Assembly (NCBI GenBank): GCA_017631085.1
Contig: JAGBTY010000005.1
Location: forward strand, 1 to 45,555
Origin: Clostridia bacterium
GTDB lineage: Bacteria; Bacillota; Clostridia; Oscillospirales; CAG-272
Direction: 5' to 3'
Length of the DNA stretch: 45,555 nucleotides
Position numbers and translations under genes: made by a program. Under the pieces are notes generated by a model. The model had not been told where the DNA came from and made no database searches. It saw nothing but the letters and a program-made list of their open reading frames with translations. This document shows positions 1 through 45,555 of this stretch, piece by piece; the first letter of the stretch is position 1, and each line of letters begins with the position of its first letter.

Positions 1-198
1 CTTTAGGCTTCGCCACACCTCGTTCATTTCATTCGAGGGTGTCTATGCGCATTGCGCAAGTAAAGAACTCTTTGTGTTCTTTAGGCTTCGCCACACCTCG
101 TTCATTTCATTCGAGGGTGTCTATGCGCATTGCGCAAGTAAAGAACTCTTTGTGTTCTTTAGGCTCCGCCACACCTCGCTCATTTCATTCGCGGGTGT
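1..198. repeat. 78-bp tandem repeat leading into tRNA-Leu
   Basis: Two near-identical 78-bp units (1-78 and 79-156) are followed by a diverged partial third (157-198) that merges with the 5' end of the tRNA. Each unit can fold into several hairpins: AAAGAAC/GTTCTTT, TGCGC/GCGCA and ACACCTCG/CGAGGGTGT. In the third unit, 167-179 is complementary to the first 12 bases of the tRNA (191-202) apart from one bulged base. There are no spacers, so it is not a CRISPR array. The short reading frames across it look like chance. The array may start before the window. Confidence 0.85.
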
Positions 199-274
199 GG
201 CGGAATTGGCAGACGCGCTAGACTTAGGATCTAGTATCTCCGATGTGCAGGTTCAAGTCCTGTCACCCGCACCA
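191..274 (+). tRNA. tRNA-Leu (anticodon UAG)
   Basis: The acceptor arm pairs GCGGGTG (191-197) with CACCCGC (264-270), followed by discriminator A and an encoded CCA at 272-274. The anticodon stem is CTAGA/TCTAG (218-222 and 230-234) around a 7-base loop with anticodon TAG at 225-227. The T arm contains GGTTCAAGTCC. An extended variable region before the T arm fits class II tRNA-Leu. The 5' leader is complementary to the acceptor strand (see the repeat entry and the findings). Confidence 0.95.
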
Positions 275-311
275 AACATTCGATAGAATAGAAAGAAAGG
301 AATTTCAAAAA

Positions 312-1511
312 ATGAAAGTTCGGAATTTATTTGTTTTATTCTTATCCTTAGTTTTGTGTTGTTGCATTTTGATCGGTTGCTCCAATACCAGTAACTCAAA
401 TTTAGATGATGATTCTTCGGGAGGCTCGAACAATAGTTCTTCAAATAACACCCAAGATGAAACAAATGGCGCGGAATCGAATAATGATGGCGAAACAGTC
501 GATTTGCCTGACAATTTTCACATACATTCTTTTAATAGTAGCAATGTATGCGAAGATTGCGGTGAAAGCTATGAGGATAATGGGCTGATCTTTACAAAAG
601 CCGCGAACGACTTGTTCCATGTTACAGGCTATGTCGGCACCGCATCAGAGGTGATCATACCTTCCAAATTTCAAGGTCTTCCTGTTGCAGGAATTGGATA
701 TGAGGCATTTGCATACAAAGATGTTCTTGTGCGTGTCATACTTCCTGAAAGCATAATATCTATCAGCAATAATGCATTTACAAACTGCGAAAATCTCACC
801 TACATTTCTATTCCTTCGAACACTACTCGCATAGGAAACGGTGTTTTCGCCAGCTGTAACAAATTATTGCAAAAAGAAAATGGAGTGTACTATGTTGATA
901 AATGGGCGGTGGATTGCGACGAAATAGCAACCTCTGTTACGTTGAGAAGCAACACGGTAGGAATTGCAAATTCTGCTTTTTATAACTGTAACTCCCTCAC
1001 CGATGTAATATTGCCCGAAGGTGTTTTGTCTATATGCTCCGGAGCTTTTTACAACTGTGCAAAGCTTGAAAACATCAATATTCCCGATAGTGTAATCTAT
1101 ATTGACAGTGCGGTGTTTTCCGGGTGTAACGCATTGATTGAATCAGAGAATGGTGTAAACTATGTTGATAGGTGGGTAGTTGGTTGTAATATGACGGTTG
1201 ATACGGTTACTCTACGAAAAAATACCGTAGGAATCAGCACGTCAGCACTTTCAGGTGCATCGATTACACAAATAAATATTCCTGAAGGTGTAAAAATCAT
1301 TGACCGTGGCGCATTTAACGGTTGTTATAACATGGTAGGCGTTATAATTCCAAAAACGGTAAAAACAATTGGAATGGGAGCGTTCAACAATTGCGATAAT
1401 CTCTCAACTGTTTACTATACTGGTAGCAATTCACAGTGGGAAAGTATTCAGATCGATTCGACAAATGATTCCTTGACTTCGGCATCTATGGTATTTAATT
1501 ATATTCAATAA
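312..1511 (+). CDS. BspA-type leucine-rich-repeat lipoprotein
   Basis: A 399-residue predicted surface lipoprotein. The start at 312 is chosen because a purine-rich ribosome site (AGAAAGGA) precedes it and a signal peptide follows directly. A hydrophobic segment at about residues 5-24 ends in the lipobox LIGC. A low-complexity Ser/Asn/Asp/Gly linker covers roughly residues 26-75. The rest is repeats of the LRR_5 (BspA/TpLRR) type, with recurring IxxSAFxxCxxLxxIxIPxxV units and two related inserts reading GVxYVDxW. Such proteins are common on gut Clostridia surfaces and are often linked to adhesion, but the ligand here is unknown. It stands alone, with a strong terminator directly downstream. 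Confidence 0.85.
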   Translation: MKVRNLFVLFLSLVLCCCILIGCSNTSNSNLDDDSSGGSNNSSSNNTQDETNGAESNNDGETVDLPDNFHIHSFNSSNVCEDCGESYEDNGLIFTKAANDLFHVTGYVGTASEVIIPSKFQGLPVAGIGYEAFAYKDVLVRVILPESIISISNNAFTNCENLTYISIPSNTTRIGNGVFASCNKLLQKENGVYYVDKWAVDCDEIATSVTLRSNTVGIANSAFYNCNSLTDVILPEGVLSICSGAFYNCAKLENINIPDSVIYIDSAVFSGCNALIESENGVNYVDRWVVGCNMTVDTVTLRKNTVGISTSALSGASITQINIPEGVKIIDRGAFNGCYNMVGVIIPKTVKTIGMGAFNNCDNLSTVYYTGSNSQWESIQIDSTNDSLTSASMVFNYIQ

Positions 1512-1520
1512 AACTTAAGT

Positions 1521-1560
1521 AAAAATCGACAAGTTTCTATCGAAACTTGTCGATTTTTTA
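1521..1560 (+). terminator. Intrinsic terminator after the LRR lipoprotein
   Basis: The inverted repeat AAAATCGACAAGTTTC / GAAACTTGTCGATTTT with a 3-base loop is followed by a T run. It starts about 10 bases after the LRR stop codon. Confidence 0.9.
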
Positions 1561-1561
1561 C

Positions 1562-1778
1562 TTATTGTTCCTTTGCTTTTTCATGAAAAACTTTGGAAGA
1601 TAATAAATAATAGCGAATAGTTAAAAGCGGGGAGAACTATTATAATATAACCTTCGCACAGATATAAAGATTTAAACCTTTTGTCGAAAACATTGAAATA
1701 TCAGAAAGCATGTTATAATTTCCAAAAAAATGTTATTTGACAACCTATTCAAAACCACAAGCAAAAGAAAGGAAATCT
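1562..1778. other. AT-rich intergenic region with a candidate promoter
   Basis: There is no convincing gene. TGTTATAAT at 1711-1719 is an extended -10 box, with TTGAAA at 1693-1698 as a poorly spaced (15 bp) -35. It probably drives the phosphate permease downstream. No riboswitch fold was recognised. Confidence 0.45.
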
Positions 1779-2831
1779 ATGGTAATTTCAGAATTTCTCA
1801 GTCAAATGACGGAAAATCCGCTATTGTTCGTTGCGGTGTCTTTGACCCTCGGAGTAATTCTCGTCAACGGTTGGACAGACGCACCTAACGCCATCGCAAC
1901 CTGTGTAGTAACGAGATGTATGCCACCAAAGGCTGCAATACTTATGGCTGCAGTATTTAATTTTCTTGGCGTATTTATTATGACCAAACTTAGTAATGAG
2001 GTTGCAGTTACGATCACAAGTATGGTAAACTTCGGAGAAAACTCGGGAAGAACGGTTATTATAGTTCTGTGTGCAGCAATGCTGGCTATCGTTACTTGGG
2101 CAACGTTTGCTTGGGTGTTCGGTATTCCAACCAGTGAGAGTCATGCACTTATTGCGGGACTTACAGGCGGAGCGATGGCGCTTACCGGTCTTGATGCTAT
2201 TGTTTGGGATCAATGGCTTAAGGTCATTTACGGTATCGTTATTTCGGTTGCTCTCGGCTTCGGATTCGCATGGCTGATATGTAAGCTTGTAACACTCCTC
2301 TTTCTTAAGGCAAACCGTCAGAAAACAGAACCATTTTTTAAAGGAGCGCAGATAGTGGGGGCTGCCGCAATGGCATTTATGCACGGTGCGCAGGATGGTC
2401 AGAAGTTTATGGGCATAATTTTACTTTGTGTCTTTACCCTTCAGGGCACGGGTGTTGGGGTAGCTACATTTGAGATCCCTATGTGGCTTATGATAGTCTG
2501 CTCGTTAATTATGGCGGCAGGAACTGCTATGGGTGGCAAGAAGATAATCAAATCAGTGGGCATGGATATGGTGAAGCTTGAAAAATATCAGGGCTTCTCG
2601 GCAGATATCGCGTCGTCAATATCTCTTGTGTTCTGCTCGGTATTCGGCCTTCCTGTATCTACGACTCATGTTAAGACCACCTCTATTATGGGTGTGGGAG
2701 CTGTAAAAAGAATATCCGCTATCGATTTCGGGGTAGTAAAGGAAATGGTCATGACATGGATACTCACCTTCCCCGGTTGCGGAATACTTGCTTTTCTCGT
2801 AACTAAACTGTTTTTGTATATTTTTAATTGA
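1779..2831 (+). CDS. PiT-family inorganic phosphate transporter
   Basis: A 350-residue polytopic membrane protein of the PiT family (low-affinity phosphate/cation symport). The ATG at 1779 is preferred over an in-frame TTG at 1737 because AAAGAAAGGA lies just upstream of it. The two internally related PiT signatures are visible. The N-terminal one is GWTDAPNAIAT, where the family usually has GxNDxxNA; the second is HGAQDGQKFMG. The C-terminal half carries GLPVSTTHVKTTSIMGVG, and about ten hydrophobic segments are spread along the protein. It has its own promoter and is monocistronic. No PhoU-like (DUF47) partner is present beside it, although one often accompanies PiT genes. Confidence 0.92.
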   Translation: MVISEFLSQMTENPLLFVAVSLTLGVILVNGWTDAPNAIATCVVTRCMPPKAAILMAAVFNFLGVFIMTKLSNEVAVTITSMVNFGENSGRTVIIVLCAAMLAIVTWATFAWVFGIPTSESHALIAGLTGGAMALTGLDAIVWDQWLKVIYGIVISVALGFGFAWLICKLVTLLFLKANRQKTEPFFKGAQIVGAAAMAFMHGAQDGQKFMGIILLCVFTLQGTGVGVATFEIPMWLMIVCSLIMAAGTAMGGKKIIKSVGMDMVKLEKYQGFSADIASSISLVFCSVFGLPVSTTHVKTTSIMGVGAVKRISAIDFGVVKEMVMTWILTFPGCGILAFLVTKLFLYIFN

Positions 2832-2906
2832 ATAAAATTTTTAAAAATATATAAATATATGTATTAAAACTATTTTGCAGATGGCAAAGGCGTTTTTGTC
2901 TTTACC

Positions 2907-2935
2907 TTGACAAGACTTGTTTTTTGATATATAAT
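2907..2935 (+). promoter_or_regulatory. Consensus sigma-A promoter of the copper ATPase
   Basis: TTGACA at 2907-2912 and TATAAT at 2930-2935 are separated by 17 bp, 33 bp before the start codon. No clear CopY (TACANNTGTA) or CsoR operator was recognised. Confidence 0.85.
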
Positions 2936-2967
2936 TATACCTAAAGATCTATGAAAAAAGGTGGAAA

Positions 2968-5430
2968 ATGAAACGGTATAACGTAACTGGAATGAGCTGT
3001 GCCGCTTGTAGCGCGAGAGTTGAAAAAGCCGTCTCTGCAGTCGACGGAGTAGACTTCTGCTCTGTTAATCTTCTTACAAATTCTATGGACGTTGACGGAA
3101 GTGCTTCGAGCGATATGATCATCGCGGCAGTAATTGCCGCAGGATACGGTGCTTCAGAAAAGGACGGTAATACAGCTCCAAAAACAAAAGACACGGAGAT
3201 CCCAAAGTTGAAAAAACGGCTTCTCGCGTCAATATGTATTCTTATCCCACTTATGTATTTATCTATGGGATATACTATGTGGGGATTTCCTCTCCCTTCA
3301 TTTATTGTTAAATACCCCTTGATTATTGGACTTTGCGAGATGCTTCTGGCGGCAGCTGTCATGATTATCAACAAAAAGTTCTTTATAAACGGTACAAAAG
3401 GGCTTCTCGGGTTGTCTCCAAATATGGATACACTTGTTTCTCTGGGTTCTCTTGCTTCTTTTGGATACAGCATTTTTGTCCTGTTTTTAATGTCAAACGA
3501 TAGAATGACGTCGCATCTGCACGATCTATATTTTGAATCGGCGGCAATGATACTGACGCTTATCACAGTGGGCAAGATGCTTGAAGCTCATGCAAAAGGA
3601 AAAACTACGAGTGCCATTGAAGGTCTTATGAGTTTGTCGCCCAAAACGGCAACTGTAATAAAAGACGGAAAAGAAAAGACCGTTAAAATAGAGGAAGTAG
3701 AAATAGGCGATGTTTTTGCCGTCCGTGCAGGAGAACAGATACCTGTTGACGGCATAGTTCTCGAGGGACACGGTGCAGTAAACGAATCGGCTTTGACGGG
3801 TGAAAGTATACCTGTCGACAAGGAACCGGGGGCATCAGTATCGGCAGGAACACTAAATGAGAACGGTTATCTTATGTGCCGAGCAACACGTGTCGGTGAA
3901 GATACCACTCTTTCCGGGATAATCCGTATGGTGAGTGACGCGTCTGCTTCAAAGGCTCCCATAGCCAAAATAGCCGACAAGGTGTCGTCTGTTTTCGTTC
4001 CTACGGTAATTGGTATATCAATTTTAACTCTTATTATATGGCTTATTTTGGGCGAGAGCTTTGGATTCGCTATTGCGAGAGCGGTATCGGTTCTCGTCAT
4101 AAGTTGTCCGTGTGCATTAGGACTTGCAACACCCGTAGCTATAATGGTGGGAACCGGTATCGGCGCAAAGAACGGTATTCTTTTTAAGACCGCATCCTCA
4201 CTTGAGGCGATGGGTAAGACACGAACGGTCGTACTTGACAAAACGGGAACTATAACCGAAGGCGAGCCTACGGTAGTAGGGATTTATCCCGAAAGGAACA
4301 TCTCGGAAGCAGAGCTTATGACGTTTGCCGCATCGCTTGAAAAAAACAGTGAGCACCCTCTCTCGAAAGCTGTACGCAAAAAAGCAGAGGAAGACGGCGT
4401 TGAGTATCTTGATACAGCAGAGCTTACTATCTACGCCGGAAGCGGTCTTTCTGCAAGGCTTGGGGCTACAATGTTATACGGGGGGAATCTGAAATTTATT
4501 AAGACACACTCGACGGTTTCGGAACACATGTTGAAATTATCAGAGGCTCTGGCAGACGAAGGGAAAACACCTCTTTTTTTCTCAAAAAACGATTCTTTTC
4601 TTGGAATAATTGCCATCTCTGACAGAATAAAGCCTGACAGCCGTGAGGCTATATCGGAGCTTAAGGATATGGGTATTCGTGTGGTAATGCTTACGGGCGA
4701 CAATGAAAAGACGGCAAATTCCATTGGTCAAGAGGTTAATGTCCACGAAGTTATAGCAGGTGTTCTTCCAAATGAAAAGGAATCAGCCATAAGACGTATG
4801 CAAATTGAAGGAATGGTTGCAATGGTAGGTGACGGAATAAACGATGCTCCTTCTCTTACGAGAGCTGACGTGGGAATTGCTATCGGTGCAGGGGCGGATA
4901 TTGCGATCGATGCCGCCGATATGGTTCTCATGAAAAATTCCATTTCCGATATTCCCGCAGCCATAAAATTAAGCCGAGCAACTCTTAGAAATATTAAAGA
5001 AAATCTGTTTTGGGCGTTTATTTACAACATTATAGGTATACCTCTGGCGGCAGGAGCATGGTACTATTTGCTTGGTATTAAGCTTACTCCCATGTTTGGT
5101 GCCGCTGCCATGAGCCTTTCGAGCATTACAGTTGTATTAAATGCCTTGAGACTCAATCGATTGAAGGTATCAAAAAGACCTCAACCGCAAAATCATAATA
5201 TTCAAAGCGAGGAAAATGAAATGAAGAAAACTATGTATATTGAAGGAATGATGTGCCCACACTGTGAAGCAAGAGTTAAAAAGGCTCTTGAAGCCATTGA
5301 GGGAGTAAAGGAAGCTGTTCCGAATCACAAGAAAGGAACGGCGGTCGTAAGACTTGAAACCGAGGTTTCCGATTCGGCTCTGAGATCCGCTGTTGAAGCA
5401 CAAGATTATAAGGTTACAGAAATAAAATAA
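2968..5430 (+). CDS. copA: Copper-translocating P1B-type ATPase with C-terminal CopZ-like domain
   Basis: An 820-residue heavy-metal P-type ATPase that exports Cu+ across the cytoplasmic membrane. The order is: N-terminal HMA domain with GMSCAAC (Cys11, Cys14); membrane helices; actuator TGES (277-280); the CPC copper-binding motif (380-382); the phosphorylated Asp424 in DKTGT; an HP dipeptide in SEHPLS; and GDGINDAP (from residue 621). After the last membrane helices a linker leads to a second HMA domain with GMMCPHC (Cys763, Cys766). HMA domains are normally N-terminal in CopA, so the C-terminal one is unusual and looks like a fused CopZ. An internal start at 5221 may also yield it as a separate protein. 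A strong terminator follows. Confidence 0.95.
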   Translation: MKRYNVTGMSCAACSARVEKAVSAVDGVDFCSVNLLTNSMDVDGSASSDMIIAAVIAAGYGASEKDGNTAPKTKDTEIPKLKKRLLASICILIPLMYLSMGYTMWGFPLPSFIVKYPLIIGLCEMLLAAAVMIINKKFFINGTKGLLGLSPNMDTLVSLGSLASFGYSIFVLFLMSNDRMTSHLHDLYFESAAMILTLITVGKMLEAHAKGKTTSAIEGLMSLSPKTATVIKDGKEKTVKIEEVEIGDVFAVRAGEQIPVDGIVLEGHGAVNESALTGESIPVDKEPGASVSAGTLNENGYLMCRATRVGEDTTLSGIIRMVSDASASKAPIAKIADKVSSVFVPTVIGISILTLIIWLILGESFGFAIARAVSVLVISCPCALGLATPVAIMVGTGIGAKNGILFKTASSLEAMGKTRTVVLDKTGTITEGEPTVVGIYPERNISEAELMTFAASLEKNSEHPLSKAVRKKAEEDGVEYLDTAELTIYAGSGLSARLGATMLYGGNLKFIKTHSTVSEHMLKLSEALADEGKTPLFFSKNDSFLGIIAISDRIKPDSREAISELKDMGIRVVMLTGDNEKTANSIGQEVNVHEVIAGVLPNEKESAIRRMQIEGMVAMVGDGINDAPSLTRADVGIAIGAGADIAIDAADMVLMKNSISDIPAAIKLSRATLRNIKENLFWAFIYNIIGIPLAAGAWYYLLGIKLTPMFGAAAMSLSSITVVLNALRLNRLKVSKRPQPQNHNIQSEENEMKKTMYIEGMMCPHCEARVKKALEAIEGVKEAVPNHKKGTAVVRLETEVSDSALRSAVEAQDYKVTEIK
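5207..5430 (+). promoter_or_regulatory. Internal ribosome site and start for a possible free CopZ-like chaperone
   Basis: Within the copA frame, GCGAGG (5207-5212) lies 8 bases before an ATG at 5221. This is a good Shine-Dalgarno arrangement in mid-gene. Translation from it would give a 69-residue protein starting MKKTMYIEGMMCPHC, about the usual length of free CopZ copper chaperones. The start sits exactly at the domain boundary. Separate expression is inferred, not shown. Confidence 0.5.
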
Positions 5431-5433
5431 ACG

Positions 5434-5465
5434 GATAATGGGCAACGCAAGCGTTGCCCATTATC
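5434..5465. terminator. Bidirectional hairpin between copA and the ZIP transporter
   Basis: A near-perfect inverted repeat (GATAATGGGCAACGC / GCGTTGCCCATTATC, 2-base loop) sits between convergent genes. The T run is weak on both sides, but placement and stem strength fit a shared terminator. A second, imperfect inverted repeat (GGTATCTCCCT at about 5485 and AGGGAGATATA at about 5520) lies between it and the ZIP stop codon. Confidence 0.65.
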
Positions 5466-5546
5466 TATAATTAAAATACCGAAGGTATCTCCCTCCATTG
5501 CCGCGACAAAATGTCAAAAGGGAGATATACTTAGCCTTTTTGACGG

Positions 5547-6347
5547 TTACCCCAGCATTACGTCGAGGATCATCATGACTGTAAATCCGCTGATGATTCC
5601 CATTGTGGCAAGGTACGACTGTTCTCCCTCTGAATGTTGACATTCGGGTATGAGCTCATGTACTGCAACAAGTATCATAGCTCCTGCGGCAAATGAAAGG
5701 GCATAGGGTAGAACTGCAGTCATATATATAGCAAGAGCCGCACCGAGAACACCTGCTATCGGCTCGACCATTCCTGAAAGCTGACCTAAAAAGAAGCTTT
5801 TGCGTCTTGAATATCCCTCGCGTCGCAGTGGCAGGGATACTGCTGCGCCTTCGGGAAAATTTTGCAGACCTATTCCCACGGCAATGCTGACAGCGCCGAG
5901 AAGAGCTTCCGGCGTTATCTCTCCGCCTCCAAGCAATCCGAATGCAACTCCTACCGCAAGTCCTTCGGGAATATTGTGTAGGGTGATAGATAGGACGAGC
6001 ATTATTATTCTTGTGCCCTTTGCATTATCTTTGCCGTCGTGAATTAATTTTTCTCTTGCCCTCGAAACTATTTTGTCAGATGCCCACATGAATAGCGCTC
6101 CAGCCAGAAAGCCAGTGGCTGCTACTATGTATGCAGGAATGAGCGAACTATCCTTTGCTTGCTTGATAGCAGGGGAGAGCAGTGACCAGAAGCTTGCTGC
6201 TATCATAACTCCCGCGGCAAATCCCATCATAAAGTCAAGTATGCGTTGGCACGGATTTTTAAAAAACACTACTGCGCTAGCACCCAGAGCTGTCAAAGCC
6301 CATGTTCCAAGTGTGGCAAGCAGAGCATAAATGATAATATTATTCAA
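5547..6347 (-). CDS. ZIP-family divalent metal transporter (ZupT-like)
   Basis: A 266-residue ZIP transporter for zinc, iron or manganese uptake. The start is taken as TTG at 6347, because a strong GGAGGTG (6354-6360) lies 6 bases upstream and the protein then begins directly with its first membrane helix (NNIIIYALLATLG). The ATG further upstream at 6437 would add an unlikely polar leader. The paired family motifs are clear: HNIPEGLAVGVAFG in one helix and QNFPEGAAVSLPLRREG in the next, whose His/Asn/Glu residues form the binuclear metal site. About eight hydrophobic segments are visible. Convergent with copA; no metalloregulator lies next to it. The metal cannot be assigned from sequence. 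Confidence 0.92.
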   Translation of the reverse strand: MNNIIIYALLATLGTWALTALGASAVVFFKNPCQRILDFMMGFAAGVMIAASFWSLLSPAIKQAKDSSLIPAYIVAATGFLAGALFMWASDKIVSRAREKLIHDGKDNAKGTRIIMLVLSITLHNIPEGLAVGVAFGLLGGGEITPEALLGAVSIAVGIGLQNFPEGAAVSLPLRREGYSRRKSFFLGQLSGMVEPIAGVLGAALAIYMTAVLPYALSFAAGAMILVAVHELIPECQHSEGEQSYLATMGIISGFTVMMILDVMLG

Positions 6348-6469
6348 TTTTTGCACCTCCTCTTTATTATTATATCCTGCAGTATTGAGGTAGGTGATTT
6401 TCTTATTTGAAGTAACTGTTTTGAGGTGAGTTGTCATAGAAAAAAGAGGCTAAAATTTATCTTATTTGG

Positions 6470-6498
6470 TTGACAAAGGTATGTTTATATGTTACAAT
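6470..6498 (+). promoter_or_regulatory. Sigma-A promoter of the GH10-like gene pair
   Basis: TTGACA (6470-6475) and TACAAT (6493-6498) are spaced 17 bp, about 64 bp before the start codon of the first GH10-like gene. Confidence 0.8.
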
Positions 6499-6561
6499 TA
6501 GTCAAATAAAAAAGGCAAGCGTGTCTTTTTATATTGTAAGATAAACAAAAAGGAGACAAAA

Positions 6562-8355
6562 ATGAAATCTGTCAACGAAAAGAACGAAATACTTTTTACG
6601 AATCTTGAAGAGCATTTCGGTCCAAAAGAGAATTTTTCACCCTATTCGCTTAAAAATAAGTGGAGAGTTGTTCCTGTGGGAACGGCGGAGTATGATTGCA
6701 ATATGATAACATCGTATGGTGGACGTCCCGATGACATTACTTTCTCCCCCGAGCTTCGCGGTTGGTATAAGATATATCTTCACACTCCCGGTGGCTGTAT
6801 GATGAATATAAAGCTGACAAGCGATCCTGCATTTCTTGCCGTAGCTACATACGTTACGGGTATTTATAATATGGAAGAGATGCTGTGGAGATGCGCTGAC
6901 ATGACGGGAGAGAGCATAACTCTTACAAAGAAAAAGGACGGAGACACAAGACACACCATGCTTGCAGCTATCCGCTTCGTTCCCATGAGCGAGGAAGAGG
7001 TCGAGGAGTATATACGTGAGGAGAAGCGTCAGGACACAAAGAGGATATACGCCACCGACGATATGCACAACAGATTTTGCTTCGCGAATCAGGAGACCTA
7101 TGAGGATTGGCTTCCTACGGCGCTCAATTACTATCATTCCGACGTAGAGTGGCTGTCTATCGAGCAGATAAGGACCTTTGTTTCGGAGAGACTTCCTGTC
7201 GACAATATTGACGATTTTTGTTTCCCGAGGCAGTGTGATAAGAATGTGCAGATGAACCGCGCGAAGTTCGATTACGACAAGGTGCTTCGCATGGTAGTTG
7301 AAGAGGGACATAAAATAGGACTTAAGATGAGTGTATCTCTCCGTATGGGCGCGTGGGGTATGACCTATCCTTACGATCAGTTCTATTTTGACTGTGATTT
7401 TATGGAGGAGCATCCCGAGCTTCGTACCTATGACCGAAACGGAGACGAGATAAGAGCTCTTTCTTATGCTTATCCCGAGGTACGCGCTTTCCTTATAAAT
7501 GAGTTCCTCAATATGGCGCGTTCGGGCTGTGATGCGGTAACTCTCATAGCTCACAGAGGTATTCCTTATGTTCTGTTCGAGAAGCCGGTAGCAGATAAAT
7601 TCTATGAGCTTTACGGCGAATATCCTTATGAGCTTCCTCTCGACGAGCCGAGACTTAACAAGCTTCATTGCGATATAATGACAGGGTTTATGAGAGAACT
7701 GAGAGAAGCTCTTGACCGTGAATTTGGAAAGGGCAAGATAGAGATACATCTCCGCTCGCTCTATTCTCTCCGCGACAATCTGAACATCGGAATAGATGCG
7801 GAGCAGTGGGCAAGAGAGGGACTTGTCAATGCTATCGTTTCATATCCTCAGCGCCACTATGAAAGACTTGAGGGCGACATATGGCAAGAGGGCAAGGAAT
7901 ATCGCATAGACCTTGAAAAGTACACAGAATTCGCGCATACGGTTACCGCTGTATGTCCTCACCCCGGAGATTTTGAGTGGTTGCCACCTTATAAGAATTA
8001 TGACGGAAGCCTTTGCGGTCCTGAGGATCAGACAGCTCGAGTTGGGGAATGGATGGATCTTGAGCGCAAGTACGGTGTAAAGATGTATTTCGAAATACTT
8101 CCTCGCCAGATGAGCTGTGAAAAATTCAAGGAAAGAGCTCTTTCGCTTTACGATTGCGGAGCTGAAAGAATTGGACTCTGGGACACCTATACAAGAGTAC
8201 CTGCAAAGGATATATGGTCCACCGCCTCAAAGCTTGGACACAAGGATGAACTTCGCGATATGCCTGTAGGGCAAGGACATGATTACCGTCTGTTCAGGAT
8301 CTATAAGATCGCCAAAGCCGACATCAACAGATACAACCCCATGTGGGGAGGCTGA
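6562..8355 (+). CDS. Putative GH10-like (GHL) TIM-barrel protein, paralogue 1
   Basis: A 597-residue cytoplasmic protein (no signal peptide) preceded by AAAGGAG. Residues up to about 150 look like a beta-rich accessory domain (GWYKIYLHTP, EMLWRCADMTGE). From about 160 a family-10-glycosidase-like TIM barrel is suggested by the order of conserved blocks: KRIYATDDMHNR, VEEGHKIGLKMSVSLRMGAWG, EEHPELRTYDRNGDEI, LSYAYPEVRAFL, GCDAVTLIAHRGIPYVLFEKP, EIHLRSLYS and GLVNAIVSYPQRHYE. These resemble the poorly characterised GHL (glycosyl-hydrolase-like) proteins. I cannot assign catalytic residues or substrate. It is followed by a close paralogue, and the DegT, AraC and GH2 genes nearby suggest a role in glycoside metabolism. 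Confidence 0.6.
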   Translation: MKSVNEKNEILFTNLEEHFGPKENFSPYSLKNKWRVVPVGTAEYDCNMITSYGGRPDDITFSPELRGWYKIYLHTPGGCMMNIKLTSDPAFLAVATYVTGIYNMEEMLWRCADMTGESITLTKKKDGDTRHTMLAAIRFVPMSEEEVEEYIREEKRQDTKRIYATDDMHNRFCFANQETYEDWLPTALNYYHSDVEWLSIEQIRTFVSERLPVDNIDDFCFPRQCDKNVQMNRAKFDYDKVLRMVVEEGHKIGLKMSVSLRMGAWGMTYPYDQFYFDCDFMEEHPELRTYDRNGDEIRALSYAYPEVRAFLINEFLNMARSGCDAVTLIAHRGIPYVLFEKPVADKFYELYGEYPYELPLDEPRLNKLHCDIMTGFMRELREALDREFGKGKIEIHLRSLYSLRDNLNIGIDAEQWAREGLVNAIVSYPQRHYERLEGDIWQEGKEYRIDLEKYTEFAHTVTAVCPHPGDFEWLPPYKNYDGSLCGPEDQTARVGEWMDLERKYGVKMYFEILPRQMSCEKFKERALSLYDCGAERIGLWDTYTRVPAKDIWSTASKLGHKDELRDMPVGQGHDYRLFRIYKIAKADINRYNPMWGG

Positions 8356-8414
8356 TATAAGGTAACAGGTAAGAGTGAAGAGAGGATATGTAATAAGATA
8401 TGGAGGCAAAGAAA

Positions 8415-10205
8415 ATGGCAAATGAAAGAAAAGAAGTCTTTTTGACCGATATGGCAGAGGCTTTCGGCAATTCCGAGGCAATATCCGAGATAGGCTCTAT
8501 CGACAAATGGAGGTCTGTGACCTATGAGACAAACGCCTATTCGGGTGTTATGCTTGCGGCTCTCGGAGGCGCCCGTCCAGACGATATCGTCTGTGATCCT
8601 CATCTTGAGGGATGGTATAAAATATATATTTCTGTCCCCGCTAACCCCGATACAAGACTATTTATAAAGCTTAAACAGGATGATGCATTCCTTATGGTAC
8701 ACAATCAGCGTCTTAACGGTAATTTTGTTGAAGAATTTCTCTGGAGATGCGCGGATATGACAGGGGAGGCTGTAACGCTTACAAGAAGGAAGATGGCGCT
8801 TGAGACAAATTCTTATATTTCTGCTCTACGTTTTGTTCCAATGACCTATGAAGAGGTGGAGGAGTGGAAAAGAGAGGACACAAGAACAGACACTAAGCGT
8901 ATCTATACCACCGATGACATGCACAACAGACCCTATATAACCAAAACTGAGACCATCGACGACTGGATAGCCACCGTGCTTCCTTTCAGACACTCGGATG
9001 CTGAATGGTTCTCCATGGAGGACATCAGAATTTTTGATGGCGGCGTATGTCCCAACGAGCCCGACAAGCACGCATTCAGCCGTGAGGGTGATAGATGGGT
9101 GCAGAAGCAGGTAAATATGTTTGATTACGACGAGATACTTCGCCGAATAACCGAAAAAGGTCATGAGATAGGTCTTAAGATAAGTGTTTCAACCAGAATG
9201 GGAGCGTGGGGAATGATGTTCCCTTGGGATCAGTGTTATTTTGACTGCGATTTCCATGCGGAGCATCCCGAATGGAGATGCCTTGACCGTAACGGAGACG
9301 AGATAGCGGCTCTATCTTATGCTTTTGAGGGTGTTCGCAAGTTTATGATAGATTATATCGTAAACATGGCACGCTCGGGTTGTGACGCGGTAACTCTTAT
9401 CGCTCACAGAGGAATACCGTATGTTCATTACGAAAAGCCTGTTGCCGACAGATTCTTCGAGCTTTACGGCGAATATCCTTATGAGCTTCCTCTTGACGAG
9501 CAGAGACTCAATAAGTTGCATTGCGATATTATGACTGAGTTCTTCCGTGAGCTGAGAGAGGCTCTTGATGAAAACTTCGGAAAAAACAAGGTGGAGATAC
9601 ATCTCAGAGCTCAGTTCTCACTTGTCGACAACAAGTATATAGGACTTGACTGTGAACGACTTGCGGCAGAGGGACTTGTAAACGCTATCGTTTCCTATCC
9701 TCAGCGCCACCACGAGCTTATTCCCGACAGTATAAGAAAGGCAGATGATCCGTCGAGAATAGACCTTGAAAAGTATACTGAGTACGTAAACGGATACAAT
9801 GGTTCTGTTTTCCACTCCAACGACTTTGATTTCCGCGGACCATATCAGAACAGTCGTGGAGAGAACGTAGGTCCTGAGACACAGGCGGCAAGAATTGCCG
9901 AGTGGAATGCTCTTGAGGACACATACGGAGTAAAGGTATACATCGACATTCTTCCTCGTGAGATGGCAAACGCAGAGTTCAAGAGAAGGGTTCAGGAGAT
10001 ATACGATCTCGGCGCTCGACGCATAGCTCTTTGGGATACATACAGCCGTGTATGGAATCAGCCCATGTGGAATCTTGTGAGCCGTTTCGGACACAAGGAT
10101 GAGATCGCTGATATGCCTCTTTATGACACGGGATACAAGAACTTCCGCTTCCTCAAGATAGGAAATACGGTCTTTAAGCGTTATAATCCCTTGTGGGGCG
10201 GCTGA
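8415..10205 (+). CDS. Putative GH10-like (GHL) TIM-barrel protein, paralogue 2
   Basis: A 596-residue paralogue of the preceding gene, about 60 bp downstream and surely in the same operon. The ATG at 8415 is preferred over 8400 because GGAGG lies between the two. The block order is the same as in paralogue 1, and the barrel core is almost identical over long stretches (MARSGCDAVTLIAHRGIPYV, GEYPYELPLDE, NKLHCDIMT, VNAIVSYPQRH). The N-terminal domain and the segment around residues 190-240 diverge most, including an insertion near GGVCPNEPDKHAFS. Both end on the same NPxWGG motif. Two close copies with a conserved core and variable surface suggest related but different substrates, or a heteromeric enzyme. 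No signal peptide. Confidence 0.6.
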   Translation: MANERKEVFLTDMAEAFGNSEAISEIGSIDKWRSVTYETNAYSGVMLAALGGARPDDIVCDPHLEGWYKIYISVPANPDTRLFIKLKQDDAFLMVHNQRLNGNFVEEFLWRCADMTGEAVTLTRRKMALETNSYISALRFVPMTYEEVEEWKREDTRTDTKRIYTTDDMHNRPYITKTETIDDWIATVLPFRHSDAEWFSMEDIRIFDGGVCPNEPDKHAFSREGDRWVQKQVNMFDYDEILRRITEKGHEIGLKISVSTRMGAWGMMFPWDQCYFDCDFHAEHPEWRCLDRNGDEIAALSYAFEGVRKFMIDYIVNMARSGCDAVTLIAHRGIPYVHYEKPVADRFFELYGEYPYELPLDEQRLNKLHCDIMTEFFRELREALDENFGKNKVEIHLRAQFSLVDNKYIGLDCERLAAEGLVNAIVSYPQRHHELIPDSIRKADDPSRIDLEKYTEYVNGYNGSVFHSNDFDFRGPYQNSRGENVGPETQAARIAEWNALEDTYGVKVYIDILPREMANAEFKRRVQEIYDLGARRIALWDTYSRVWNQPMWNLVSRFGHKDEIADMPLYDTGYKNFRFLKIGNTVFKRYNPLWGG

Positions 10206-10263
10206 TATAAGGTAATAGTGAATATAAATATATAATAGATAATAAGTAATATGCTATAAAAAG

Positions 10264-10294
10264 AAGAGCAGAAGGGAAATTTCCTTCTGCTCTT
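10264..10294. terminator. Bidirectional terminator between GHL pair and aminotransferase operon
   Basis: A 12-bp perfect stem (AAGAGCAGAAGG / CCTTCTGCTCTT) is flanked by an A run on the left and a T-rich run on the right, between convergent transcription units. Confidence 0.85.
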
Positions 10295-10309
10295 GTTCTT
10301 TTTATTTGA

Positions 10310-11584
10310 TTATTTGCTGTGGTTAGCGATAACCGCCTTGACTCCGTCGATAACCTTTTCGATGTGAGTTTTTTCCCACGAGGGATGGAGGAAGAGTGAA
10401 ACTGTCTGGTCGCGAAGGCTCTTTGCGACGGGGCATATGACCTTCGAGTAGTCGACAGACTTAGGATCGGTATATTCTTTGGACTTGAAGGGGAACTGTG
10501 CGTTACCGAAGCCTACTCCGTCCTGATATGCCTGCTCGAGATAGCTTTCGGGCCAGAGTATTCCGCTACAGGGGATACCCATTCCGATAAGCTCCTTGAT
10601 AAAGTCTTTTGCTGTAATATTTACAACGTCAAGGTCAATAAGTATCGGATACCACCAATAAGAGTTACGACGCTCCTCAGTGTTAACGGGAATAGCCTTT
10701 ATTCCTTTGAGACCGCTGAATGCCTTGTCATACATATCCGCATACTCAAGACGGCGCTTAAGGTTCCATGAGTTGAAGCGGCGAAGCTCACAAAGACCTA
10801 TCATGGACTGCATCTCGGTCATACGGTAGTTAAAGCCTACACGGCGGTGAATGTATGGAAGCTTTTCTTCAAGTGCCAACATATTCATACGTGTGCGGAC
10901 GTCGTATCCGTGGTCACGGAAAGAACGGCATTCCCAACCGAGATCTTCGTCATTGGTGATCACCATACCTCCCTCACCGCCTGTGGTGAAGTGCTTGGAC
11001 TGACAGAAGGAATAGCATCCAACGTCTCCCACGAGTCCTACCATGGTGTCCTTGTACTTACCGCCGATACACTGTGCACAGTCCTCGACAACGTAGAGAT
11101 TGTGCTTTCTTGCGATCTCAAGTATAGCGCCCATGTCAGCGACAACACCGTAAAGGTGAACGACGACGATAGCCTTTGTTCTTTCTGTGATAAGAGCCTC
11201 GATGCATCCCGGGTCAAGTGTGTGATCCTCTGTAACGTCACCGAATACGGGGATCGCACCTGCCTGAACGACAGAGAACGATGAAGCGATAAATGTATAA
11301 GAGGGAACTATTACCTCGTCTCCGGGGCCTACTCCGAGAGCTGCGAGTGCTATATGGAGAGCTGCTGTACCGTTGGTACATGAAACGGCAACCTTTGCTC
11401 CCGCCCATTTTGCAAATTCTTCCTCAAATTCCATTCCGACCTTACCTGTCCAGTAGTTTACCTTGCCGGACTTTAATATTTTTGAAACCTCATCTGGTAC
11501 TTCGGGAGCGAACTGAGGCCAACCGGGGAAACCGATCTCCTCAACACCCGAGCCATTCATTACAAGATCTTTCTTTTCTGCCAT
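10310..11584 (-). CDS. DegT/DnrJ/EryC1/StrS family PLP-dependent aminotransferase, copy A
   Basis: A 424-residue fold-type I aminotransferase. Family members usually move an amino group onto a keto sugar or ketocyclitol. The PLP lysine is Lys197 in CQSKHFTTGGEGG. Asp168 (VVEDCAQ) should contact the pyridine nitrogen, and SCTNGTAALHIAL (from about residue 68) is the phosphate-binding turn region. AAGGAG precedes the ATG. The gene lies 24 bp downstream of a second, distinct member of the family, so they are probably co-transcribed. No nucleotide-sugar synthesis genes lie nearby, so a cell-surface sugar pathway is not supported. A substrate derived from the neighbouring glycosidases, or a cyclitol, is an inference. 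Confidence 0.88.
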   Translation of the reverse strand: MAEKKDLVMNGSGVEEIGFPGWPQFAPEVPDEVSKILKSGKVNYWTGKVGMEFEEEFAKWAGAKVAVSCTNGTAALHIALAALGVGPGDEVIVPSYTFIASSFSVVQAGAIPVFGDVTEDHTLDPGCIEALITERTKAIVVVHLYGVVADMGAILEIARKHNLYVVEDCAQCIGGKYKDTMVGLVGDVGCYSFCQSKHFTTGGEGGMVITNDEDLGWECRSFRDHGYDVRTRMNMLALEEKLPYIHRRVGFNYRMTEMQSMIGLCELRRFNSWNLKRRLEYADMYDKAFSGLKGIKAIPVNTEERRNSYWWYPILIDLDVVNITAKDFIKELIGMGIPCSGILWPESYLEQAYQDGVGFGNAQFPFKSKEYTDPKSVDYSKVICPVAKSLRDQTVSLFLHPSWEKTHIEKVIDGVKAVIANHSK

Positions 11585-11608
11585 GATATTTTCTCCTTAA
11601 TTTATGTT

Positions 11609-12919
11609 TTATATTCCTGCCTGCATTTCCTTTACCGACTCAAGAACAGCGTCAGCCATATATTCGATCTGTTCCTTGGAAAGTCCGTAGAGGGGCAGGT
11701 GTGTGAATCTCTTATAGAATGCTTCTTCACAGTTGGGGCATGTCTTTGCGATCTCGTCGGAATCGTAGCCCATATCCTGAACTATCTTGAATCTGTAGAG
11801 AGGACCGAAGTGAGCTATCTGGGTTACGCCCTTTTCTTCAAGCTTCTTCTTGAGCACCTGAACGTCACCGCCCGCCTTTGCGGGATCTATCTGAAGCAGG
11901 TAGAGGTGATACGTAGGCTTTATATCCTCGCTGTCAAGAAGCTGGGGGATAATTGCGTCATTTTCTTCAAATCTCTTTGTGAGGTATTCTGCAGCCTCGC
12001 GTCTGATCTTTATGATCTCCTCGTTACGAGATATCTGAAGTGTAAGTCCGAGTCCCTGAATTTCGGTCGTGGAGGAATTTCCGGGAACAAAGGGATGCTC
12101 TTTTCCGGGTATCGGGGTGATATTATAGAGCCAATCCTTTATTGGACATGAGAAATCAAGTCCGAGGAAGCGAGCTCTCTTCATGTGAGGGGTGTAACCG
12201 GGGATGGATGTGCAAAGGATACCGCCCTCACCGAAAGAGGTGATGTTTTTTACTTCGTGCATGGAAAAAGCACCGAAGTCACCGATAGTACCGATCATTC
12301 TGCCTTTATACATTGCACCGAAAGCGTGAGCTGCGTCCTCGAGAACGACGATATCATGCTTCTTTGCAAGTTCGAGAATGGGATCAAGGTCAACGGGATA
12401 GCCGCCGATATGCACGGGAACTATCATTTTTGTCTTGGGGGTTATCTTTCTTGCCACGTCGGCGGGATCCATATTGATAGTTCTGGGATCTACGTCGGCA
12501 AATACGAGCTTACATCCGATGGCAAGAGGGTATGCCATTGTTGCGACGAAAGTTATAGCGGGAACGATGACCTCGTCGCCTTCCTTAAGATTTGCATACT
12601 TATAAGCTATCTCGAATCCTGCGGTAGCGTTTGTAACAAAGGTTGCGGAATCGGTCTTAAGATAATCGCAGCACGCAGCCTCCGCTTGTTCTACTCGGCT
12701 TCCGAGAGAGAGCTTTCCGGGAGGGGAGGCAAGAGGCTCAAGCTTCTTTACCTGCTTCCATACGGCTTCAAGGGCGTCGTCATATTCCTTTCCCTCACCC
12801 TGCATAAGAAATCTGATTATTTCCATAAGGTCGTGAACATTGTAGTTTTCGCCTACCGCAGCCCACGGTACTTTGGTTGCACCCGTATTATAACGGAAAT
12901 CGGTGGTTTGTTTTGCCAT
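11609..12919 (-). CDS. DegT/DnrJ/EryC1/StrS family PLP-dependent aminotransferase, copy B
   Basis: A 436-residue member of the same superfamily and the first gene of the pair. It carries an N-terminal extension (about residues 1-70) relative to copy A. Lys224 in SMHEVKNITSFGEGG is the predicted Schiff-base lysine and Asp195 (VVLEDAAHAFG) the pyridine-nitrogen ligand. The phosphate-binding region reads VTNATAGFEIAY, where copy A has the more usual SCTNGTAALHIA. AAAGGAG precedes the ATG. The two copies are too different to be a recent duplication and are likely to act on different substrates or as a heterodimer. A 244-bp AT-rich region separates it from the divergent AraC gene, which may regulate it. 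Confidence 0.87.
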   Translation of the reverse strand: MAKQTTDFRYNTGATKVPWAAVGENYNVHDLMEIIRFLMQGEGKEYDDALEAVWKQVKKLEPLASPPGKLSLGSRVEQAEAACCDYLKTDSATFVTNATAGFEIAYKYANLKEGDEVIVPAITFVATMAYPLAIGCKLVFADVDPRTINMDPADVARKITPKTKMIVPVHIGGYPVDLDPILELAKKHDIVVLEDAAHAFGAMYKGRMIGTIGDFGAFSMHEVKNITSFGEGGILCTSIPGYTPHMKRARFLGLDFSCPIKDWLYNITPIPGKEHPFVPGNSSTTEIQGLGLTLQISRNEEIIKIRREAAEYLTKRFEENDAIIPQLLDSEDIKPTYHLYLLQIDPAKAGGDVQVLKKKLEEKGVTQIAHFGPLYRFKIVQDMGYDSDEIAKTCPNCEEAFYKRFTHLPLYGLSKEQIEYMADAVLESVKEMQAGI

Positions 12920-13163
12920 AACAATTCTCCTTTTTTATGTATATAAATTTAACACTAAGTACAGAAAAGCTTTTTTTATGATTTGATAATAAAAGAAGCG
13001 AGCACTAGTTTTGTTGATAAAGAATGAATAATTTATAATCTTTTAATAAATTTATTATAATTTATTGATTTTCTCTATAACATATGATACAATATTTTTA
13101 TAAGAATGTATTTATCCTACCGCACTATTTATTTATCATTTTGTTCGCAAAGAGGTTTTTGCC
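12920..13163. promoter_or_regulatory. Divergent AT-rich control region between aminotransferase operon and araC-type gene
   Basis: No gene is seen. On the plus strand TTGATT (13065-13070) and TACAAT (13088-13093) are spaced 17 bp and suit the AraC-type gene. Several TATAAT-like boxes occur on the minus strand but none has a good -35. AraC-family regulators often bind such divergent regions; no operator could be defined by eye. Confidence 0.5.
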
Positions 13164-14045
13164 ATGGCTTTTGAATTGAAACGCATAAAAAGGGAGATAG
13201 AGATAGAGGGATTTCACAGTATCTATTATTTTGAATTTGATAAATATTTTTCTCACGTACCTGAAAAGCATGATTTTTGGGAGATGATATACATTGATTC
13301 GGGGGAGATAGACGCGATAACCAACGGCCTTGGCGAAACTGTATCGCAAGGTCAGGTGTTGTTTCATAAGCCTAACGAGCTTCACGCTCACATATCTAAC
13401 GGCAAGGTTTCCAACAATATGCTTGTCATTTCCTTCACGTCGAAAAGTCCCGCAATGTATTTTTTTGACAGAAAGCTATTTACTCTTGATAAAACGCAAA
13501 AAACACTTCTTACTTTATTTATGAAGGAAGCCAAAATAGCACTTGGAAAGATATCGGGGGAATATTCAAATAAGAATCCCATCGACTTTACAAAAGCCCC
13601 ATTCGGCTCTACTCAGCTACTTGAATGTTATTTTGTCGAGTTTTTGCTGACACTTGAACGCAGTAATGCGGACTCGGTAGTAAAGGTTACGAGAACAGAG
13701 AGTACACTTGAACAGGGGCAAAGCTCTATTGCCGAGCTTATGATAGATTATATGAAAGCTCACATTTGTGAAAATGTGACTCTGATGGATCTGTGTCAGA
13801 AATTCTATATGGGAAAGACGCAGCTTTGTACAATTTTCGGTAATTACGTAGGCATAAGTCCAATAGAATATTTTCTCGACCTGAAGTTCAAGGAAGCTAA
13901 AAGATTATTGCGGGAGGAAAAGTTTTCTATAAGCAAAATTTCCGATACATTGGGATATTCTTCTATTCACGCATTTTCCCGTTCCTTTAAAAATTCAACG
14001 GGAGTATCACCCAGCGAATATCGAAAAAGGTTAAACAGGGAATAA
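13164..14045 (+). CDS. AraC-family transcriptional regulator
   Basis: A 293-residue regulator with an N-terminal cupin-like sensor domain (about 15-110; HDFWEMIYIDSGE and GQVLFHKPNELHAH fit the AraC ligand-binding barrel). The C-terminal AraC DNA-binding domain (about 195-290) has two helix-turn-helix units. The second carries the signature around SKISDTLGYSSIHAFSRSFKNSTGVSPSEYR. AAAGAGG precedes the ATG. Transcribed away from the aminotransferase pair and beside GH10-like and GH2 genes, it probably responds to a sugar. The inducer and targets are unknown. An intrinsic terminator follows immediately. Confidence 0.9.
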   Translation: MAFELKRIKREIEIEGFHSIYYFEFDKYFSHVPEKHDFWEMIYIDSGEIDAITNGLGETVSQGQVLFHKPNELHAHISNGKVSNNMLVISFTSKSPAMYFFDRKLFTLDKTQKTLLTLFMKEAKIALGKISGEYSNKNPIDFTKAPFGSTQLLECYFVEFLLTLERSNADSVVKVTRTESTLEQGQSSIAELMIDYMKAHICENVTLMDLCQKFYMGKTQLCTIFGNYVGISPIEYFLDLKFKEAKRLLREEKFSISKISDTLGYSSIHAFSRSFKNSTGVSPSEYRKRLNRE

Positions 14046-14051
14046 ATAATA

Positions 14052-14085
14052 AAAAAGGAACAGATGCGAATATCTGTTCCTTTTT
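14052..14085. terminator. Terminator between the AraC-type gene and the CofE-like gene
   Basis: A 14-bp stem (AAAAAGGAACAGAT / ATCTGTTCCTTTTT) with a 6-base loop has A and T runs on both sides, so it can serve both convergent genes. Confidence 0.9.
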
Positions 14086-14097
14086 ACATAATTTAGA

Positions 14098-15291
14098 TCA
14101 TTCGGTTGTATAGTTATCGAAATAACCCTGAATGAAGACGATAGGTGTACCCTTGTCTCCAGAACCGGAAGTTAGGTCGCAAAGCGAACCGATAAGGTCT
14201 GTAAGACGTCTGGGTGTCGTACCCTCGGACTGCATGTTTCCTACAAGGTTACCGTCCTTTTCGTGTATCTTTTCCTTAATTGCTTCCTTAAGAGCATCTC
14301 CTGAAAGGTCAGCGAAATCATTATCTGCAAGATACTTGAGCTTAAGCTCGTTGGGAGTGCCCTCAAGTCCCTTGGTATAAGCGGGAGAAACGACCGGGTC
14401 TGCAAGCTCCCAGATCTTTCCGATAGGATCCTTGAAAGCTCCGTCACCGTATACCATGACCTCAACGTTTTTGCCTGTGGCATTGAATATTTTCTTCTGA
14501 ATATCGTCAACTATGGGCTGGCAGTCTCTGGGGAAGAGCTTTACTTGACTCTCGGTTGCCTTGTTAGAACCAAGAAGACCGTAATCTGCGTTATATCCGC
14601 TTCCATTTACGGGAGCATTGAGTATTTCGTCAAGTCCGAATACGCGATCAGCGCCTGCTGCCTTAAGAATACGCTTTGTGCGGAAGCGAGTGTGAATGTC
14701 GCAGCAAATAACGTTCTTTGTATAGGGAAGTATAGCTTTTGCGTCGTTTGCGAATACGATTTCGGGTTCTGCACCGCTTTCGCGGATAAGAGTTTCATAG
14801 TATTCAACGTAATCAATACCTGTAAAGGTGTGCTTCTCATATCCGAAAAGCTCACGGTATTTTGCAAGTGTCAAAACATCGCTATAGGGGTTAACACCCT
14901 TCTCGTCTACAGCATCGAGAGAGATAAGATGATTTCCCACCTCGTCGGAAGGATAGGAGAGCATAAGAACGACCTTCTTGGCTCCTTTAGCTATACCGCG
15001 AAGACAGATAGCGAAACGGTTACGGCTGAGAATTGGGAAAATAACTCCAACCGTCTCTCCGCCAAGCTTTGCTTTTACGTCCTCGGCGATATCGTCAACT
15101 GTCGCGTAGTTACCTTGAGCACGGGCAACGATAGCTTCGGTCATTGCAATAATGTCACGGTCTTTTATCTCGAATCCGTCTTCCTTTGCTGCCTCAAGAA
15201 TACAATCGGAAACGATATCAACGATATTGTCACCGTTTCTGATAATAGGGGCTCTTATTCCACGGGAAATTGTACCAACCATACGGCTCAT
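14098..15291 (-). CDS. CofE-like (F420-0:gamma-glutamyl ligase family) protein
   Basis: A 397-residue protein of the coenzyme F420-0:L-glutamate ligase fold. The ATG at 15291 is chosen because AAGGAG lies 9 bases upstream; the in-frame TTG at 15300 abuts that site. Family-like blocks include GTISRGIRAPIIRNGDNIVDIV near the N-terminus, DRDIIAMTEAIVARAQGNY, and LSRNRFAICLRGIA. At roughly 400 residues it is longer than archaeal CofE (about 250), with an extra C-terminal half containing VMVYGDGAFKDPIGKIWEL. No other F420 biosynthesis genes are present and Clostridia of this type are not expected to make F420. A different acid-amino acid ligation is therefore plausible. A good promoter lies upstream (15354-15382). 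Confidence 0.7.
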   Translation of the reverse strand: MSRMVGTISRGIRAPIIRNGDNIVDIVSDCILEAAKEDGFEIKDRDIIAMTEAIVARAQGNYATVDDIAEDVKAKLGGETVGVIFPILSRNRFAICLRGIAKGAKKVVLMLSYPSDEVGNHLISLDAVDEKGVNPYSDVLTLAKYRELFGYEKHTFTGIDYVEYYETLIRESGAEPEIVFANDAKAILPYTKNVICCDIHTRFRTKRILKAAGADRVFGLDEILNAPVNGSGYNADYGLLGSNKATESQVKLFPRDCQPIVDDIQKKIFNATGKNVEVMVYGDGAFKDPIGKIWELADPVVSPAYTKGLEGTPNELKLKYLADNDFADLSGDALKEAIKEKIHEKDGNLVGNMQSEGTTPRRLTDLIGSLCDLTSGSGDKGTPIVFIQGYFDNYTTE

Positions 15292-15353
15292 AATAAACAA
15301 CTCCTTACTTCGTCCATTTTTAAAAATGGAGATTTACAAATTTTCCACCCATT

Positions 15354-15382
15354 AGTATATCAAAAAAATGCGTGTTTGTAAA
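15354..15382 (-). promoter_or_regulatory. Promoter of the CofE-like gene
   Basis: On the minus strand TTTACA (15377-15382) and TATACT (15354-15359) are spaced 17 bp, about 60 bp before the start codon. Confidence 0.65.
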
Positions 15383-15429
15383 GTAGTATTTGCAAAAATA
15401 ATTATATTTTTTTAAAAAATTAAAAATAC

Positions 15430-15458
15430 TTGACGAAAAATATTTTAAATGCTATAAT
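15430..15458 (+). promoter_or_regulatory. Promoter of the GH2 glycosidase gene
   Basis: TTGACG (15430-15435) and TATAAT (15453-15458) are spaced 17 bp, about 47 bp before the start codon. Confidence 0.8.
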
Positions 15459-15505
15459 TGACAAGTAGCAGAACGCTGCAAAAACAAGGAAAAACAGGAG
15501 ATTTT

Positions 15506-17251
15506 ATGAAAATAATGAGATGTGAGCATCCACGTCCCGATGCTCTTCGCGTTGCGTGGATAAACCTTAACGGAGAATGGGATTTCGAGATAGACAACGC
15601 TTTAGTAGGCATTGATTCGCATTATGAAAAAAGAGATTCATTTAGCGGTAAGATAAACGTGCCGTTCTGTCCTGAAAGTAAGCTTTCTGGTGTGGGAAAT
15701 ACCGACTTTATGAATGGCGTATGGTACAGAAGAAATATTGATATTCCTACGGAATGGTGCGGAAAGAGAGTTCTTCTTCATTTCGAGGCATCTGACTATG
15801 AGACCGCTGTTTTCGTAAATGGTAAAACGGTTGGAATCCACAGAGGCGGATACACGCCATTTTGCTTTGACATCACCGATAAGCTTGAAAATAGCGGAAA
15901 CTACGTAACGGTATTTGCAAAGGACGATGTCCGCTCTCCGGAGCAGGTATCCGGAAAGCAGAGCGAGAAGTTAGGTTCTTTCGGTTGCTTTTATACAAGA
16001 ACCACAGGAATCTGGCAGACGGTTTGGCTTGAAGCAGTAGATGCTTGCTACATAGAAAGATATGAGGCAGTAGCTGACACGGAAAACACCGCTGTTACCT
16101 TCTCTCTTGAAACATCTGAGATGGCATACGGAGCAGATGCAGAAGCAAAGGTCTACTTCGACGGTAGGCTCGTTGGAGAAGCAAAGACAAAGATTTTTGA
16201 CAGAGCAGTGAAATTTACTGTATCTCTTTCCGAGAAGCATCTTTGGGATATCGGCGAGGGCAACCTTTACGACGTGGTATTTGAGCTTTCGATGGGCGGA
16301 GAGAAGAAGGATACTCTTAAAGGATATTTTGGTCTCCGTGACGTAAGACTTACCAAAGAGGGCTTTTATCTTAACGGCAGACGTATATATGGAAGATTTG
16401 TTCTCGATCAGGGCTTTTATCCCGACGGAATATATACCGCTCCCTCTGACGAGGCATTGGTATTTGATATTGAAGCATCAATGAAGCTCGGCTTTAACGG
16501 AGCAAGACTTCACCAAAAGGTATTCGAGGCGCGTTTCCTCTACCATGCCGACAGACTTGGATATATGGTATGGGACGAGACAGGAAACTGGGGTTGGGAC
16601 CACACCCAAAACACCAACATTTATAATTTCCTTCCCGAATGGATAGAGGAAATGAAGAGAGATATGTCTCACCCGTCGCTTATAGGCTGGTGTCCCTTTA
16701 ACGAAACATGGGATAAGGAAGACGGGAGACGTCAGTCAAATCAAATGCTTGATCTTGTTTTTGATGTAACGAGGGCAATTGACCCAACGAGACCTATTGT
16801 TGGAAACAGCGGATCTTATCCTTGCAAGAGTGATGTGCATGACGTTCACGACTATGAGCAGGATCCCGAGAAATTCGGAGAATATTATTCTCACATCAAA
16901 GAGGGAGTTGTAAAATGCCAGCTTTACCGTGTAAATCCCAGAAGACAGGTATTTGATACCTCCAAGAATGTATTCGTCAGCGAATACGGCGGTATCAAGT
17001 GGGTGGTAGGAGAGGACGCATCCGCTTGGGGATACGGAGATAGCGTAAAGAGCGAGGAGGAGTTTATCGCCCGTCTCAAGGGACTTACCGACGTTCTCCT
17101 TGACAGTGAGGATATCTTCGCTTATTGCTATACCCAGCTCACAGATGTCGAGCAGGAGCAGAACGGACTTCTCACCTATGACAGAAAATTCAAGTTCCCG
17201 CCCGAAGTTATATACGACATAATGGCTCGTAAGGCTGCTTGCGAGGAATAA
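15506..17251 (+). CDS. Glycoside hydrolase family 2 enzyme
   Basis: A 581-residue retaining beta-glycosidase of family GH2. The ATG at 15506 has AGGAG just upstream, while the longer frame from 15458 does not. Three GH2 parts are visible. The N-terminal jelly-roll sugar-binding domain (about 1-170) contains WYRRNIDIP and VFVNGKTVGIHRGGYTPF. An Ig-like middle domain covers about 180-275. The TIM barrel carries the predicted acid/base Glu400 in CPFNETWD and the nucleophile Glu493 in VSEYGG. It lacks a signal peptide, so it acts on imported or intracellular substrates. The sequence does not separate galactosidase, glucuronidase and mannosidase. It is shorter than LacZ and lacks the C-terminal domains of larger members. 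Confidence 0.9.
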   Translation: MKIMRCEHPRPDALRVAWINLNGEWDFEIDNALVGIDSHYEKRDSFSGKINVPFCPESKLSGVGNTDFMNGVWYRRNIDIPTEWCGKRVLLHFEASDYETAVFVNGKTVGIHRGGYTPFCFDITDKLENSGNYVTVFAKDDVRSPEQVSGKQSEKLGSFGCFYTRTTGIWQTVWLEAVDACYIERYEAVADTENTAVTFSLETSEMAYGADAEAKVYFDGRLVGEAKTKIFDRAVKFTVSLSEKHLWDIGEGNLYDVVFELSMGGEKKDTLKGYFGLRDVRLTKEGFYLNGRRIYGRFVLDQGFYPDGIYTAPSDEALVFDIEASMKLGFNGARLHQKVFEARFLYHADRLGYMVWDETGNWGWDHTQNTNIYNFLPEWIEEMKRDMSHPSLIGWCPFNETWDKEDGRRQSNQMLDLVFDVTRAIDPTRPIVGNSGSYPCKSDVHDVHDYEQDPEKFGEYYSHIKEGVVKCQLYRVNPRRQVFDTSKNVFVSEYGGIKWVVGEDASAWGYGDSVKSEEEFIARLKGLTDVLLDSEDIFAYCYTQLTDVEQEQNGLLTYDRKFKFPPEVIYDIMARKAACEE

Positions 17252-17271
17252 AATTTTAATAAGAGTGTATA

Positions 17272-17310
17272 AAACAGCGTAGCCGCGGAATTTCCGCGGC
17301 TACGCTGTTT
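17272..17310 (+). terminator. Strong hairpin after the GH2 gene
   Basis: A near-perfect inverted repeat (AAACAGCGTAGCCGCGG / CCGCGGCTACGCTGTTT) lies about 20 bases after the stop. The T run is short, but stem strength and position favour termination. Confidence 0.7.
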
Positions 17311-17385
17311 AGGGAAACTTGGAAAATTTCTTGTTTTATTAAAATTTGTATTAGAGGTCTAATCATGAAAGTAAACTAACTATAA

Positions 17386-17450
17386 GCCTTCTCCAGTGGG
17401 AGAAGGTGGATTGACGAGGCATGTCTGCCGATGTCAAGACGGATGAGGTG
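17386..17450. repeat. REP-like repeat, left copy flanking DUF559 gene A
   Basis: A structured repeat. Hairpin 1 is CCTTCTCC/GGAGAAGG (17387-17394 and 17399-17406). Hairpin 2 is TTGAC..GTCAA enclosing GGCA/TGCC (17411-17437). It ends GGATGAGGTG. The stop codon of the DUF559 gene (17451-17453 on the plus strand) touches it directly. The same architecture recurs inverted at 17829-17877. I see no other copy in the window. Confidence 0.8.
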
Positions 17451-17825
17451 TTATTTGGTAGATTTTAAATCAGAAAATTTCAATCCAATATTCTTCAAAA
17501 TATCCGCTGTTACCTCGCTGAAATTGTTTTGTATGCTATCATTGGAATATCGCAAAACAGTTATATTCCATTTTGACAAAGCATTATCCCTTTGAGCATC
17601 GGCTTCCAAGTGTTGAGGCAATAGGTGTTGTCTTCCGTCAACCTCAATAACGATTTTCTTTTCTGCTATGTAAAAATCGACTATATAATTTTCAATATTA
17701 TGTTGCCTTCTTACGTTGAATGGGAGTAACTTTAGAAGATCATACCATAAATGTTTTTCTTCGGGAGTCATATTTTTTCTTAAAGTTCTTGCCGTGGAAA
17801 CAATCTTTCTATTGTATGGTATCAT
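17451..17825 (-). CDS. DUF559 (Vsr-like PD-(D/E)XK) endonuclease-domain protein A
   Basis: A 124-residue DUF559 protein, the fold family of very-short-patch-repair-like nucleases. The conserved order is visible: ARTLRKNMTPEEKHLWYDLL, then NYIVDFYIAEKKIVIEVDGRQH with the presumed metal-binding Asp and Glu-x-Asp, then ITVLRYSNDSI. The start codon is preceded by GGATGAGGAG. This Shine-Dalgarno sequence is the end of the flanking REP-like repeat, so the repeat supplies the translation signal. The gene fills almost the whole space between two inverted repeats (17386-17877) and separates a GH2 gene from a methyltransferase, with which it has no clear functional link. Function and DNA target are unknown. 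Confidence 0.85.
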   Translation of the reverse strand: MIPYNRKIVSTARTLRKNMTPEEKHLWYDLLKLLPFNVRRQHNIENYIVDFYIAEKKIVIEVDGRQHLLPQHLEADAQRDNALSKWNITVLRYSNDSIQNNFSEVTADILKNIGLKFSDLKSTK

Positions 17826-17828
17826 TAT

Positions 17829-17877
17829 AACTCCTCATCCACCACTTCGTGGTCCCCCTTCTCCCGCAGGAGAAGGC
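17829..17877. repeat. REP-like repeat, right (inverted) copy flanking DUF559 gene A
   Basis: Inverted relative to 17386-17450. It begins CTCCTCATCC, then has hairpin ACCAC/GTGGT (17841-17853) and hairpin CCTTCTCC/GGAGAAGG (17857-17876). It overlaps the last 14 codons of the methyltransferase and supplies the ribosome site of DUF559 gene A. Confidence 0.8.
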
Positions 17878-18467
17878 CTTTTAGCAACCGTTACATATGC
17901 GTGCTCGGTCTCAAAATCGTTTATGATTTCTAGATTCGATGTGAAAATGTCATTCCGTATATTATTCGGATTGTCGGGATATATTTTTATCTTTCTATCT
18001 CCCATATCTATAAATTCGCTTTGATTTTTATCGATCGATAAAACAAAAAGTCCATTATCATTCAACAACGAGGAAACTTTTTTAATAGCTGATAGTTTGT
18101 CATTTATGTGCATGAATGTAAGCGACGAATATATTACGTCAAAATTTTGTTCAAATTCAAATGATGTAAAATCATCGCAAATAAGCTTTACATTGTCACA
18201 AGAAGATAAGTTTTCTGTAGCACGTTCTATTGTTTTTTCGGAAATATCTATTCCATATAGACACTTACAATTAGGGGCGATCTTGATAGCAAGCCTGCCG
18301 GTTCCGATGCCGATTTCCAAAACAGTTTTGGTTTTATCTAATTGCATGCTGTCGATAAATTTTTCTCCATCCCACTTATCCATATAATCTCTTAACGGTT
18401 TAGGATCTCGAACAGGATCATTGTTTTCTTCTATAAGCTTATCGTAATGTTTAATTACCTCGTTCAT
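17835..18467 (-). CDS. Class I SAM-dependent methyltransferase with repeat-encoded C-terminus
   Basis: A 210-residue small-molecule-type methyltransferase. The ATG at 18467 follows AAGAGG, while the longer frame from 18488 has no such site. Motif I is VLEIGIGTGRLAIKI (about residues 50-64) with the SAM-binding GxGxG. The acidic residue of motif II lies in LYGIDISEKTIERA, and motifs near DVIYSSLTFMHI follow. The substrate is unknown. The last 14 residues (RPSPAGEGGPRSGG) are encoded entirely by the adjacent REP-like repeat, so the original end was probably replaced or extended by its insertion. The core fold appears complete, so the protein may still work. Confidence 0.8.
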   Translation of the reverse strand: MNEVIKHYDKLIEENNDPVRDPKPLRDYMDKWDGEKFIDSMQLDKTKTVLEIGIGTGRLAIKIAPNCKCLYGIDISEKTIERATENLSSCDNVKLICDDFTSFEFEQNFDVIYSSLTFMHINDKLSAIKKVSSLLNDNGLFVLSIDKNQSEFIDMGDRKIKIYPDNPNNIRNDIFTSNLEIINDFETEHAYVTVAKRPSPAGEGGPRSGG

Positions 18468-18497
18468 TTTTACCTCTTGATAAAACAAGGTGGTTTT

Positions 18498-19445
18498 TCA
18501 ATTCACCGCGTTTCGTCTTATACCTTTTTCGAATGCTTTGATGTTTTCGATCATTTCATCAAGGCAGAGGTTACGCGCTTCGCTGCTTGCCCACGCCATA
18601 TGGGGAGTGAGGCAAACGTTCGGAAGCTTTGCTATTTTGAAGATGGGATTATCTCTTGGCAGAGGCTCTTCGGAGAACACGTCGGAGCCAAATGCTCCGA
18701 TGCTTCCTGAAATAATGGCTTCGGCTACGGCTTCTTCGTCTGTGACTGCTCCTCTTGCGGCGTTATAAAGAATAACGTTTTTCTTCATGAGCTCAAGCTC
18801 GTGCTTGCCGATTAGGGAGCGGGTATCTGCCTTGAGGGGAGTGTGTATGGAAATAATGTCGGACTCGCGGCAAAGTGTGTCGAGAGATACGCACTCATAG
18901 TTTTCGTCGGGGGTGCGTTTGTGTGCGATAACACGGCAGCCAAAGGCATGGGCGATCTCGGCAACCTTTTTTCCAATATTTCCAAGACCTATGACGCCCC
19001 AGGTTTTGCCCGTAAGCTCGTAAAATATGGGAGCGACCATATTCGCAAGTCCCGAATCGGTATATTTTTCGCTTGTTACAGCATTATTATATTCTCTCAA
19101 ATGTGTTGCAAGTTCAAGGACGGTAGCGACGGTTACTTGCGCCACAGAATTCGTTGAGTATCCTACAACGTTGCTGACCTGAACGCCAATGCTTGCGCAG
19201 TATTTCGTATCGATATTGTCGTATCCCGTTGCGGCAACGCAGATGAGCTTTAGCTTTTCCACACCCTTAAGAGTTTCTGAATTTAAGGGAAGCTTATTGA
19301 CGATAATAACATCAGTGTCCTTTATTCTTTCACCAAGCTCCGCAAGGGCAGTTGAGCCGTATATACAAGCTTCACCGACGCTGTTCAATTTCGAAAGATC
19401 AAGATCCTTGCCGAGAGTATCGCCGTCAAGTACTGTTATTTTCAT
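18498..19445 (-). CDS. NAD-dependent D-2-hydroxyacid dehydrogenase
   Basis: A 315-residue enzyme of the D-isomer-specific 2-hydroxyacid dehydrogenase family (glycerate/hydroxypyruvate or lactate-type). The NAD-binding GxGxxG is in WGVIGLGNIGKKVAEIA (about 150). The catalytic Arg is in NAARGAVTDEEA, the Glu in FSEEPLP, and the proton-relay His in LTPHMAWAS. Length is typical. GAGGT precedes the ATG. It is transcribed from its own promoter at 19481-19509. It lies 30 bp upstream of the methyltransferase on the same strand, so read-through is possible. The exact substrate is undetermined; hydroxypyruvate reductase is a reasonable guess. Confidence 0.88.
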   Translation of the reverse strand: MKITVLDGDTLGKDLDLSKLNSVGEACIYGSTALAELGERIKDTDVIIVNKLPLNSETLKGVEKLKLICVAATGYDNIDTKYCASIGVQVSNVVGYSTNSVAQVTVATVLELATHLREYNNAVTSEKYTDSGLANMVAPIFYELTGKTWGVIGLGNIGKKVAEIAHAFGCRVIAHKRTPDENYECVSLDTLCRESDIISIHTPLKADTRSLIGKHELELMKKNVILYNAARGAVTDEEAVAEAIISGSIGAFGSDVFSEEPLPRDNPIFKIAKLPNVCLTPHMAWASSEARNLCLDEMIENIKAFEKGIRRNAVN

Positions 19446-19480
19446 GGTCTGTTACCTCAATAAATATTTTTATTGATGAA

Positions 19481-19509
19481 ATTATATCATTTTTTTCTGC
19501 TTTTAGCAA
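19481..19509 (-). promoter_or_regulatory. Promoter of the 2-hydroxyacid dehydrogenase
   Basis: On the minus strand TTGCTA (19504-19509) and TATAAT (19481-19486) are spaced 17 bp, about 36 bp before the start codon. Confidence 0.65.
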
Positions 19510-19536
19510 TAGAAAAATAAAAATATATCAAAGGAC

Positions 19537-19565
19537 TTGAAAAAAACTCGGCTGTATGTTAAACT
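19537..19565 (+). promoter_or_regulatory. Candidate promoter of pnuC
   Basis: TTGAAA (19537-19542) and TAAACT (19560-19565) are spaced 17 bp. The leader is only about 35 bp, too short for an NAD+ or thiamine riboswitch. Confidence 0.45.
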
Positions 19566-19598
19566 TATAAAGTTAAAATCAAAAAAAGAGGTCTTTTT

Positions 19599-20291
19599 GT
19601 GAATCCTATAAAATCGATAAAAAACTTGACCGGATTTGAAAAGCTGTTGTGGGGAATATCCTTGGTAGTGGTTGCCCTGAGCTTTTTGGTGATGGATGAA
19701 CCCGATATTCTTGTAATGATATCCTCTCTTATCGGTGTTACAGCACTGATATTCGTATCCAAGGGAGATGTGTTCGGACAGCTTCTTATAGTTATATTCA
19801 GCATACTTTACGGTATCGTTTCGATACAAGCCAAATACTATGGCGAAGCCATAACCTATATTGGAATGAGTGGACTTATCGCGGTCTTTTCTATAATAAC
19901 ATGGCTGAAGAACCCTTACGAAAAGCATCAGGTAAGGGTATCGGCTCTGACTCCGTTTAAAGCAATAATGATCGCGGTACTGACTGTTGCGGTCACGGTG
20001 ATGTTTTATTTTATTCTCGAGCTTCTCGGAACTGCAAGTCTTATGGTAAGTACCTTGTCGGTAGCCACCAGCTTTGCCGCGTCCGCCCTGGCTTTGCTCA
20101 GAAGTCCATATTATGCGCTTATATACTGTCTTAACGATATAGTTCTTATCGTTCTTTGGACGATCGCGTCGATAGCGGATAGCGGTTCATTTCCGATGAT
20201 ACTGTGTTTTACCATGTTTTTGGCAAACGATATATACGGATTTGTAAACTGGAGACGAATGAGACGTTTACAACAGAAAAATAAGGTGTGA
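19599..20291 (+). CDS. pnuC: PnuC-family nicotinamide riboside / vitamin transporter
   Basis: A 230-residue membrane protein with about seven helices, typical of PnuC facilitators. The start is GTG at 19599 with AAGAGG upstream. The family-typical end is present: LIYCLNDIVLIVLWTIAS and a late NDIYGFVNWRRM, where Trp and Asn residues line the substrate site. PnuC proteins carry nicotinamide riboside and are driven by intracellular phosphorylation of the substrate. Close relatives (PnuT, PnuX) carry thiamine or riboflavin, and no riboswitch is seen to decide between them. The next gene, 9 bp downstream, is a P-loop kinase and probably in the same operon. Confidence 0.88.
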   Translation: MNPIKSIKNLTGFEKLLWGISLVVVALSFLVMDEPDILVMISSLIGVTALIFVSKGDVFGQLLIVIFSILYGIVSIQAKYYGEAITYIGMSGLIAVFSIITWLKNPYEKHQVRVSALTPFKAIMIAVLTVAVTVMFYFILELLGTASLMVSTLSVATSFAASALALLRSPYYALIYCLNDIVLIVLWTIASIADSGSFPMILCFTMFLANDIYGFVNWRRMRRLQQKNKV

Positions 20292-20300
20292 GGTAGAAAA

Positions 20301-20789
20301 ATGTCAGTAATACTTATTGGAATGCCATCTTGTGGCAAAAGTACCCTTGGCGTATTACTTGCGAAAAGACTTGGAATGAGATTTATTGACTCCGACCTTT
20401 TGATACAAGAAAGGGAGGGGAAGCTCCTTCATGAAATTATCGGTGAGGTTGGTACGGACGGATTTATAGCTATTGAAAATCTTGTCAACCGCAATATAAC
20501 CGATAGGAACGCTGTTATATCAACGGGAGGTAGTGCTGTATACGGAAAAGAGGCTATGGAGCATCTTAAGACACTCGGTAAGGTGGTGTATCTCCGCATA
20601 TCGTATAGTGAGATGGAAAAGAGACTTGGCGACTATGTTCACAGAGGAGTCGTGATAAAGAAGGGACACACACTTGCGGATATGTATAAGGAAAGGGTGG
20701 CTCTGTATGAGAAATACGCCGATATTATTGTTGACGGTACGAATGATATATCAAATACACTTGATCTGATAGCAGAGAAGATCAGATAA
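20301..20789 (+). CDS. Shikimate-kinase-like P-loop kinase
   Basis: A 162-residue small-molecule kinase with the shikimate kinase fold. Walker A is GMPSCGKST (7-15), DSD is at 30-32, and STGGSAVY at about 74-81 is the substrate-site glycine loop. The lid reads HRGVVI (114-119), where true shikimate kinases usually have an R-P-L motif, so substrate specificity is uncertain. GAGGT precedes the ATG. It lies 9 bp after pnuC. No other shikimate pathway gene is nearby, so a kinase for the PnuC cargo is conceivable, though the usual nicotinamide riboside kinases are different proteins. Confidence 0.75.
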   Translation: MSVILIGMPSCGKSTLGVLLAKRLGMRFIDSDLLIQEREGKLLHEIIGEVGTDGFIAIENLVNRNITDRNAVISTGGSAVYGKEAMEHLKTLGKVVYLRISYSEMEKRLGDYVHRGVVIKKGHTLADMYKERVALYEKYADIIVDGTNDISNTLDLIAEKIR

Positions 20790-20844
20790 AAAATTTCGAC
20801 TAGCTTTTCTCTATTGTTTTTAACGGAGAATTTGCAAGCACAAA

Positions 20845-20888
20845 AAATCGTCAGAGGGATTGTTTTCTCTGACGATTTGTGTTATAAT
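20845..20888 (+). promoter_or_regulatory. Hairpin overlapping a candidate promoter of DUF559 gene B
   Basis: A 12-bp stem AAATCGTCAGAG / CTCTGACGATTT (20845-20856 and 20867-20878) is followed by TATAAT at 20883-20888. TTGTTT (20860-20865), 17 bp upstream of it, lies in the hairpin loop. The hairpin could terminate the kinase gene, and the boxes could start DUF559 gene B. Confidence 0.5.
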
Positions 20889-20917
20889 GGACTCGATATA
20901 ACATTGGAGGAGTAAGT

Positions 20918-21295
20918 ATGTCGCTTGATTACAACGAAAAGAATATTACTCTTGCCAAAAATCTTCGCAAGAATGCAACGCCACAGGAGAGTCATCTGTG
21001 GTATGATTTCTTATCAAAATATGAAATTAGATTTCAGAGACAAAAAGCAATAGATAACTTCATTGCGGATTTTTACTGTCACAAAGCAAAATTGATTATA
21101 GAAATTGACGGTTCGCAACATTATTCAGAAGAAGGCAGACAAAAAGACGAATTCCGAACCGAAATCCTTGAGGGGTACGGTTTGAAAGTTATCAGATTTA
21201 CAAACTGTCAAATAAACACAAACTTCAGTGGTGTTTGCGAGTATATCAATGCCGTCGTAAAAGCCTCCCTCCGAGAGGGAGGGGGACCGCATTAG
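20918..21295 (+). CDS. DUF559 (Vsr-like PD-(D/E)XK) endonuclease-domain protein B
   Basis: A 125-residue DUF559 protein, a clear but diverged homologue of protein A. Shared blocks are LRKNATPQESHLWYD, DNFIADFYCHKAKLIIEIDG (presumed catalytic Asp and Glu-x-Asp), SQH and LKVIRFTN. GGAGGAG precedes the ATG. The last 11 residues (KASLREGGGPH) are encoded by a REP-like repeat, and the stop codon lies in the loop of a repeat hairpin. The neighbours (kinase upstream, a truncated acetyltransferase downstream) give no functional link. The family is nuclease-like; the target and biological role are unknown. Confidence 0.85.
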   Translation: MSLDYNEKNITLAKNLRKNATPQESHLWYDFLSKYEIRFQRQKAIDNFIADFYCHKAKLIIEIDGSQHYSEEGRQKDEFRTEILEGYGLKVIRFTNCQINTNFSGVCEYINAVVKASLREGGGPH

Positions 21296-21308
21296 CGGTG
21301 GAAGGAGA
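21261..21308. repeat. REP-like repeat of a second family, forward copy, at the 3' end of DUF559 gene B
   Basis: Hairpin CCTCCCTC/GAGGGAGG (21264-21282) is followed by ACCGC/GCGGT (21286-21299) and ends GGAAGGAGA. The layout parallels the repeats around DUF559 gene A (strong hairpin, variable hairpin, purine-rich end), but the stem sequence differs. Confidence 0.75.
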
Positions 21309-21347
21309 CTGCGTAACTTAAAGTTCAGATTAACTTCATTGTAGCGC

Positions 21348-21394
21348 ACTCTCCCTCAGTCAGCTTTGCTGACAGCTCCCTCCCGGAGGGAGCC
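21348..21394. repeat. REP-like repeat of the second family, inverted copy
   Basis: It reads ACTCTCCCTCA, then hairpin GTCAGC/GCTGAC (21359-21373), then hairpin GCTCCCTC/GAGGGAGC (21375-21393). It is inverted relative to 21261-21308, about 40 bp away. Two further short hairpins follow: GGGCT/AGCCC at 21425-21435 and GCCTTTGT/ACAAAGGC at 21439-21457. Confidence 0.75.
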
Positions 21395-21487
21395 TTAGGA
21401 TGTGCGCACCTTTAGTTAGGGTATGGGCTTAGCCCGATGCCTTTGTAATACAAAGGCGAAACTTGCGTTAAAAGGAGAAGTAGCCGT

Positions 21488-21637
21488 ATGATACAGCCCG
21501 TAAACAATAACAATATTAAAGAATGTGTTGCCGTAATTAGAGAAAGTTTTTTAACTGTAGCCAATGAGTTTGGTTTTACGATCGAAAACGCGCCCCGTTT
21601 TACTGCTTTTGCTACAACAGAACAAAGGTTTACATAA
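21488..21637 (+). pseudogene. Truncated GNAT-family acetyltransferase (N-terminal fragment)
   Basis: A 49-codon frame with a good ribosome site (AAAAGGAGAAG). The protein contains ECVAVIRESFLTVANEFG and ENAPRFTAFATTEQRF, which resemble the N-terminus of a GNAT N-acetyltransferase family common in Clostridia. It then stops at TAA without any acetyl-CoA-binding motif; full-length members have about 150 or more residues. No continuation was seen in the following bases, which become the terminator of the convergent gene. It looks like the remnant of a deletion or of element-associated rearrangement beside DUF559 gene B. Confidence 0.7.
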
Positions 21638-21645
21638 GTGACAAC

Positions 21646-21676
21646 ACCCCGACAGACCTAAAAAATCTGCCGGGGT
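21646..21676 (-). terminator. Terminator of the SpoIIQ-like gene
   Basis: An 11-bp stem with one mismatch: ACCCCGACAGA (21646-21656) and TCTGCCGGGGT (21666-21676). Between it and the SpoIIQ-like stop codon (21677-21776) there is no supported gene. Confidence 0.6.
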
Positions 21677-21776
21677 TAATTATTTGTTTGTTGCGGAGTA
21701 ATTCTGAGCCATACAAGTAAGCTGACTTATAATTTCTCCGATAAGAACATCACGCTTTAATGAGTTGGGAATTTTT

Positions 21777-22517
21777 TTACTTTTCGTAGGAAGCGTCGAT
21801 GCCAAGAGAATTAAGTGCTTGTTCCTCAAAATACTTAAGGGGGTCAACAGACAGATCACCAACGGTCATTTCAAAGTGGAGGTGTGGCTCGTCTGCGATC
21901 TCGACCATAGCACTGTCTCCAACAGATGCGATAAGCTGACCTGCGCGAACCTTTGCGCCCTCCGAAATTCCTTCGGGAACTTCCTTGGAAAGATTTTTGT
22001 AGATCGTGAAGCAGTCTCCGCTATGCTCAATAGCTATACAGTAACCCATTTTTGTGTCTTCCCATATTTTTGATACCTTACCGTCTGCAGCTGCGTATAC
22101 GGGAGCACCCTCGTCGGTGTTTATATCAACACCGATATGGACCCTATAATCTTCCATTGTGTTGGAAAATACCTGAAGAGTAGGATCATGCTTGTTCGTT
22201 ACAGTGCCACTTACGGGAAGAGCGAAGGAAGGTATTTTATCTTCAACGGGTGTTACGGTAGGAGTGTCATTTTTTTCGGGCTCTTTTTGAGATTCTTTTT
22301 CGGGCTCGGGCGTTTTGTCCGAGGGCTCTGTTACCTTTGGTGTTTCGGAAGGAGGAGGCAAATTGTCCCCATCATCCTGCTTGGTTCTGTTGGTCGCGAC
22401 GGCAACCGTGATTATTACAGCAAATGCAAGAACGAGCATGGTAAGTGTTATTACTGCTGCTCGGTTTGCTTTAAGGCTGTTTAGCTTTTCGCGTAGATCA
22501 AATTTTTTTTCAGACAT
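21777..22517 (-). CDS. SpoIIQ-like membrane-anchored LytM/M23 protein
   Basis: A 246-residue protein with a short cytoplasmic N-terminus, one membrane helix (about 21-42), a Pro/Glu/Lys-rich linker (50-95) and a LytM (M23) domain. Zinc ligands are present: His127 and Asp131 in HIGVD, with His212 and His214 in PHLHF. The catalytic His usually found in a YxHL motif is replaced by Asn175 (IYKNLS), so peptidase activity is doubtful. Anchored, partly degenerate LytM proteins of this size match SpoIIQ, which joins SpoIIIAH across the forespore membranes. A sigma-F-like promoter upstream (22570-22597) supports this. A cell-wall-related M23 factor remains possible. Confidence 0.7.
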   Translation of the reverse strand: MSEKKFDLREKLNSLKANRAAVITLTMLVLAFAVIITVAVATNRTKQDDGDNLPPPSETPKVTEPSDKTPEPEKESQKEPEKNDTPTVTPVEDKIPSFALPVSGTVTNKHDPTLQVFSNTMEDYRVHIGVDINTDEGAPVYAAADGKVSKIWEDTKMGYCIAIEHSGDCFTIYKNLSKEVPEGISEGAKVRAGQLIASVGDSAMVEIADEPHLHFEMTVGDLSVDPLKYFEEQALNSLGIDASYEK

Positions 22518-22569
22518 TTTTTTCTCCTTTATGTGATTTTTATTTTTGTCTTCAGGGCTTTCTGTCTAT

Positions 22570-22597
22570 ATTTTAGCCACATAAAAAGCCTTTATTC
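22570..22597 (-). promoter_or_regulatory. Candidate sigma-F-type promoter of the SpoIIQ-like gene
   Basis: On the minus strand GGCTAAAAT (22570-22578) matches the sigma-F/G -10 pattern GGnnAnAnT. GAATA (22593-22597), 14 bp upstream, resembles the -35 GYATA with one mismatch. No sigma-A pair of similar quality was seen here. Confidence 0.45.
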
Positions 22598-22633
22598 AGT
22601 TTTAACGAAAATAAAAAATACCACTTTTTTGTA

Positions 22634-22661
22634 TTGAAAAAAATTTGATATGTGTTATAAT
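22634..22661 (+). promoter_or_regulatory. Promoter of the M14 carboxypeptidase gene
   Basis: TTGAAA (22634-22639) and TATAAT (22656-22661) are spaced 16 bp, about 40 bp before the start codon. Confidence 0.65.
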
Positions 22662-22701
22662 ATAATTAGCCAAAATAAAATTTATATAAGGAAGTAAAAA
22701 A

Positions 22702-23769
22702 TTGAATAGTGTAAAAAAATACAGAGTGCGCCTGATCTCACTTATGCTTGTATTTTGTATGGCATTTGTGAGCGGCTGCAGAGGAAAGAATGATACAGAG
22801 CCTTCTGCCGATCTTTCTGCTATTGTTGAGACCGACAGTGCGGAGTATACTTACGAAGAAATGGAAGCAGATCTTTATGAACTTGAGGAACGATACGGAG
22901 AATTCATTCAAGTGTCATATGAGGGAAAGAGCCACGACGGAAGAAATATTTATTATGCCGATATAGGCTCGTCCGATGCCGAAGTACAGATAATGGTAAA
23001 CGCGGGTATACACGGAAGAGAATATATGACGCCTATGTATCTTATGGCAGAGATCGAATATTTTCTTTCCGAAGCTGTGTCCGACGAGAAATTGGGTGCA
23101 AAGCTTAATGATATTATGATACGTGTCGTGCCTATGATAAATCCCGACGGAATAGCCATGAGTCAAGGAGGTCTTGATGCTATAAGAAGCGAGGATCTGA
23201 AGCAGACGATACTTGACGCCTACGAATACGACAGAAAGCTTGAGAGTTATCAAAGCTATAAGGACATAGATACATATCTCAAATATTGGAAAGCAAATGC
23301 AAGAGGCGTTGATCTGAACAGAAATTTTGATATAGACTATTGGTCGGAGCTTGATACTGAGCGAGGACGGCCAAGCGCTCAAAAATTCAAGGGTTATTTA
23401 CCTAATTCGGAAAATGAGACAAAGTCTCTCATAAGCTTAACAGACGAGCTTGACGGACTTGCTTGTGCCGTGTCGATACACTCGCAGGGCGAGATAATCT
23501 ACTGGGATTGCGGACAAAAGGGAGAGATAAGAGCCAAGACTGTGGAGCTTGCGGTCCTTGCAAACAAAATGAACGGTTATCCGTTGCATACGTCATTTAC
23601 CGCTCCCGATGCTTCTTATAACGATTGGTGTGTGCTTGAGCTTGGTATTCCGTCAATAAATATTGAAACGGGAACAGATTCCTGCCCCTTGCCAATAGAA
23701 CAGTTTGAGACTATATGGGATCAAAACAAAGAACTTTTGTCAGCGCTTGTTACAAAATATTCAGAATAA
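22702..23769 (+). CDS. M14-family zinc carboxypeptidase lipoprotein
   Basis: A 355-residue exported carboxypeptidase. The start is TTG at 22702 with AAGGAAG upstream. The hydrophobic segment LISLMLVFCMAFVSGC ends in a lipobox, so it is predicted to be membrane-anchored outside. The M14 zinc site is intact: His104 and Glu107 in NAGIHGREYMTP, His260 in SIHSQG, and the catalytic Glu322 in SINIETG. NPDG (about 150) and GVDLNRNFD (about 205, Asn-Arg substrate binding) are also typical. It may trim peptides or muropeptides such as gamma-D-Glu-mDAP at the cell surface; the DAP-specific role is inference. It is monocistronic and ends at a bidirectional terminator. Confidence 0.9.
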   Translation: MNSVKKYRVRLISLMLVFCMAFVSGCRGKNDTEPSADLSAIVETDSAEYTYEEMEADLYELEERYGEFIQVSYEGKSHDGRNIYYADIGSSDAEVQIMVNAGIHGREYMTPMYLMAEIEYFLSEAVSDEKLGAKLNDIMIRVVPMINPDGIAMSQGGLDAIRSEDLKQTILDAYEYDRKLESYQSYKDIDTYLKYWKANARGVDLNRNFDIDYWSELDTERGRPSAQKFKGYLPNSENETKSLISLTDELDGLACAVSIHSQGEIIYWDCGQKGEIRAKTVELAVLANKMNGYPLHTSFTAPDASYNDWCVLELGIPSINIETGTDSCPLPIEQFETIWDQNKELLSALVTKYSE

Positions 23770-23808
23770 AAAATGCTCTATGACGCTTTGCGTCATAGAG
23801 CATTTTTT
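23768..23808. terminator. Bidirectional terminator between M14 and solute-binding protein genes
   Basis: An 18-bp stem (AAAAAATGCTCTATGACG / CGTCATAGAGCATTTTTT) with a 5-base loop and A/T runs on both sides. Confidence 0.92.
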
Positions 23809-23819
23809 ATGTAGTTAGT

Positions 23820-25235
23820 TTAATTTAAACCGGAGAAGAACTCTTCAAAAAGCATCTCGTAAGGCTCTTTATATGATTGGGACATTACGGAAGGAGGAAC
23901 GTCTGATGTGAGACACTGGTAGAAGAATGCACAGCTCGAAAGACCGCCATCTGTCGGGTCGAAGTTCTTGAGGATATCAAAGCTCAGGGACTGGTCGATA
24001 AGCTTCTGAACCTCGATAGACTTTTCGTCTGTAAGCATTTCAAAGTCAACAGCTTCCTGAATGTTTGCAGGATATGTTATTCTATAGGAAGCCTCGTTGA
24101 GAGCCTCGTAGAGATATCCTGTTGTAGCTTCGTCCTCAAGGTTTGCAGGGAAGAGACAGATGGATCCTGCACTCGGACAGAAGTATCTTTCCTGGTCGAG
24201 ATTATACTTGGGAAGTATTGCAAGACCGTATTCAAATGTCTCAATGTCGTAGTATTTGGTGACTACGGTAATATAGTAGCAGAAAAGGGATTTTCCTTCG
24301 CGGAATACGTTGTGACCGCCTTCGGGAACTCCTTCGTTGTTGTTGTCATTTATCCAGTTTGCCTTGCTGTCCCAGAATTCCTTTATCGTGTCATAGATCA
24401 TGTCTGTCTTATCGTCGGAAAGAACCGGAACGATAGCTCCAGTAATTTTGTCACGTGTGGATGTAAGTCCGCCCATACCCTGATAGAAGTAGGGAATGGA
24501 ACGTGAGTGGCCAGAGTAGCCGTATCTGTCGAGATGGTCAAGATTGCCGTCACCGTTGAAGTCGCCGGCATATGCCGCTGATGTATACTTGAGCATTTCC
24601 TCAAGTGTCCATTTGCCCGAAAGTATAAGGTCATATGGCAGGGGCATATTGATCTCGTTCATCATGGATTTGTTGAATACGAGAGGGGGAGAACCGTTGA
24701 TGCCGGGATACATACCTGCAACGAGGTACTGGCGATGCATAATGGTATACTCATCATTAGCTTGAGACTGGTACCAAGGCTGTGTAAGGTCAATGGTGGG
24801 AAGCTTCTTGATGTCTGCTGCTGCCTTTTGAGCAATGATCTCAGCTGCACTCTCTGTACCGTGAAGTCTTGCGAGATCGTAAGAAGACAGCTCATTAAGT
24901 GCATCTTTAAGAACAAAGTTTGCAATGTAGTTTTCCTGAAGAAGGGTCTGATCGAAGGAGATATTGAAGCGCTCTATGATCTCGGAGTCACGCTCAATAG
25001 TTGCCTGGTCCATCAGGGAACTTGAATCCATCTCGTCTTCGTCGTAGAGGATACCGCTGTCCATAGCGCCGCCAAGGAATCTGAACGTGTATCCTTGGAA
25101 GTCAATGTTTTCAAGATACTGTCCTTCTTCATTGTCCTTTATGCCGTTGCCAGAGCCATTGCCTGTGTCGCCACATGATGCAAAGCAGAGGATCAGCATC
25201 GACAAAACAAGAAGAGATACTACTAATCTTTTCAT
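23820..25235 (-). CDS. Extracellular solute-binding lipoprotein (ABC transporter, family 1-like)
   Basis: A 471-residue lipoprotein with a lipobox at FASCGD (about residue 21) and the periplasmic-binding-protein-like layout of carbohydrate uptake systems. It contains GYTFRFLGG near the mature N-terminus, PLVFNKSMMNEINMPLPYD, SGKWTLEEML and SAGSICLFPAN. An EF-hand-like segment, DFNGDGNLDHLDRYGYSG, may bind calcium. AAGGAGG precedes the ATG. No permease or ATPase genes lie nearby, so it is an orphan and must share a transporter encoded elsewhere, or act as a sensor. A sugar ligand is likely from the family but not shown. Confidence 0.85.
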   Translation of the reverse strand: MKRLVVSLLVLSMLILCFASCGDTGNGSGNGIKDNEEGQYLENIDFQGYTFRFLGGAMDSGILYDEDEMDSSSLMDQATIERDSEIIERFNISFDQTLLQENYIANFVLKDALNELSSYDLARLHGTESAAEIIAQKAAADIKKLPTIDLTQPWYQSQANDEYTIMHRQYLVAGMYPGINGSPPLVFNKSMMNEINMPLPYDLILSGKWTLEEMLKYTSAAYAGDFNGDGNLDHLDRYGYSGHSRSIPYFYQGMGGLTSTRDKITGAIVPVLSDDKTDMIYDTIKEFWDSKANWINDNNNEGVPEGGHNVFREGKSLFCYYITVVTKYYDIETFEYGLAILPKYNLDQERYFCPSAGSICLFPANLEDEATTGYLYEALNEASYRITYPANIQEAVDFEMLTDEKSIEVQKLIDQSLSFDILKNFDPTDGGLSSCAFFYQCLTSDVPPSVMSQSYKEPYEMLFEEFFSGLN

Positions 25236-25277
25236 TTTTTCCTCCTTATATTATATGATAAAAAGTATCTGTATTAA

Positions 25278-25306
25278 ATTTTAGCACACAAATTTTAATT
25301 TGTCAA
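25278..25306 (-). promoter_or_regulatory. Promoter of the solute-binding protein gene
   Basis: On the minus strand TTGACA (25301-25306) and TAAAAT (25278-25283) are spaced 17 bp. Confidence 0.75.
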
Positions 25307-25326
25307 TAGAAAAGGGAATAAATCGA

Positions 25327-25920
25327 TCATCTTCCGACGAGCGTAAGATATTCTTCGTAAGAAATGAGTATCCTCAAAGCTGCAAGTAATGCGTTGGCTG
25401 TCATTCCCGATGGAAGTCCCAACTTTTTTGCAAGTTCGTCTCTTTTTTTGGCACTTTCATTTCCGCCTGTCAAGCCGTCGGTATAAAGGTCGGTCTTGGA
25501 GAGTGGGTTTTCAAGGCTTTTTATAACGGTATTTTCGTCCTCAAAGGGTAGGAGCATACGGTACAATAACTCTTTTTCCATTCCTTCGACACCCAAAGTG
25601 CCTTCTGCAGAGGGGGTATTTTTTCTTTTCTCAACTCCCTTTATTTTGGGGATATATAGCTGGATAAGTCTGTCCGCAGGGATTGCCGAGGTAATATGAG
25701 AACGTATAAGCTTTCCCGCCCCGTCGCTGTCGGTAAGCATTATAATAGGTCTTGCTTCCGATAGCTTTCTTATAAGAGACATCTTTTCGCGGTTCTTGAA
25801 TACACCGAACCCGTCGGTAGTGATAATATGGGCTTTACATACCGAGAGAAGCTTCAGACGGTCATATTTTCCTTCTACTATTATTGTGTAGGGAATATTT
25901 AAAAGGCGTTGTTCTGACAT
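25327..25920 (-). CDS. Toprim-domain RNase M5-like protein
   Basis: A 197-residue protein with an N-terminal Toprim domain. IIVEGKYDRLKL carries the conserved Glu, and ITTDGFGVFK and IIMLTDSDGAGKLIR carry the DxD pair. This order and the C-terminal extension fit RNase M5 (RnmV), which matures 5S rRNA in Firmicutes, or the closely related DUF4093 proteins. The motif LTDSDGAGKLIR resembles the DPDxxG-IR block of RNase M5. It is the last gene of a three-gene operon, 9 bp after uppP. The pairing with uppP has no evident functional logic. Confidence 0.75.
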   Translation of the reverse strand: MSEQRLLNIPYTIIVEGKYDRLKLLSVCKAHIITTDGFGVFKNREKMSLIRKLSEARPIIMLTDSDGAGKLIRSHITSAIPADRLIQLYIPKIKGVEKRKNTPSAEGTLGVEGMEKELLYRMLLPFEDENTVIKSLENPLSKTDLYTDGLTGGNESAKKRDELAKKLGLPSGMTANALLAALRILISYEEYLTLVGR

Positions 25921-25929
25921 AAGCTTATA

Positions 25930-26820
25930 TCAACCTCGTATAAGAAAATAGCCTATTACGATAGCACCAAGGACTATTCTGTATACTCCGAATGGAGCAA
26001 AGCTATGCTTCTTGATAAAGTCCATAAGGAATTTGATAGCAGCAATAGATACGATGAATGCTACGGCACTTGCTACGAGAAGGATAAGCCAAGCTGTAAG
26101 CGGAACTGTAACACCCGATTCGCTGACGTAGGAGAAAAAGCCCGCTCCCTTGATAAGACTTGCGCCTGCCATTGCAGGAATACCCATAAAGAAGGAAAAC
26201 TCTGCTGCAGCTTCTTTTGAAATACCTATCATACGTGAACCGAGAATGGTCGATCCCGATCTTGATGTGCCCGGAACTATGGAGATAGCCTGAAAAAGTC
26301 CCACTGCAAACGCTTTTTTGCAGGAGATGTCATTTACCGAAATGACATCTTCATTTTTTGATCTTGCAAGCTTCTTTTCGATGATTATGAAAAGAATTCC
26401 GTAAATGATAAGAGCAGCGGAGACGCATATCCAGTTATATATCCAGCCGTCAATATCCTTGCCCGTTGCCTTCTCGAGAAGCTTGTCGCCCACGATGCCG
26501 ATAAGAGCCGCAGGGATACTTGCGATAAGCACCTTGCCCCAAAGTTTCCATACACCGAGTTTTTCTTCGGGTGTCTTTCTCGGAGATAGAGGATTTAGCT
26601 TGCTAAAGAACATTACGACTACGGCAAGTATAGCTCCAAGCTGAATTACTACCTCGAACATGGAAAAATATTCGTCTGCAAAGGTCTTGTCGAGGTTTGG
26701 AGCAACGTTCAACGAAATAAACTCGTCAAGAAGGATAAGGTGTCCCGTTGAGCTTATAGGCAACCATTCTGTTATTCCTTCGACTATACCGAAAAGTATC
26801 GCCTTTAAAAATTCTATCAT
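25930..26820 (-). CDS. uppP: Undecaprenyl-diphosphatase (BacA/UppP)
   Basis: A 296-residue integral membrane enzyme that recycles undecaprenyl diphosphate to the monophosphate lipid carrier for peptidoglycan synthesis. Overexpression in other bacteria confers bacitracin resistance. Both family signatures are present: GIVEGITEWLPISSTGHLIL (residues 12-31), with the catalytic Glu and Ser/Thr, and IVPGTSRSGSTILGS (about 187-201) with the conserved Arg. About eight hydrophobic segments are visible. It is the middle gene of the operon, 21 bp after the U32 gene and 9 bp before the RNase M5-like gene. Confidence 0.95.
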   Translation of the reverse strand: MIEFLKAILFGIVEGITEWLPISSTGHLILLDEFISLNVAPNLDKTFADEYFSMFEVVIQLGAILAVVVMFFSKLNPLSPRKTPEEKLGVWKLWGKVLIASIPAALIGIVGDKLLEKATGKDIDGWIYNWICVSAALIIYGILFIIIEKKLARSKNEDVISVNDISCKKAFAVGLFQAISIVPGTSRSGSTILGSRMIGISKEAAAEFSFFMGIPAMAGASLIKGAGFFSYVSESGVTVPLTAWLILLVASAVAFIVSIAAIKFLMDFIKKHSFAPFGVYRIVLGAIVIGYFLIRG

Positions 26821-26841
26821 GGTGTTATATACCTCCGTGTG

Positions 26842-28095
26842 TTAATTCCCCGAACGCATGATGTCTCCTCCGTGTACCTCGAAAGGAACTCTTATGAAGA
26901 ACTTCATGAAGGGATGGGGTGCGCAGTCAATAGTCTCTCCTTTTTCGTTATACATCTCACTTACAATAAGGCTTCTGCCGCATTTTCTGGGAGAGATCAT
27001 TTCAGCCGCATCTCCGACGCTTACCTTGTTTTTTTGTGTAAACATATAGAGTCTGCCATTTTCATTTTCTTCTTCAAGAGGGGACGGAACAGAATATTCT
27101 GCGCTGTCGTTTGCGGTGGCGAAATAGGATTTTTCACGCAGATAGCCCACGCTTGACGATATCTGTGGTGCATCGAGAGGGGAGTCGAGATAGTACCCCG
27201 TGCAATATTCTCTATGAGATACGCTCTCAAGCTCCTTCATGAGAGCCTCATTAAATGAATATGTCTCGGGAGAGGACAAATATTCGTCTATCGCCATTCT
27301 GTATGCGTTTGTGGTGACCGCGGTGTAATACGCGCTCTTCATTCTGCCTTCTATCTTAAACGAGTCTATTCCTGCTTTTATCAGGTCGGGGAGAATCGTG
27401 ATAGTACACATATCCTTTGAGGACATTATAAACGTTCCGTTTTCATTTTCTTCAAGTGGGAATGGCATTTCGGGGCGCTTTTCTTCGGTTATGACGTAAT
27501 TCCAGCGACAAGGCTGGGCACAAGCTCCCCGATTGGCGTCTCTGCCTGTAAGAGCGTTTGAAAGAAGGCATCTTCCGCTGTGAGAAACGCACATTGAGCC
27601 GTGGACGAATGCTTCAAGCTCAACATCGGCGGGAAGCGCTTTCTTTATTTCTATTATTTCTGATAAGGTCAGCTCTCTTGCAAGTACCAAGCGCTTTGTA
27701 CCGAGAGAGGCATAGAAAAGAGCAGCCTCGGGGCTTATGATGCTTGCCTGGGTTGATATGTGTATTTCGGCGTCGGGAATGATCTCACGAAGCGCCATGA
27801 AAACGCCCATGTCGGCGACAATAAACGCATCGAGAGACGCATCCTTTATCTCACGGAGGAATTCGCGCAGGGCGGGGTATTCATATCCGTGGGGCATGGT
27901 GTTGAGGGTCAGATATATTTTTTTGCCTCTTGAGTGGGCATACTCAGCGGCAAGATAAAGCTCTTCGTTTGTGAAATTGTCGGCGGCAGATCTCATGCCA
28001 AATCGGTTTCCCGCAAGATATACCGCATCCGCTCCGTAAAGGAGAGCGGCTTTCATTTTTTCAAAATTTCCCGCAGGGGATAAAAGCTCGGGCAT
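26842..28095 (-). CDS. Peptidase U32 family protein (tRNA hydroxylation TrhP-like)
   Basis: A 417-residue U32 family protein. It starts with the family's typical PELLSPAGNFEKMKAALLYGADAVYLAG and carries the U32 signature ELEAFVHGSMCVSHSGRCLLSN (about 160-185). The downstream cysteine pair GACAQPCRW, together with the signature cysteines, could hold a metal cluster. Members such as E. coli TrhP and B. subtilis YrrN/YrrO are needed for 5-hydroxyuridine at tRNA position 34; the older collagenase annotation is poorly supported. Bacillus often has two adjacent U32 genes; only one is here. First gene of the operon, with a consensus promoter. Confidence 0.88.
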   Translation of the reverse strand: MPELLSPAGNFEKMKAALLYGADAVYLAGNRFGMRSAADNFTNEELYLAAEYAHSRGKKIYLTLNTMPHGYEYPALREFLREIKDASLDAFIVADMGVFMALREIIPDAEIHISTQASIISPEAALFYASLGTKRLVLARELTLSEIIEIKKALPADVELEAFVHGSMCVSHSGRCLLSNALTGRDANRGACAQPCRWNYVITEEKRPEMPFPLEENENGTFIMSSKDMCTITILPDLIKAGIDSFKIEGRMKSAYYTAVTTNAYRMAIDEYLSSPETYSFNEALMKELESVSHREYCTGYYLDSPLDAPQISSSVGYLREKSYFATANDSAEYSVPSPLEEENENGRLYMFTQKNKVSVGDAAEMISPRKCGRSLIVSEMYNEKGETIDCAPHPFMKFFIRVPFEVHGGDIMRSGN

Positions 28096-28133
28096 TTTCG
28101 TGTCCTTTCTGTAAATTATAATTATTCATATTA

Positions 28134-28162
28134 ATTATATATTAAATAAACGGATATGTCAA
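28134..28162 (-). promoter_or_regulatory. Consensus promoter of the U32-uppP-RNase M5-like operon
   Basis: On the minus strand TTGACA (28157-28162) and TATAAT (28134-28139) are spaced 17 bp, matching the sigma-A consensus exactly, about 38 bp before the start codon. Confidence 0.88.
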
Positions 28163-28188
28163 GATGTTTTGGCGAGGGGTGTTCAAAA

Positions 28189-28218
28189 AAGAGGTGAGAG
28201 CCGAAGCTCCCACCTCTT
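28189..28218 (-). terminator. Terminator of the metalloprotease-lipoprotein operon
   Basis: On the minus strand AAGAGGTGGGAGC / GCTCTCACCTCTT closes a TTCG tetraloop and is followed by a T run (28185-28190 as A on the plus strand). Confidence 0.92.
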
Positions 28219-28251
28219 GAGGTTTAGCTAAGACGGATAACCGTCGCCGAA

Positions 28252-28941
28252 TTATTCAAGATAGATCAGATTCGCAAGCGCCGAGCCGTCGTTGTCGGGA
28301 AAATCAGTTACATCACGGTATAAAGTATTAATAGTATAAGACCAGCCGTTTTCATACCATCTAATAAGGTAAAGCTCTCCCTCCAAATAAATGTATCGAA
28401 TATCGTTATGAATAACAATTCCGGTTTTTCCCGATATAGGATATCTCATATCCGAAAGGTCTACTTGTATATCGTCTTCCTCAAACAATTCTTCGAGCCT
28501 TATATCTAAAGCGTTAACGACTTTTAAAGTAATCCTTTTGCCGTTATAAATTAAATCGAACCCATATCCTATAATACCATCGGAGTCCGGATAAATTCCT
28601 TGGGGAGCGGCTAAACCGTTAAATTCACCGAATTGTTTTATATCGTCGTAGTAAACAAAATCTTCAGGCAAGTCGGTGTTTTCGATATACATCAAATATT
28701 CTTCATAGTTATTCAACGAAAATCCACCATCATCTGATGAAACACCTGGATTCTTGTTATCACCGTTTTCATTTTGAGACTCATCCGTTTGATTTTTTTC
28801 GTTTTTAGCCTCATTTGATTGATCGTTACCGTTTTCATTCTGAGGTTGATTTATTTGATCGTTATCTTTTTTTACATTATCACACGAGCACGTGAGTAAA
28901 ATTAGTATCATTGAAAGTGCTATAATAAGTATTTTTTTCAT
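28252..28941 (-). CDS. Hypothetical lipoprotein downstream of the secreted metalloprotease
   Basis: A 229-residue lipoprotein I cannot assign to a family. A signal segment (IIALSMILILLTCSC) with a lipobox is followed by an Asn/Glu/Gln-rich low-complexity linker (about 22-75) with repeated QNENG units. A globular domain (about 75-229) is rich in acidic and aromatic residues and ends in short beta-like segments (IRYIYLEGELYLIRWYENGW). A strong AGGAGG precedes the start. It begins 12 bp after the protease stop, so the two are surely co-transcribed. A role as inhibitor, chaperone or anchor for the protease is suggested only by this coupling. Confidence 0.75.
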   Translation of the reverse strand: MKKILIIALSMILILLTCSCDNVKKDNDQINQPQNENGNDQSNEAKNEKNQTDESQNENGDNKNPGVSSDDGGFSLNNYEEYLMYIENTDLPEDFVYYDDIKQFGEFNGLAAPQGIYPDSDGIIGYGFDLIYNGKRITLKVVNALDIRLEELFEEDDIQVDLSDMRYPISGKTGIVIHNDIRYIYLEGELYLIRWYENGWSYTINTLYRDVTDFPDNDGSALANLIYLE

Positions 28942-28953
28942 AATATTCCTCCT

Positions 28954-31134
28954 TTAATTGTGATTAAAATTATTTGCGTTCGCTTCTATCGTCCTTCTAC
29001 AACCTTCGCATATTGTAAGATTGCTTTTTATATCGTTGAATTCTTTATATAGACCGTAAATACAATTGTCGTCATACCACGGACCAACTGTTTGATTAAG
29101 ATATTCTGTTGTTTTTACGTTATCGTCGTCATCTACGTCATCATAATGGTCTATTACACCGTAAATGTGCCCTAACTCATGAACGAGTGTCTTTTTTTCG
29201 TCAACCGTTTCTTGGTTTTTATTTTTATGGTTGGCTATTCCAATTAGACCTATAGTGTAATACGCGATTCCTAAATGAGAATTAGCTTCGTGTTCATTTC
29301 TCTTACATGTATCATATCCAATGTATGCAACAGTGAATGATTCACTCATGTCGGGATATGGAATTCTTAACATTATATTAGTTATATTTGTATGATGATA
29401 TTGCTTCAAATTCGTTTTGCTTGTGGAATTATAACAGTTCTCATTTGTAGTACAAGCACATTTTCCGTTCGGTTTATTAGGACACTCATCTCCATAAGAT
29501 ATAAATTGTGTAGGTGTATTGTAGTTTACGGTTATTCCGAAATTAGCAAGATATATAAATTTAAGAACCCCAAGCTCATTGGATATGCGTGTTACAGCAT
29601 TGCTATACCGTGTATTGTAACCTCCGTCAAAAATTACATTAAGGTTTATCGAGCCAGTTAAATACGTCAATAGCCATTCATCACTGTAATCGGTATTGTT
29701 AGTATATGCTTTCTGATAAACAGGTTGCTCCATAAGCAAAGAATTTATGGACAGACACCAATCGGTAGAATAATTTTCGGCAGATCTCGGACGTATGACG
29801 TAATTCCCGCTTGATGACACATCAAATTTCCATAACTGTGTGTCTGAATATGTGCACCCGAGTTGGACAATCGTCGCTCCCGATGTATTAGTCTTATTGC
29901 TTGGCACACTTATTGCGCTACCGGTTTCATTGGATAGTATTAAGTAATATCCGTCATAGTAATGCATTAGATACCAAAATTCGATATTGTTGCCTAACAA
30001 CGGTCCAATTTCTATGGTTGTTCCGTCTGCGTAATTTGGCGCCGCGGCATTGTCCAGTCGAATTGAACCGCCCATTTTACGGTTTCTGATGATGCAGAGC
30101 CCTTCCGGAATAGGCAATTCGCTTGTTAAAGTCACACTTCTAGTGGACGTGATATTATCACTCTTCTTGATGGAAATACTTACACTCATATTGCCCTCAA
30201 CAATTGGATGAACGTCAATTGTGGAAGTCTCGCTGTTCCATTCCTCAGTAACAGCTCGTGTATTGTCAGAGGTGATGCTTACATAAGGTTCGTTGGCTTC
30301 CGGATCGCAGGACCATGTAACGACTCTTATCGACGATGTTTTTCCCACGATAAGATTGTCATTTGAGTTACTGCCAAAATATAGCGTTCCTCCCCATTGC
30401 TGATTACCTACTACCTGCTCCATCATCCATACCGCGCTTGAATTTTTCTCACCCAAGATCAAATACGGGTTGGCTTCCAAGGTCTGCAAACTGTTGGCGC
30501 TTATATACTGTGCTGAATTGTAAGGTCTCAGTGTGTATCCGCCGTGTGCCTTGTCGTAATCGATATAATAGGTATCTTCTATTGGAACGAGCTCATCTTT
30601 AGGCGGTATTTCTTTAGTATATATTCCGTCGTTCTCATAACCAAAGCTCAACAAGTTATTAAGCATGGAGCGGATAACGTATCTTCCCGTAGCTCCCACC
30701 TGTGTGACCTTAAAAAGTCCACTTCTTGTAAAAGACTCGGCAGGAGAGATACCTCCAAAAGAATATTGCTGCATATGATATCCCGCGGAATCCATATCCT
30801 GTTCAATATCCATCCAACTGTTAGCATCGTCTATATTCTTAAAAGCATAAATACCGTTAGCAATCGATGTTCCCGATATCGACATTATAGTGTTGTTTGA
30901 GCTGTTTCCCACATTTTGTATGAATGTCTGTGAGTTATTGTAAGGTATCTCTTCCGAAAAGCTGTGGGAGTTTTCAATTTGAACCGATGTCTTGTTCGCG
31001 TCATAAAACGAACCCTCGGGAACATCAAGAGCCATGTCATTTCCCGAATCATCGGCGAAAGCCGACAGAGGCAAGATGCTTACAAAAATACTGACAAACA
31101 AAACAAACGATACGAACGCAAGAAATTTTTTCAT
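28954..31134 (-). CDS. Secreted metzincin-type zinc metalloprotease with ricin-like repeats
   Basis: A 726-residue exported protein. The ATG at 31134 follows AAGGAGAAAG and begins a classic signal peptide (MKKFLAFVSFVLFVSI, cleavage near SAFADD). Two regions have beta-trefoil (ricin-B-like) features: about 70-210 (GIYAFKN, GRYVIRS, GGYTLRPYNSAQYIS) and about 325-475 (GLCIIRNRKMGGSIRLD, DGYYLILSN, GNYVIRP, DEWLLTYL). The C-terminus holds the protease site: His652, Glu653 and His656 in HELGH, Gly659, and Asp662 as third zinc ligand (HExxHxxGxxD). Conserved-looking cysteines follow (CIYG, CEGC). The substrate is unknown; lectin-like repeats suggest binding to glycans. It is divergent from a LexA-type regulator. 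Confidence 0.82.
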   Translation of the reverse strand: MKKFLAFVSFVLFVSIFVSILPLSAFADDSGNDMALDVPEGSFYDANKTSVQIENSHSFSEEIPYNNSQTFIQNVGNSSNNTIMSISGTSIANGIYAFKNIDDANSWMDIEQDMDSAGYHMQQYSFGGISPAESFTRSGLFKVTQVGATGRYVIRSMLNNLLSFGYENDGIYTKEIPPKDELVPIEDTYYIDYDKAHGGYTLRPYNSAQYISANSLQTLEANPYLILGEKNSSAVWMMEQVVGNQQWGGTLYFGSNSNDNLIVGKTSSIRVVTWSCDPEANEPYVSITSDNTRAVTEEWNSETSTIDVHPIVEGNMSVSISIKKSDNITSTRSVTLTSELPIPEGLCIIRNRKMGGSIRLDNAAAPNYADGTTIEIGPLLGNNIEFWYLMHYYDGYYLILSNETGSAISVPSNKTNTSGATIVQLGCTYSDTQLWKFDVSSSGNYVIRPRSAENYSTDWCLSINSLLMEQPVYQKAYTNNTDYSDEWLLTYLTGSINLNVIFDGGYNTRYSNAVTRISNELGVLKFIYLANFGITVNYNTPTQFISYGDECPNKPNGKCACTTNENCYNSTSKTNLKQYHHTNITNIMLRIPYPDMSESFTVAYIGYDTCKRNEHEANSHLGIAYYTIGLIGIANHKNKNQETVDEKKTLVHELGHIYGVIDHYDDVDDDDNVKTTEYLNQTVGPWYDDNCIYGLYKEFNDIKSNLTICEGCRRTIEANANNFNHN

Positions 31135-31207
31135 GACTCTTTCTCCTTTTTCTTTTATTTTCGAAATCTGAACAAAACAGGCGCACCATGTTTTATCCTT
31201 CAATTTC

Positions 31208-31253
31208 ATCTTACCATACAGAGCAATAATTGTCAACAAAAATATTGTCGACA
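31208..31253 (-). promoter_or_regulatory. Promoter and possible operator of the metalloprotease operon
   Basis: On the minus strand TTGACA (31231-31236) and TAAGAT (31208-31213) are spaced 17 bp. Direct repeats TTGTCAAC (31230-31237) and TTGTCGAC (31245-31252) overlap and flank the -35 box, and TGTCGACA (31246-31253) is palindromic. These are candidate binding sites for the divergent LexA-type regulator; this is inference. Confidence 0.55.
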
Positions 31254-31293
31254 GTAATTATTTTGTTTGTTTTGCATAAATTTTAAAAATATA

Positions 31294-31322
31294 TTGACTG
31301 AGTGGGAAATGTGTAGTATAAT
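31294..31322 (+). promoter_or_regulatory. Promoter of the LexA-like regulator operon
   Basis: TTGACT (31294-31299) and TATAAT (31317-31322) are spaced 17 bp, about 75 bp before the start codon. Confidence 0.8.
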
Positions 31323-31397
31323 AATATCAATACCACGGATTTCATAATTATGTTGCGAAAATAATTTGCATTTCATAATCAAGTAAGGGGGAGCATT

Positions 31398-32024
31398 ATG
31401 GATTATCAATGCTTTGCGAATCTCCTGGAGGAGAAAAATACAACGGTGTACCGAGTTTCAAAGGCTACGGGTATCGCCGCGTCTACCTTTACCGATTGGA
31501 AGAACGGCAGGTCTGTGCCCAAAGCTGATAAGATAAAGCTTATTGCCGACTATTTCGGAGTAAGTCTCGATTCGCTTCTCGGCTCAAGGGAGGGAATAAA
31601 GAGTGAGCTTGCGGGATATACCACGGTCAAGGCTAAAAAAATGATACCCATAATAGGTGAGATCAGGGCGGGAAGTCCTATTATTACCGACGAAACACTT
31701 CTCGGCAGGGAATTTGCAGACGTGGATGACGCCGACGAGTATTTCTTTCTTAAGGTATGCGGTGACAGCATGAAGAATATCGGAATGGTTGACGGCTCTC
31801 TCGTGCTTTTCCACAAACAGCAGTATGCTTCCGACGGAGAGGTGGTTGCCTGTCTCGTTGGCGGAGACAGCGCTACTGTCAAGCGCTTCTGCCGTTCGGG
31901 CAGAGACGTCATTCTTCTTCCCGAAAACGAGGATTACGAGCCGATAAAAATATCGGCGGAGGATTTCGAGATGGGCGAGGCAAGAATACTCGGTGTTGCG
32001 AGGGAAGTGAAAATAAAGCTTTGA
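31398..32024 (+). CDS. XRE-family regulator with LexA-type S24 self-cleaving domain
   Basis: A 208-residue repressor. The N-terminal Xre/Cro helix-turn-helix (about 5-62; VYRVSKATGIAASTFTDWKNG) is followed by an S24 peptidase domain. The cleavage site is probably Ala91-Gly92 in EIRAGSP, Ser124 (CGDSMKNIGM) the nucleophile, and Lys162 (SATVKRF) the general base, all in the right order. It has the layout of phage CI-like or HdiR-type repressors rather than LexA itself, which has a winged helix. GGGGGAG precedes the ATG. It is first in a run with ABC-F and nucleosidase genes and divergent from the metalloprotease operon, its most likely target. No prophage genes are present. Confidence 0.9.
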   Translation: MDYQCFANLLEEKNTTVYRVSKATGIAASTFTDWKNGRSVPKADKIKLIADYFGVSLDSLLGSREGIKSELAGYTTVKAKKMIPIIGEIRAGSPIITDETLLGREFADVDDADEYFFLKVCGDSMKNIGMVDGSLVLFHKQQYASDGEVVACLVGGDSATVKRFCRSGRDVILLPENEDYEPIKISAEDFEMGEARILGVAREVKIKL

Positions 32025-32042
32025 TATGATCTGTGAGGGAAA

Positions 32043-33986
32043 ATGATAGTATTAAGTGTAGATAATATATCTCTTTCGTTTGGTACAAAAGGAATACTTG
32101 AAAATATTTCATTTGCGCTCAACGAGGGCGATAAGGTAGGAATAATAGGTGTAAACGGATGCGGAAAATCCACACTTTTCAAGCTGATACTCGGGGAGCT
32201 TGAGGCTGATTCGGGAAACATATATATTTCAAAGGAAAAGACGGTAGGGATACTCAGACAGGACGATGCCTTTTGCGATTTCTCCGAGGACGACAGAGAG
32301 GCGACCTCTCTTGAAGTAATGTACCACTCATTTCCAGAGCTTTTGAGGGATGAGGCACGCCTTACGGAGCTTGAAAAGCTTCTGTCTCTCGGAGGGGACA
32401 ATGAGGGGCGGAGCGAGGAGTCATTAAGTGCCGAATACACAACTCTCAACGAGCGTTTTATAAAGAACGGTGGACTTGAATTCAGGGGCAGATGCGCGTC
32501 TACTCTCGCAAAGATGGGATTTAGCGAGGAGGAGATGCAAAGACCATTTTCGTCGCTCAGCGGTGGACAGAGGACGAGACTTGCTCTGTCACGTGAGCTT
32601 TGCCGAGAACCCGATATTCTGATGCTGGACGAGCCTACGAACCATCTTGATATGGAGACCCTTCTCTGGCTTGAAAGGTTTCTTGTGTCTTATAAAAAAT
32701 GCGTTCTTCTTATATCTCACGACAGATATTTCCTTGACAGAGTCACGGGAAAGACTCTGGCGCTTGAAAATCGCAAGGGAAAGCTCTATTCGGGCGGATA
32801 TACCGCAAGCATGGAGCAGAGGCGTATCGACCGTGAGATACAGGAAAAGCACTACAAAAATCAGCAAAAGGAGATAGCAAGGCAGGAGGCATATATTGCC
32901 CAGCAACGTGCTTGGAACAGAGAAAGAAACATCATAGCCGCAGAGAGCCGCCTGAAGCTTCTCGAAAAGATGGAAAGGGTAGAGCGCCCCGAGAACTCAC
33001 CCAAAGGTATTGATTTCAAATTTTCGTCTTCCATTCAAAGCGGAAATGACGTAATAAATATAAAAGATCTTTCCTTTGGATATACGCCATCTAAAACTCT
33101 TATCTCGGCGCTGTCTATACTTGTCAAACGCGGAGACAGGCTATTTATCGTAGGGCCTAACGGATGCGGAAAATCAACTCTTATAAAAATTCTTATGGGA
33201 AAGCTTTCACCTACATCGGGATATACCGACATGGGATATAACGTAAATATAGGATATTATGATCAGGAAAATCAAAACCTCTCATTTTCCAATACAGTTC
33301 TCGATGAGCTCTGGAACGAATATCCTACGCTTAACGAGCTTGTTATAAGAAATACTCTGGCGCGCTTCCGTTTTGTTGGTGAGGACGTATACAAATCGGT
33401 ATCTGAATTAAGCGGCGGTGAGAGAGCAAGACTCACACTTGCAAAGCTGATCCTTTCCGACGTAAATCTTTTGATACTCGACGAGCCGACCAACCACCTT
33501 GACATAGATTCAAGAGAAGCCCTTGAGGAAGCGATATCGGGATTTGACGGAACGGTGATAACCGTATCCCACGACAGATATTTTATAGATAAGCTTGCCA
33601 CGAGAATGCTTGACATGATGGGCAGTCCCGAATTGCCTCCGTATGATATGCAGGTGCATAGCATAGGGCACGGTTACGATGAGCTTTGCCGTGACAGAGA
33701 AAGACGAGCCACTATTGACGGTACTGATAAAAGGGAAACGGAAGAGATATCAAGCGCAAAAGAGCAATATTTAAAAAATAAAAAGGAGACTGCCGAGGCG
33801 AGAAAGAACGCAAAGCGTCGCGAAAGACTCGAAGCGGAAGCGGAGAAGATAGAAAAGGAGATCGAGGGCATCGACTCCGAGATGACCACCGAGGCGGCGA
33901 CAGATTACGTGAGACTTGCAGAGCTTGACACGAAAAAGAACGAGCTTGAGGAGAGGCTTCTCGAGATATACGAAGAACTTGGATAA
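32043..33986 (+). CDS. ABC-F family ATPase (Uup/YdiF-like)
   Basis: A 647-residue soluble protein with two ABC domains and no membrane segments, so an ABC-F translation factor or ribosome protection protein rather than a transporter. Domain 1 has Walker A GVNGCGKST, signature LSGGQRTRLAL and Walker B DILMLDEPTNHLD. Domain 2 has GPNGCGKST, LSGGERARLTL and NLLILDEPTNHLD. Between them lies the charged P-site tRNA interaction motif linker (about 245-320). The C-terminal tail (about 550-647) is a Lys/Glu-rich coiled coil, as in Uup and YdiF. A housekeeping role with stalled ribosomes is likely; drug resistance cannot be excluded. It starts 18 bp after the regulator gene. Confidence 0.92.
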   Translation: MIVLSVDNISLSFGTKGILENISFALNEGDKVGIIGVNGCGKSTLFKLILGELEADSGNIYISKEKTVGILRQDDAFCDFSEDDREATSLEVMYHSFPELLRDEARLTELEKLLSLGGDNEGRSEESLSAEYTTLNERFIKNGGLEFRGRCASTLAKMGFSEEEMQRPFSSLSGGQRTRLALSRELCREPDILMLDEPTNHLDMETLLWLERFLVSYKKCVLLISHDRYFLDRVTGKTLALENRKGKLYSGGYTASMEQRRIDREIQEKHYKNQQKEIARQEAYIAQQRAWNRERNIIAAESRLKLLEKMERVERPENSPKGIDFKFSSSIQSGNDVINIKDLSFGYTPSKTLISALSILVKRGDRLFIVGPNGCGKSTLIKILMGKLSPTSGYTDMGYNVNIGYYDQENQNLSFSNTVLDELWNEYPTLNELVIRNTLARFRFVGEDVYKSVSELSGGERARLTLAKLILSDVNLLILDEPTNHLDIDSREALEEAISGFDGTVITVSHDRYFIDKLATRMLDMMGSPELPPYDMQVHSIGHGYDELCRDRERRATIDGTDKRETEEISSAKEQYLKNKKETAEARKNAKRRERLEAEAEKIEKEIEGIDSEMTTEAATDYVRLAELDTKKNELEERLLEIYEELG

Positions 33987-34007
33987 AAACATAAAAGGAG
34001 AAAAAAC

Positions 34008-34694
34008 ATGATAGGTATAATAGGTGCTATGAGCGTTGAGGTAGAGGCGCTTAAGGAAATGACCGAAAATGCTGTGACCGAAGTGGTCAGCGGCGTCGAG
34101 TTCGTCAGAGGCATACTTTGCGGCAAAGAAGTAGTCATTGCGAAATGCGGAGTAGGAAAGGTGTTTGCGGCGATATGCGCCGAGGCAATGATACTTAAAT
34201 ACTCTCCTGACTATATTATAAACACTGGGGTGGCAGGCTCACTTACAAGGGAGCTTTGCGTACTTGACGTTGCGATCTCAAGCGGTGTTATCCAGCACGA
34301 TATGGATACCTCTCCTCTTGGTGACCCCCGTGGTCTTCTGTCGGGTATAAATAAAGTAGAGCTTGAAGCTTCGCCAAAGCTCGGGGAGATAATATCGAAG
34401 TCGGCTGATGCTATGGGTATCAAGAACAGGACGGGAATTATTCTTTCAGGAGATAAATTTATCTCGGAAAGCTCGGAAAAGAAACAGCTCGCAGAGGATT
34501 TCGGAGGAATTGCCTGTGAGATGGAGGGAGCGTCTATCGGTCACGTGTGTTATGTAAACGGTGTTGAGTTTGCTGTTATCCGTGCTATTTCGGATAGCCT
34601 TGACGGTGTGGGAAGCATGGAATTCGGTGAGTTCGTAACGGCGGCTGCAAAGCAGTCACAGGCGCTCGTATTGAAGATACTTAAAGCGATCTAA
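34008..34694 (+). CDS. mtnN: 5'-methylthioadenosine/S-adenosylhomocysteine nucleosidase
   Basis: A 228-residue nucleosidase that hydrolyses MTA and SAH to adenine plus the thioribosyl product, recycling SAM by-products and feeding autoinducer-2 formation. It starts with the family's IGIIGAMSVEVEAL, containing the conserved N-terminal catalytic Glu. NTGVAGSL is the ribose/base loop. The substrate-binding CEMEGASIGHVCYVNGVEFAVIRAISDSLD region carries the ribose-binding Met-Glu and the catalytic Asp. Length is normal. GGAG precedes the ATG. Third gene of the unit behind the LexA-like regulator and ABC-F genes. Confidence 0.95.
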   Translation: MIGIIGAMSVEVEALKEMTENAVTEVVSGVEFVRGILCGKEVVIAKCGVGKVFAAICAEAMILKYSPDYIINTGVAGSLTRELCVLDVAISSGVIQHDMDTSPLGDPRGLLSGINKVELEASPKLGEIISKSADAMGIKNRTGIILSGDKFISESSEKKQLAEDFGGIACEMEGASIGHVCYVNGVEFAVIRAISDSLDGVGSMEFGEFVTAAAKQSQALVLKILKAI

Positions 34695-34696
34695 AT

Positions 34697-34740
34697 AAAA
34701 AACTGCAGGGGCGATCATGGTGTTGCCCCTGCAGTTTTTT
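34697..34740. terminator. Bidirectional terminator after mtnN
   Basis: A 15-bp stem (AAAAACTGCAGGGGC / GCCCCTGCAGTTTTT) with a 12-base loop and T runs. The right-hand T run overlaps the stop codon of the convergent lipoprotein gene. Confidence 0.93.
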
Positions 34741-35389
34741 ATTTATCTTCGGTTGTGAAATTGTTGTTTAGAATTAGGTATTCCATGGTCTTGTCGTAAA
34801 GCATGGAGTCATATATGAGCGACGACATATTTTCTTTGACGTAGTCCTCGGAATATTTATAGGTCTTTACGTAATAATCAACGTATTGCTCATAAAGAGA
34901 ATTTTTTTCTTCCTCTGTCAGAGTTATGTCCGCATCCTTGACGATATAGTAAAATATAAGATCATTCTTTACCATATCGCGTGCATCTTTTAGTATCGTA
35001 TCCTCGGTCACGTTTTGTTGGGCGAGGATCTCTTCGTATCTGTCCTCATCCCCCGAGGCGAGATCGAGATACATCTGACGTGTTTGATTATAGTAATAGT
35101 TCACCTGTTCTCCGGGATATTTAATGACATTTGATTTTTCCCAAATAGCTTTGAGAATGAGAGATGCTTTGTCCTCTCCTTCTTTTACGGTCACGGTGAG
35201 GCCGGTGTAACGCTCTACCGATATGTATTCAGAAAGATCCAAAGAAAGATATGCAGAGCTGTCTGTGACCATAGGGTCATCTTCTTCGCTTTTTTCGTCT
35301 TTACATGAGGATAAAAAGAAAACCGCATTGCATAGGACGATAGCAAGTATTAAAAATGACGATATAACTATTTTCCTTTTTTGGCTCAT
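34739..35389 (-). CDS. Lipoprotein with trigger-factor C-terminal-like domain
   Basis: A 216-residue exported lipoprotein: a signal segment (SSFLILAIVLCNAVFFLSSC) with a lipobox, then a mostly helical, acidic, Tyr-rich domain. Segments such as LSEYISVERYTGLTVTV, LTEEEKNSLYEQYVDYYVKTYKYSEDYVKENM and YDSMLYDKTMEYLILN resemble the SurA/trigger-factor C-terminal chaperone fold seen in surface proteins of Clostridia. No prolyl-isomerase domain is seen. A role in folding exported proteins is an inference. It stands alone, transcribed toward mtnN. Confidence 0.65.
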   Translation of the reverse strand: MSQKRKIVISSFLILAIVLCNAVFFLSSCKDEKSEEDDPMVTDSSAYLSLDLSEYISVERYTGLTVTVKEGEDKASLILKAIWEKSNVIKYPGEQVNYYYNQTRQMYLDLASGDEDRYEEILAQQNVTEDTILKDARDMVKNDLIFYYIVKDADITLTEEEKNSLYEQYVDYYVKTYKYSEDYVKENMSSLIYDSMLYDKTMEYLILNNNFTTEDK

Positions 35390-35557
35390 GTGCGTGCTCC
35401 TTTTTAATATGGTAAATATAGTATATCATAAAGAAATAGATTTTTAAAGAGAATTTTGTAAATAAAAATGGCAATGTCACATCGAACAGCAGATTTTTGC
35501 GAGATTCCAAACGCGATAAATCGCGTTTGATCCTCACTTTATTAGGATTTCGACTAC

Positions 35558-35664
35558 GTCCGCCTGTGTCATTCTGAGCGATAGGCGAAGCCTTGAGTCG
35601 AACTGCGAAGCAGTGCGAGGTGTAAACCGAGCAGAATCTCAGGCGGACTCCGCTCAGAATGACA
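35558..35664. repeat. REP/BIME-like palindromic element
   Basis: The outer inverted repeat is TGTCATTCTGAGCG (35567-35580) and CGCTCAGAATGACA (35651-35664). Inside are short hairpins such as ACTGC/GCAGT around 35612 and GCGGA/TCCGC around 35648. GTCCGCCTG (35558-35566) and CAGGCGGAC (35640-35648) are also complementary, but in an order that crosses the outer pair. The TCATTCTGAGCG core is a widely seen bacterial intergenic repeat. Confidence 0.8.
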
Positions 35665-35724
35665 CGATGGCGTGTCGCAAAAAAACGCTGTGAACCGACC
35701 GTATAGTGCGATGTAGCCCAAAAA

Positions 35725-35794
35725 AAGAAAAACGGCTAAAGATCGGGTAAATCGAATAAAACATTCTATTACTGACCATAAAGCCGTTTTTCTT
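35725..35794 (-). terminator. Long-loop terminator of rpmF
   Basis: AAGAAAAACGGCT (35725-35737) pairs with AGCCGTTTTTCTT (35782-35794) across a 44-base loop, just after the rpmF stop. On the minus strand it is followed by a T run. Confidence 0.65.
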
Positions 35795-35811
35795 AAATTG
35801 TAAGGTTTTAA

Positions 35812-35997
35812 TTACTTGCTCTCAACCTTGACAACTTCCTTGCCTGCATAATAGCCGCAAGCTTTGCAAACACGGTGAGTTCTTACGAATTCTCCGCACT
35901 TGGGACACTTTGTCATGCCGGGCAGAGCGAGCTTCCATGTGCTGGAACGTCTCTTGTCTCTACGAGCTTTCGATACTTTCTTCTTCGGTACTGCCAT
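35812..35997 (-). CDS. rpmF: 50S ribosomal protein L32
   Basis: A 61-residue basic ribosomal protein. It begins with the typical [17 protein letters not shown] and contains a four-cysteine zinc ribbon, [20 protein letters not shown], so it is the zinc-binding form of L32. GGAGG precedes the start. It is co-transcribed with the DUF177 gene upstream, the usual arrangement in many bacteria. The distance between them is 58 bp. Confidence 0.97.
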
Positions 35998-36055
35998 TTT
36001 CTACACCTCCCTGAAGCGTTTGTGTATGAAAACACAACTTTCATTTATATAATTA

Positions 36056-36574
36056 TTATTTTTCTTCTTTTTTGTCAAAATAGGTTTTGAGGATCGCAAG
36101 TCTTGGATCGATCTCTTTTTTAGGACAGCCGCAATCGCCATCCTTCAAGGGCTTACCGCATTTGGGGCAAAGTCCTTGGCAATCGTCCGAGCACAGCAAT
36201 TTATTTGGAAAACCTAACAACAATTCTTCTCTTAAGGGTTCGTCCACGTCAAGATAAATTCCCTTGATAACGACATATTCGTCGAAACCTTCATCAAGCT
36301 GTTCATCTGTCAGTGTACCCTCGGTTACTACTGTGCGCTCGAAGGCAAGAGAGAAAACTCCGTTTACCGGAGCAAGACATCTGGCACATTCTCCGCGATA
36401 TTTCAGATTTACCTTGAGGGAAAGTCTCATGTATCCTGCATTGTCTGTGATAACTCCCGAAACGTGAGCATCAGAGTCAAAGAATATTCCATCAAGAGGT
36501 TCGGCGGATAGCATATAGTCAATATCAAGGCGGTTAACTTCTCCCCTGAGAAGAGGACCTGCATCAATGACCAT
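36056..36574 (-). CDS. DUF177 family protein (YceD-like, 23S rRNA accumulation)
   Basis: A 172-residue DUF177 protein. The conserved CARC motif lies in LKYRGECARCLAPV (about residues 59-72). The C-terminal part has further cysteines, CSDDCQGLCPKCG and CGCP, likely to bind zinc. Homologues (E. coli YceD) are needed for normal 23S rRNA levels, and the gene is almost always upstream of rpmF, as here. GGAGGAG precedes the ATG. A consensus promoter lies upstream. Confidence 0.92.
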   Translation of the reverse strand: MVIDAGPLLRGEVNRLDIDYMLSAEPLDGIFFDSDAHVSGVITDNAGYMRLSLKVNLKYRGECARCLAPVNGVFSLAFERTVVTEGTLTDEQLDEGFDEYVVIKGIYLDVDEPLREELLLGFPNKLLCSDDCQGLCPKCGKPLKDGDCGCPKKEIDPRLAILKTYFDKKEEK

Positions 36575-36648
36575 ATATTCTCCTCCTTATGCTTTACTGT
36601 TGCCGCGGCATTAGAAAAATTGTGTTGACATAAAATGCGACAATACAT

Positions 36649-36677
36649 ATTATAATCTATTATTCGCTGATTGTCAA
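36649..36677 (-). promoter_or_regulatory. Consensus promoter of the DUF177-rpmF operon
   Basis: On the minus strand TTGACA (36672-36677) and TATAAT (36649-36654) are spaced 17 bp. Confidence 0.88.
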
Positions 36678-36737
36678 GAGTTTTTTTGAATATTCCTTTC
36701 ATAATTGTTGTTTTAAATAAAAAAATTCAAAAAAAAC

Positions 36738-36766
36738 TTTACATTGTATGAATAATATGTTAAAAT
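36738..36766 (+). promoter_or_regulatory. Promoter of the nnrD-dut operon
   Basis: TTTACA (36738-36743) and TAAAAT (36761-36766) are spaced 17 bp, 26 bp before the start codon at 36793. Confidence 0.65.
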
Positions 36767-36792
36767 GAGATAGAAAAACAAGGAGAATGAGT

Positions 36793-37650
36793 ATGAACGA
36801 GTTGTTATCTTTTGAATATACAAGAAATAAATCAGCTCTTATGCCAAAGCGAGCCGCGAGGTCAAGCAAGAGAGATTTCGGACGAGTCCTTTGTGTGTGC
36901 GGTTCTCGCGGAATGGCAGGAGCTGCGTATTTTGCCTCAAAGGCCGCGTATAGAGTAGGCGCCGGACTTGTTGAGATACTTACTCCGGAAGAAAACCGCG
37001 TGACACTTCAAGGGCTGATTCCCGAAGCCATAGTTACCGTATATTCGTCGGAGATCGATAGGGCTTCGGTTGAGACAGCTGTAGAAAGAGCTGATTCGAT
37101 AGTTATCGGGTGCGGTCTTGGTATTTCAGGGCAATCAAGAGCTTTACTTGCAATGATACTTCGAATGGGTGAGTCAAAAAAGAAGATTATAGATGCTGAT
37201 GCATTGAATATTCTTTCAAAAAACCGATCGCTTATGAAATATGCAAAGGGAAGTATAATAACTCCCCACATAGGCGAGATGGCGAGACTTACCGGAACGG
37301 AGTCCGACAGGATACTTGCAGACGTATCAAATGTTGCGGCTGGTTTTGCAAAAAAATACTCCCTCATTTGTGTTCTTAAGGATCACAACACTGCGGTATG
37401 TGATTCAGAGGGGAGAACTTATATAAATAAAACAGGGAACAGCGGTATGGCAACAGGAGGCTCGGGAGACGTTCTTGCGGGAATCATCGGTGGGATACTT
37501 GCGCAAGAGAAGGATCTCGATATGTTTCGCTCTGCGGCTCTGGGTGTTTATCTTCACGGTCTTGCAGGCGATCTTGCAGCCGCGAAACTGTCTGAATATT
37601 CGGTCATGGCAAGCGATATAATAGACGAATTACCAAATGTTTTTAAATAA
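36793..37650 (+). CDS. nnrD: ADP-dependent NAD(P)H-hydrate dehydratase
   Basis: A 285-residue enzyme of the ribokinase-like carbohydrate-kinase superfamily that repairs hydrated NAD(P)H (NADHX) using ADP. The ATG at 36793 is chosen because AGGAG (36781-36785) is 7 bases before it; an in-frame ATG at 36787 is too close. Recognisable blocks are FGRVLCVCGSRGMAGAAYFA near the N-terminus, IVIGCGLGI, IIDADALNIL, ITPHIGEMARL and the nucleotide-site GNSGMATGGSGDVLAGIIGG. It lacks the N-terminal epimerase (NnrE/YjeF_N) domain that is often fused. It is followed directly by dut, with 13 bp between them. Confidence 0.93.
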   Translation: MNELLSFEYTRNKSALMPKRAARSSKRDFGRVLCVCGSRGMAGAAYFASKAAYRVGAGLVEILTPEENRVTLQGLIPEAIVTVYSSEIDRASVETAVERADSIVIGCGLGISGQSRALLAMILRMGESKKKIIDADALNILSKNRSLMKYAKGSIITPHIGEMARLTGTESDRILADVSNVAAGFAKKYSLICVLKDHNTAVCDSEGRTYINKTGNSGMATGGSGDVLAGIIGGILAQEKDLDMFRSAALGVYLHGLAGDLAAAKLSEYSVMASDIIDELPNVFK

Positions 37651-37663
37651 AAGGAGAATGGAA

Positions 37664-38107
37664 ATGAATTTTAAAATGAACATAAAAAAGCTTGACGAAA
37701 GAGCAACTACGCCAACCTACGGCTCTGAATTTTCAGCAGGAGCTGACCTTTATGCATGTCTCGATGGAGATGTGGTTATCTCTCCCTCAAAAACAGTGCT
37801 TATCCATACGGGAATAGCTATGGAGATACCCGAGGGACTTGTGGGACTTGTATACGCGAGAAGCGGTCTTGCATCGAAAAAAGACCTCGCTCCCGCAAAT
37901 AAGGTTGGTGTTATCGACTCGGATTACAGAGGAGAGATAATGGTGGCTCTTCATAACCACGGAACAGAGGAAAGGGTAGTGTCTCATGGGGAGCGCATAG
38001 CTCAGATCGTGTTTACGCCCTATATGTCGGCTGAATTTGTCGAGGTCGATGAACTGAATGAAACGGTACGAGGCGTGGGCGGATTTGGATCTACGGGAAC
38101 GCATTGA
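37664..38107 (+). CDS. dut: dUTP diphosphatase
   Basis: A 147-residue trimeric-type dUTPase that hydrolyses dUTP to dUMP and keeps uracil out of DNA. The ATG at 37664 has AAAGGAG upstream; the longer frame overlaps nnrD. The five family motifs are visible: SAGADLYA, then YARSGLASK, GVIDSDYRGEIMVAL with the catalytic Asp, RIAQIVF, and the C-terminal RGVGGFGSTG that closes over the nucleotide. Second gene of the nnrD operon. Confidence 0.96.
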   Translation: MNFKMNIKKLDERATTPTYGSEFSAGADLYACLDGDVVISPSKTVLIHTGIAMEIPEGLVGLVYARSGLASKKDLAPANKVGVIDSDYRGEIMVALHNHGTEERVVSHGERIAQIVFTPYMSAEFVEVDELNETVRGVGGFGSTGTH

Positions 38108-38118
38108 GTTATAAATTT

Positions 38119-38154
38119 AAAATCACCGAAGGTTTTTAAACCTTCGGTGATTTT
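38119..38154. terminator. Bidirectional terminator between dut and the aldo/keto reductase
   Basis: A 17-bp stem (AAAATCACCGAAGGTTT / AAACCTTCGGTGATTTT) with a 2-base loop. Confidence 0.92.
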
Positions 38155-38156
38155 GT

Positions 38157-39092
38157 TTAATCTTTTCTGTGAGGCCATTCCCAAGGAGAGATAAGGAAAT
38201 TATCTACGTTTGCAAATTCGGTAAGGATCTTATTGTAGGTCGCCTCCGAAAGAGTGGGAATGTTGAACATATCGACGTTCTGTTCGACCTGAGCGGCAGT
38301 TTCACTTCCGACAACAAGGGATGCGACACCCTCTGTGTCTCTGATAAATGCGAGAGCAAGCTGGGGAACTGTAAGTCCTTCCTCACGTGCTATCTCATTC
38401 AGCTTTTCGATAAGTGGAGCTGCGTCTCTGAACTTTGTGTTCTTTACAGCGTCAACAGACTTGAAGAACAGTCCTTGGAGATATACACTTCTGACAAATA
38501 CGATGATACCCGCATCTGCCATTCTCTTAATAGTGCCGTCTCTTATTACCTTATTATCCCAAATGTTCATGGGGATCTGTACCGCATCAAAAATACCCGA
38601 GTCAATGATCGCATCTATCTTGTCCTTTTTGGACATGGAGATTCCCGCCAATTTGATGATGCCCTCAGCCTTAAGAGCAGCAAGAGCTTTGGTAAGCTCT
38701 TCGCCGTGGTTGAGGTAGTCGTCTTCTATGTGGCTCATGAATATATCGAGACAGTCAACGCCAAGCTTCTTGCAGGAATCAAGAGCGAATGCCTTAAGAG
38801 CACCGTATATGTCCTTTGCTGCTTCGTCGTCTATTCTGAACTTTGTGCAGATAAGGAATTTCTTGTCTGCGTTTGCTCTCATGTAGTTGCCGATGATGGT
38901 TTCGCTGTCACCGTAGTCGTTGGAGGTATCAAGCATTGTAACTCCGCCATTGTATGCTGCGTCAAGGATAGCGAAGCTCTGTTCCTCGGTAGGCTTTCCG
39001 CTTTTGTTATTAACGCCGTAGCTGAGCCCAAGCTGTACTGTTCCGAGAGTCATTGCGGAAATATTAAGATCGTTTTTTACTGTATATTTCAT
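38157..39092 (-). CDS. Aldo/keto reductase family oxidoreductase
   Basis: A 311-residue NAD(P)H-dependent aldo/keto reductase. The family tetrad is present: Asp in MLDTSNDYGDSE, Tyr in the same segment, Lys in ICTKFR and His in FMSHIEDD. GTVQLGLSYG near the N-terminus and VGSETAAQVEQNV near the C-terminus (cofactor phosphate contacts) are also typical. It resembles the L-fucose/galactose dehydrogenase-like or YccK-type branch rather than xylose reductase; the substrate is unknown. It starts 18 bp after an SDR gene and is probably co-transcribed, next to a sugar dehydrogenase/isomerase operon. Confidence 0.88.
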   Translation of the reverse strand: MKYTVKNDLNISAMTLGTVQLGLSYGVNNKSGKPTEEQSFAILDAAYNGGVTMLDTSNDYGDSETIIGNYMRANADKKFLICTKFRIDDEAAKDIYGALKAFALDSCKKLGVDCLDIFMSHIEDDYLNHGEELTKALAALKAEGIIKLAGISMSKKDKIDAIIDSGIFDAVQIPMNIWDNKVIRDGTIKRMADAGIIVFVRSVYLQGLFFKSVDAVKNTKFRDAAPLIEKLNEIAREEGLTVPQLALAFIRDTEGVASLVVGSETAAQVEQNVDMFNIPTLSEATYNKILTEFANVDNFLISPWEWPHRKD

Positions 39093-39110
39093 GATATTGT
39101 CCTCGATTTT

Positions 39111-39893
39111 TTATTTTGCGCTGTAGCCGCCATCGACGGGAATAGCAGTTCCTGTGATGTAAGCTGACGCGTCGGATGCAAGGAATATGAGAGCGCCAAT
39201 GATATCTGTGTCATTTGCGGGTCTGCCGAGCATAGTTCTGCGGCTGTATCTTTCACGGAACTCTTCTCCCCAACCGCTGTCAAGACCGCCAAGTTCAAGC
39301 ACGTTACATCTTACGTTGTATTTGCCGTAGTTGGAAGCTATGTACTTGGTGTAGTTGGTCATACCGCCCTTATTGTAGAAGTAGTCGGGAATAACTCCGT
39401 CTACGTTCATTCCAAGACCTTCATAAAGGGTGTAGTCAGGACCGAGAATACCCATGTAAGAGCCGATATTTATAATAGAACCGCTGCCTGCCTCGCACAT
39501 TTTGTCTCCAAAAGCTCTTGTAATAAGGAAGAGACCGGTAGCATTGATCTTCATGCTTTCTTCCCAGGATTCCTTTGTATCGTGGTAACCCTTCATAGTA
39601 CGCGCAACAGAGTTGTTTACGAGAACGTCCACTTTGCCGAATTCAGCGTATACTTCATCTCTGAGAGCAAGAATGCTTGCCTCGTCTCCAAGGTCGAGAT
39701 ATTTAGCTACAACGTCGAGACCTTCAGCGCGGAAGCCTGCCGCTACCTCTTCATTTTTAGCAGTTCCTCTTGAAGCCATGATTACTTTTGCACCTGCAAT
39801 CGCGAGAGCTTTAACGAGCTGTTTGCCGTAAAGTCCTGCTCCTCCTGTAATGAGTGCTACTTTTCCTTTGAGCGAAAACATATCCATGTTCAT
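39111..39893 (-). CDS. SDR-family oxidoreductase
   Basis: A 260-residue classical short-chain dehydrogenase/reductase. The cofactor motif is TGGAGLYGK (about residues 16-24), followed by NNS (in VDVLVNNSVA) where most members have NNAG. The catalytic Ser lies in IINIGSYMG and the Tyr-x-x-x-Lys in YFYNKGGMTNYTKY. The usual C-terminal GTAIPVDGGY is present. It resembles gluconate 5-dehydrogenase and other sugar-acid oxidoreductases. TGGAGG precedes the start. A promoter on the minus strand (TTGAAG at 39958-39963, TATAAT at 39936-39941) separates it from the upstream operon. Confidence 0.88.
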   Translation of the reverse strand: MNMDMFSLKGKVALITGGAGLYGKQLVKALAIAGAKVIMASRGTAKNEEVAAGFRAEGLDVVAKYLDLGDEASILALRDEVYAEFGKVDVLVNNSVARTMKGYHDTKESWEESMKINATGLFLITRAFGDKMCEAGSGSIINIGSYMGILGPDYTLYEGLGMNVDGVIPDYFYNKGGMTNYTKYIASNYGKYNVRCNVLELGGLDSGWGEEFRERYSRRTMLGRPANDTDIIGALIFLASDASAYITGTAIPVDGGYSAK

Positions 39894-40017
39894 GATTTTT
39901 CCTCCAAAAAGTGATAAAATAAAATTTACAATAAAATTATATCACGGTTTGTAAAAACTTCAAGTAAAAATAAGGACTACTTTTTTAGAAAAATGTCTTC
40001 TTCTTGAAAAATATTAT

Positions 40018-40059
40018 AAAAATCCGTCAGCATAAGATAAATTACGCTGACGGATTTTT
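40018..40059 (-). terminator. Terminator of the TIM-barrel/dehydrogenase operon
   Basis: AATCCGTCAGC (40021-40031) pairs with GCTGACGGATT (40046-40056). A and T runs lie on both sides, and the stop codon of the last operon gene is at 40064. Confidence 0.9.
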
Positions 40060-40063
40060 GTTT

Positions 40064-41230
40064 TTACCAGTTTGTATTCCATTTTCCAAGATAATCGGAG
40101 GATAGGGAAGCACTGGTTTGTTTTTTATCGGTGGAGAGACTTGTCTCGATCTTTTTCTTTAATAGAGAATCAAAGAGTTCGTCATCAAGAGGAAGCGATA
40201 TTTTTTTGCCTGTCCACGATGACAGATATGCCGCATTGGATATAGTAAGCTCGTTTAATGAATCTTCACCGGGAGCTAAAAGCTTTTCGCCGTAGAGAAT
40301 GGCGCGGGTAAAATTCTTGAGTATATCCACGTGACCGTTATAGGCTGTGTCGCATATCTCTGTGACCTCGATGGGATTCTTATCGGTCTCCGCCATCATT
40401 CTGAAATCCTTCTCATCATAAAGGAAGGAGCTGAATGTTAGTTTGCCATTTTCTATAACGATCTTGCCCTTTGTTCCCGAGATCTCCAGTCTGTTTGTGC
40501 CGGGATAATCACCGGTCGAGGTTATAAAAACACCTGTTGCTCCATTTGGATATTCGGCGAATATGGTGGCTTCATCTTCAACCTCTATTTTATGATACTT
40601 TCCAACGTTACACTCGGCATATACAGAGGAGGGCATACCGCATATCCATTGCCAGAGGTCAAGATTGTGGGGCGCTTGGTTCAAAAGGACACCGCCTCCC
40701 TCACCCGACCAGGTCGCTCTCCAACTTCCCGAATCGTAATAGCATTGCTTTCTGTACCAATTGGTTATTATCCACACGGAGCGCTTTATATCTCCGAGCT
40801 TTCCCGAAGCAATAAGTTCCTTGGCGTAGGCAAAAAGGGAATTGTTTCTTTGGTTGAACATTACTCCAAAGACCTTTCCGCTTGTCTTTGCCGCTACTAT
40901 CATCTTTTTGACCTCACTGCAGTTTACGCCACCCGGTTTTTCTGTGATGACATGAAGTCCGTATGAAAACGCCATGATAGCAAGAGGTGGGTGACCATAA
41001 TGAGGAACAGAGATAATTACTGCATCGACGAGACCGCTTTTCATCATATCCTCTGCGTTGCTAAAGAGCGGAACGGAAGGATATTTTTCCTTTAAGATCG
41101 ATAACTTGGCTTGGTCTGTGTCGCATAAAGCTGCAAGTGTCATTCCATCGACTTCACCTGAATAAACTGCCGAAGCGTGTGCCGAACCAATATTACCGAT
41201 ACCAATGATGCCAACTTTTACGGTGTTCAT
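40064..41230 (-). CDS. Gfo/Idh/MocA family oxidoreductase, copy 1
   Basis: A 388-residue NAD(P)-dependent dehydrogenase. The N-terminal Rossmann motif is GIIGIGNIGSAH, the conserved VITEKPGG carries the catalytic Lys, and the C-terminal alpha/beta domain includes GEGGGVLLNQAPHNLDLWQWICG with a conserved Asp-x-x-x-Trp-like region. Family members oxidise or reduce hydroxyl groups on sugars, inositols or sugar acids. It lies 21 bp downstream of a clear paralogue and is the last gene of a four-gene operon. Its C-terminal tail (about 350-388) is less conserved with the paralogue. Confidence 0.9.
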   Translation of the reverse strand: MNTVKVGIIGIGNIGSAHASAVYSGEVDGMTLAALCDTDQAKLSILKEKYPSVPLFSNAEDMMKSGLVDAVIISVPHYGHPPLAIMAFSYGLHVITEKPGGVNCSEVKKMIVAAKTSGKVFGVMFNQRNNSLFAYAKELIASGKLGDIKRSVWIITNWYRKQCYYDSGSWRATWSGEGGGVLLNQAPHNLDLWQWICGMPSSVYAECNVGKYHKIEVEDEATIFAEYPNGATGVFITSTGDYPGTNRLEISGTKGKIVIENGKLTFSSFLYDEKDFRMMAETDKNPIEVTEICDTAYNGHVDILKNFTRAILYGEKLLAPGEDSLNELTISNAAYLSSWTGKKISLPLDDELFDSLLKKKIETSLSTDKKQTSASLSSDYLGKWNTNW

Positions 41231-41251
41231 TACTCTCTCCTTTGATTTCTT

Positions 41252-42430
41252 TTATGAGCCGTAGGTCTTGCTCATATCTACATTAACTGTTTCTACCACG
41301 TTTTCCTTTCTTCTTGAAGTCGCGATTCTTTTTGAAAGCTCTTCATAGTAGAGCTCGTGGTCAAATGTTGCGATATCTATGGGCTTTCCGAGCCAAGCGG
41401 AGAGGTGCATAGCGTTGGAGATGGTAAGACCGTTGATTCCCTCAACACCCTCGGCAACGAGAGGCTCACCGTGGAGTATTCTTGCTGCAAAGGCGTTAAG
41501 TACTGCGCTGTGCTGAAGATTCATTCCGTCGGTCTCAACATCGATCTTTTCGAATTTCGGTCTGCCGAAGGGGGAGGTGTTTGTTTTAGAGAATTCGGGC
41601 TCGCTTATGTCGCTCTTCCACATTACGAGAGAATTTGCACCCTCTGCTACGATCTTTCCCTTTTCGAGAGAAATCTCAAAGCGATTTGTTCCGGGAGCAT
41701 CGCCCGTGGTGGTTACGAATACGCCAGTTGCACCGTTTTCATACTCAACGTATGCGGTAACGTCGTCCTCGACCTCAATGTCGTGCCATTTTCCAAAGTG
41801 CAGGTGAGCGGAGACGGTCTTGGGCATTCCGCAGATCCACTGCCAAAGGTCAAGGTTGTGAGGACACTGATTAAGAAGAACTCCGCCGCCTTCTCCGGAC
41901 CATGTAGCACGCCAATCGCCGGAGTCATAGTAGAACTGGGGACGATACCAGTCGGTGATTATCCAGTTGGTTCTTCTGATAGCGCCAAGCTCACCGCTCT
42001 GGACTATCTCACGCATCTTTCTGAAGATGCAGTTGGTTCTCTGATTCATCATGATTCCGAATACAACGTCGTGCTTCTTTGCGAATTCATTCATTTCGAG
42101 TACCTGTTTGGTATATACACCCGCAGGCTTTTCTATCATTACGTGAAGGCCCTTTTCCATTGCCATCATAGCGTATTTGGGGTGGTCGTAATGGGGAACG
42201 GCAACGAGAACTGCGTCAATAAGTCCGCTATCCATCATCTCTTCAGCGTTGGTAAATACGGGAATATCTGCGCCGAGCGCCTCCTTTGCGCGATCAAGTC
42301 TGTCGGTTTTGAGGTCGCAGACCGCGGCAACCTCGATCTCATTCCATTTACCTGCAACAAAATTTCCAATGTGACCGGAGCCCATGTTTCCGACGCCGAG
42401 TATTCCGAGTTTAACTACGTTATTTGCCAT
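41252..42430 (-). CDS. Gfo/Idh/MocA family oxidoreductase, copy 2
   Basis: A 392-residue paralogue of the gene downstream. The same blocks occur in the same order: GILGVGNMGSGH, VMIEKPAG, GIMMNQRTN, NWIITDWYRPQFYYDSGDWRATW and GEGGGVLLNQCPHNLDLWQWICGMP. The strong match in the barrel-like C-terminal half, with different cofactor-domain details, points to duplication and related substrates such as two positions of one sugar. It is preceded at 20 bp by a xylose-isomerase-like gene. Two dehydrogenases plus two isomerases is the layout of inositol-type or keto-sugar pathways (IolG/IolE/IolI-like); the specific pathway is inferred. Confidence 0.9.
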   Translation of the reverse strand: MANNVVKLGILGVGNMGSGHIGNFVAGKWNEIEVAAVCDLKTDRLDRAKEALGADIPVFTNAEEMMDSGLIDAVLVAVPHYDHPKYAMMAMEKGLHVMIEKPAGVYTKQVLEMNEFAKKHDVVFGIMMNQRTNCIFRKMREIVQSGELGAIRRTNWIITDWYRPQFYYDSGDWRATWSGEGGGVLLNQCPHNLDLWQWICGMPKTVSAHLHFGKWHDIEVEDDVTAYVEYENGATGVFVTTTGDAPGTNRFEISLEKGKIVAEGANSLVMWKSDISEPEFSKTNTSPFGRPKFEKIDVETDGMNLQHSAVLNAFAARILHGEPLVAEGVEGINGLTISNAMHLSAWLGKPIDIATFDHELYYEELSKRIATSRRKENVVETVNVDMSKTYGS

Positions 42431-42450
42431 AATATGTATTTCCTTTCTTT

Positions 42451-43215
42451 TTATGCTTTAAGTCCGAGTGAGGTCAGATATGCATAGCTCTTTGCGAGAC
42501 ACGCGAACGGATCTTCGCCATAACAGTTGTCCTGCTCCACAAGGAGATATTCAACACCTGAGCCTTCGGCTCTTTCGATTATTCTTTCGAAATTCATATT
42601 TCCGCTTCCAACGGGCGCCATTCTCTGTTCACCGTCTACGACGGTCATATCCTTGAGGTGTATACACTCAATGCGTCCCTTGAGCTTTTCTATCCAAACG
42701 GCAGGATCGGCACCTGCATACTGAGCCCAATAGGTGTCGAAGGTAACTCCCAAAATGTCAGCGGGGAATTCTTCTATGAATTTGTCCATGAATACTCGTC
42801 CGTCGATGGAACGTCCAAATTCTCTGTGGTGGTTGTGGAAGAAGAACTTGTGTCCGTTTTCCTTGATCCTTGTGGCAAGGGGACGGTAGGTGCTTACAAA
42901 TTCGTTGAAGTTCTCGTCTGTAACAGTGGAATAACCCATTGAACCGATACCGATATTTCTGCATTCGAAAATGTCGTGGTTACGGCAAACCTTGTCAACG
43001 TCATTCTTGATGTCGTTAGGGTTTATGTGAGTGATAGCACACTTGAGTCCGTTTTTGTCAAGTTCTTCCTTAAGCCACTCTGCTTCATAGGGGCATGTTC
43101 CCGATACCTGTACGGTCTTGTAACCAATATCCGCAACCTTTTTGAGAGATTCGGAAAATGATGCGATATCCTTGGTGTAGTCGTGGATAGTGTAAAGTTG
43201 CGCTCCGATGACCAT
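42451..43215 (-). CDS. Sugar phosphate isomerase/epimerase (xylose isomerase-like TIM barrel), copy 1
   Basis: A 254-residue AP-endonuclease-2/xylose-isomerase-like TIM barrel. The ATG at 43215 follows AAAAGGAG; the longer frame (from 43359) overlaps the upstream gene and is rejected. Candidate metal ligands are in KFFFHNHHREFG, GVTFDTYWAQYAGAD, CIHLKDM and LLVEQDN. The protein starts almost at the first barrel strand (IGAQLYTIHDY), as in IolE, IolI or 3-keto-sugar epimerases. It lies 31 bp downstream of a second, different member. Confidence 0.85.
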   Translation of the reverse strand: MVIGAQLYTIHDYTKDIASFSESLKKVADIGYKTVQVSGTCPYEAEWLKEELDKNGLKCAITHINPNDIKNDVDKVCRNHDIFECRNIGIGSMGYSTVTDENFNEFVSTYRPLATRIKENGHKFFFHNHHREFGRSIDGRVFMDKFIEEFPADILGVTFDTYWAQYAGADPAVWIEKLKGRIECIHLKDMTVVDGEQRMAPVGSGNMNFERIIERAEGSGVEYLLVEQDNCYGEDPFACLAKSYAYLTSLGLKA

Positions 43216-43246
43216 GTGTTTTTCTCCTTTTGTTTTTAGTGAATGA

Positions 43247-44089
43247 TCATATGTTTGCAAGAATACCTTTAAGCGCTGCAACAGCCGCGTCAAAGGACTC
43301 ATCGTTTGATGCATAGCGTTTGCCGGAGTTCTTGAGTGATTCTCCGTTCTCAAGGGCATCGAGTCCTACGAAATGGTTGAGGTGGGGCTCAAGTGTCATG
43401 ACCTCGCCGCCTCTCGAGAGATAATCGCGAACGATATAAGGAACGTTTCCGAGGCCCTCGCCTGCGGGAACGACAGAGCCGTCAGCCATGGCGTCCTTGA
43501 TGTGAAGATAATCTATGTGTTCCTTGAGAAGCTCCCAAGCCTTAAGGGTATCAACACCGCACTGAACGAAGTTAGCGGGGTCGAAAACTCCGCGGAGTCT
43601 CGGGAATGTTTTGAGAATGAGGTGGCAGTTTTCAGCGTTCTCACCGAAAATATCCTTTTCGTTCTCGTGACAGAGAAGTATTTCGTTGGGTGTCAGGTCG
43701 AGCAGAGAGGAGATTGCTTCGAGAGCCTTATCCTTTGTTGCTTCAGCCGAGTCTTCGGGAGCGGGATAGAAGCTGAACATACGTATTCTTTTTGCACCGA
43801 GAATGTCCGCACATTCAAGTATGCGCTTGAAGTCCTCAAGATGTCCCGCCATATTTCCGTCAAGACGGATCTTGCCTATGGGAGAGCCCATGGACCAAAC
43901 CGAAACTCCACCATCGTCAAGTCTCTTTTTTAGTTCCTTTGCTTCGTTGGGGGTTATGTCCTTGATATTTTTTTTGTCAACACCTCTTACCTCGAGGTAG
44001 GGAATATCGTTGCGAACGAGAGCGGCTATCTGACCGTCGATCATTGGTGACGCCTCGTCTGCAAAGGCACTTAATTTCCAATTTGCCAT
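43247..44089 (-). CDS. Sugar phosphate isomerase/epimerase (xylose isomerase-like TIM barrel), copy 2
   Basis: A 280-residue TIM-barrel protein of the same superfamily as the next gene, but clearly diverged. Likely metal-site segments are EILLCHENEKDIFG, RGVFDPANFVQCG, YLHIKDAMADGS and VMTLEPHLNHF. It begins ANWKLSAFADEASPMIDGQI, a start common in clostridial sugar isomerases of this type. AGGA precedes the ATG. First gene of the four-gene operon; an extended -10 promoter lies upstream. Specific substrate unknown. Confidence 0.85.
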   Translation of the reverse strand: MANWKLSAFADEASPMIDGQIAALVRNDIPYLEVRGVDKKNIKDITPNEAKELKKRLDDGGVSVWSMGSPIGKIRLDGNMAGHLEDFKRILECADILGAKRIRMFSFYPAPEDSAEATKDKALEAISSLLDLTPNEILLCHENEKDIFGENAENCHLILKTFPRLRGVFDPANFVQCGVDTLKAWELLKEHIDYLHIKDAMADGSVVPAGEGLGNVPYIVRDYLSRGGEVMTLEPHLNHFVGLDALENGESLKNSGKRYASNDESFDAAVAALKGILANI

Positions 44090-44124
44090 AGTAATTTCCT
44101 CCGTAAATATATTTTTACGAGAAC

Positions 44125-44133
44125 ATTATACCA
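44125..44133 (-). promoter_or_regulatory. Extended -10 promoter of the isomerase/dehydrogenase operon
   Basis: TGGTATAAT on the minus strand (44125-44133) is an extended -10 box about 36 bp before the start; no good -35 is present. No clear cre site was recognised. Confidence 0.5.
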
Positions 44134-44213
44134 TTTTTTAATTTGTAATAAAATTGCATTTTTGACCTAAAACATTACCGTTATAGCAGAATAAAGGCAT
44201 AAAATGTCAAAAA

Positions 44214-44244
44214 GCCGAAAGAGAGTCAGAGGCTCCCTTTCGGC
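44214..44244 (-). terminator. Terminator of the meso-DAP dehydrogenase gene
   Basis: On the minus strand GCCGAAAGGGAG / CTCTCTTTCGGC (one mismatch) with a 7-base loop is followed by TTTTTGACATTTT. Confidence 0.88.
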
Positions 44245-44250
44245 GTGTGC

Positions 44251-45237
44251 TTAAAGCATGGTCTTTCTAAGCTCCTCGGGTGATTTCTGTGAGAGGTATG
44301 CGGGAGGAACATCAAAAACCGTTTTACAACCGCACTCAGAGGCAGCGCTCATTTTGGATACTGCTCTTGCATAGGCAACAATTACGGATGCGGTAAATTC
44401 AGGGTTTGAATCGAGCTTGAGACTGTACTCGATAATATGGTTATGCTCGGAGTTAAGTCCCGTTTTTCCACTTCTTATTACAAATCCCCCGTGAGGAATG
44501 CCCGAATGGTCTCTTCGAAGCTCCTCTGCCGTGATAAAGTTCACCGTCGTGTCGTAGTCGGCAAAGTAGTTGGGCATATTTTTTATCTCTTCGGCAATTC
44601 TTTCTCTGTCAGCACCCTCTTCTGCTACGACGAAGCATTCTCTTGTGTGCTTCTCGCGCGTGGTAAGTTCGGGTTCTTTTCCGCTTCTGACAGCATCAAG
44701 TGCATCTTCGCAGGGAATGGTATACTGCTTTCCGTCAAGGACTCCGTCGACTCTGCGTATAGCGTCGGAATGTCCTTGGCTGACGCCCTTGCCCCAGAAG
44801 GTGTAATCCTTGCCCTCGGGGAGAATCGCATCGGCATAGAGTCTGTTCAGAGAGAACATACCGGGATCCCAGCCGCAAGAGATAAGAGCGACCTTGCCCG
44901 ATGCCTTTGCGGCATTGTCTACCGCCGAGAAATGCTCGGGGATCTTTGCGTGGGTATCAAAGCTGTCAACGACGTTGAAGAGCGTGGCGAGAGCGGGTGT
45001 CTGCTCTGGAAGGTCGGTAGCGCTTCCGCCGCAGATTATCATAACGTCTATTTTATCGGTATAGTCTGAAGCTTTGTCCGCGTGTATGACAGCGACTCCC
45101 TCGGTAGCAAGAGATACGGTGGAAGGATCGCGTCTTGTAAAGACGGCTACAAGCTCCATATCCTTGTTTTGTCTTATAGCGGATTCAACACCTCTTCCAA
45201 GATTTCCGTAACCGTAAATTCCGATTCTTATACTCAT
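44251..45237 (-). CDS. ddh: meso-Diaminopimelate D-dehydrogenase
   Basis: A 328-residue NADP-dependent enzyme that makes meso-DAP directly from tetrahydrodipicolinate, for peptidoglycan and lysine. The ATG at 45237 follows TGGAG; an in-frame TTG at 45249 is part of that site. Rossmann motif IGIYGYGNLGRGVE at the N-terminus, VFTRRDP (NADPH phosphate contact), and the characteristic substrate segment SCGWDPGMFSLNRLYADAIL and WGKGVSQGHSDAIRRVDGV. The C-terminal HGGFVIRSGKTG and ASVIVAYARAV are family-typical. It implies DAP-type peptidoglycan. Promoter: TTGAAA (45297-45302) and TATAAT (45274-45279) on the minus strand, spaced 17 bp. Confidence 0.96.
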   Translation of the reverse strand: MSIRIGIYGYGNLGRGVESAIRQNKDMELVAVFTRRDPSTVSLATEGVAVIHADKASDYTDKIDVMIICGGSATDLPEQTPALATLFNVVDSFDTHAKIPEHFSAVDNAAKASGKVALISCGWDPGMFSLNRLYADAILPEGKDYTFWGKGVSQGHSDAIRRVDGVLDGKQYTIPCEDALDAVRSGKEPELTTREKHTRECFVVAEEGADRERIAEEIKNMPNYFADYDTTVNFITAEELRRDHSGIPHGGFVIRSGKTGLNSEHNHIIEYSLKLDSNPEFTASVIVAYARAVSKMSAASECGCKTVFDVPPAYLSQKSPEELRKTML

Positions 45238-45366
45238 AAAAAACTCCAATCAAACTAATGTATTATCGAAAAAATTATATCATAAAAGATTTCTTATTTC
45301 AATAGTTTTTTAAAATAAAAAATCAAGTTGTAAAAAGTGTAATTATATAATAAAGCACAAAAACAA

Positions 45367-45398
45367 ACCCAGCAGAGACCTTTTGATTTCTGCTGGGT
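45367..45398 (-). terminator. Hairpin, possible terminator of a gene beyond the window
   Basis: ACCCAGCAGA (45367-45376) pairs with TCTGCTGGGT (45389-45398). The minus strand side is followed by TTGTTTTTG, so it may end a leftward gene beyond the window, but 150 bp of non-coding-looking sequence intervene. Confidence 0.5.
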
Positions 45399-45555
45399 AT
45401 TGTTGTTTGCGGGAGAACAATTATGAGTAAATTTAAAGCCGTAGTTTTTTGCGGCATTCCTTTGTTTTTGCGGGTTGCCGAGGACGTCAACCCCTACAGT
45501 GTAAGTGGAATTTTAGGGCATAGCGCTCGCCGCGTGTTTTGTTTTTTTCTTTTTC
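45399..45555. other. Window-edge sequence with a repeat-like hairpin and a weak partial frame
   Basis: GGGTTG (45472-45477) pairs with CAACCC (45488-45493), and the flanking GGGGTTGAC...CAACCCC text resembles common intergenic GTAGGGG-type repeats of Clostridia. A frame open from ATG 45423 to the window end, with GGGAG upstream, reads MSKFKAVVFCGIPLFLRVAED. It shows no recognisable domain and runs through the repeat, so I do not call it a gene. Confidence 0.35.

Follow-up and report, generated by a model that had tools for sequence, protein, structure and literature searches.

A DUF559 nuclease gene boxed by inverted structured repeats recurs in diverse bacteria and may form a small mobile unit

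Introduction

Among described systems, REPtrons join an HUH Y1 transposase gene (RAYT) to the short structured repeats that box it. A second class of repeats, the BoxC/PIT/TM motif, consists of a pyrimidine arm, a loop, a purine arm, a spacer, and a third block, again of purines, that is a mirror image of the purine arm apart from one A-to-T change (PMC4666352). That paper names no partner enzyme, with 0 occurrences of the terms DUF or endonuclease, and reports that a stable triplex has not been seen in vivo in E. coli. Vsr-like nucleases of the DUF559 family are known from another setting. According to PMC12907096, SOS induction in Caulobacter cells that lack a cytosine methyltransferase depends on the DUF559 protein VsrA, which has been proposed to act in VSP repair, on TG mismatches at methylated motifs.

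Here we analyze a DUF559 gene in a 45,555-nucleotide stretch of a Clostridia genome, referred to below as the window. The first-pass annotation of this DNA had proposed a nuclease-linked REP-like mobilisation unit. That proposal stands in part: the unit is discrete and recurs, DUF559 genes are associated with repeat flanks, and gene-less repeat pairs occur as REPINs do for RAYTs, but the nuclease as mover is something that we infer. The annotation had left out the BoxC triplex geometry, the second DUF559 gene of the window, and the larger cassettes that carry many other copies.

Results

A DUF559 gene between two inverted two-hairpin repeats

The unit and its surroundings contain the following features.

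17451..17825, minus strand: DUF559 (Vsr-like PD-(D/E)XK) nuclease gene, type A, 124 aa; PF04480 at 95 bits, profile matches to 3hrl and 3r3p
17829..17877, minus strand: repeat copy on the 5' side of the DUF559 gene (pattern match, fold), with hairpin 1 at 17857-17876, hairpin 2 at 17841-17853 and tail GGATGAGG at 17833-17840
17831-17834: likely Shine-Dalgarno sequence GGAG, at the end of the 5'-side repeat copy
17386..17450, plus strand: inverted repeat copy on the 3' side of the DUF559 gene (pattern match, fold), with hairpin 1 at 17387-17406, hairpin 2 at 17411-17437 and tail GGATGAGG at 17441-17448
17835..18488, minus strand: SAM-dependent methyltransferase, the putative insertion site; matches to general methyltransferase families of Pfam only
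20918..21295, plus strand: another DUF559 gene, of type D, with 41% identity to the type-A one; a repeat copy encodes its C-terminus
21263..21307, plus strand: repeat copy of another sequence type (sequence), with stem CCTCCCTC/GAGGGAGG and tail GGAAGGAG
21350..21395, minus strand: inverted partner of the 21263..21307 copy (sequence); the tails face each other with no gene between

The first-pass annotation had described a 124-residue Vsr-like frame between inverted two-hairpin repeats, and this description holds. The frame scores well above the PF04480 cut-off of 20.6 bits, and its other Pfam match is PF18741 alone, below cut-off. Both repeat copies fit the pattern CCTTCTCC-N(3-5)-GGAGAAGG-N(14-36)-GGATGAGG, which matches only twice in the window and not once in 100 shuffles. 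Each copy was said to carry a hairpin, a variable hairpin, and a common end. Folding shows hairpins 1 and 2 in each of them, with the GGATGAGG tail left unpaired (folding z of -4.8 and -4.2; equally good shuffles 0/200), and the sequence of hairpin 2 differs between the two.

Both tails point toward the DUF559 gene. They also adjoin its signals, as had been noted: the TAA stop lies 2 nt from the 3'-side tail, and the GGAG motif ends 5 nt before the ATG. The methyltransferase ORF upstream of the unit extends into the repeat, which encodes its last codons. By ORFs and Pfam, the unit contains no transposase, and the DUF559 ORF alone fills the box. The genome has two DUF559 matches, both inside the window. 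The second, type-D gene is unboxed; its tails-in repeat pair comes after it and runs to 21395.

Three other structured elements lie nearby. Behind the GH2 gene, a perfect inverted repeat of 19 bp (17272-17310) is probably an ordinary terminator. The stretch at 21732-21759, with GATAAGAACATCAC, also occurs at the right-hand end of several type-A units (L062, L069, L080 and others) and looks like another terminal repeat. A structured leader (GGGCTTTGCCC, GCCTTTGTAATACAAAGGC, GAAACTTGCG) at 21420-21472 recurs in loci L119-L134, ahead of many differing small ORFs at dispersed loci; its exact core occurs in 14 of 196 genomes, with no Rfam match in the sources scanned. One locus with a copy of this leader, L109, also holds a Gut-1 RNA (Rfam RF01706) at 1262-1333.

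The repeat family keeps its hairpins and a mirrored tail

Across the scanned loci we counted 152 distinct window-type repeats with 110 distinct second hairpins. A stem of at least 5 bp forms in 65% of these 110 sequences compared to 3% of shuffles, indicating that the second hairpin persists although its sequence varies. When 12 sources were scanned with Rfam at gathering scores, the repeat had no match, and only a tRNA and the Gut-1 RNA of L109 were found.

Distinct pairs less than 600 nt apart are oriented tails-in in 56 cases and tails-out in 10, with arrays such as L207 contributing several pairs to these counts. The tails-in gaps fall into three groups: 13-29 nt (15 pairs), 100-126 nt (8 pairs), and 345-588 nt (33 pairs). 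The last is the size class of DUF559 boxes and is enriched by design, since the loci were chosen for DUF559. The window's own genome contains three gene-less tail-to-tail pairs (L005, L006, L007), each with a 21-nt gap.

The tail resembles a mirror image of the hairpin's purine arm. When GGAGAAGG is reversed (GGAAGAGG), it matches GGATGAGG at 7 of 8 positions, the exception being one A that becomes T. We searched for this arrangement as an 8-nt all-purine arm, one mismatch allowed, pointing at the gene. Among family DUF559 genes, 30 of 73 have the mirror; a direct copy gives 8 and shuffled arms give 6.2, and of 694 control genes 21 have it. A second set of DUF559 ORFs shows less contrast (n=80; 24 mirror, 13 direct, 10.6 shuffled), as do plasmids (n=16; 5, 2 and 2.6) and viral loci (n=24; 11, 8 and 5.2). 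By eye, the tails of Deinococcus boxes point outward.

DUF559 genes are associated with inverted-repeat flanks

PF04480 is present in 92 of the 196 genomes of the host family, with a patchy distribution and up to 6 copies. For each DUF559 ORF we computed a flank score by matching the upstream stretch to the reverse complement of the downstream stretch. The family set (n=73) is a part of the PF04480 matches and counts the window's second DUF559 gene twice. In this set, 37/73 ORFs reach a score of at least 20, compared to 4/250 control ORFs from the same loci; at a threshold of 25 the numbers are 31/73 and 0/250. The other 36/73 score below 20, which counts against the explanation that we favor below. 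A second set of 80 DUF559 ORFs, drawn from a named genome collection and overlapping the family set, gave 51/80 versus 6/411 controls at 20 or above and 47/80 versus 4/411 at 25 or above. Pooling both sets, 84 of 146 distinct DUF559 proteins score at least 20. The expectation that DUF559 genes carry such flanks more often than other genes was thus borne out, and their association with inverted-repeat flanks is secure.

Plasmid and viral collections were scored as well. In the plasmid collection, 31 records had a DUF559 match; we looked at 17 and scored 16, without controls, and 8/16 reach 20, with hosts in Cyanobacteria, Deinococcus, and Proteobacteria. In the viral collection, whose contigs served for flank comparison only, we took the first 23 of 80 loci, 3 of which ran off the contig end, and 8/20 reach 20, again without controls.

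Individual loci also drew our attention. The Sphingomonas plasmid locus L269 (1980-2390) has a DUF559 gene between sufB and sufC. The Shinella plasmid locus L392 carries a near-clostridial repeat, CCTTCTCC..GGAGAAGG..GGATGAGG, upstream of its DUF559 gene. In L314, the DUF559 gene is surrounded by the form CAATCTCCCCC..GGGGGAGAT, which we take to resemble the rhizobial RIME elements.

Whole genomes show a similar tendency, although each boxed type-A gene itself adds two repeats to these counts. At least three repeats occur in 36/92 genomes with DUF559 versus 9/104 without (Fisher 4e-7), and at least five in 24/92 versus 6/104 (Fisher 1e-4), both uncorrected for phylogeny. Three draft genomes without a DUF559 match are nevertheless rich in repeats (G129 with 27, G123 with 16, G010 with 15).

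The boxed unit occupies one site in several states

The GH2-methyltransferase junction was unusable as an empty site: 0/15 DUF559 loci checked had a GH2 match, and the GH2 homologues of G093 and G217 lie on other contigs than the methyltransferase. The informative site is the 3' end of the methyltransferase, which we examined in 11 genomes; where the protein was compared with the window's methyltransferase, identity is 69-77%. Type-A repeats flank a type-A DUF559 gene in G000 and G093, with open frames, and in G108, where the frame is broken and the locus ends inside the right repeat. At the same position, type-B repeats flank a type-B DUF559 gene in G214 (open) and G209 (broken). G222 has a gene-less type-B pair with 22 nt between the repeats, whereas G215 and G184 (type B) and G024 (type A) have a solo hairpin and G218 has a half, broken one. 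In G217 the repeat is absent and the methyltransferase has a normal stop. One site therefore exists in several states, among which we infer the direction of change.

Outside these 11, the G210 methyltransferase (58% identity) has no repeat, and the contigs of G221 and G216 end before the 3' end. None of 14 more distant homologues (52-63% identity) has a repeat directly behind the methyltransferase stop, though 4 of these end in a longer ORF. The sites compared have diverged too far to place a junction to the base, and they gave neither a base-exact empty site nor a target duplication. The methyltransferase itself is patchy (22/196 genomes), so its 3' "site" may travel with it.

The first-pass annotation had delimited a unit of roughly 490 bp without a transposase, and a second location agrees with it. 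In G219 and G207 a window-type unit stands alone behind a kinase-like gene (PF13238; family from L062). The edges of the match there, 1980-2484 and 1985-2487, fall within about 10 nt of the repeat edges at 1987-2478. Among 28 type-A units (148 pairs), similarity ends within 15 nt of the left edge in 63% and of the right edge in 24%, making the left edge the crisp one. In genus g57, a single locus is boxed in G153, has hairpins and a DUF559 stub in G199, and has a plain terminator in G198; the filled (G153) and empty (G198) forms differ by about 1.39 kb including an extra gene, beyond the box alone. Overall, mobility of the boxed unit is likely.

Larger cassettes surround many type-B copies

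Many type-B copies lie inside larger cassettes with terminal inverted repeats of about 20 bp (CTCTAAAGGACAGTTTT), for example:

L017, 755-1980: cassette
L018, 869-1983: cassette
L154, 1505-1844: cassette
others at further loci

At least one terminal repeat of such a cassette is present at 16 of 21 type-B DUF559 loci, and the other 5/21 have none in the stretch examined. Complete DUF559-bearing cassettes span 1.05-1.83 kb, have terminal inverted repeats of about 20 bp, and usually include a cargo ORF, by eye NUDIX-like, lipoprotein-like, or other. In small cassettes, the DUF559 position is taken by a solo hairpin in L174 and by gene-less pairs in L154, L112, L144, and L143. Also by eye, nearly all of 33 cassette units sit between two complementary terminator arms, the intrinsic terminator differing from unit to unit. 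With up to 2 mismatches, the terminal repeat occurs in 65/196 genomes, compared to 3 sites for a reversed control pattern, and it is absent from the window's contig. Pfam identified no transposase among the ORFs tested in the three longest cassettes (one in L165, one in L166, three in L167). By analogy, an IS1272-like enzyme that targets inverted repeats could move the larger cassettes, which for type-B copies are a genuine competing source of mobility.

The DUF559 protein is a conserved nuclease homologue

Profile searches matched the window's DUF559 protein to 3hrl at 1.8e-23, making it a relative of a solved structure, and to 3r3p, annotated "Mobile intron protein", at E 2e-5. We take PDB chain 3r3p to be the homing endonuclease I-Bth0305I. 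Residues D50, E61, D63, G64, and H67 (D, ExDG, H) are invariant in 20 aligned DUF559 sequences; in the alignment with 3r3p, E61 is kept while D50, D63, and H67 face A, N, and W. Median dN/dS is 0.05 for type-B DUF559 (19 genes, 150 pairs) and 0.09 for type A (11 genes, 21 pairs). The protein is thus under strong purifying selection. PADLOC returned weak hits only.

An E. coli DUF559 gene lies near a BoxC copy

The E. coli DUF559 gene is ycjD, located between sapF and fabI. In locus L270 the interval is arranged as follows.

1346: end of ycjD
1514: BoxC 36-mer CCCTCGCCCCTCTGGGGAGAGGGTTAGGGTGAGGGG, about 170 bp downstream of ycjD
1714: start of fabI

The 3' end of ycjD retains what remains of a triplex-like repeat motif, and by eye its upstream side has a different palindrome. 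Motif 9 of the MG1655 BoxC set, at 1.351 Mb, presumably falls in the ycjD-fabI interval. CCCTCGCCCCTCTGGGGAGAGGGTTAGGGTGAGGGG exactly matches motifs 9 and 16 in the list of 23 BoxC motifs for MG1655 (PMC4666352). A sapF-ycjD-fabI query was at least 80% covered in 3362/5426 genomes. The locus is not a clean empty-site test, as an efflux operon follows sapF in the three strains lacking this arrangement that we compared (O157:H7 4276, AZ162, and ST131).

Discussion

We read the box as a small mobile unit, REPtron-like or homing-like, in which a Vsr-like nuclease takes the place of the RAYT transposase, and we hold this reading with barely more confidence than doubt. The DUF559 nuclease would recognize the folded repeat, a hairpin with a purine third strand that may form a triplex, and would cut there. 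Repair from the gene-bearing copy would then move the complete box to further hairpins or repeats, in many cases directly after the stop codon of a gene. Gene-less tail-to-tail pairs and solo hairpins would be non-autonomous or decayed forms of the box. That the nuclease is the engine of the box seems to us a little better than an even bet. Counting against the reading are the frames broken in G108 and G209, the repeat-rich genomes without DUF559, the g57 difference that exceeds the box, the blurred right edge of type-A units, the cassettes at type-B loci, the patchy methyltransferase, the outward tails of Deinococcus boxes, the direct and shuffled arms that also score in the mirror search, and the sites that gave no target duplication or base-exact empty form.

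The repeats might instead be strong bidirectional terminators, with DUF559 as cargo that does not act on them and both spread by larger elements, namely terminal-inverted-repeat cassettes placed in terminator loops by an unseen IS1182-like transposase, together with ordinary gene transfer. We regard this as unlikely, even though the cassettes enclose many type-B loci and are common among the genomes, solo hairpins do resemble terminators, and IS1272 inserts at inverted repeats without target duplication according to PMC5678879. The type-B loci and the window's contig that lack the cassette repeat do not fit it, nor do the boxed DUF559 genes of Cyanobacteria, Deinococcus, and Proteobacteria. 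Likewise, a single site holds two DUF559 types in different genomes, and control genes from the same loci rarely have such flanks. An explanation by chance, in which two ordinary terminators happen to surround an ordinary gene, can draw on the hairpins found at the ends of many genes, but the flank scores at the threshold of 25 and the shuffles of the window already refute it for the whole set, leaving it a negligible prospect.

Autoregulation is a further candidate: DUF559 could be a VSP- or structure-repair nuclease whose gene lies between its own binding sites for regulation, with other enzymes spreading the repeats. The role proposed for Caulobacter VsrA (PMC12907096) and the probable Shine-Dalgarno sequence within the repeat would suit this idea. 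A patchy gene with as many as 6 copies per genome looks selfish more than housekeeping, as do the broken frames at 2/5 sites and the exchange of types at one site, and we judge the idea improbable. It also seems quite improbable that a RAYT-like or other Y1 HUH transposase encoded elsewhere moves the repeats and that DUF559 genes are trapped between them. PF01797 is found in 73/196 genomes and has a weak link to the repeats (at least three copies in 24/73 versus 21/123, p 0.014). However, the link to DUF559 is stronger and persists in Y1-negative genomes, where at least three repeats occur in 17/46 genomes with DUF559 versus 4/77 without (19/46 versus 5/27, p 0.07, in Y1-positive genomes), and the window repeat does not have a GTAG foot.

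The same boxed unit at many places in many bacteria suggests that DUF559 may be the missing partner of a widespread repeat class. More tentatively, and at somewhat less than even confidence, DUF559 may be the partner of the whole BoxC/PIT/TM-like triplex-capable class across bacteria, spreading by cutting folded repeats. This would be a second enzyme-repeat pairing, parallel to RAYT/REP and unrelated to it, with E. coli ycjD and the BoxC copies as its relic. In the open literature, a coverage that leaves out most subscription papers, we found nothing joining DUF559 or Vsr-like nucleases with such palindromic or BoxC/triplex repeats. If the pairing is real, BoxC-like repeats gain an enzyme and DUF559 gains a job. 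The REP/REPIN idea would also extend to an unrelated protein, a compact nuclease with a relative of solved structure (3hrl), and the pairing could be tested in E. coli through ycjD.

Comparison with known systems

The window unit differs from a DDE transposon or MITE in having no transposase. In the comparison with I-Bth0305I, taken as the identity of 3r3p, the nuclease domains are homologous and both genes would spread selfishly, but the active-site residues are only partly common to the two, and we do not class the window protein as a member of the EDxHD group to which I-Bth0305I belongs. I-Bth0305I also has DNA-binding parts beyond this domain, and its target is almost 60 bp long (PMC3943268), whereas the window DUF559 is a bare domain. 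Vsr and Caulobacter VsrA belong to the same nuclease superfamily, and VsrA carries DUF559. VsrA is proposed to act in mismatch repair at methylated motifs; the methyltransferase beside the window unit, in contrast, has general Pfam matches only. IS1272/IS1182 elements insert at inverted repeats (PMC5678879), as the outer cassettes appear to do, but are insertion sequences of about 1.9 kb that bear a transposase.

Other comparisons concern repeat families. The CGTC REPs are palindromic repeats said, in PMC3733652, to have no dedicated transposase. We rejected them as the window repeat since most of their stems begin with AT and finish with a CCA tail. The REPIN/RAYT system resembles the window unit in that short structured repeats form inverted pairs and box a nuclease gene, while gene-less inverted pairs and solo copies lie elsewhere, such pairs being present in the window's genome. 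It differs in its enzyme, a HUH Y1 transposase rather than the Vsr-like DUF559, and in its GTAG foot, in place of which the window repeats end in the purine tail GGATGAGG.

The exact BoxC consensus, CCCTCNCCCN3-6GGGNGAGGGN3GGGNGAGGG, has 0 matches in the window, where the repeats differ in their letters, have arms of 8 nt, and carry a second hairpin at the position of the 3-nt spacer. The geometry of the BoxC/PIT/TM motif is nevertheless that of the window repeat, with a tail that mirrors the purine arm and the same A-to-T change. Its motifs also form inverted tails-in pairs, with 16-27 nt between them by our computation for 4 of the 5 pairs in PMC4666352.
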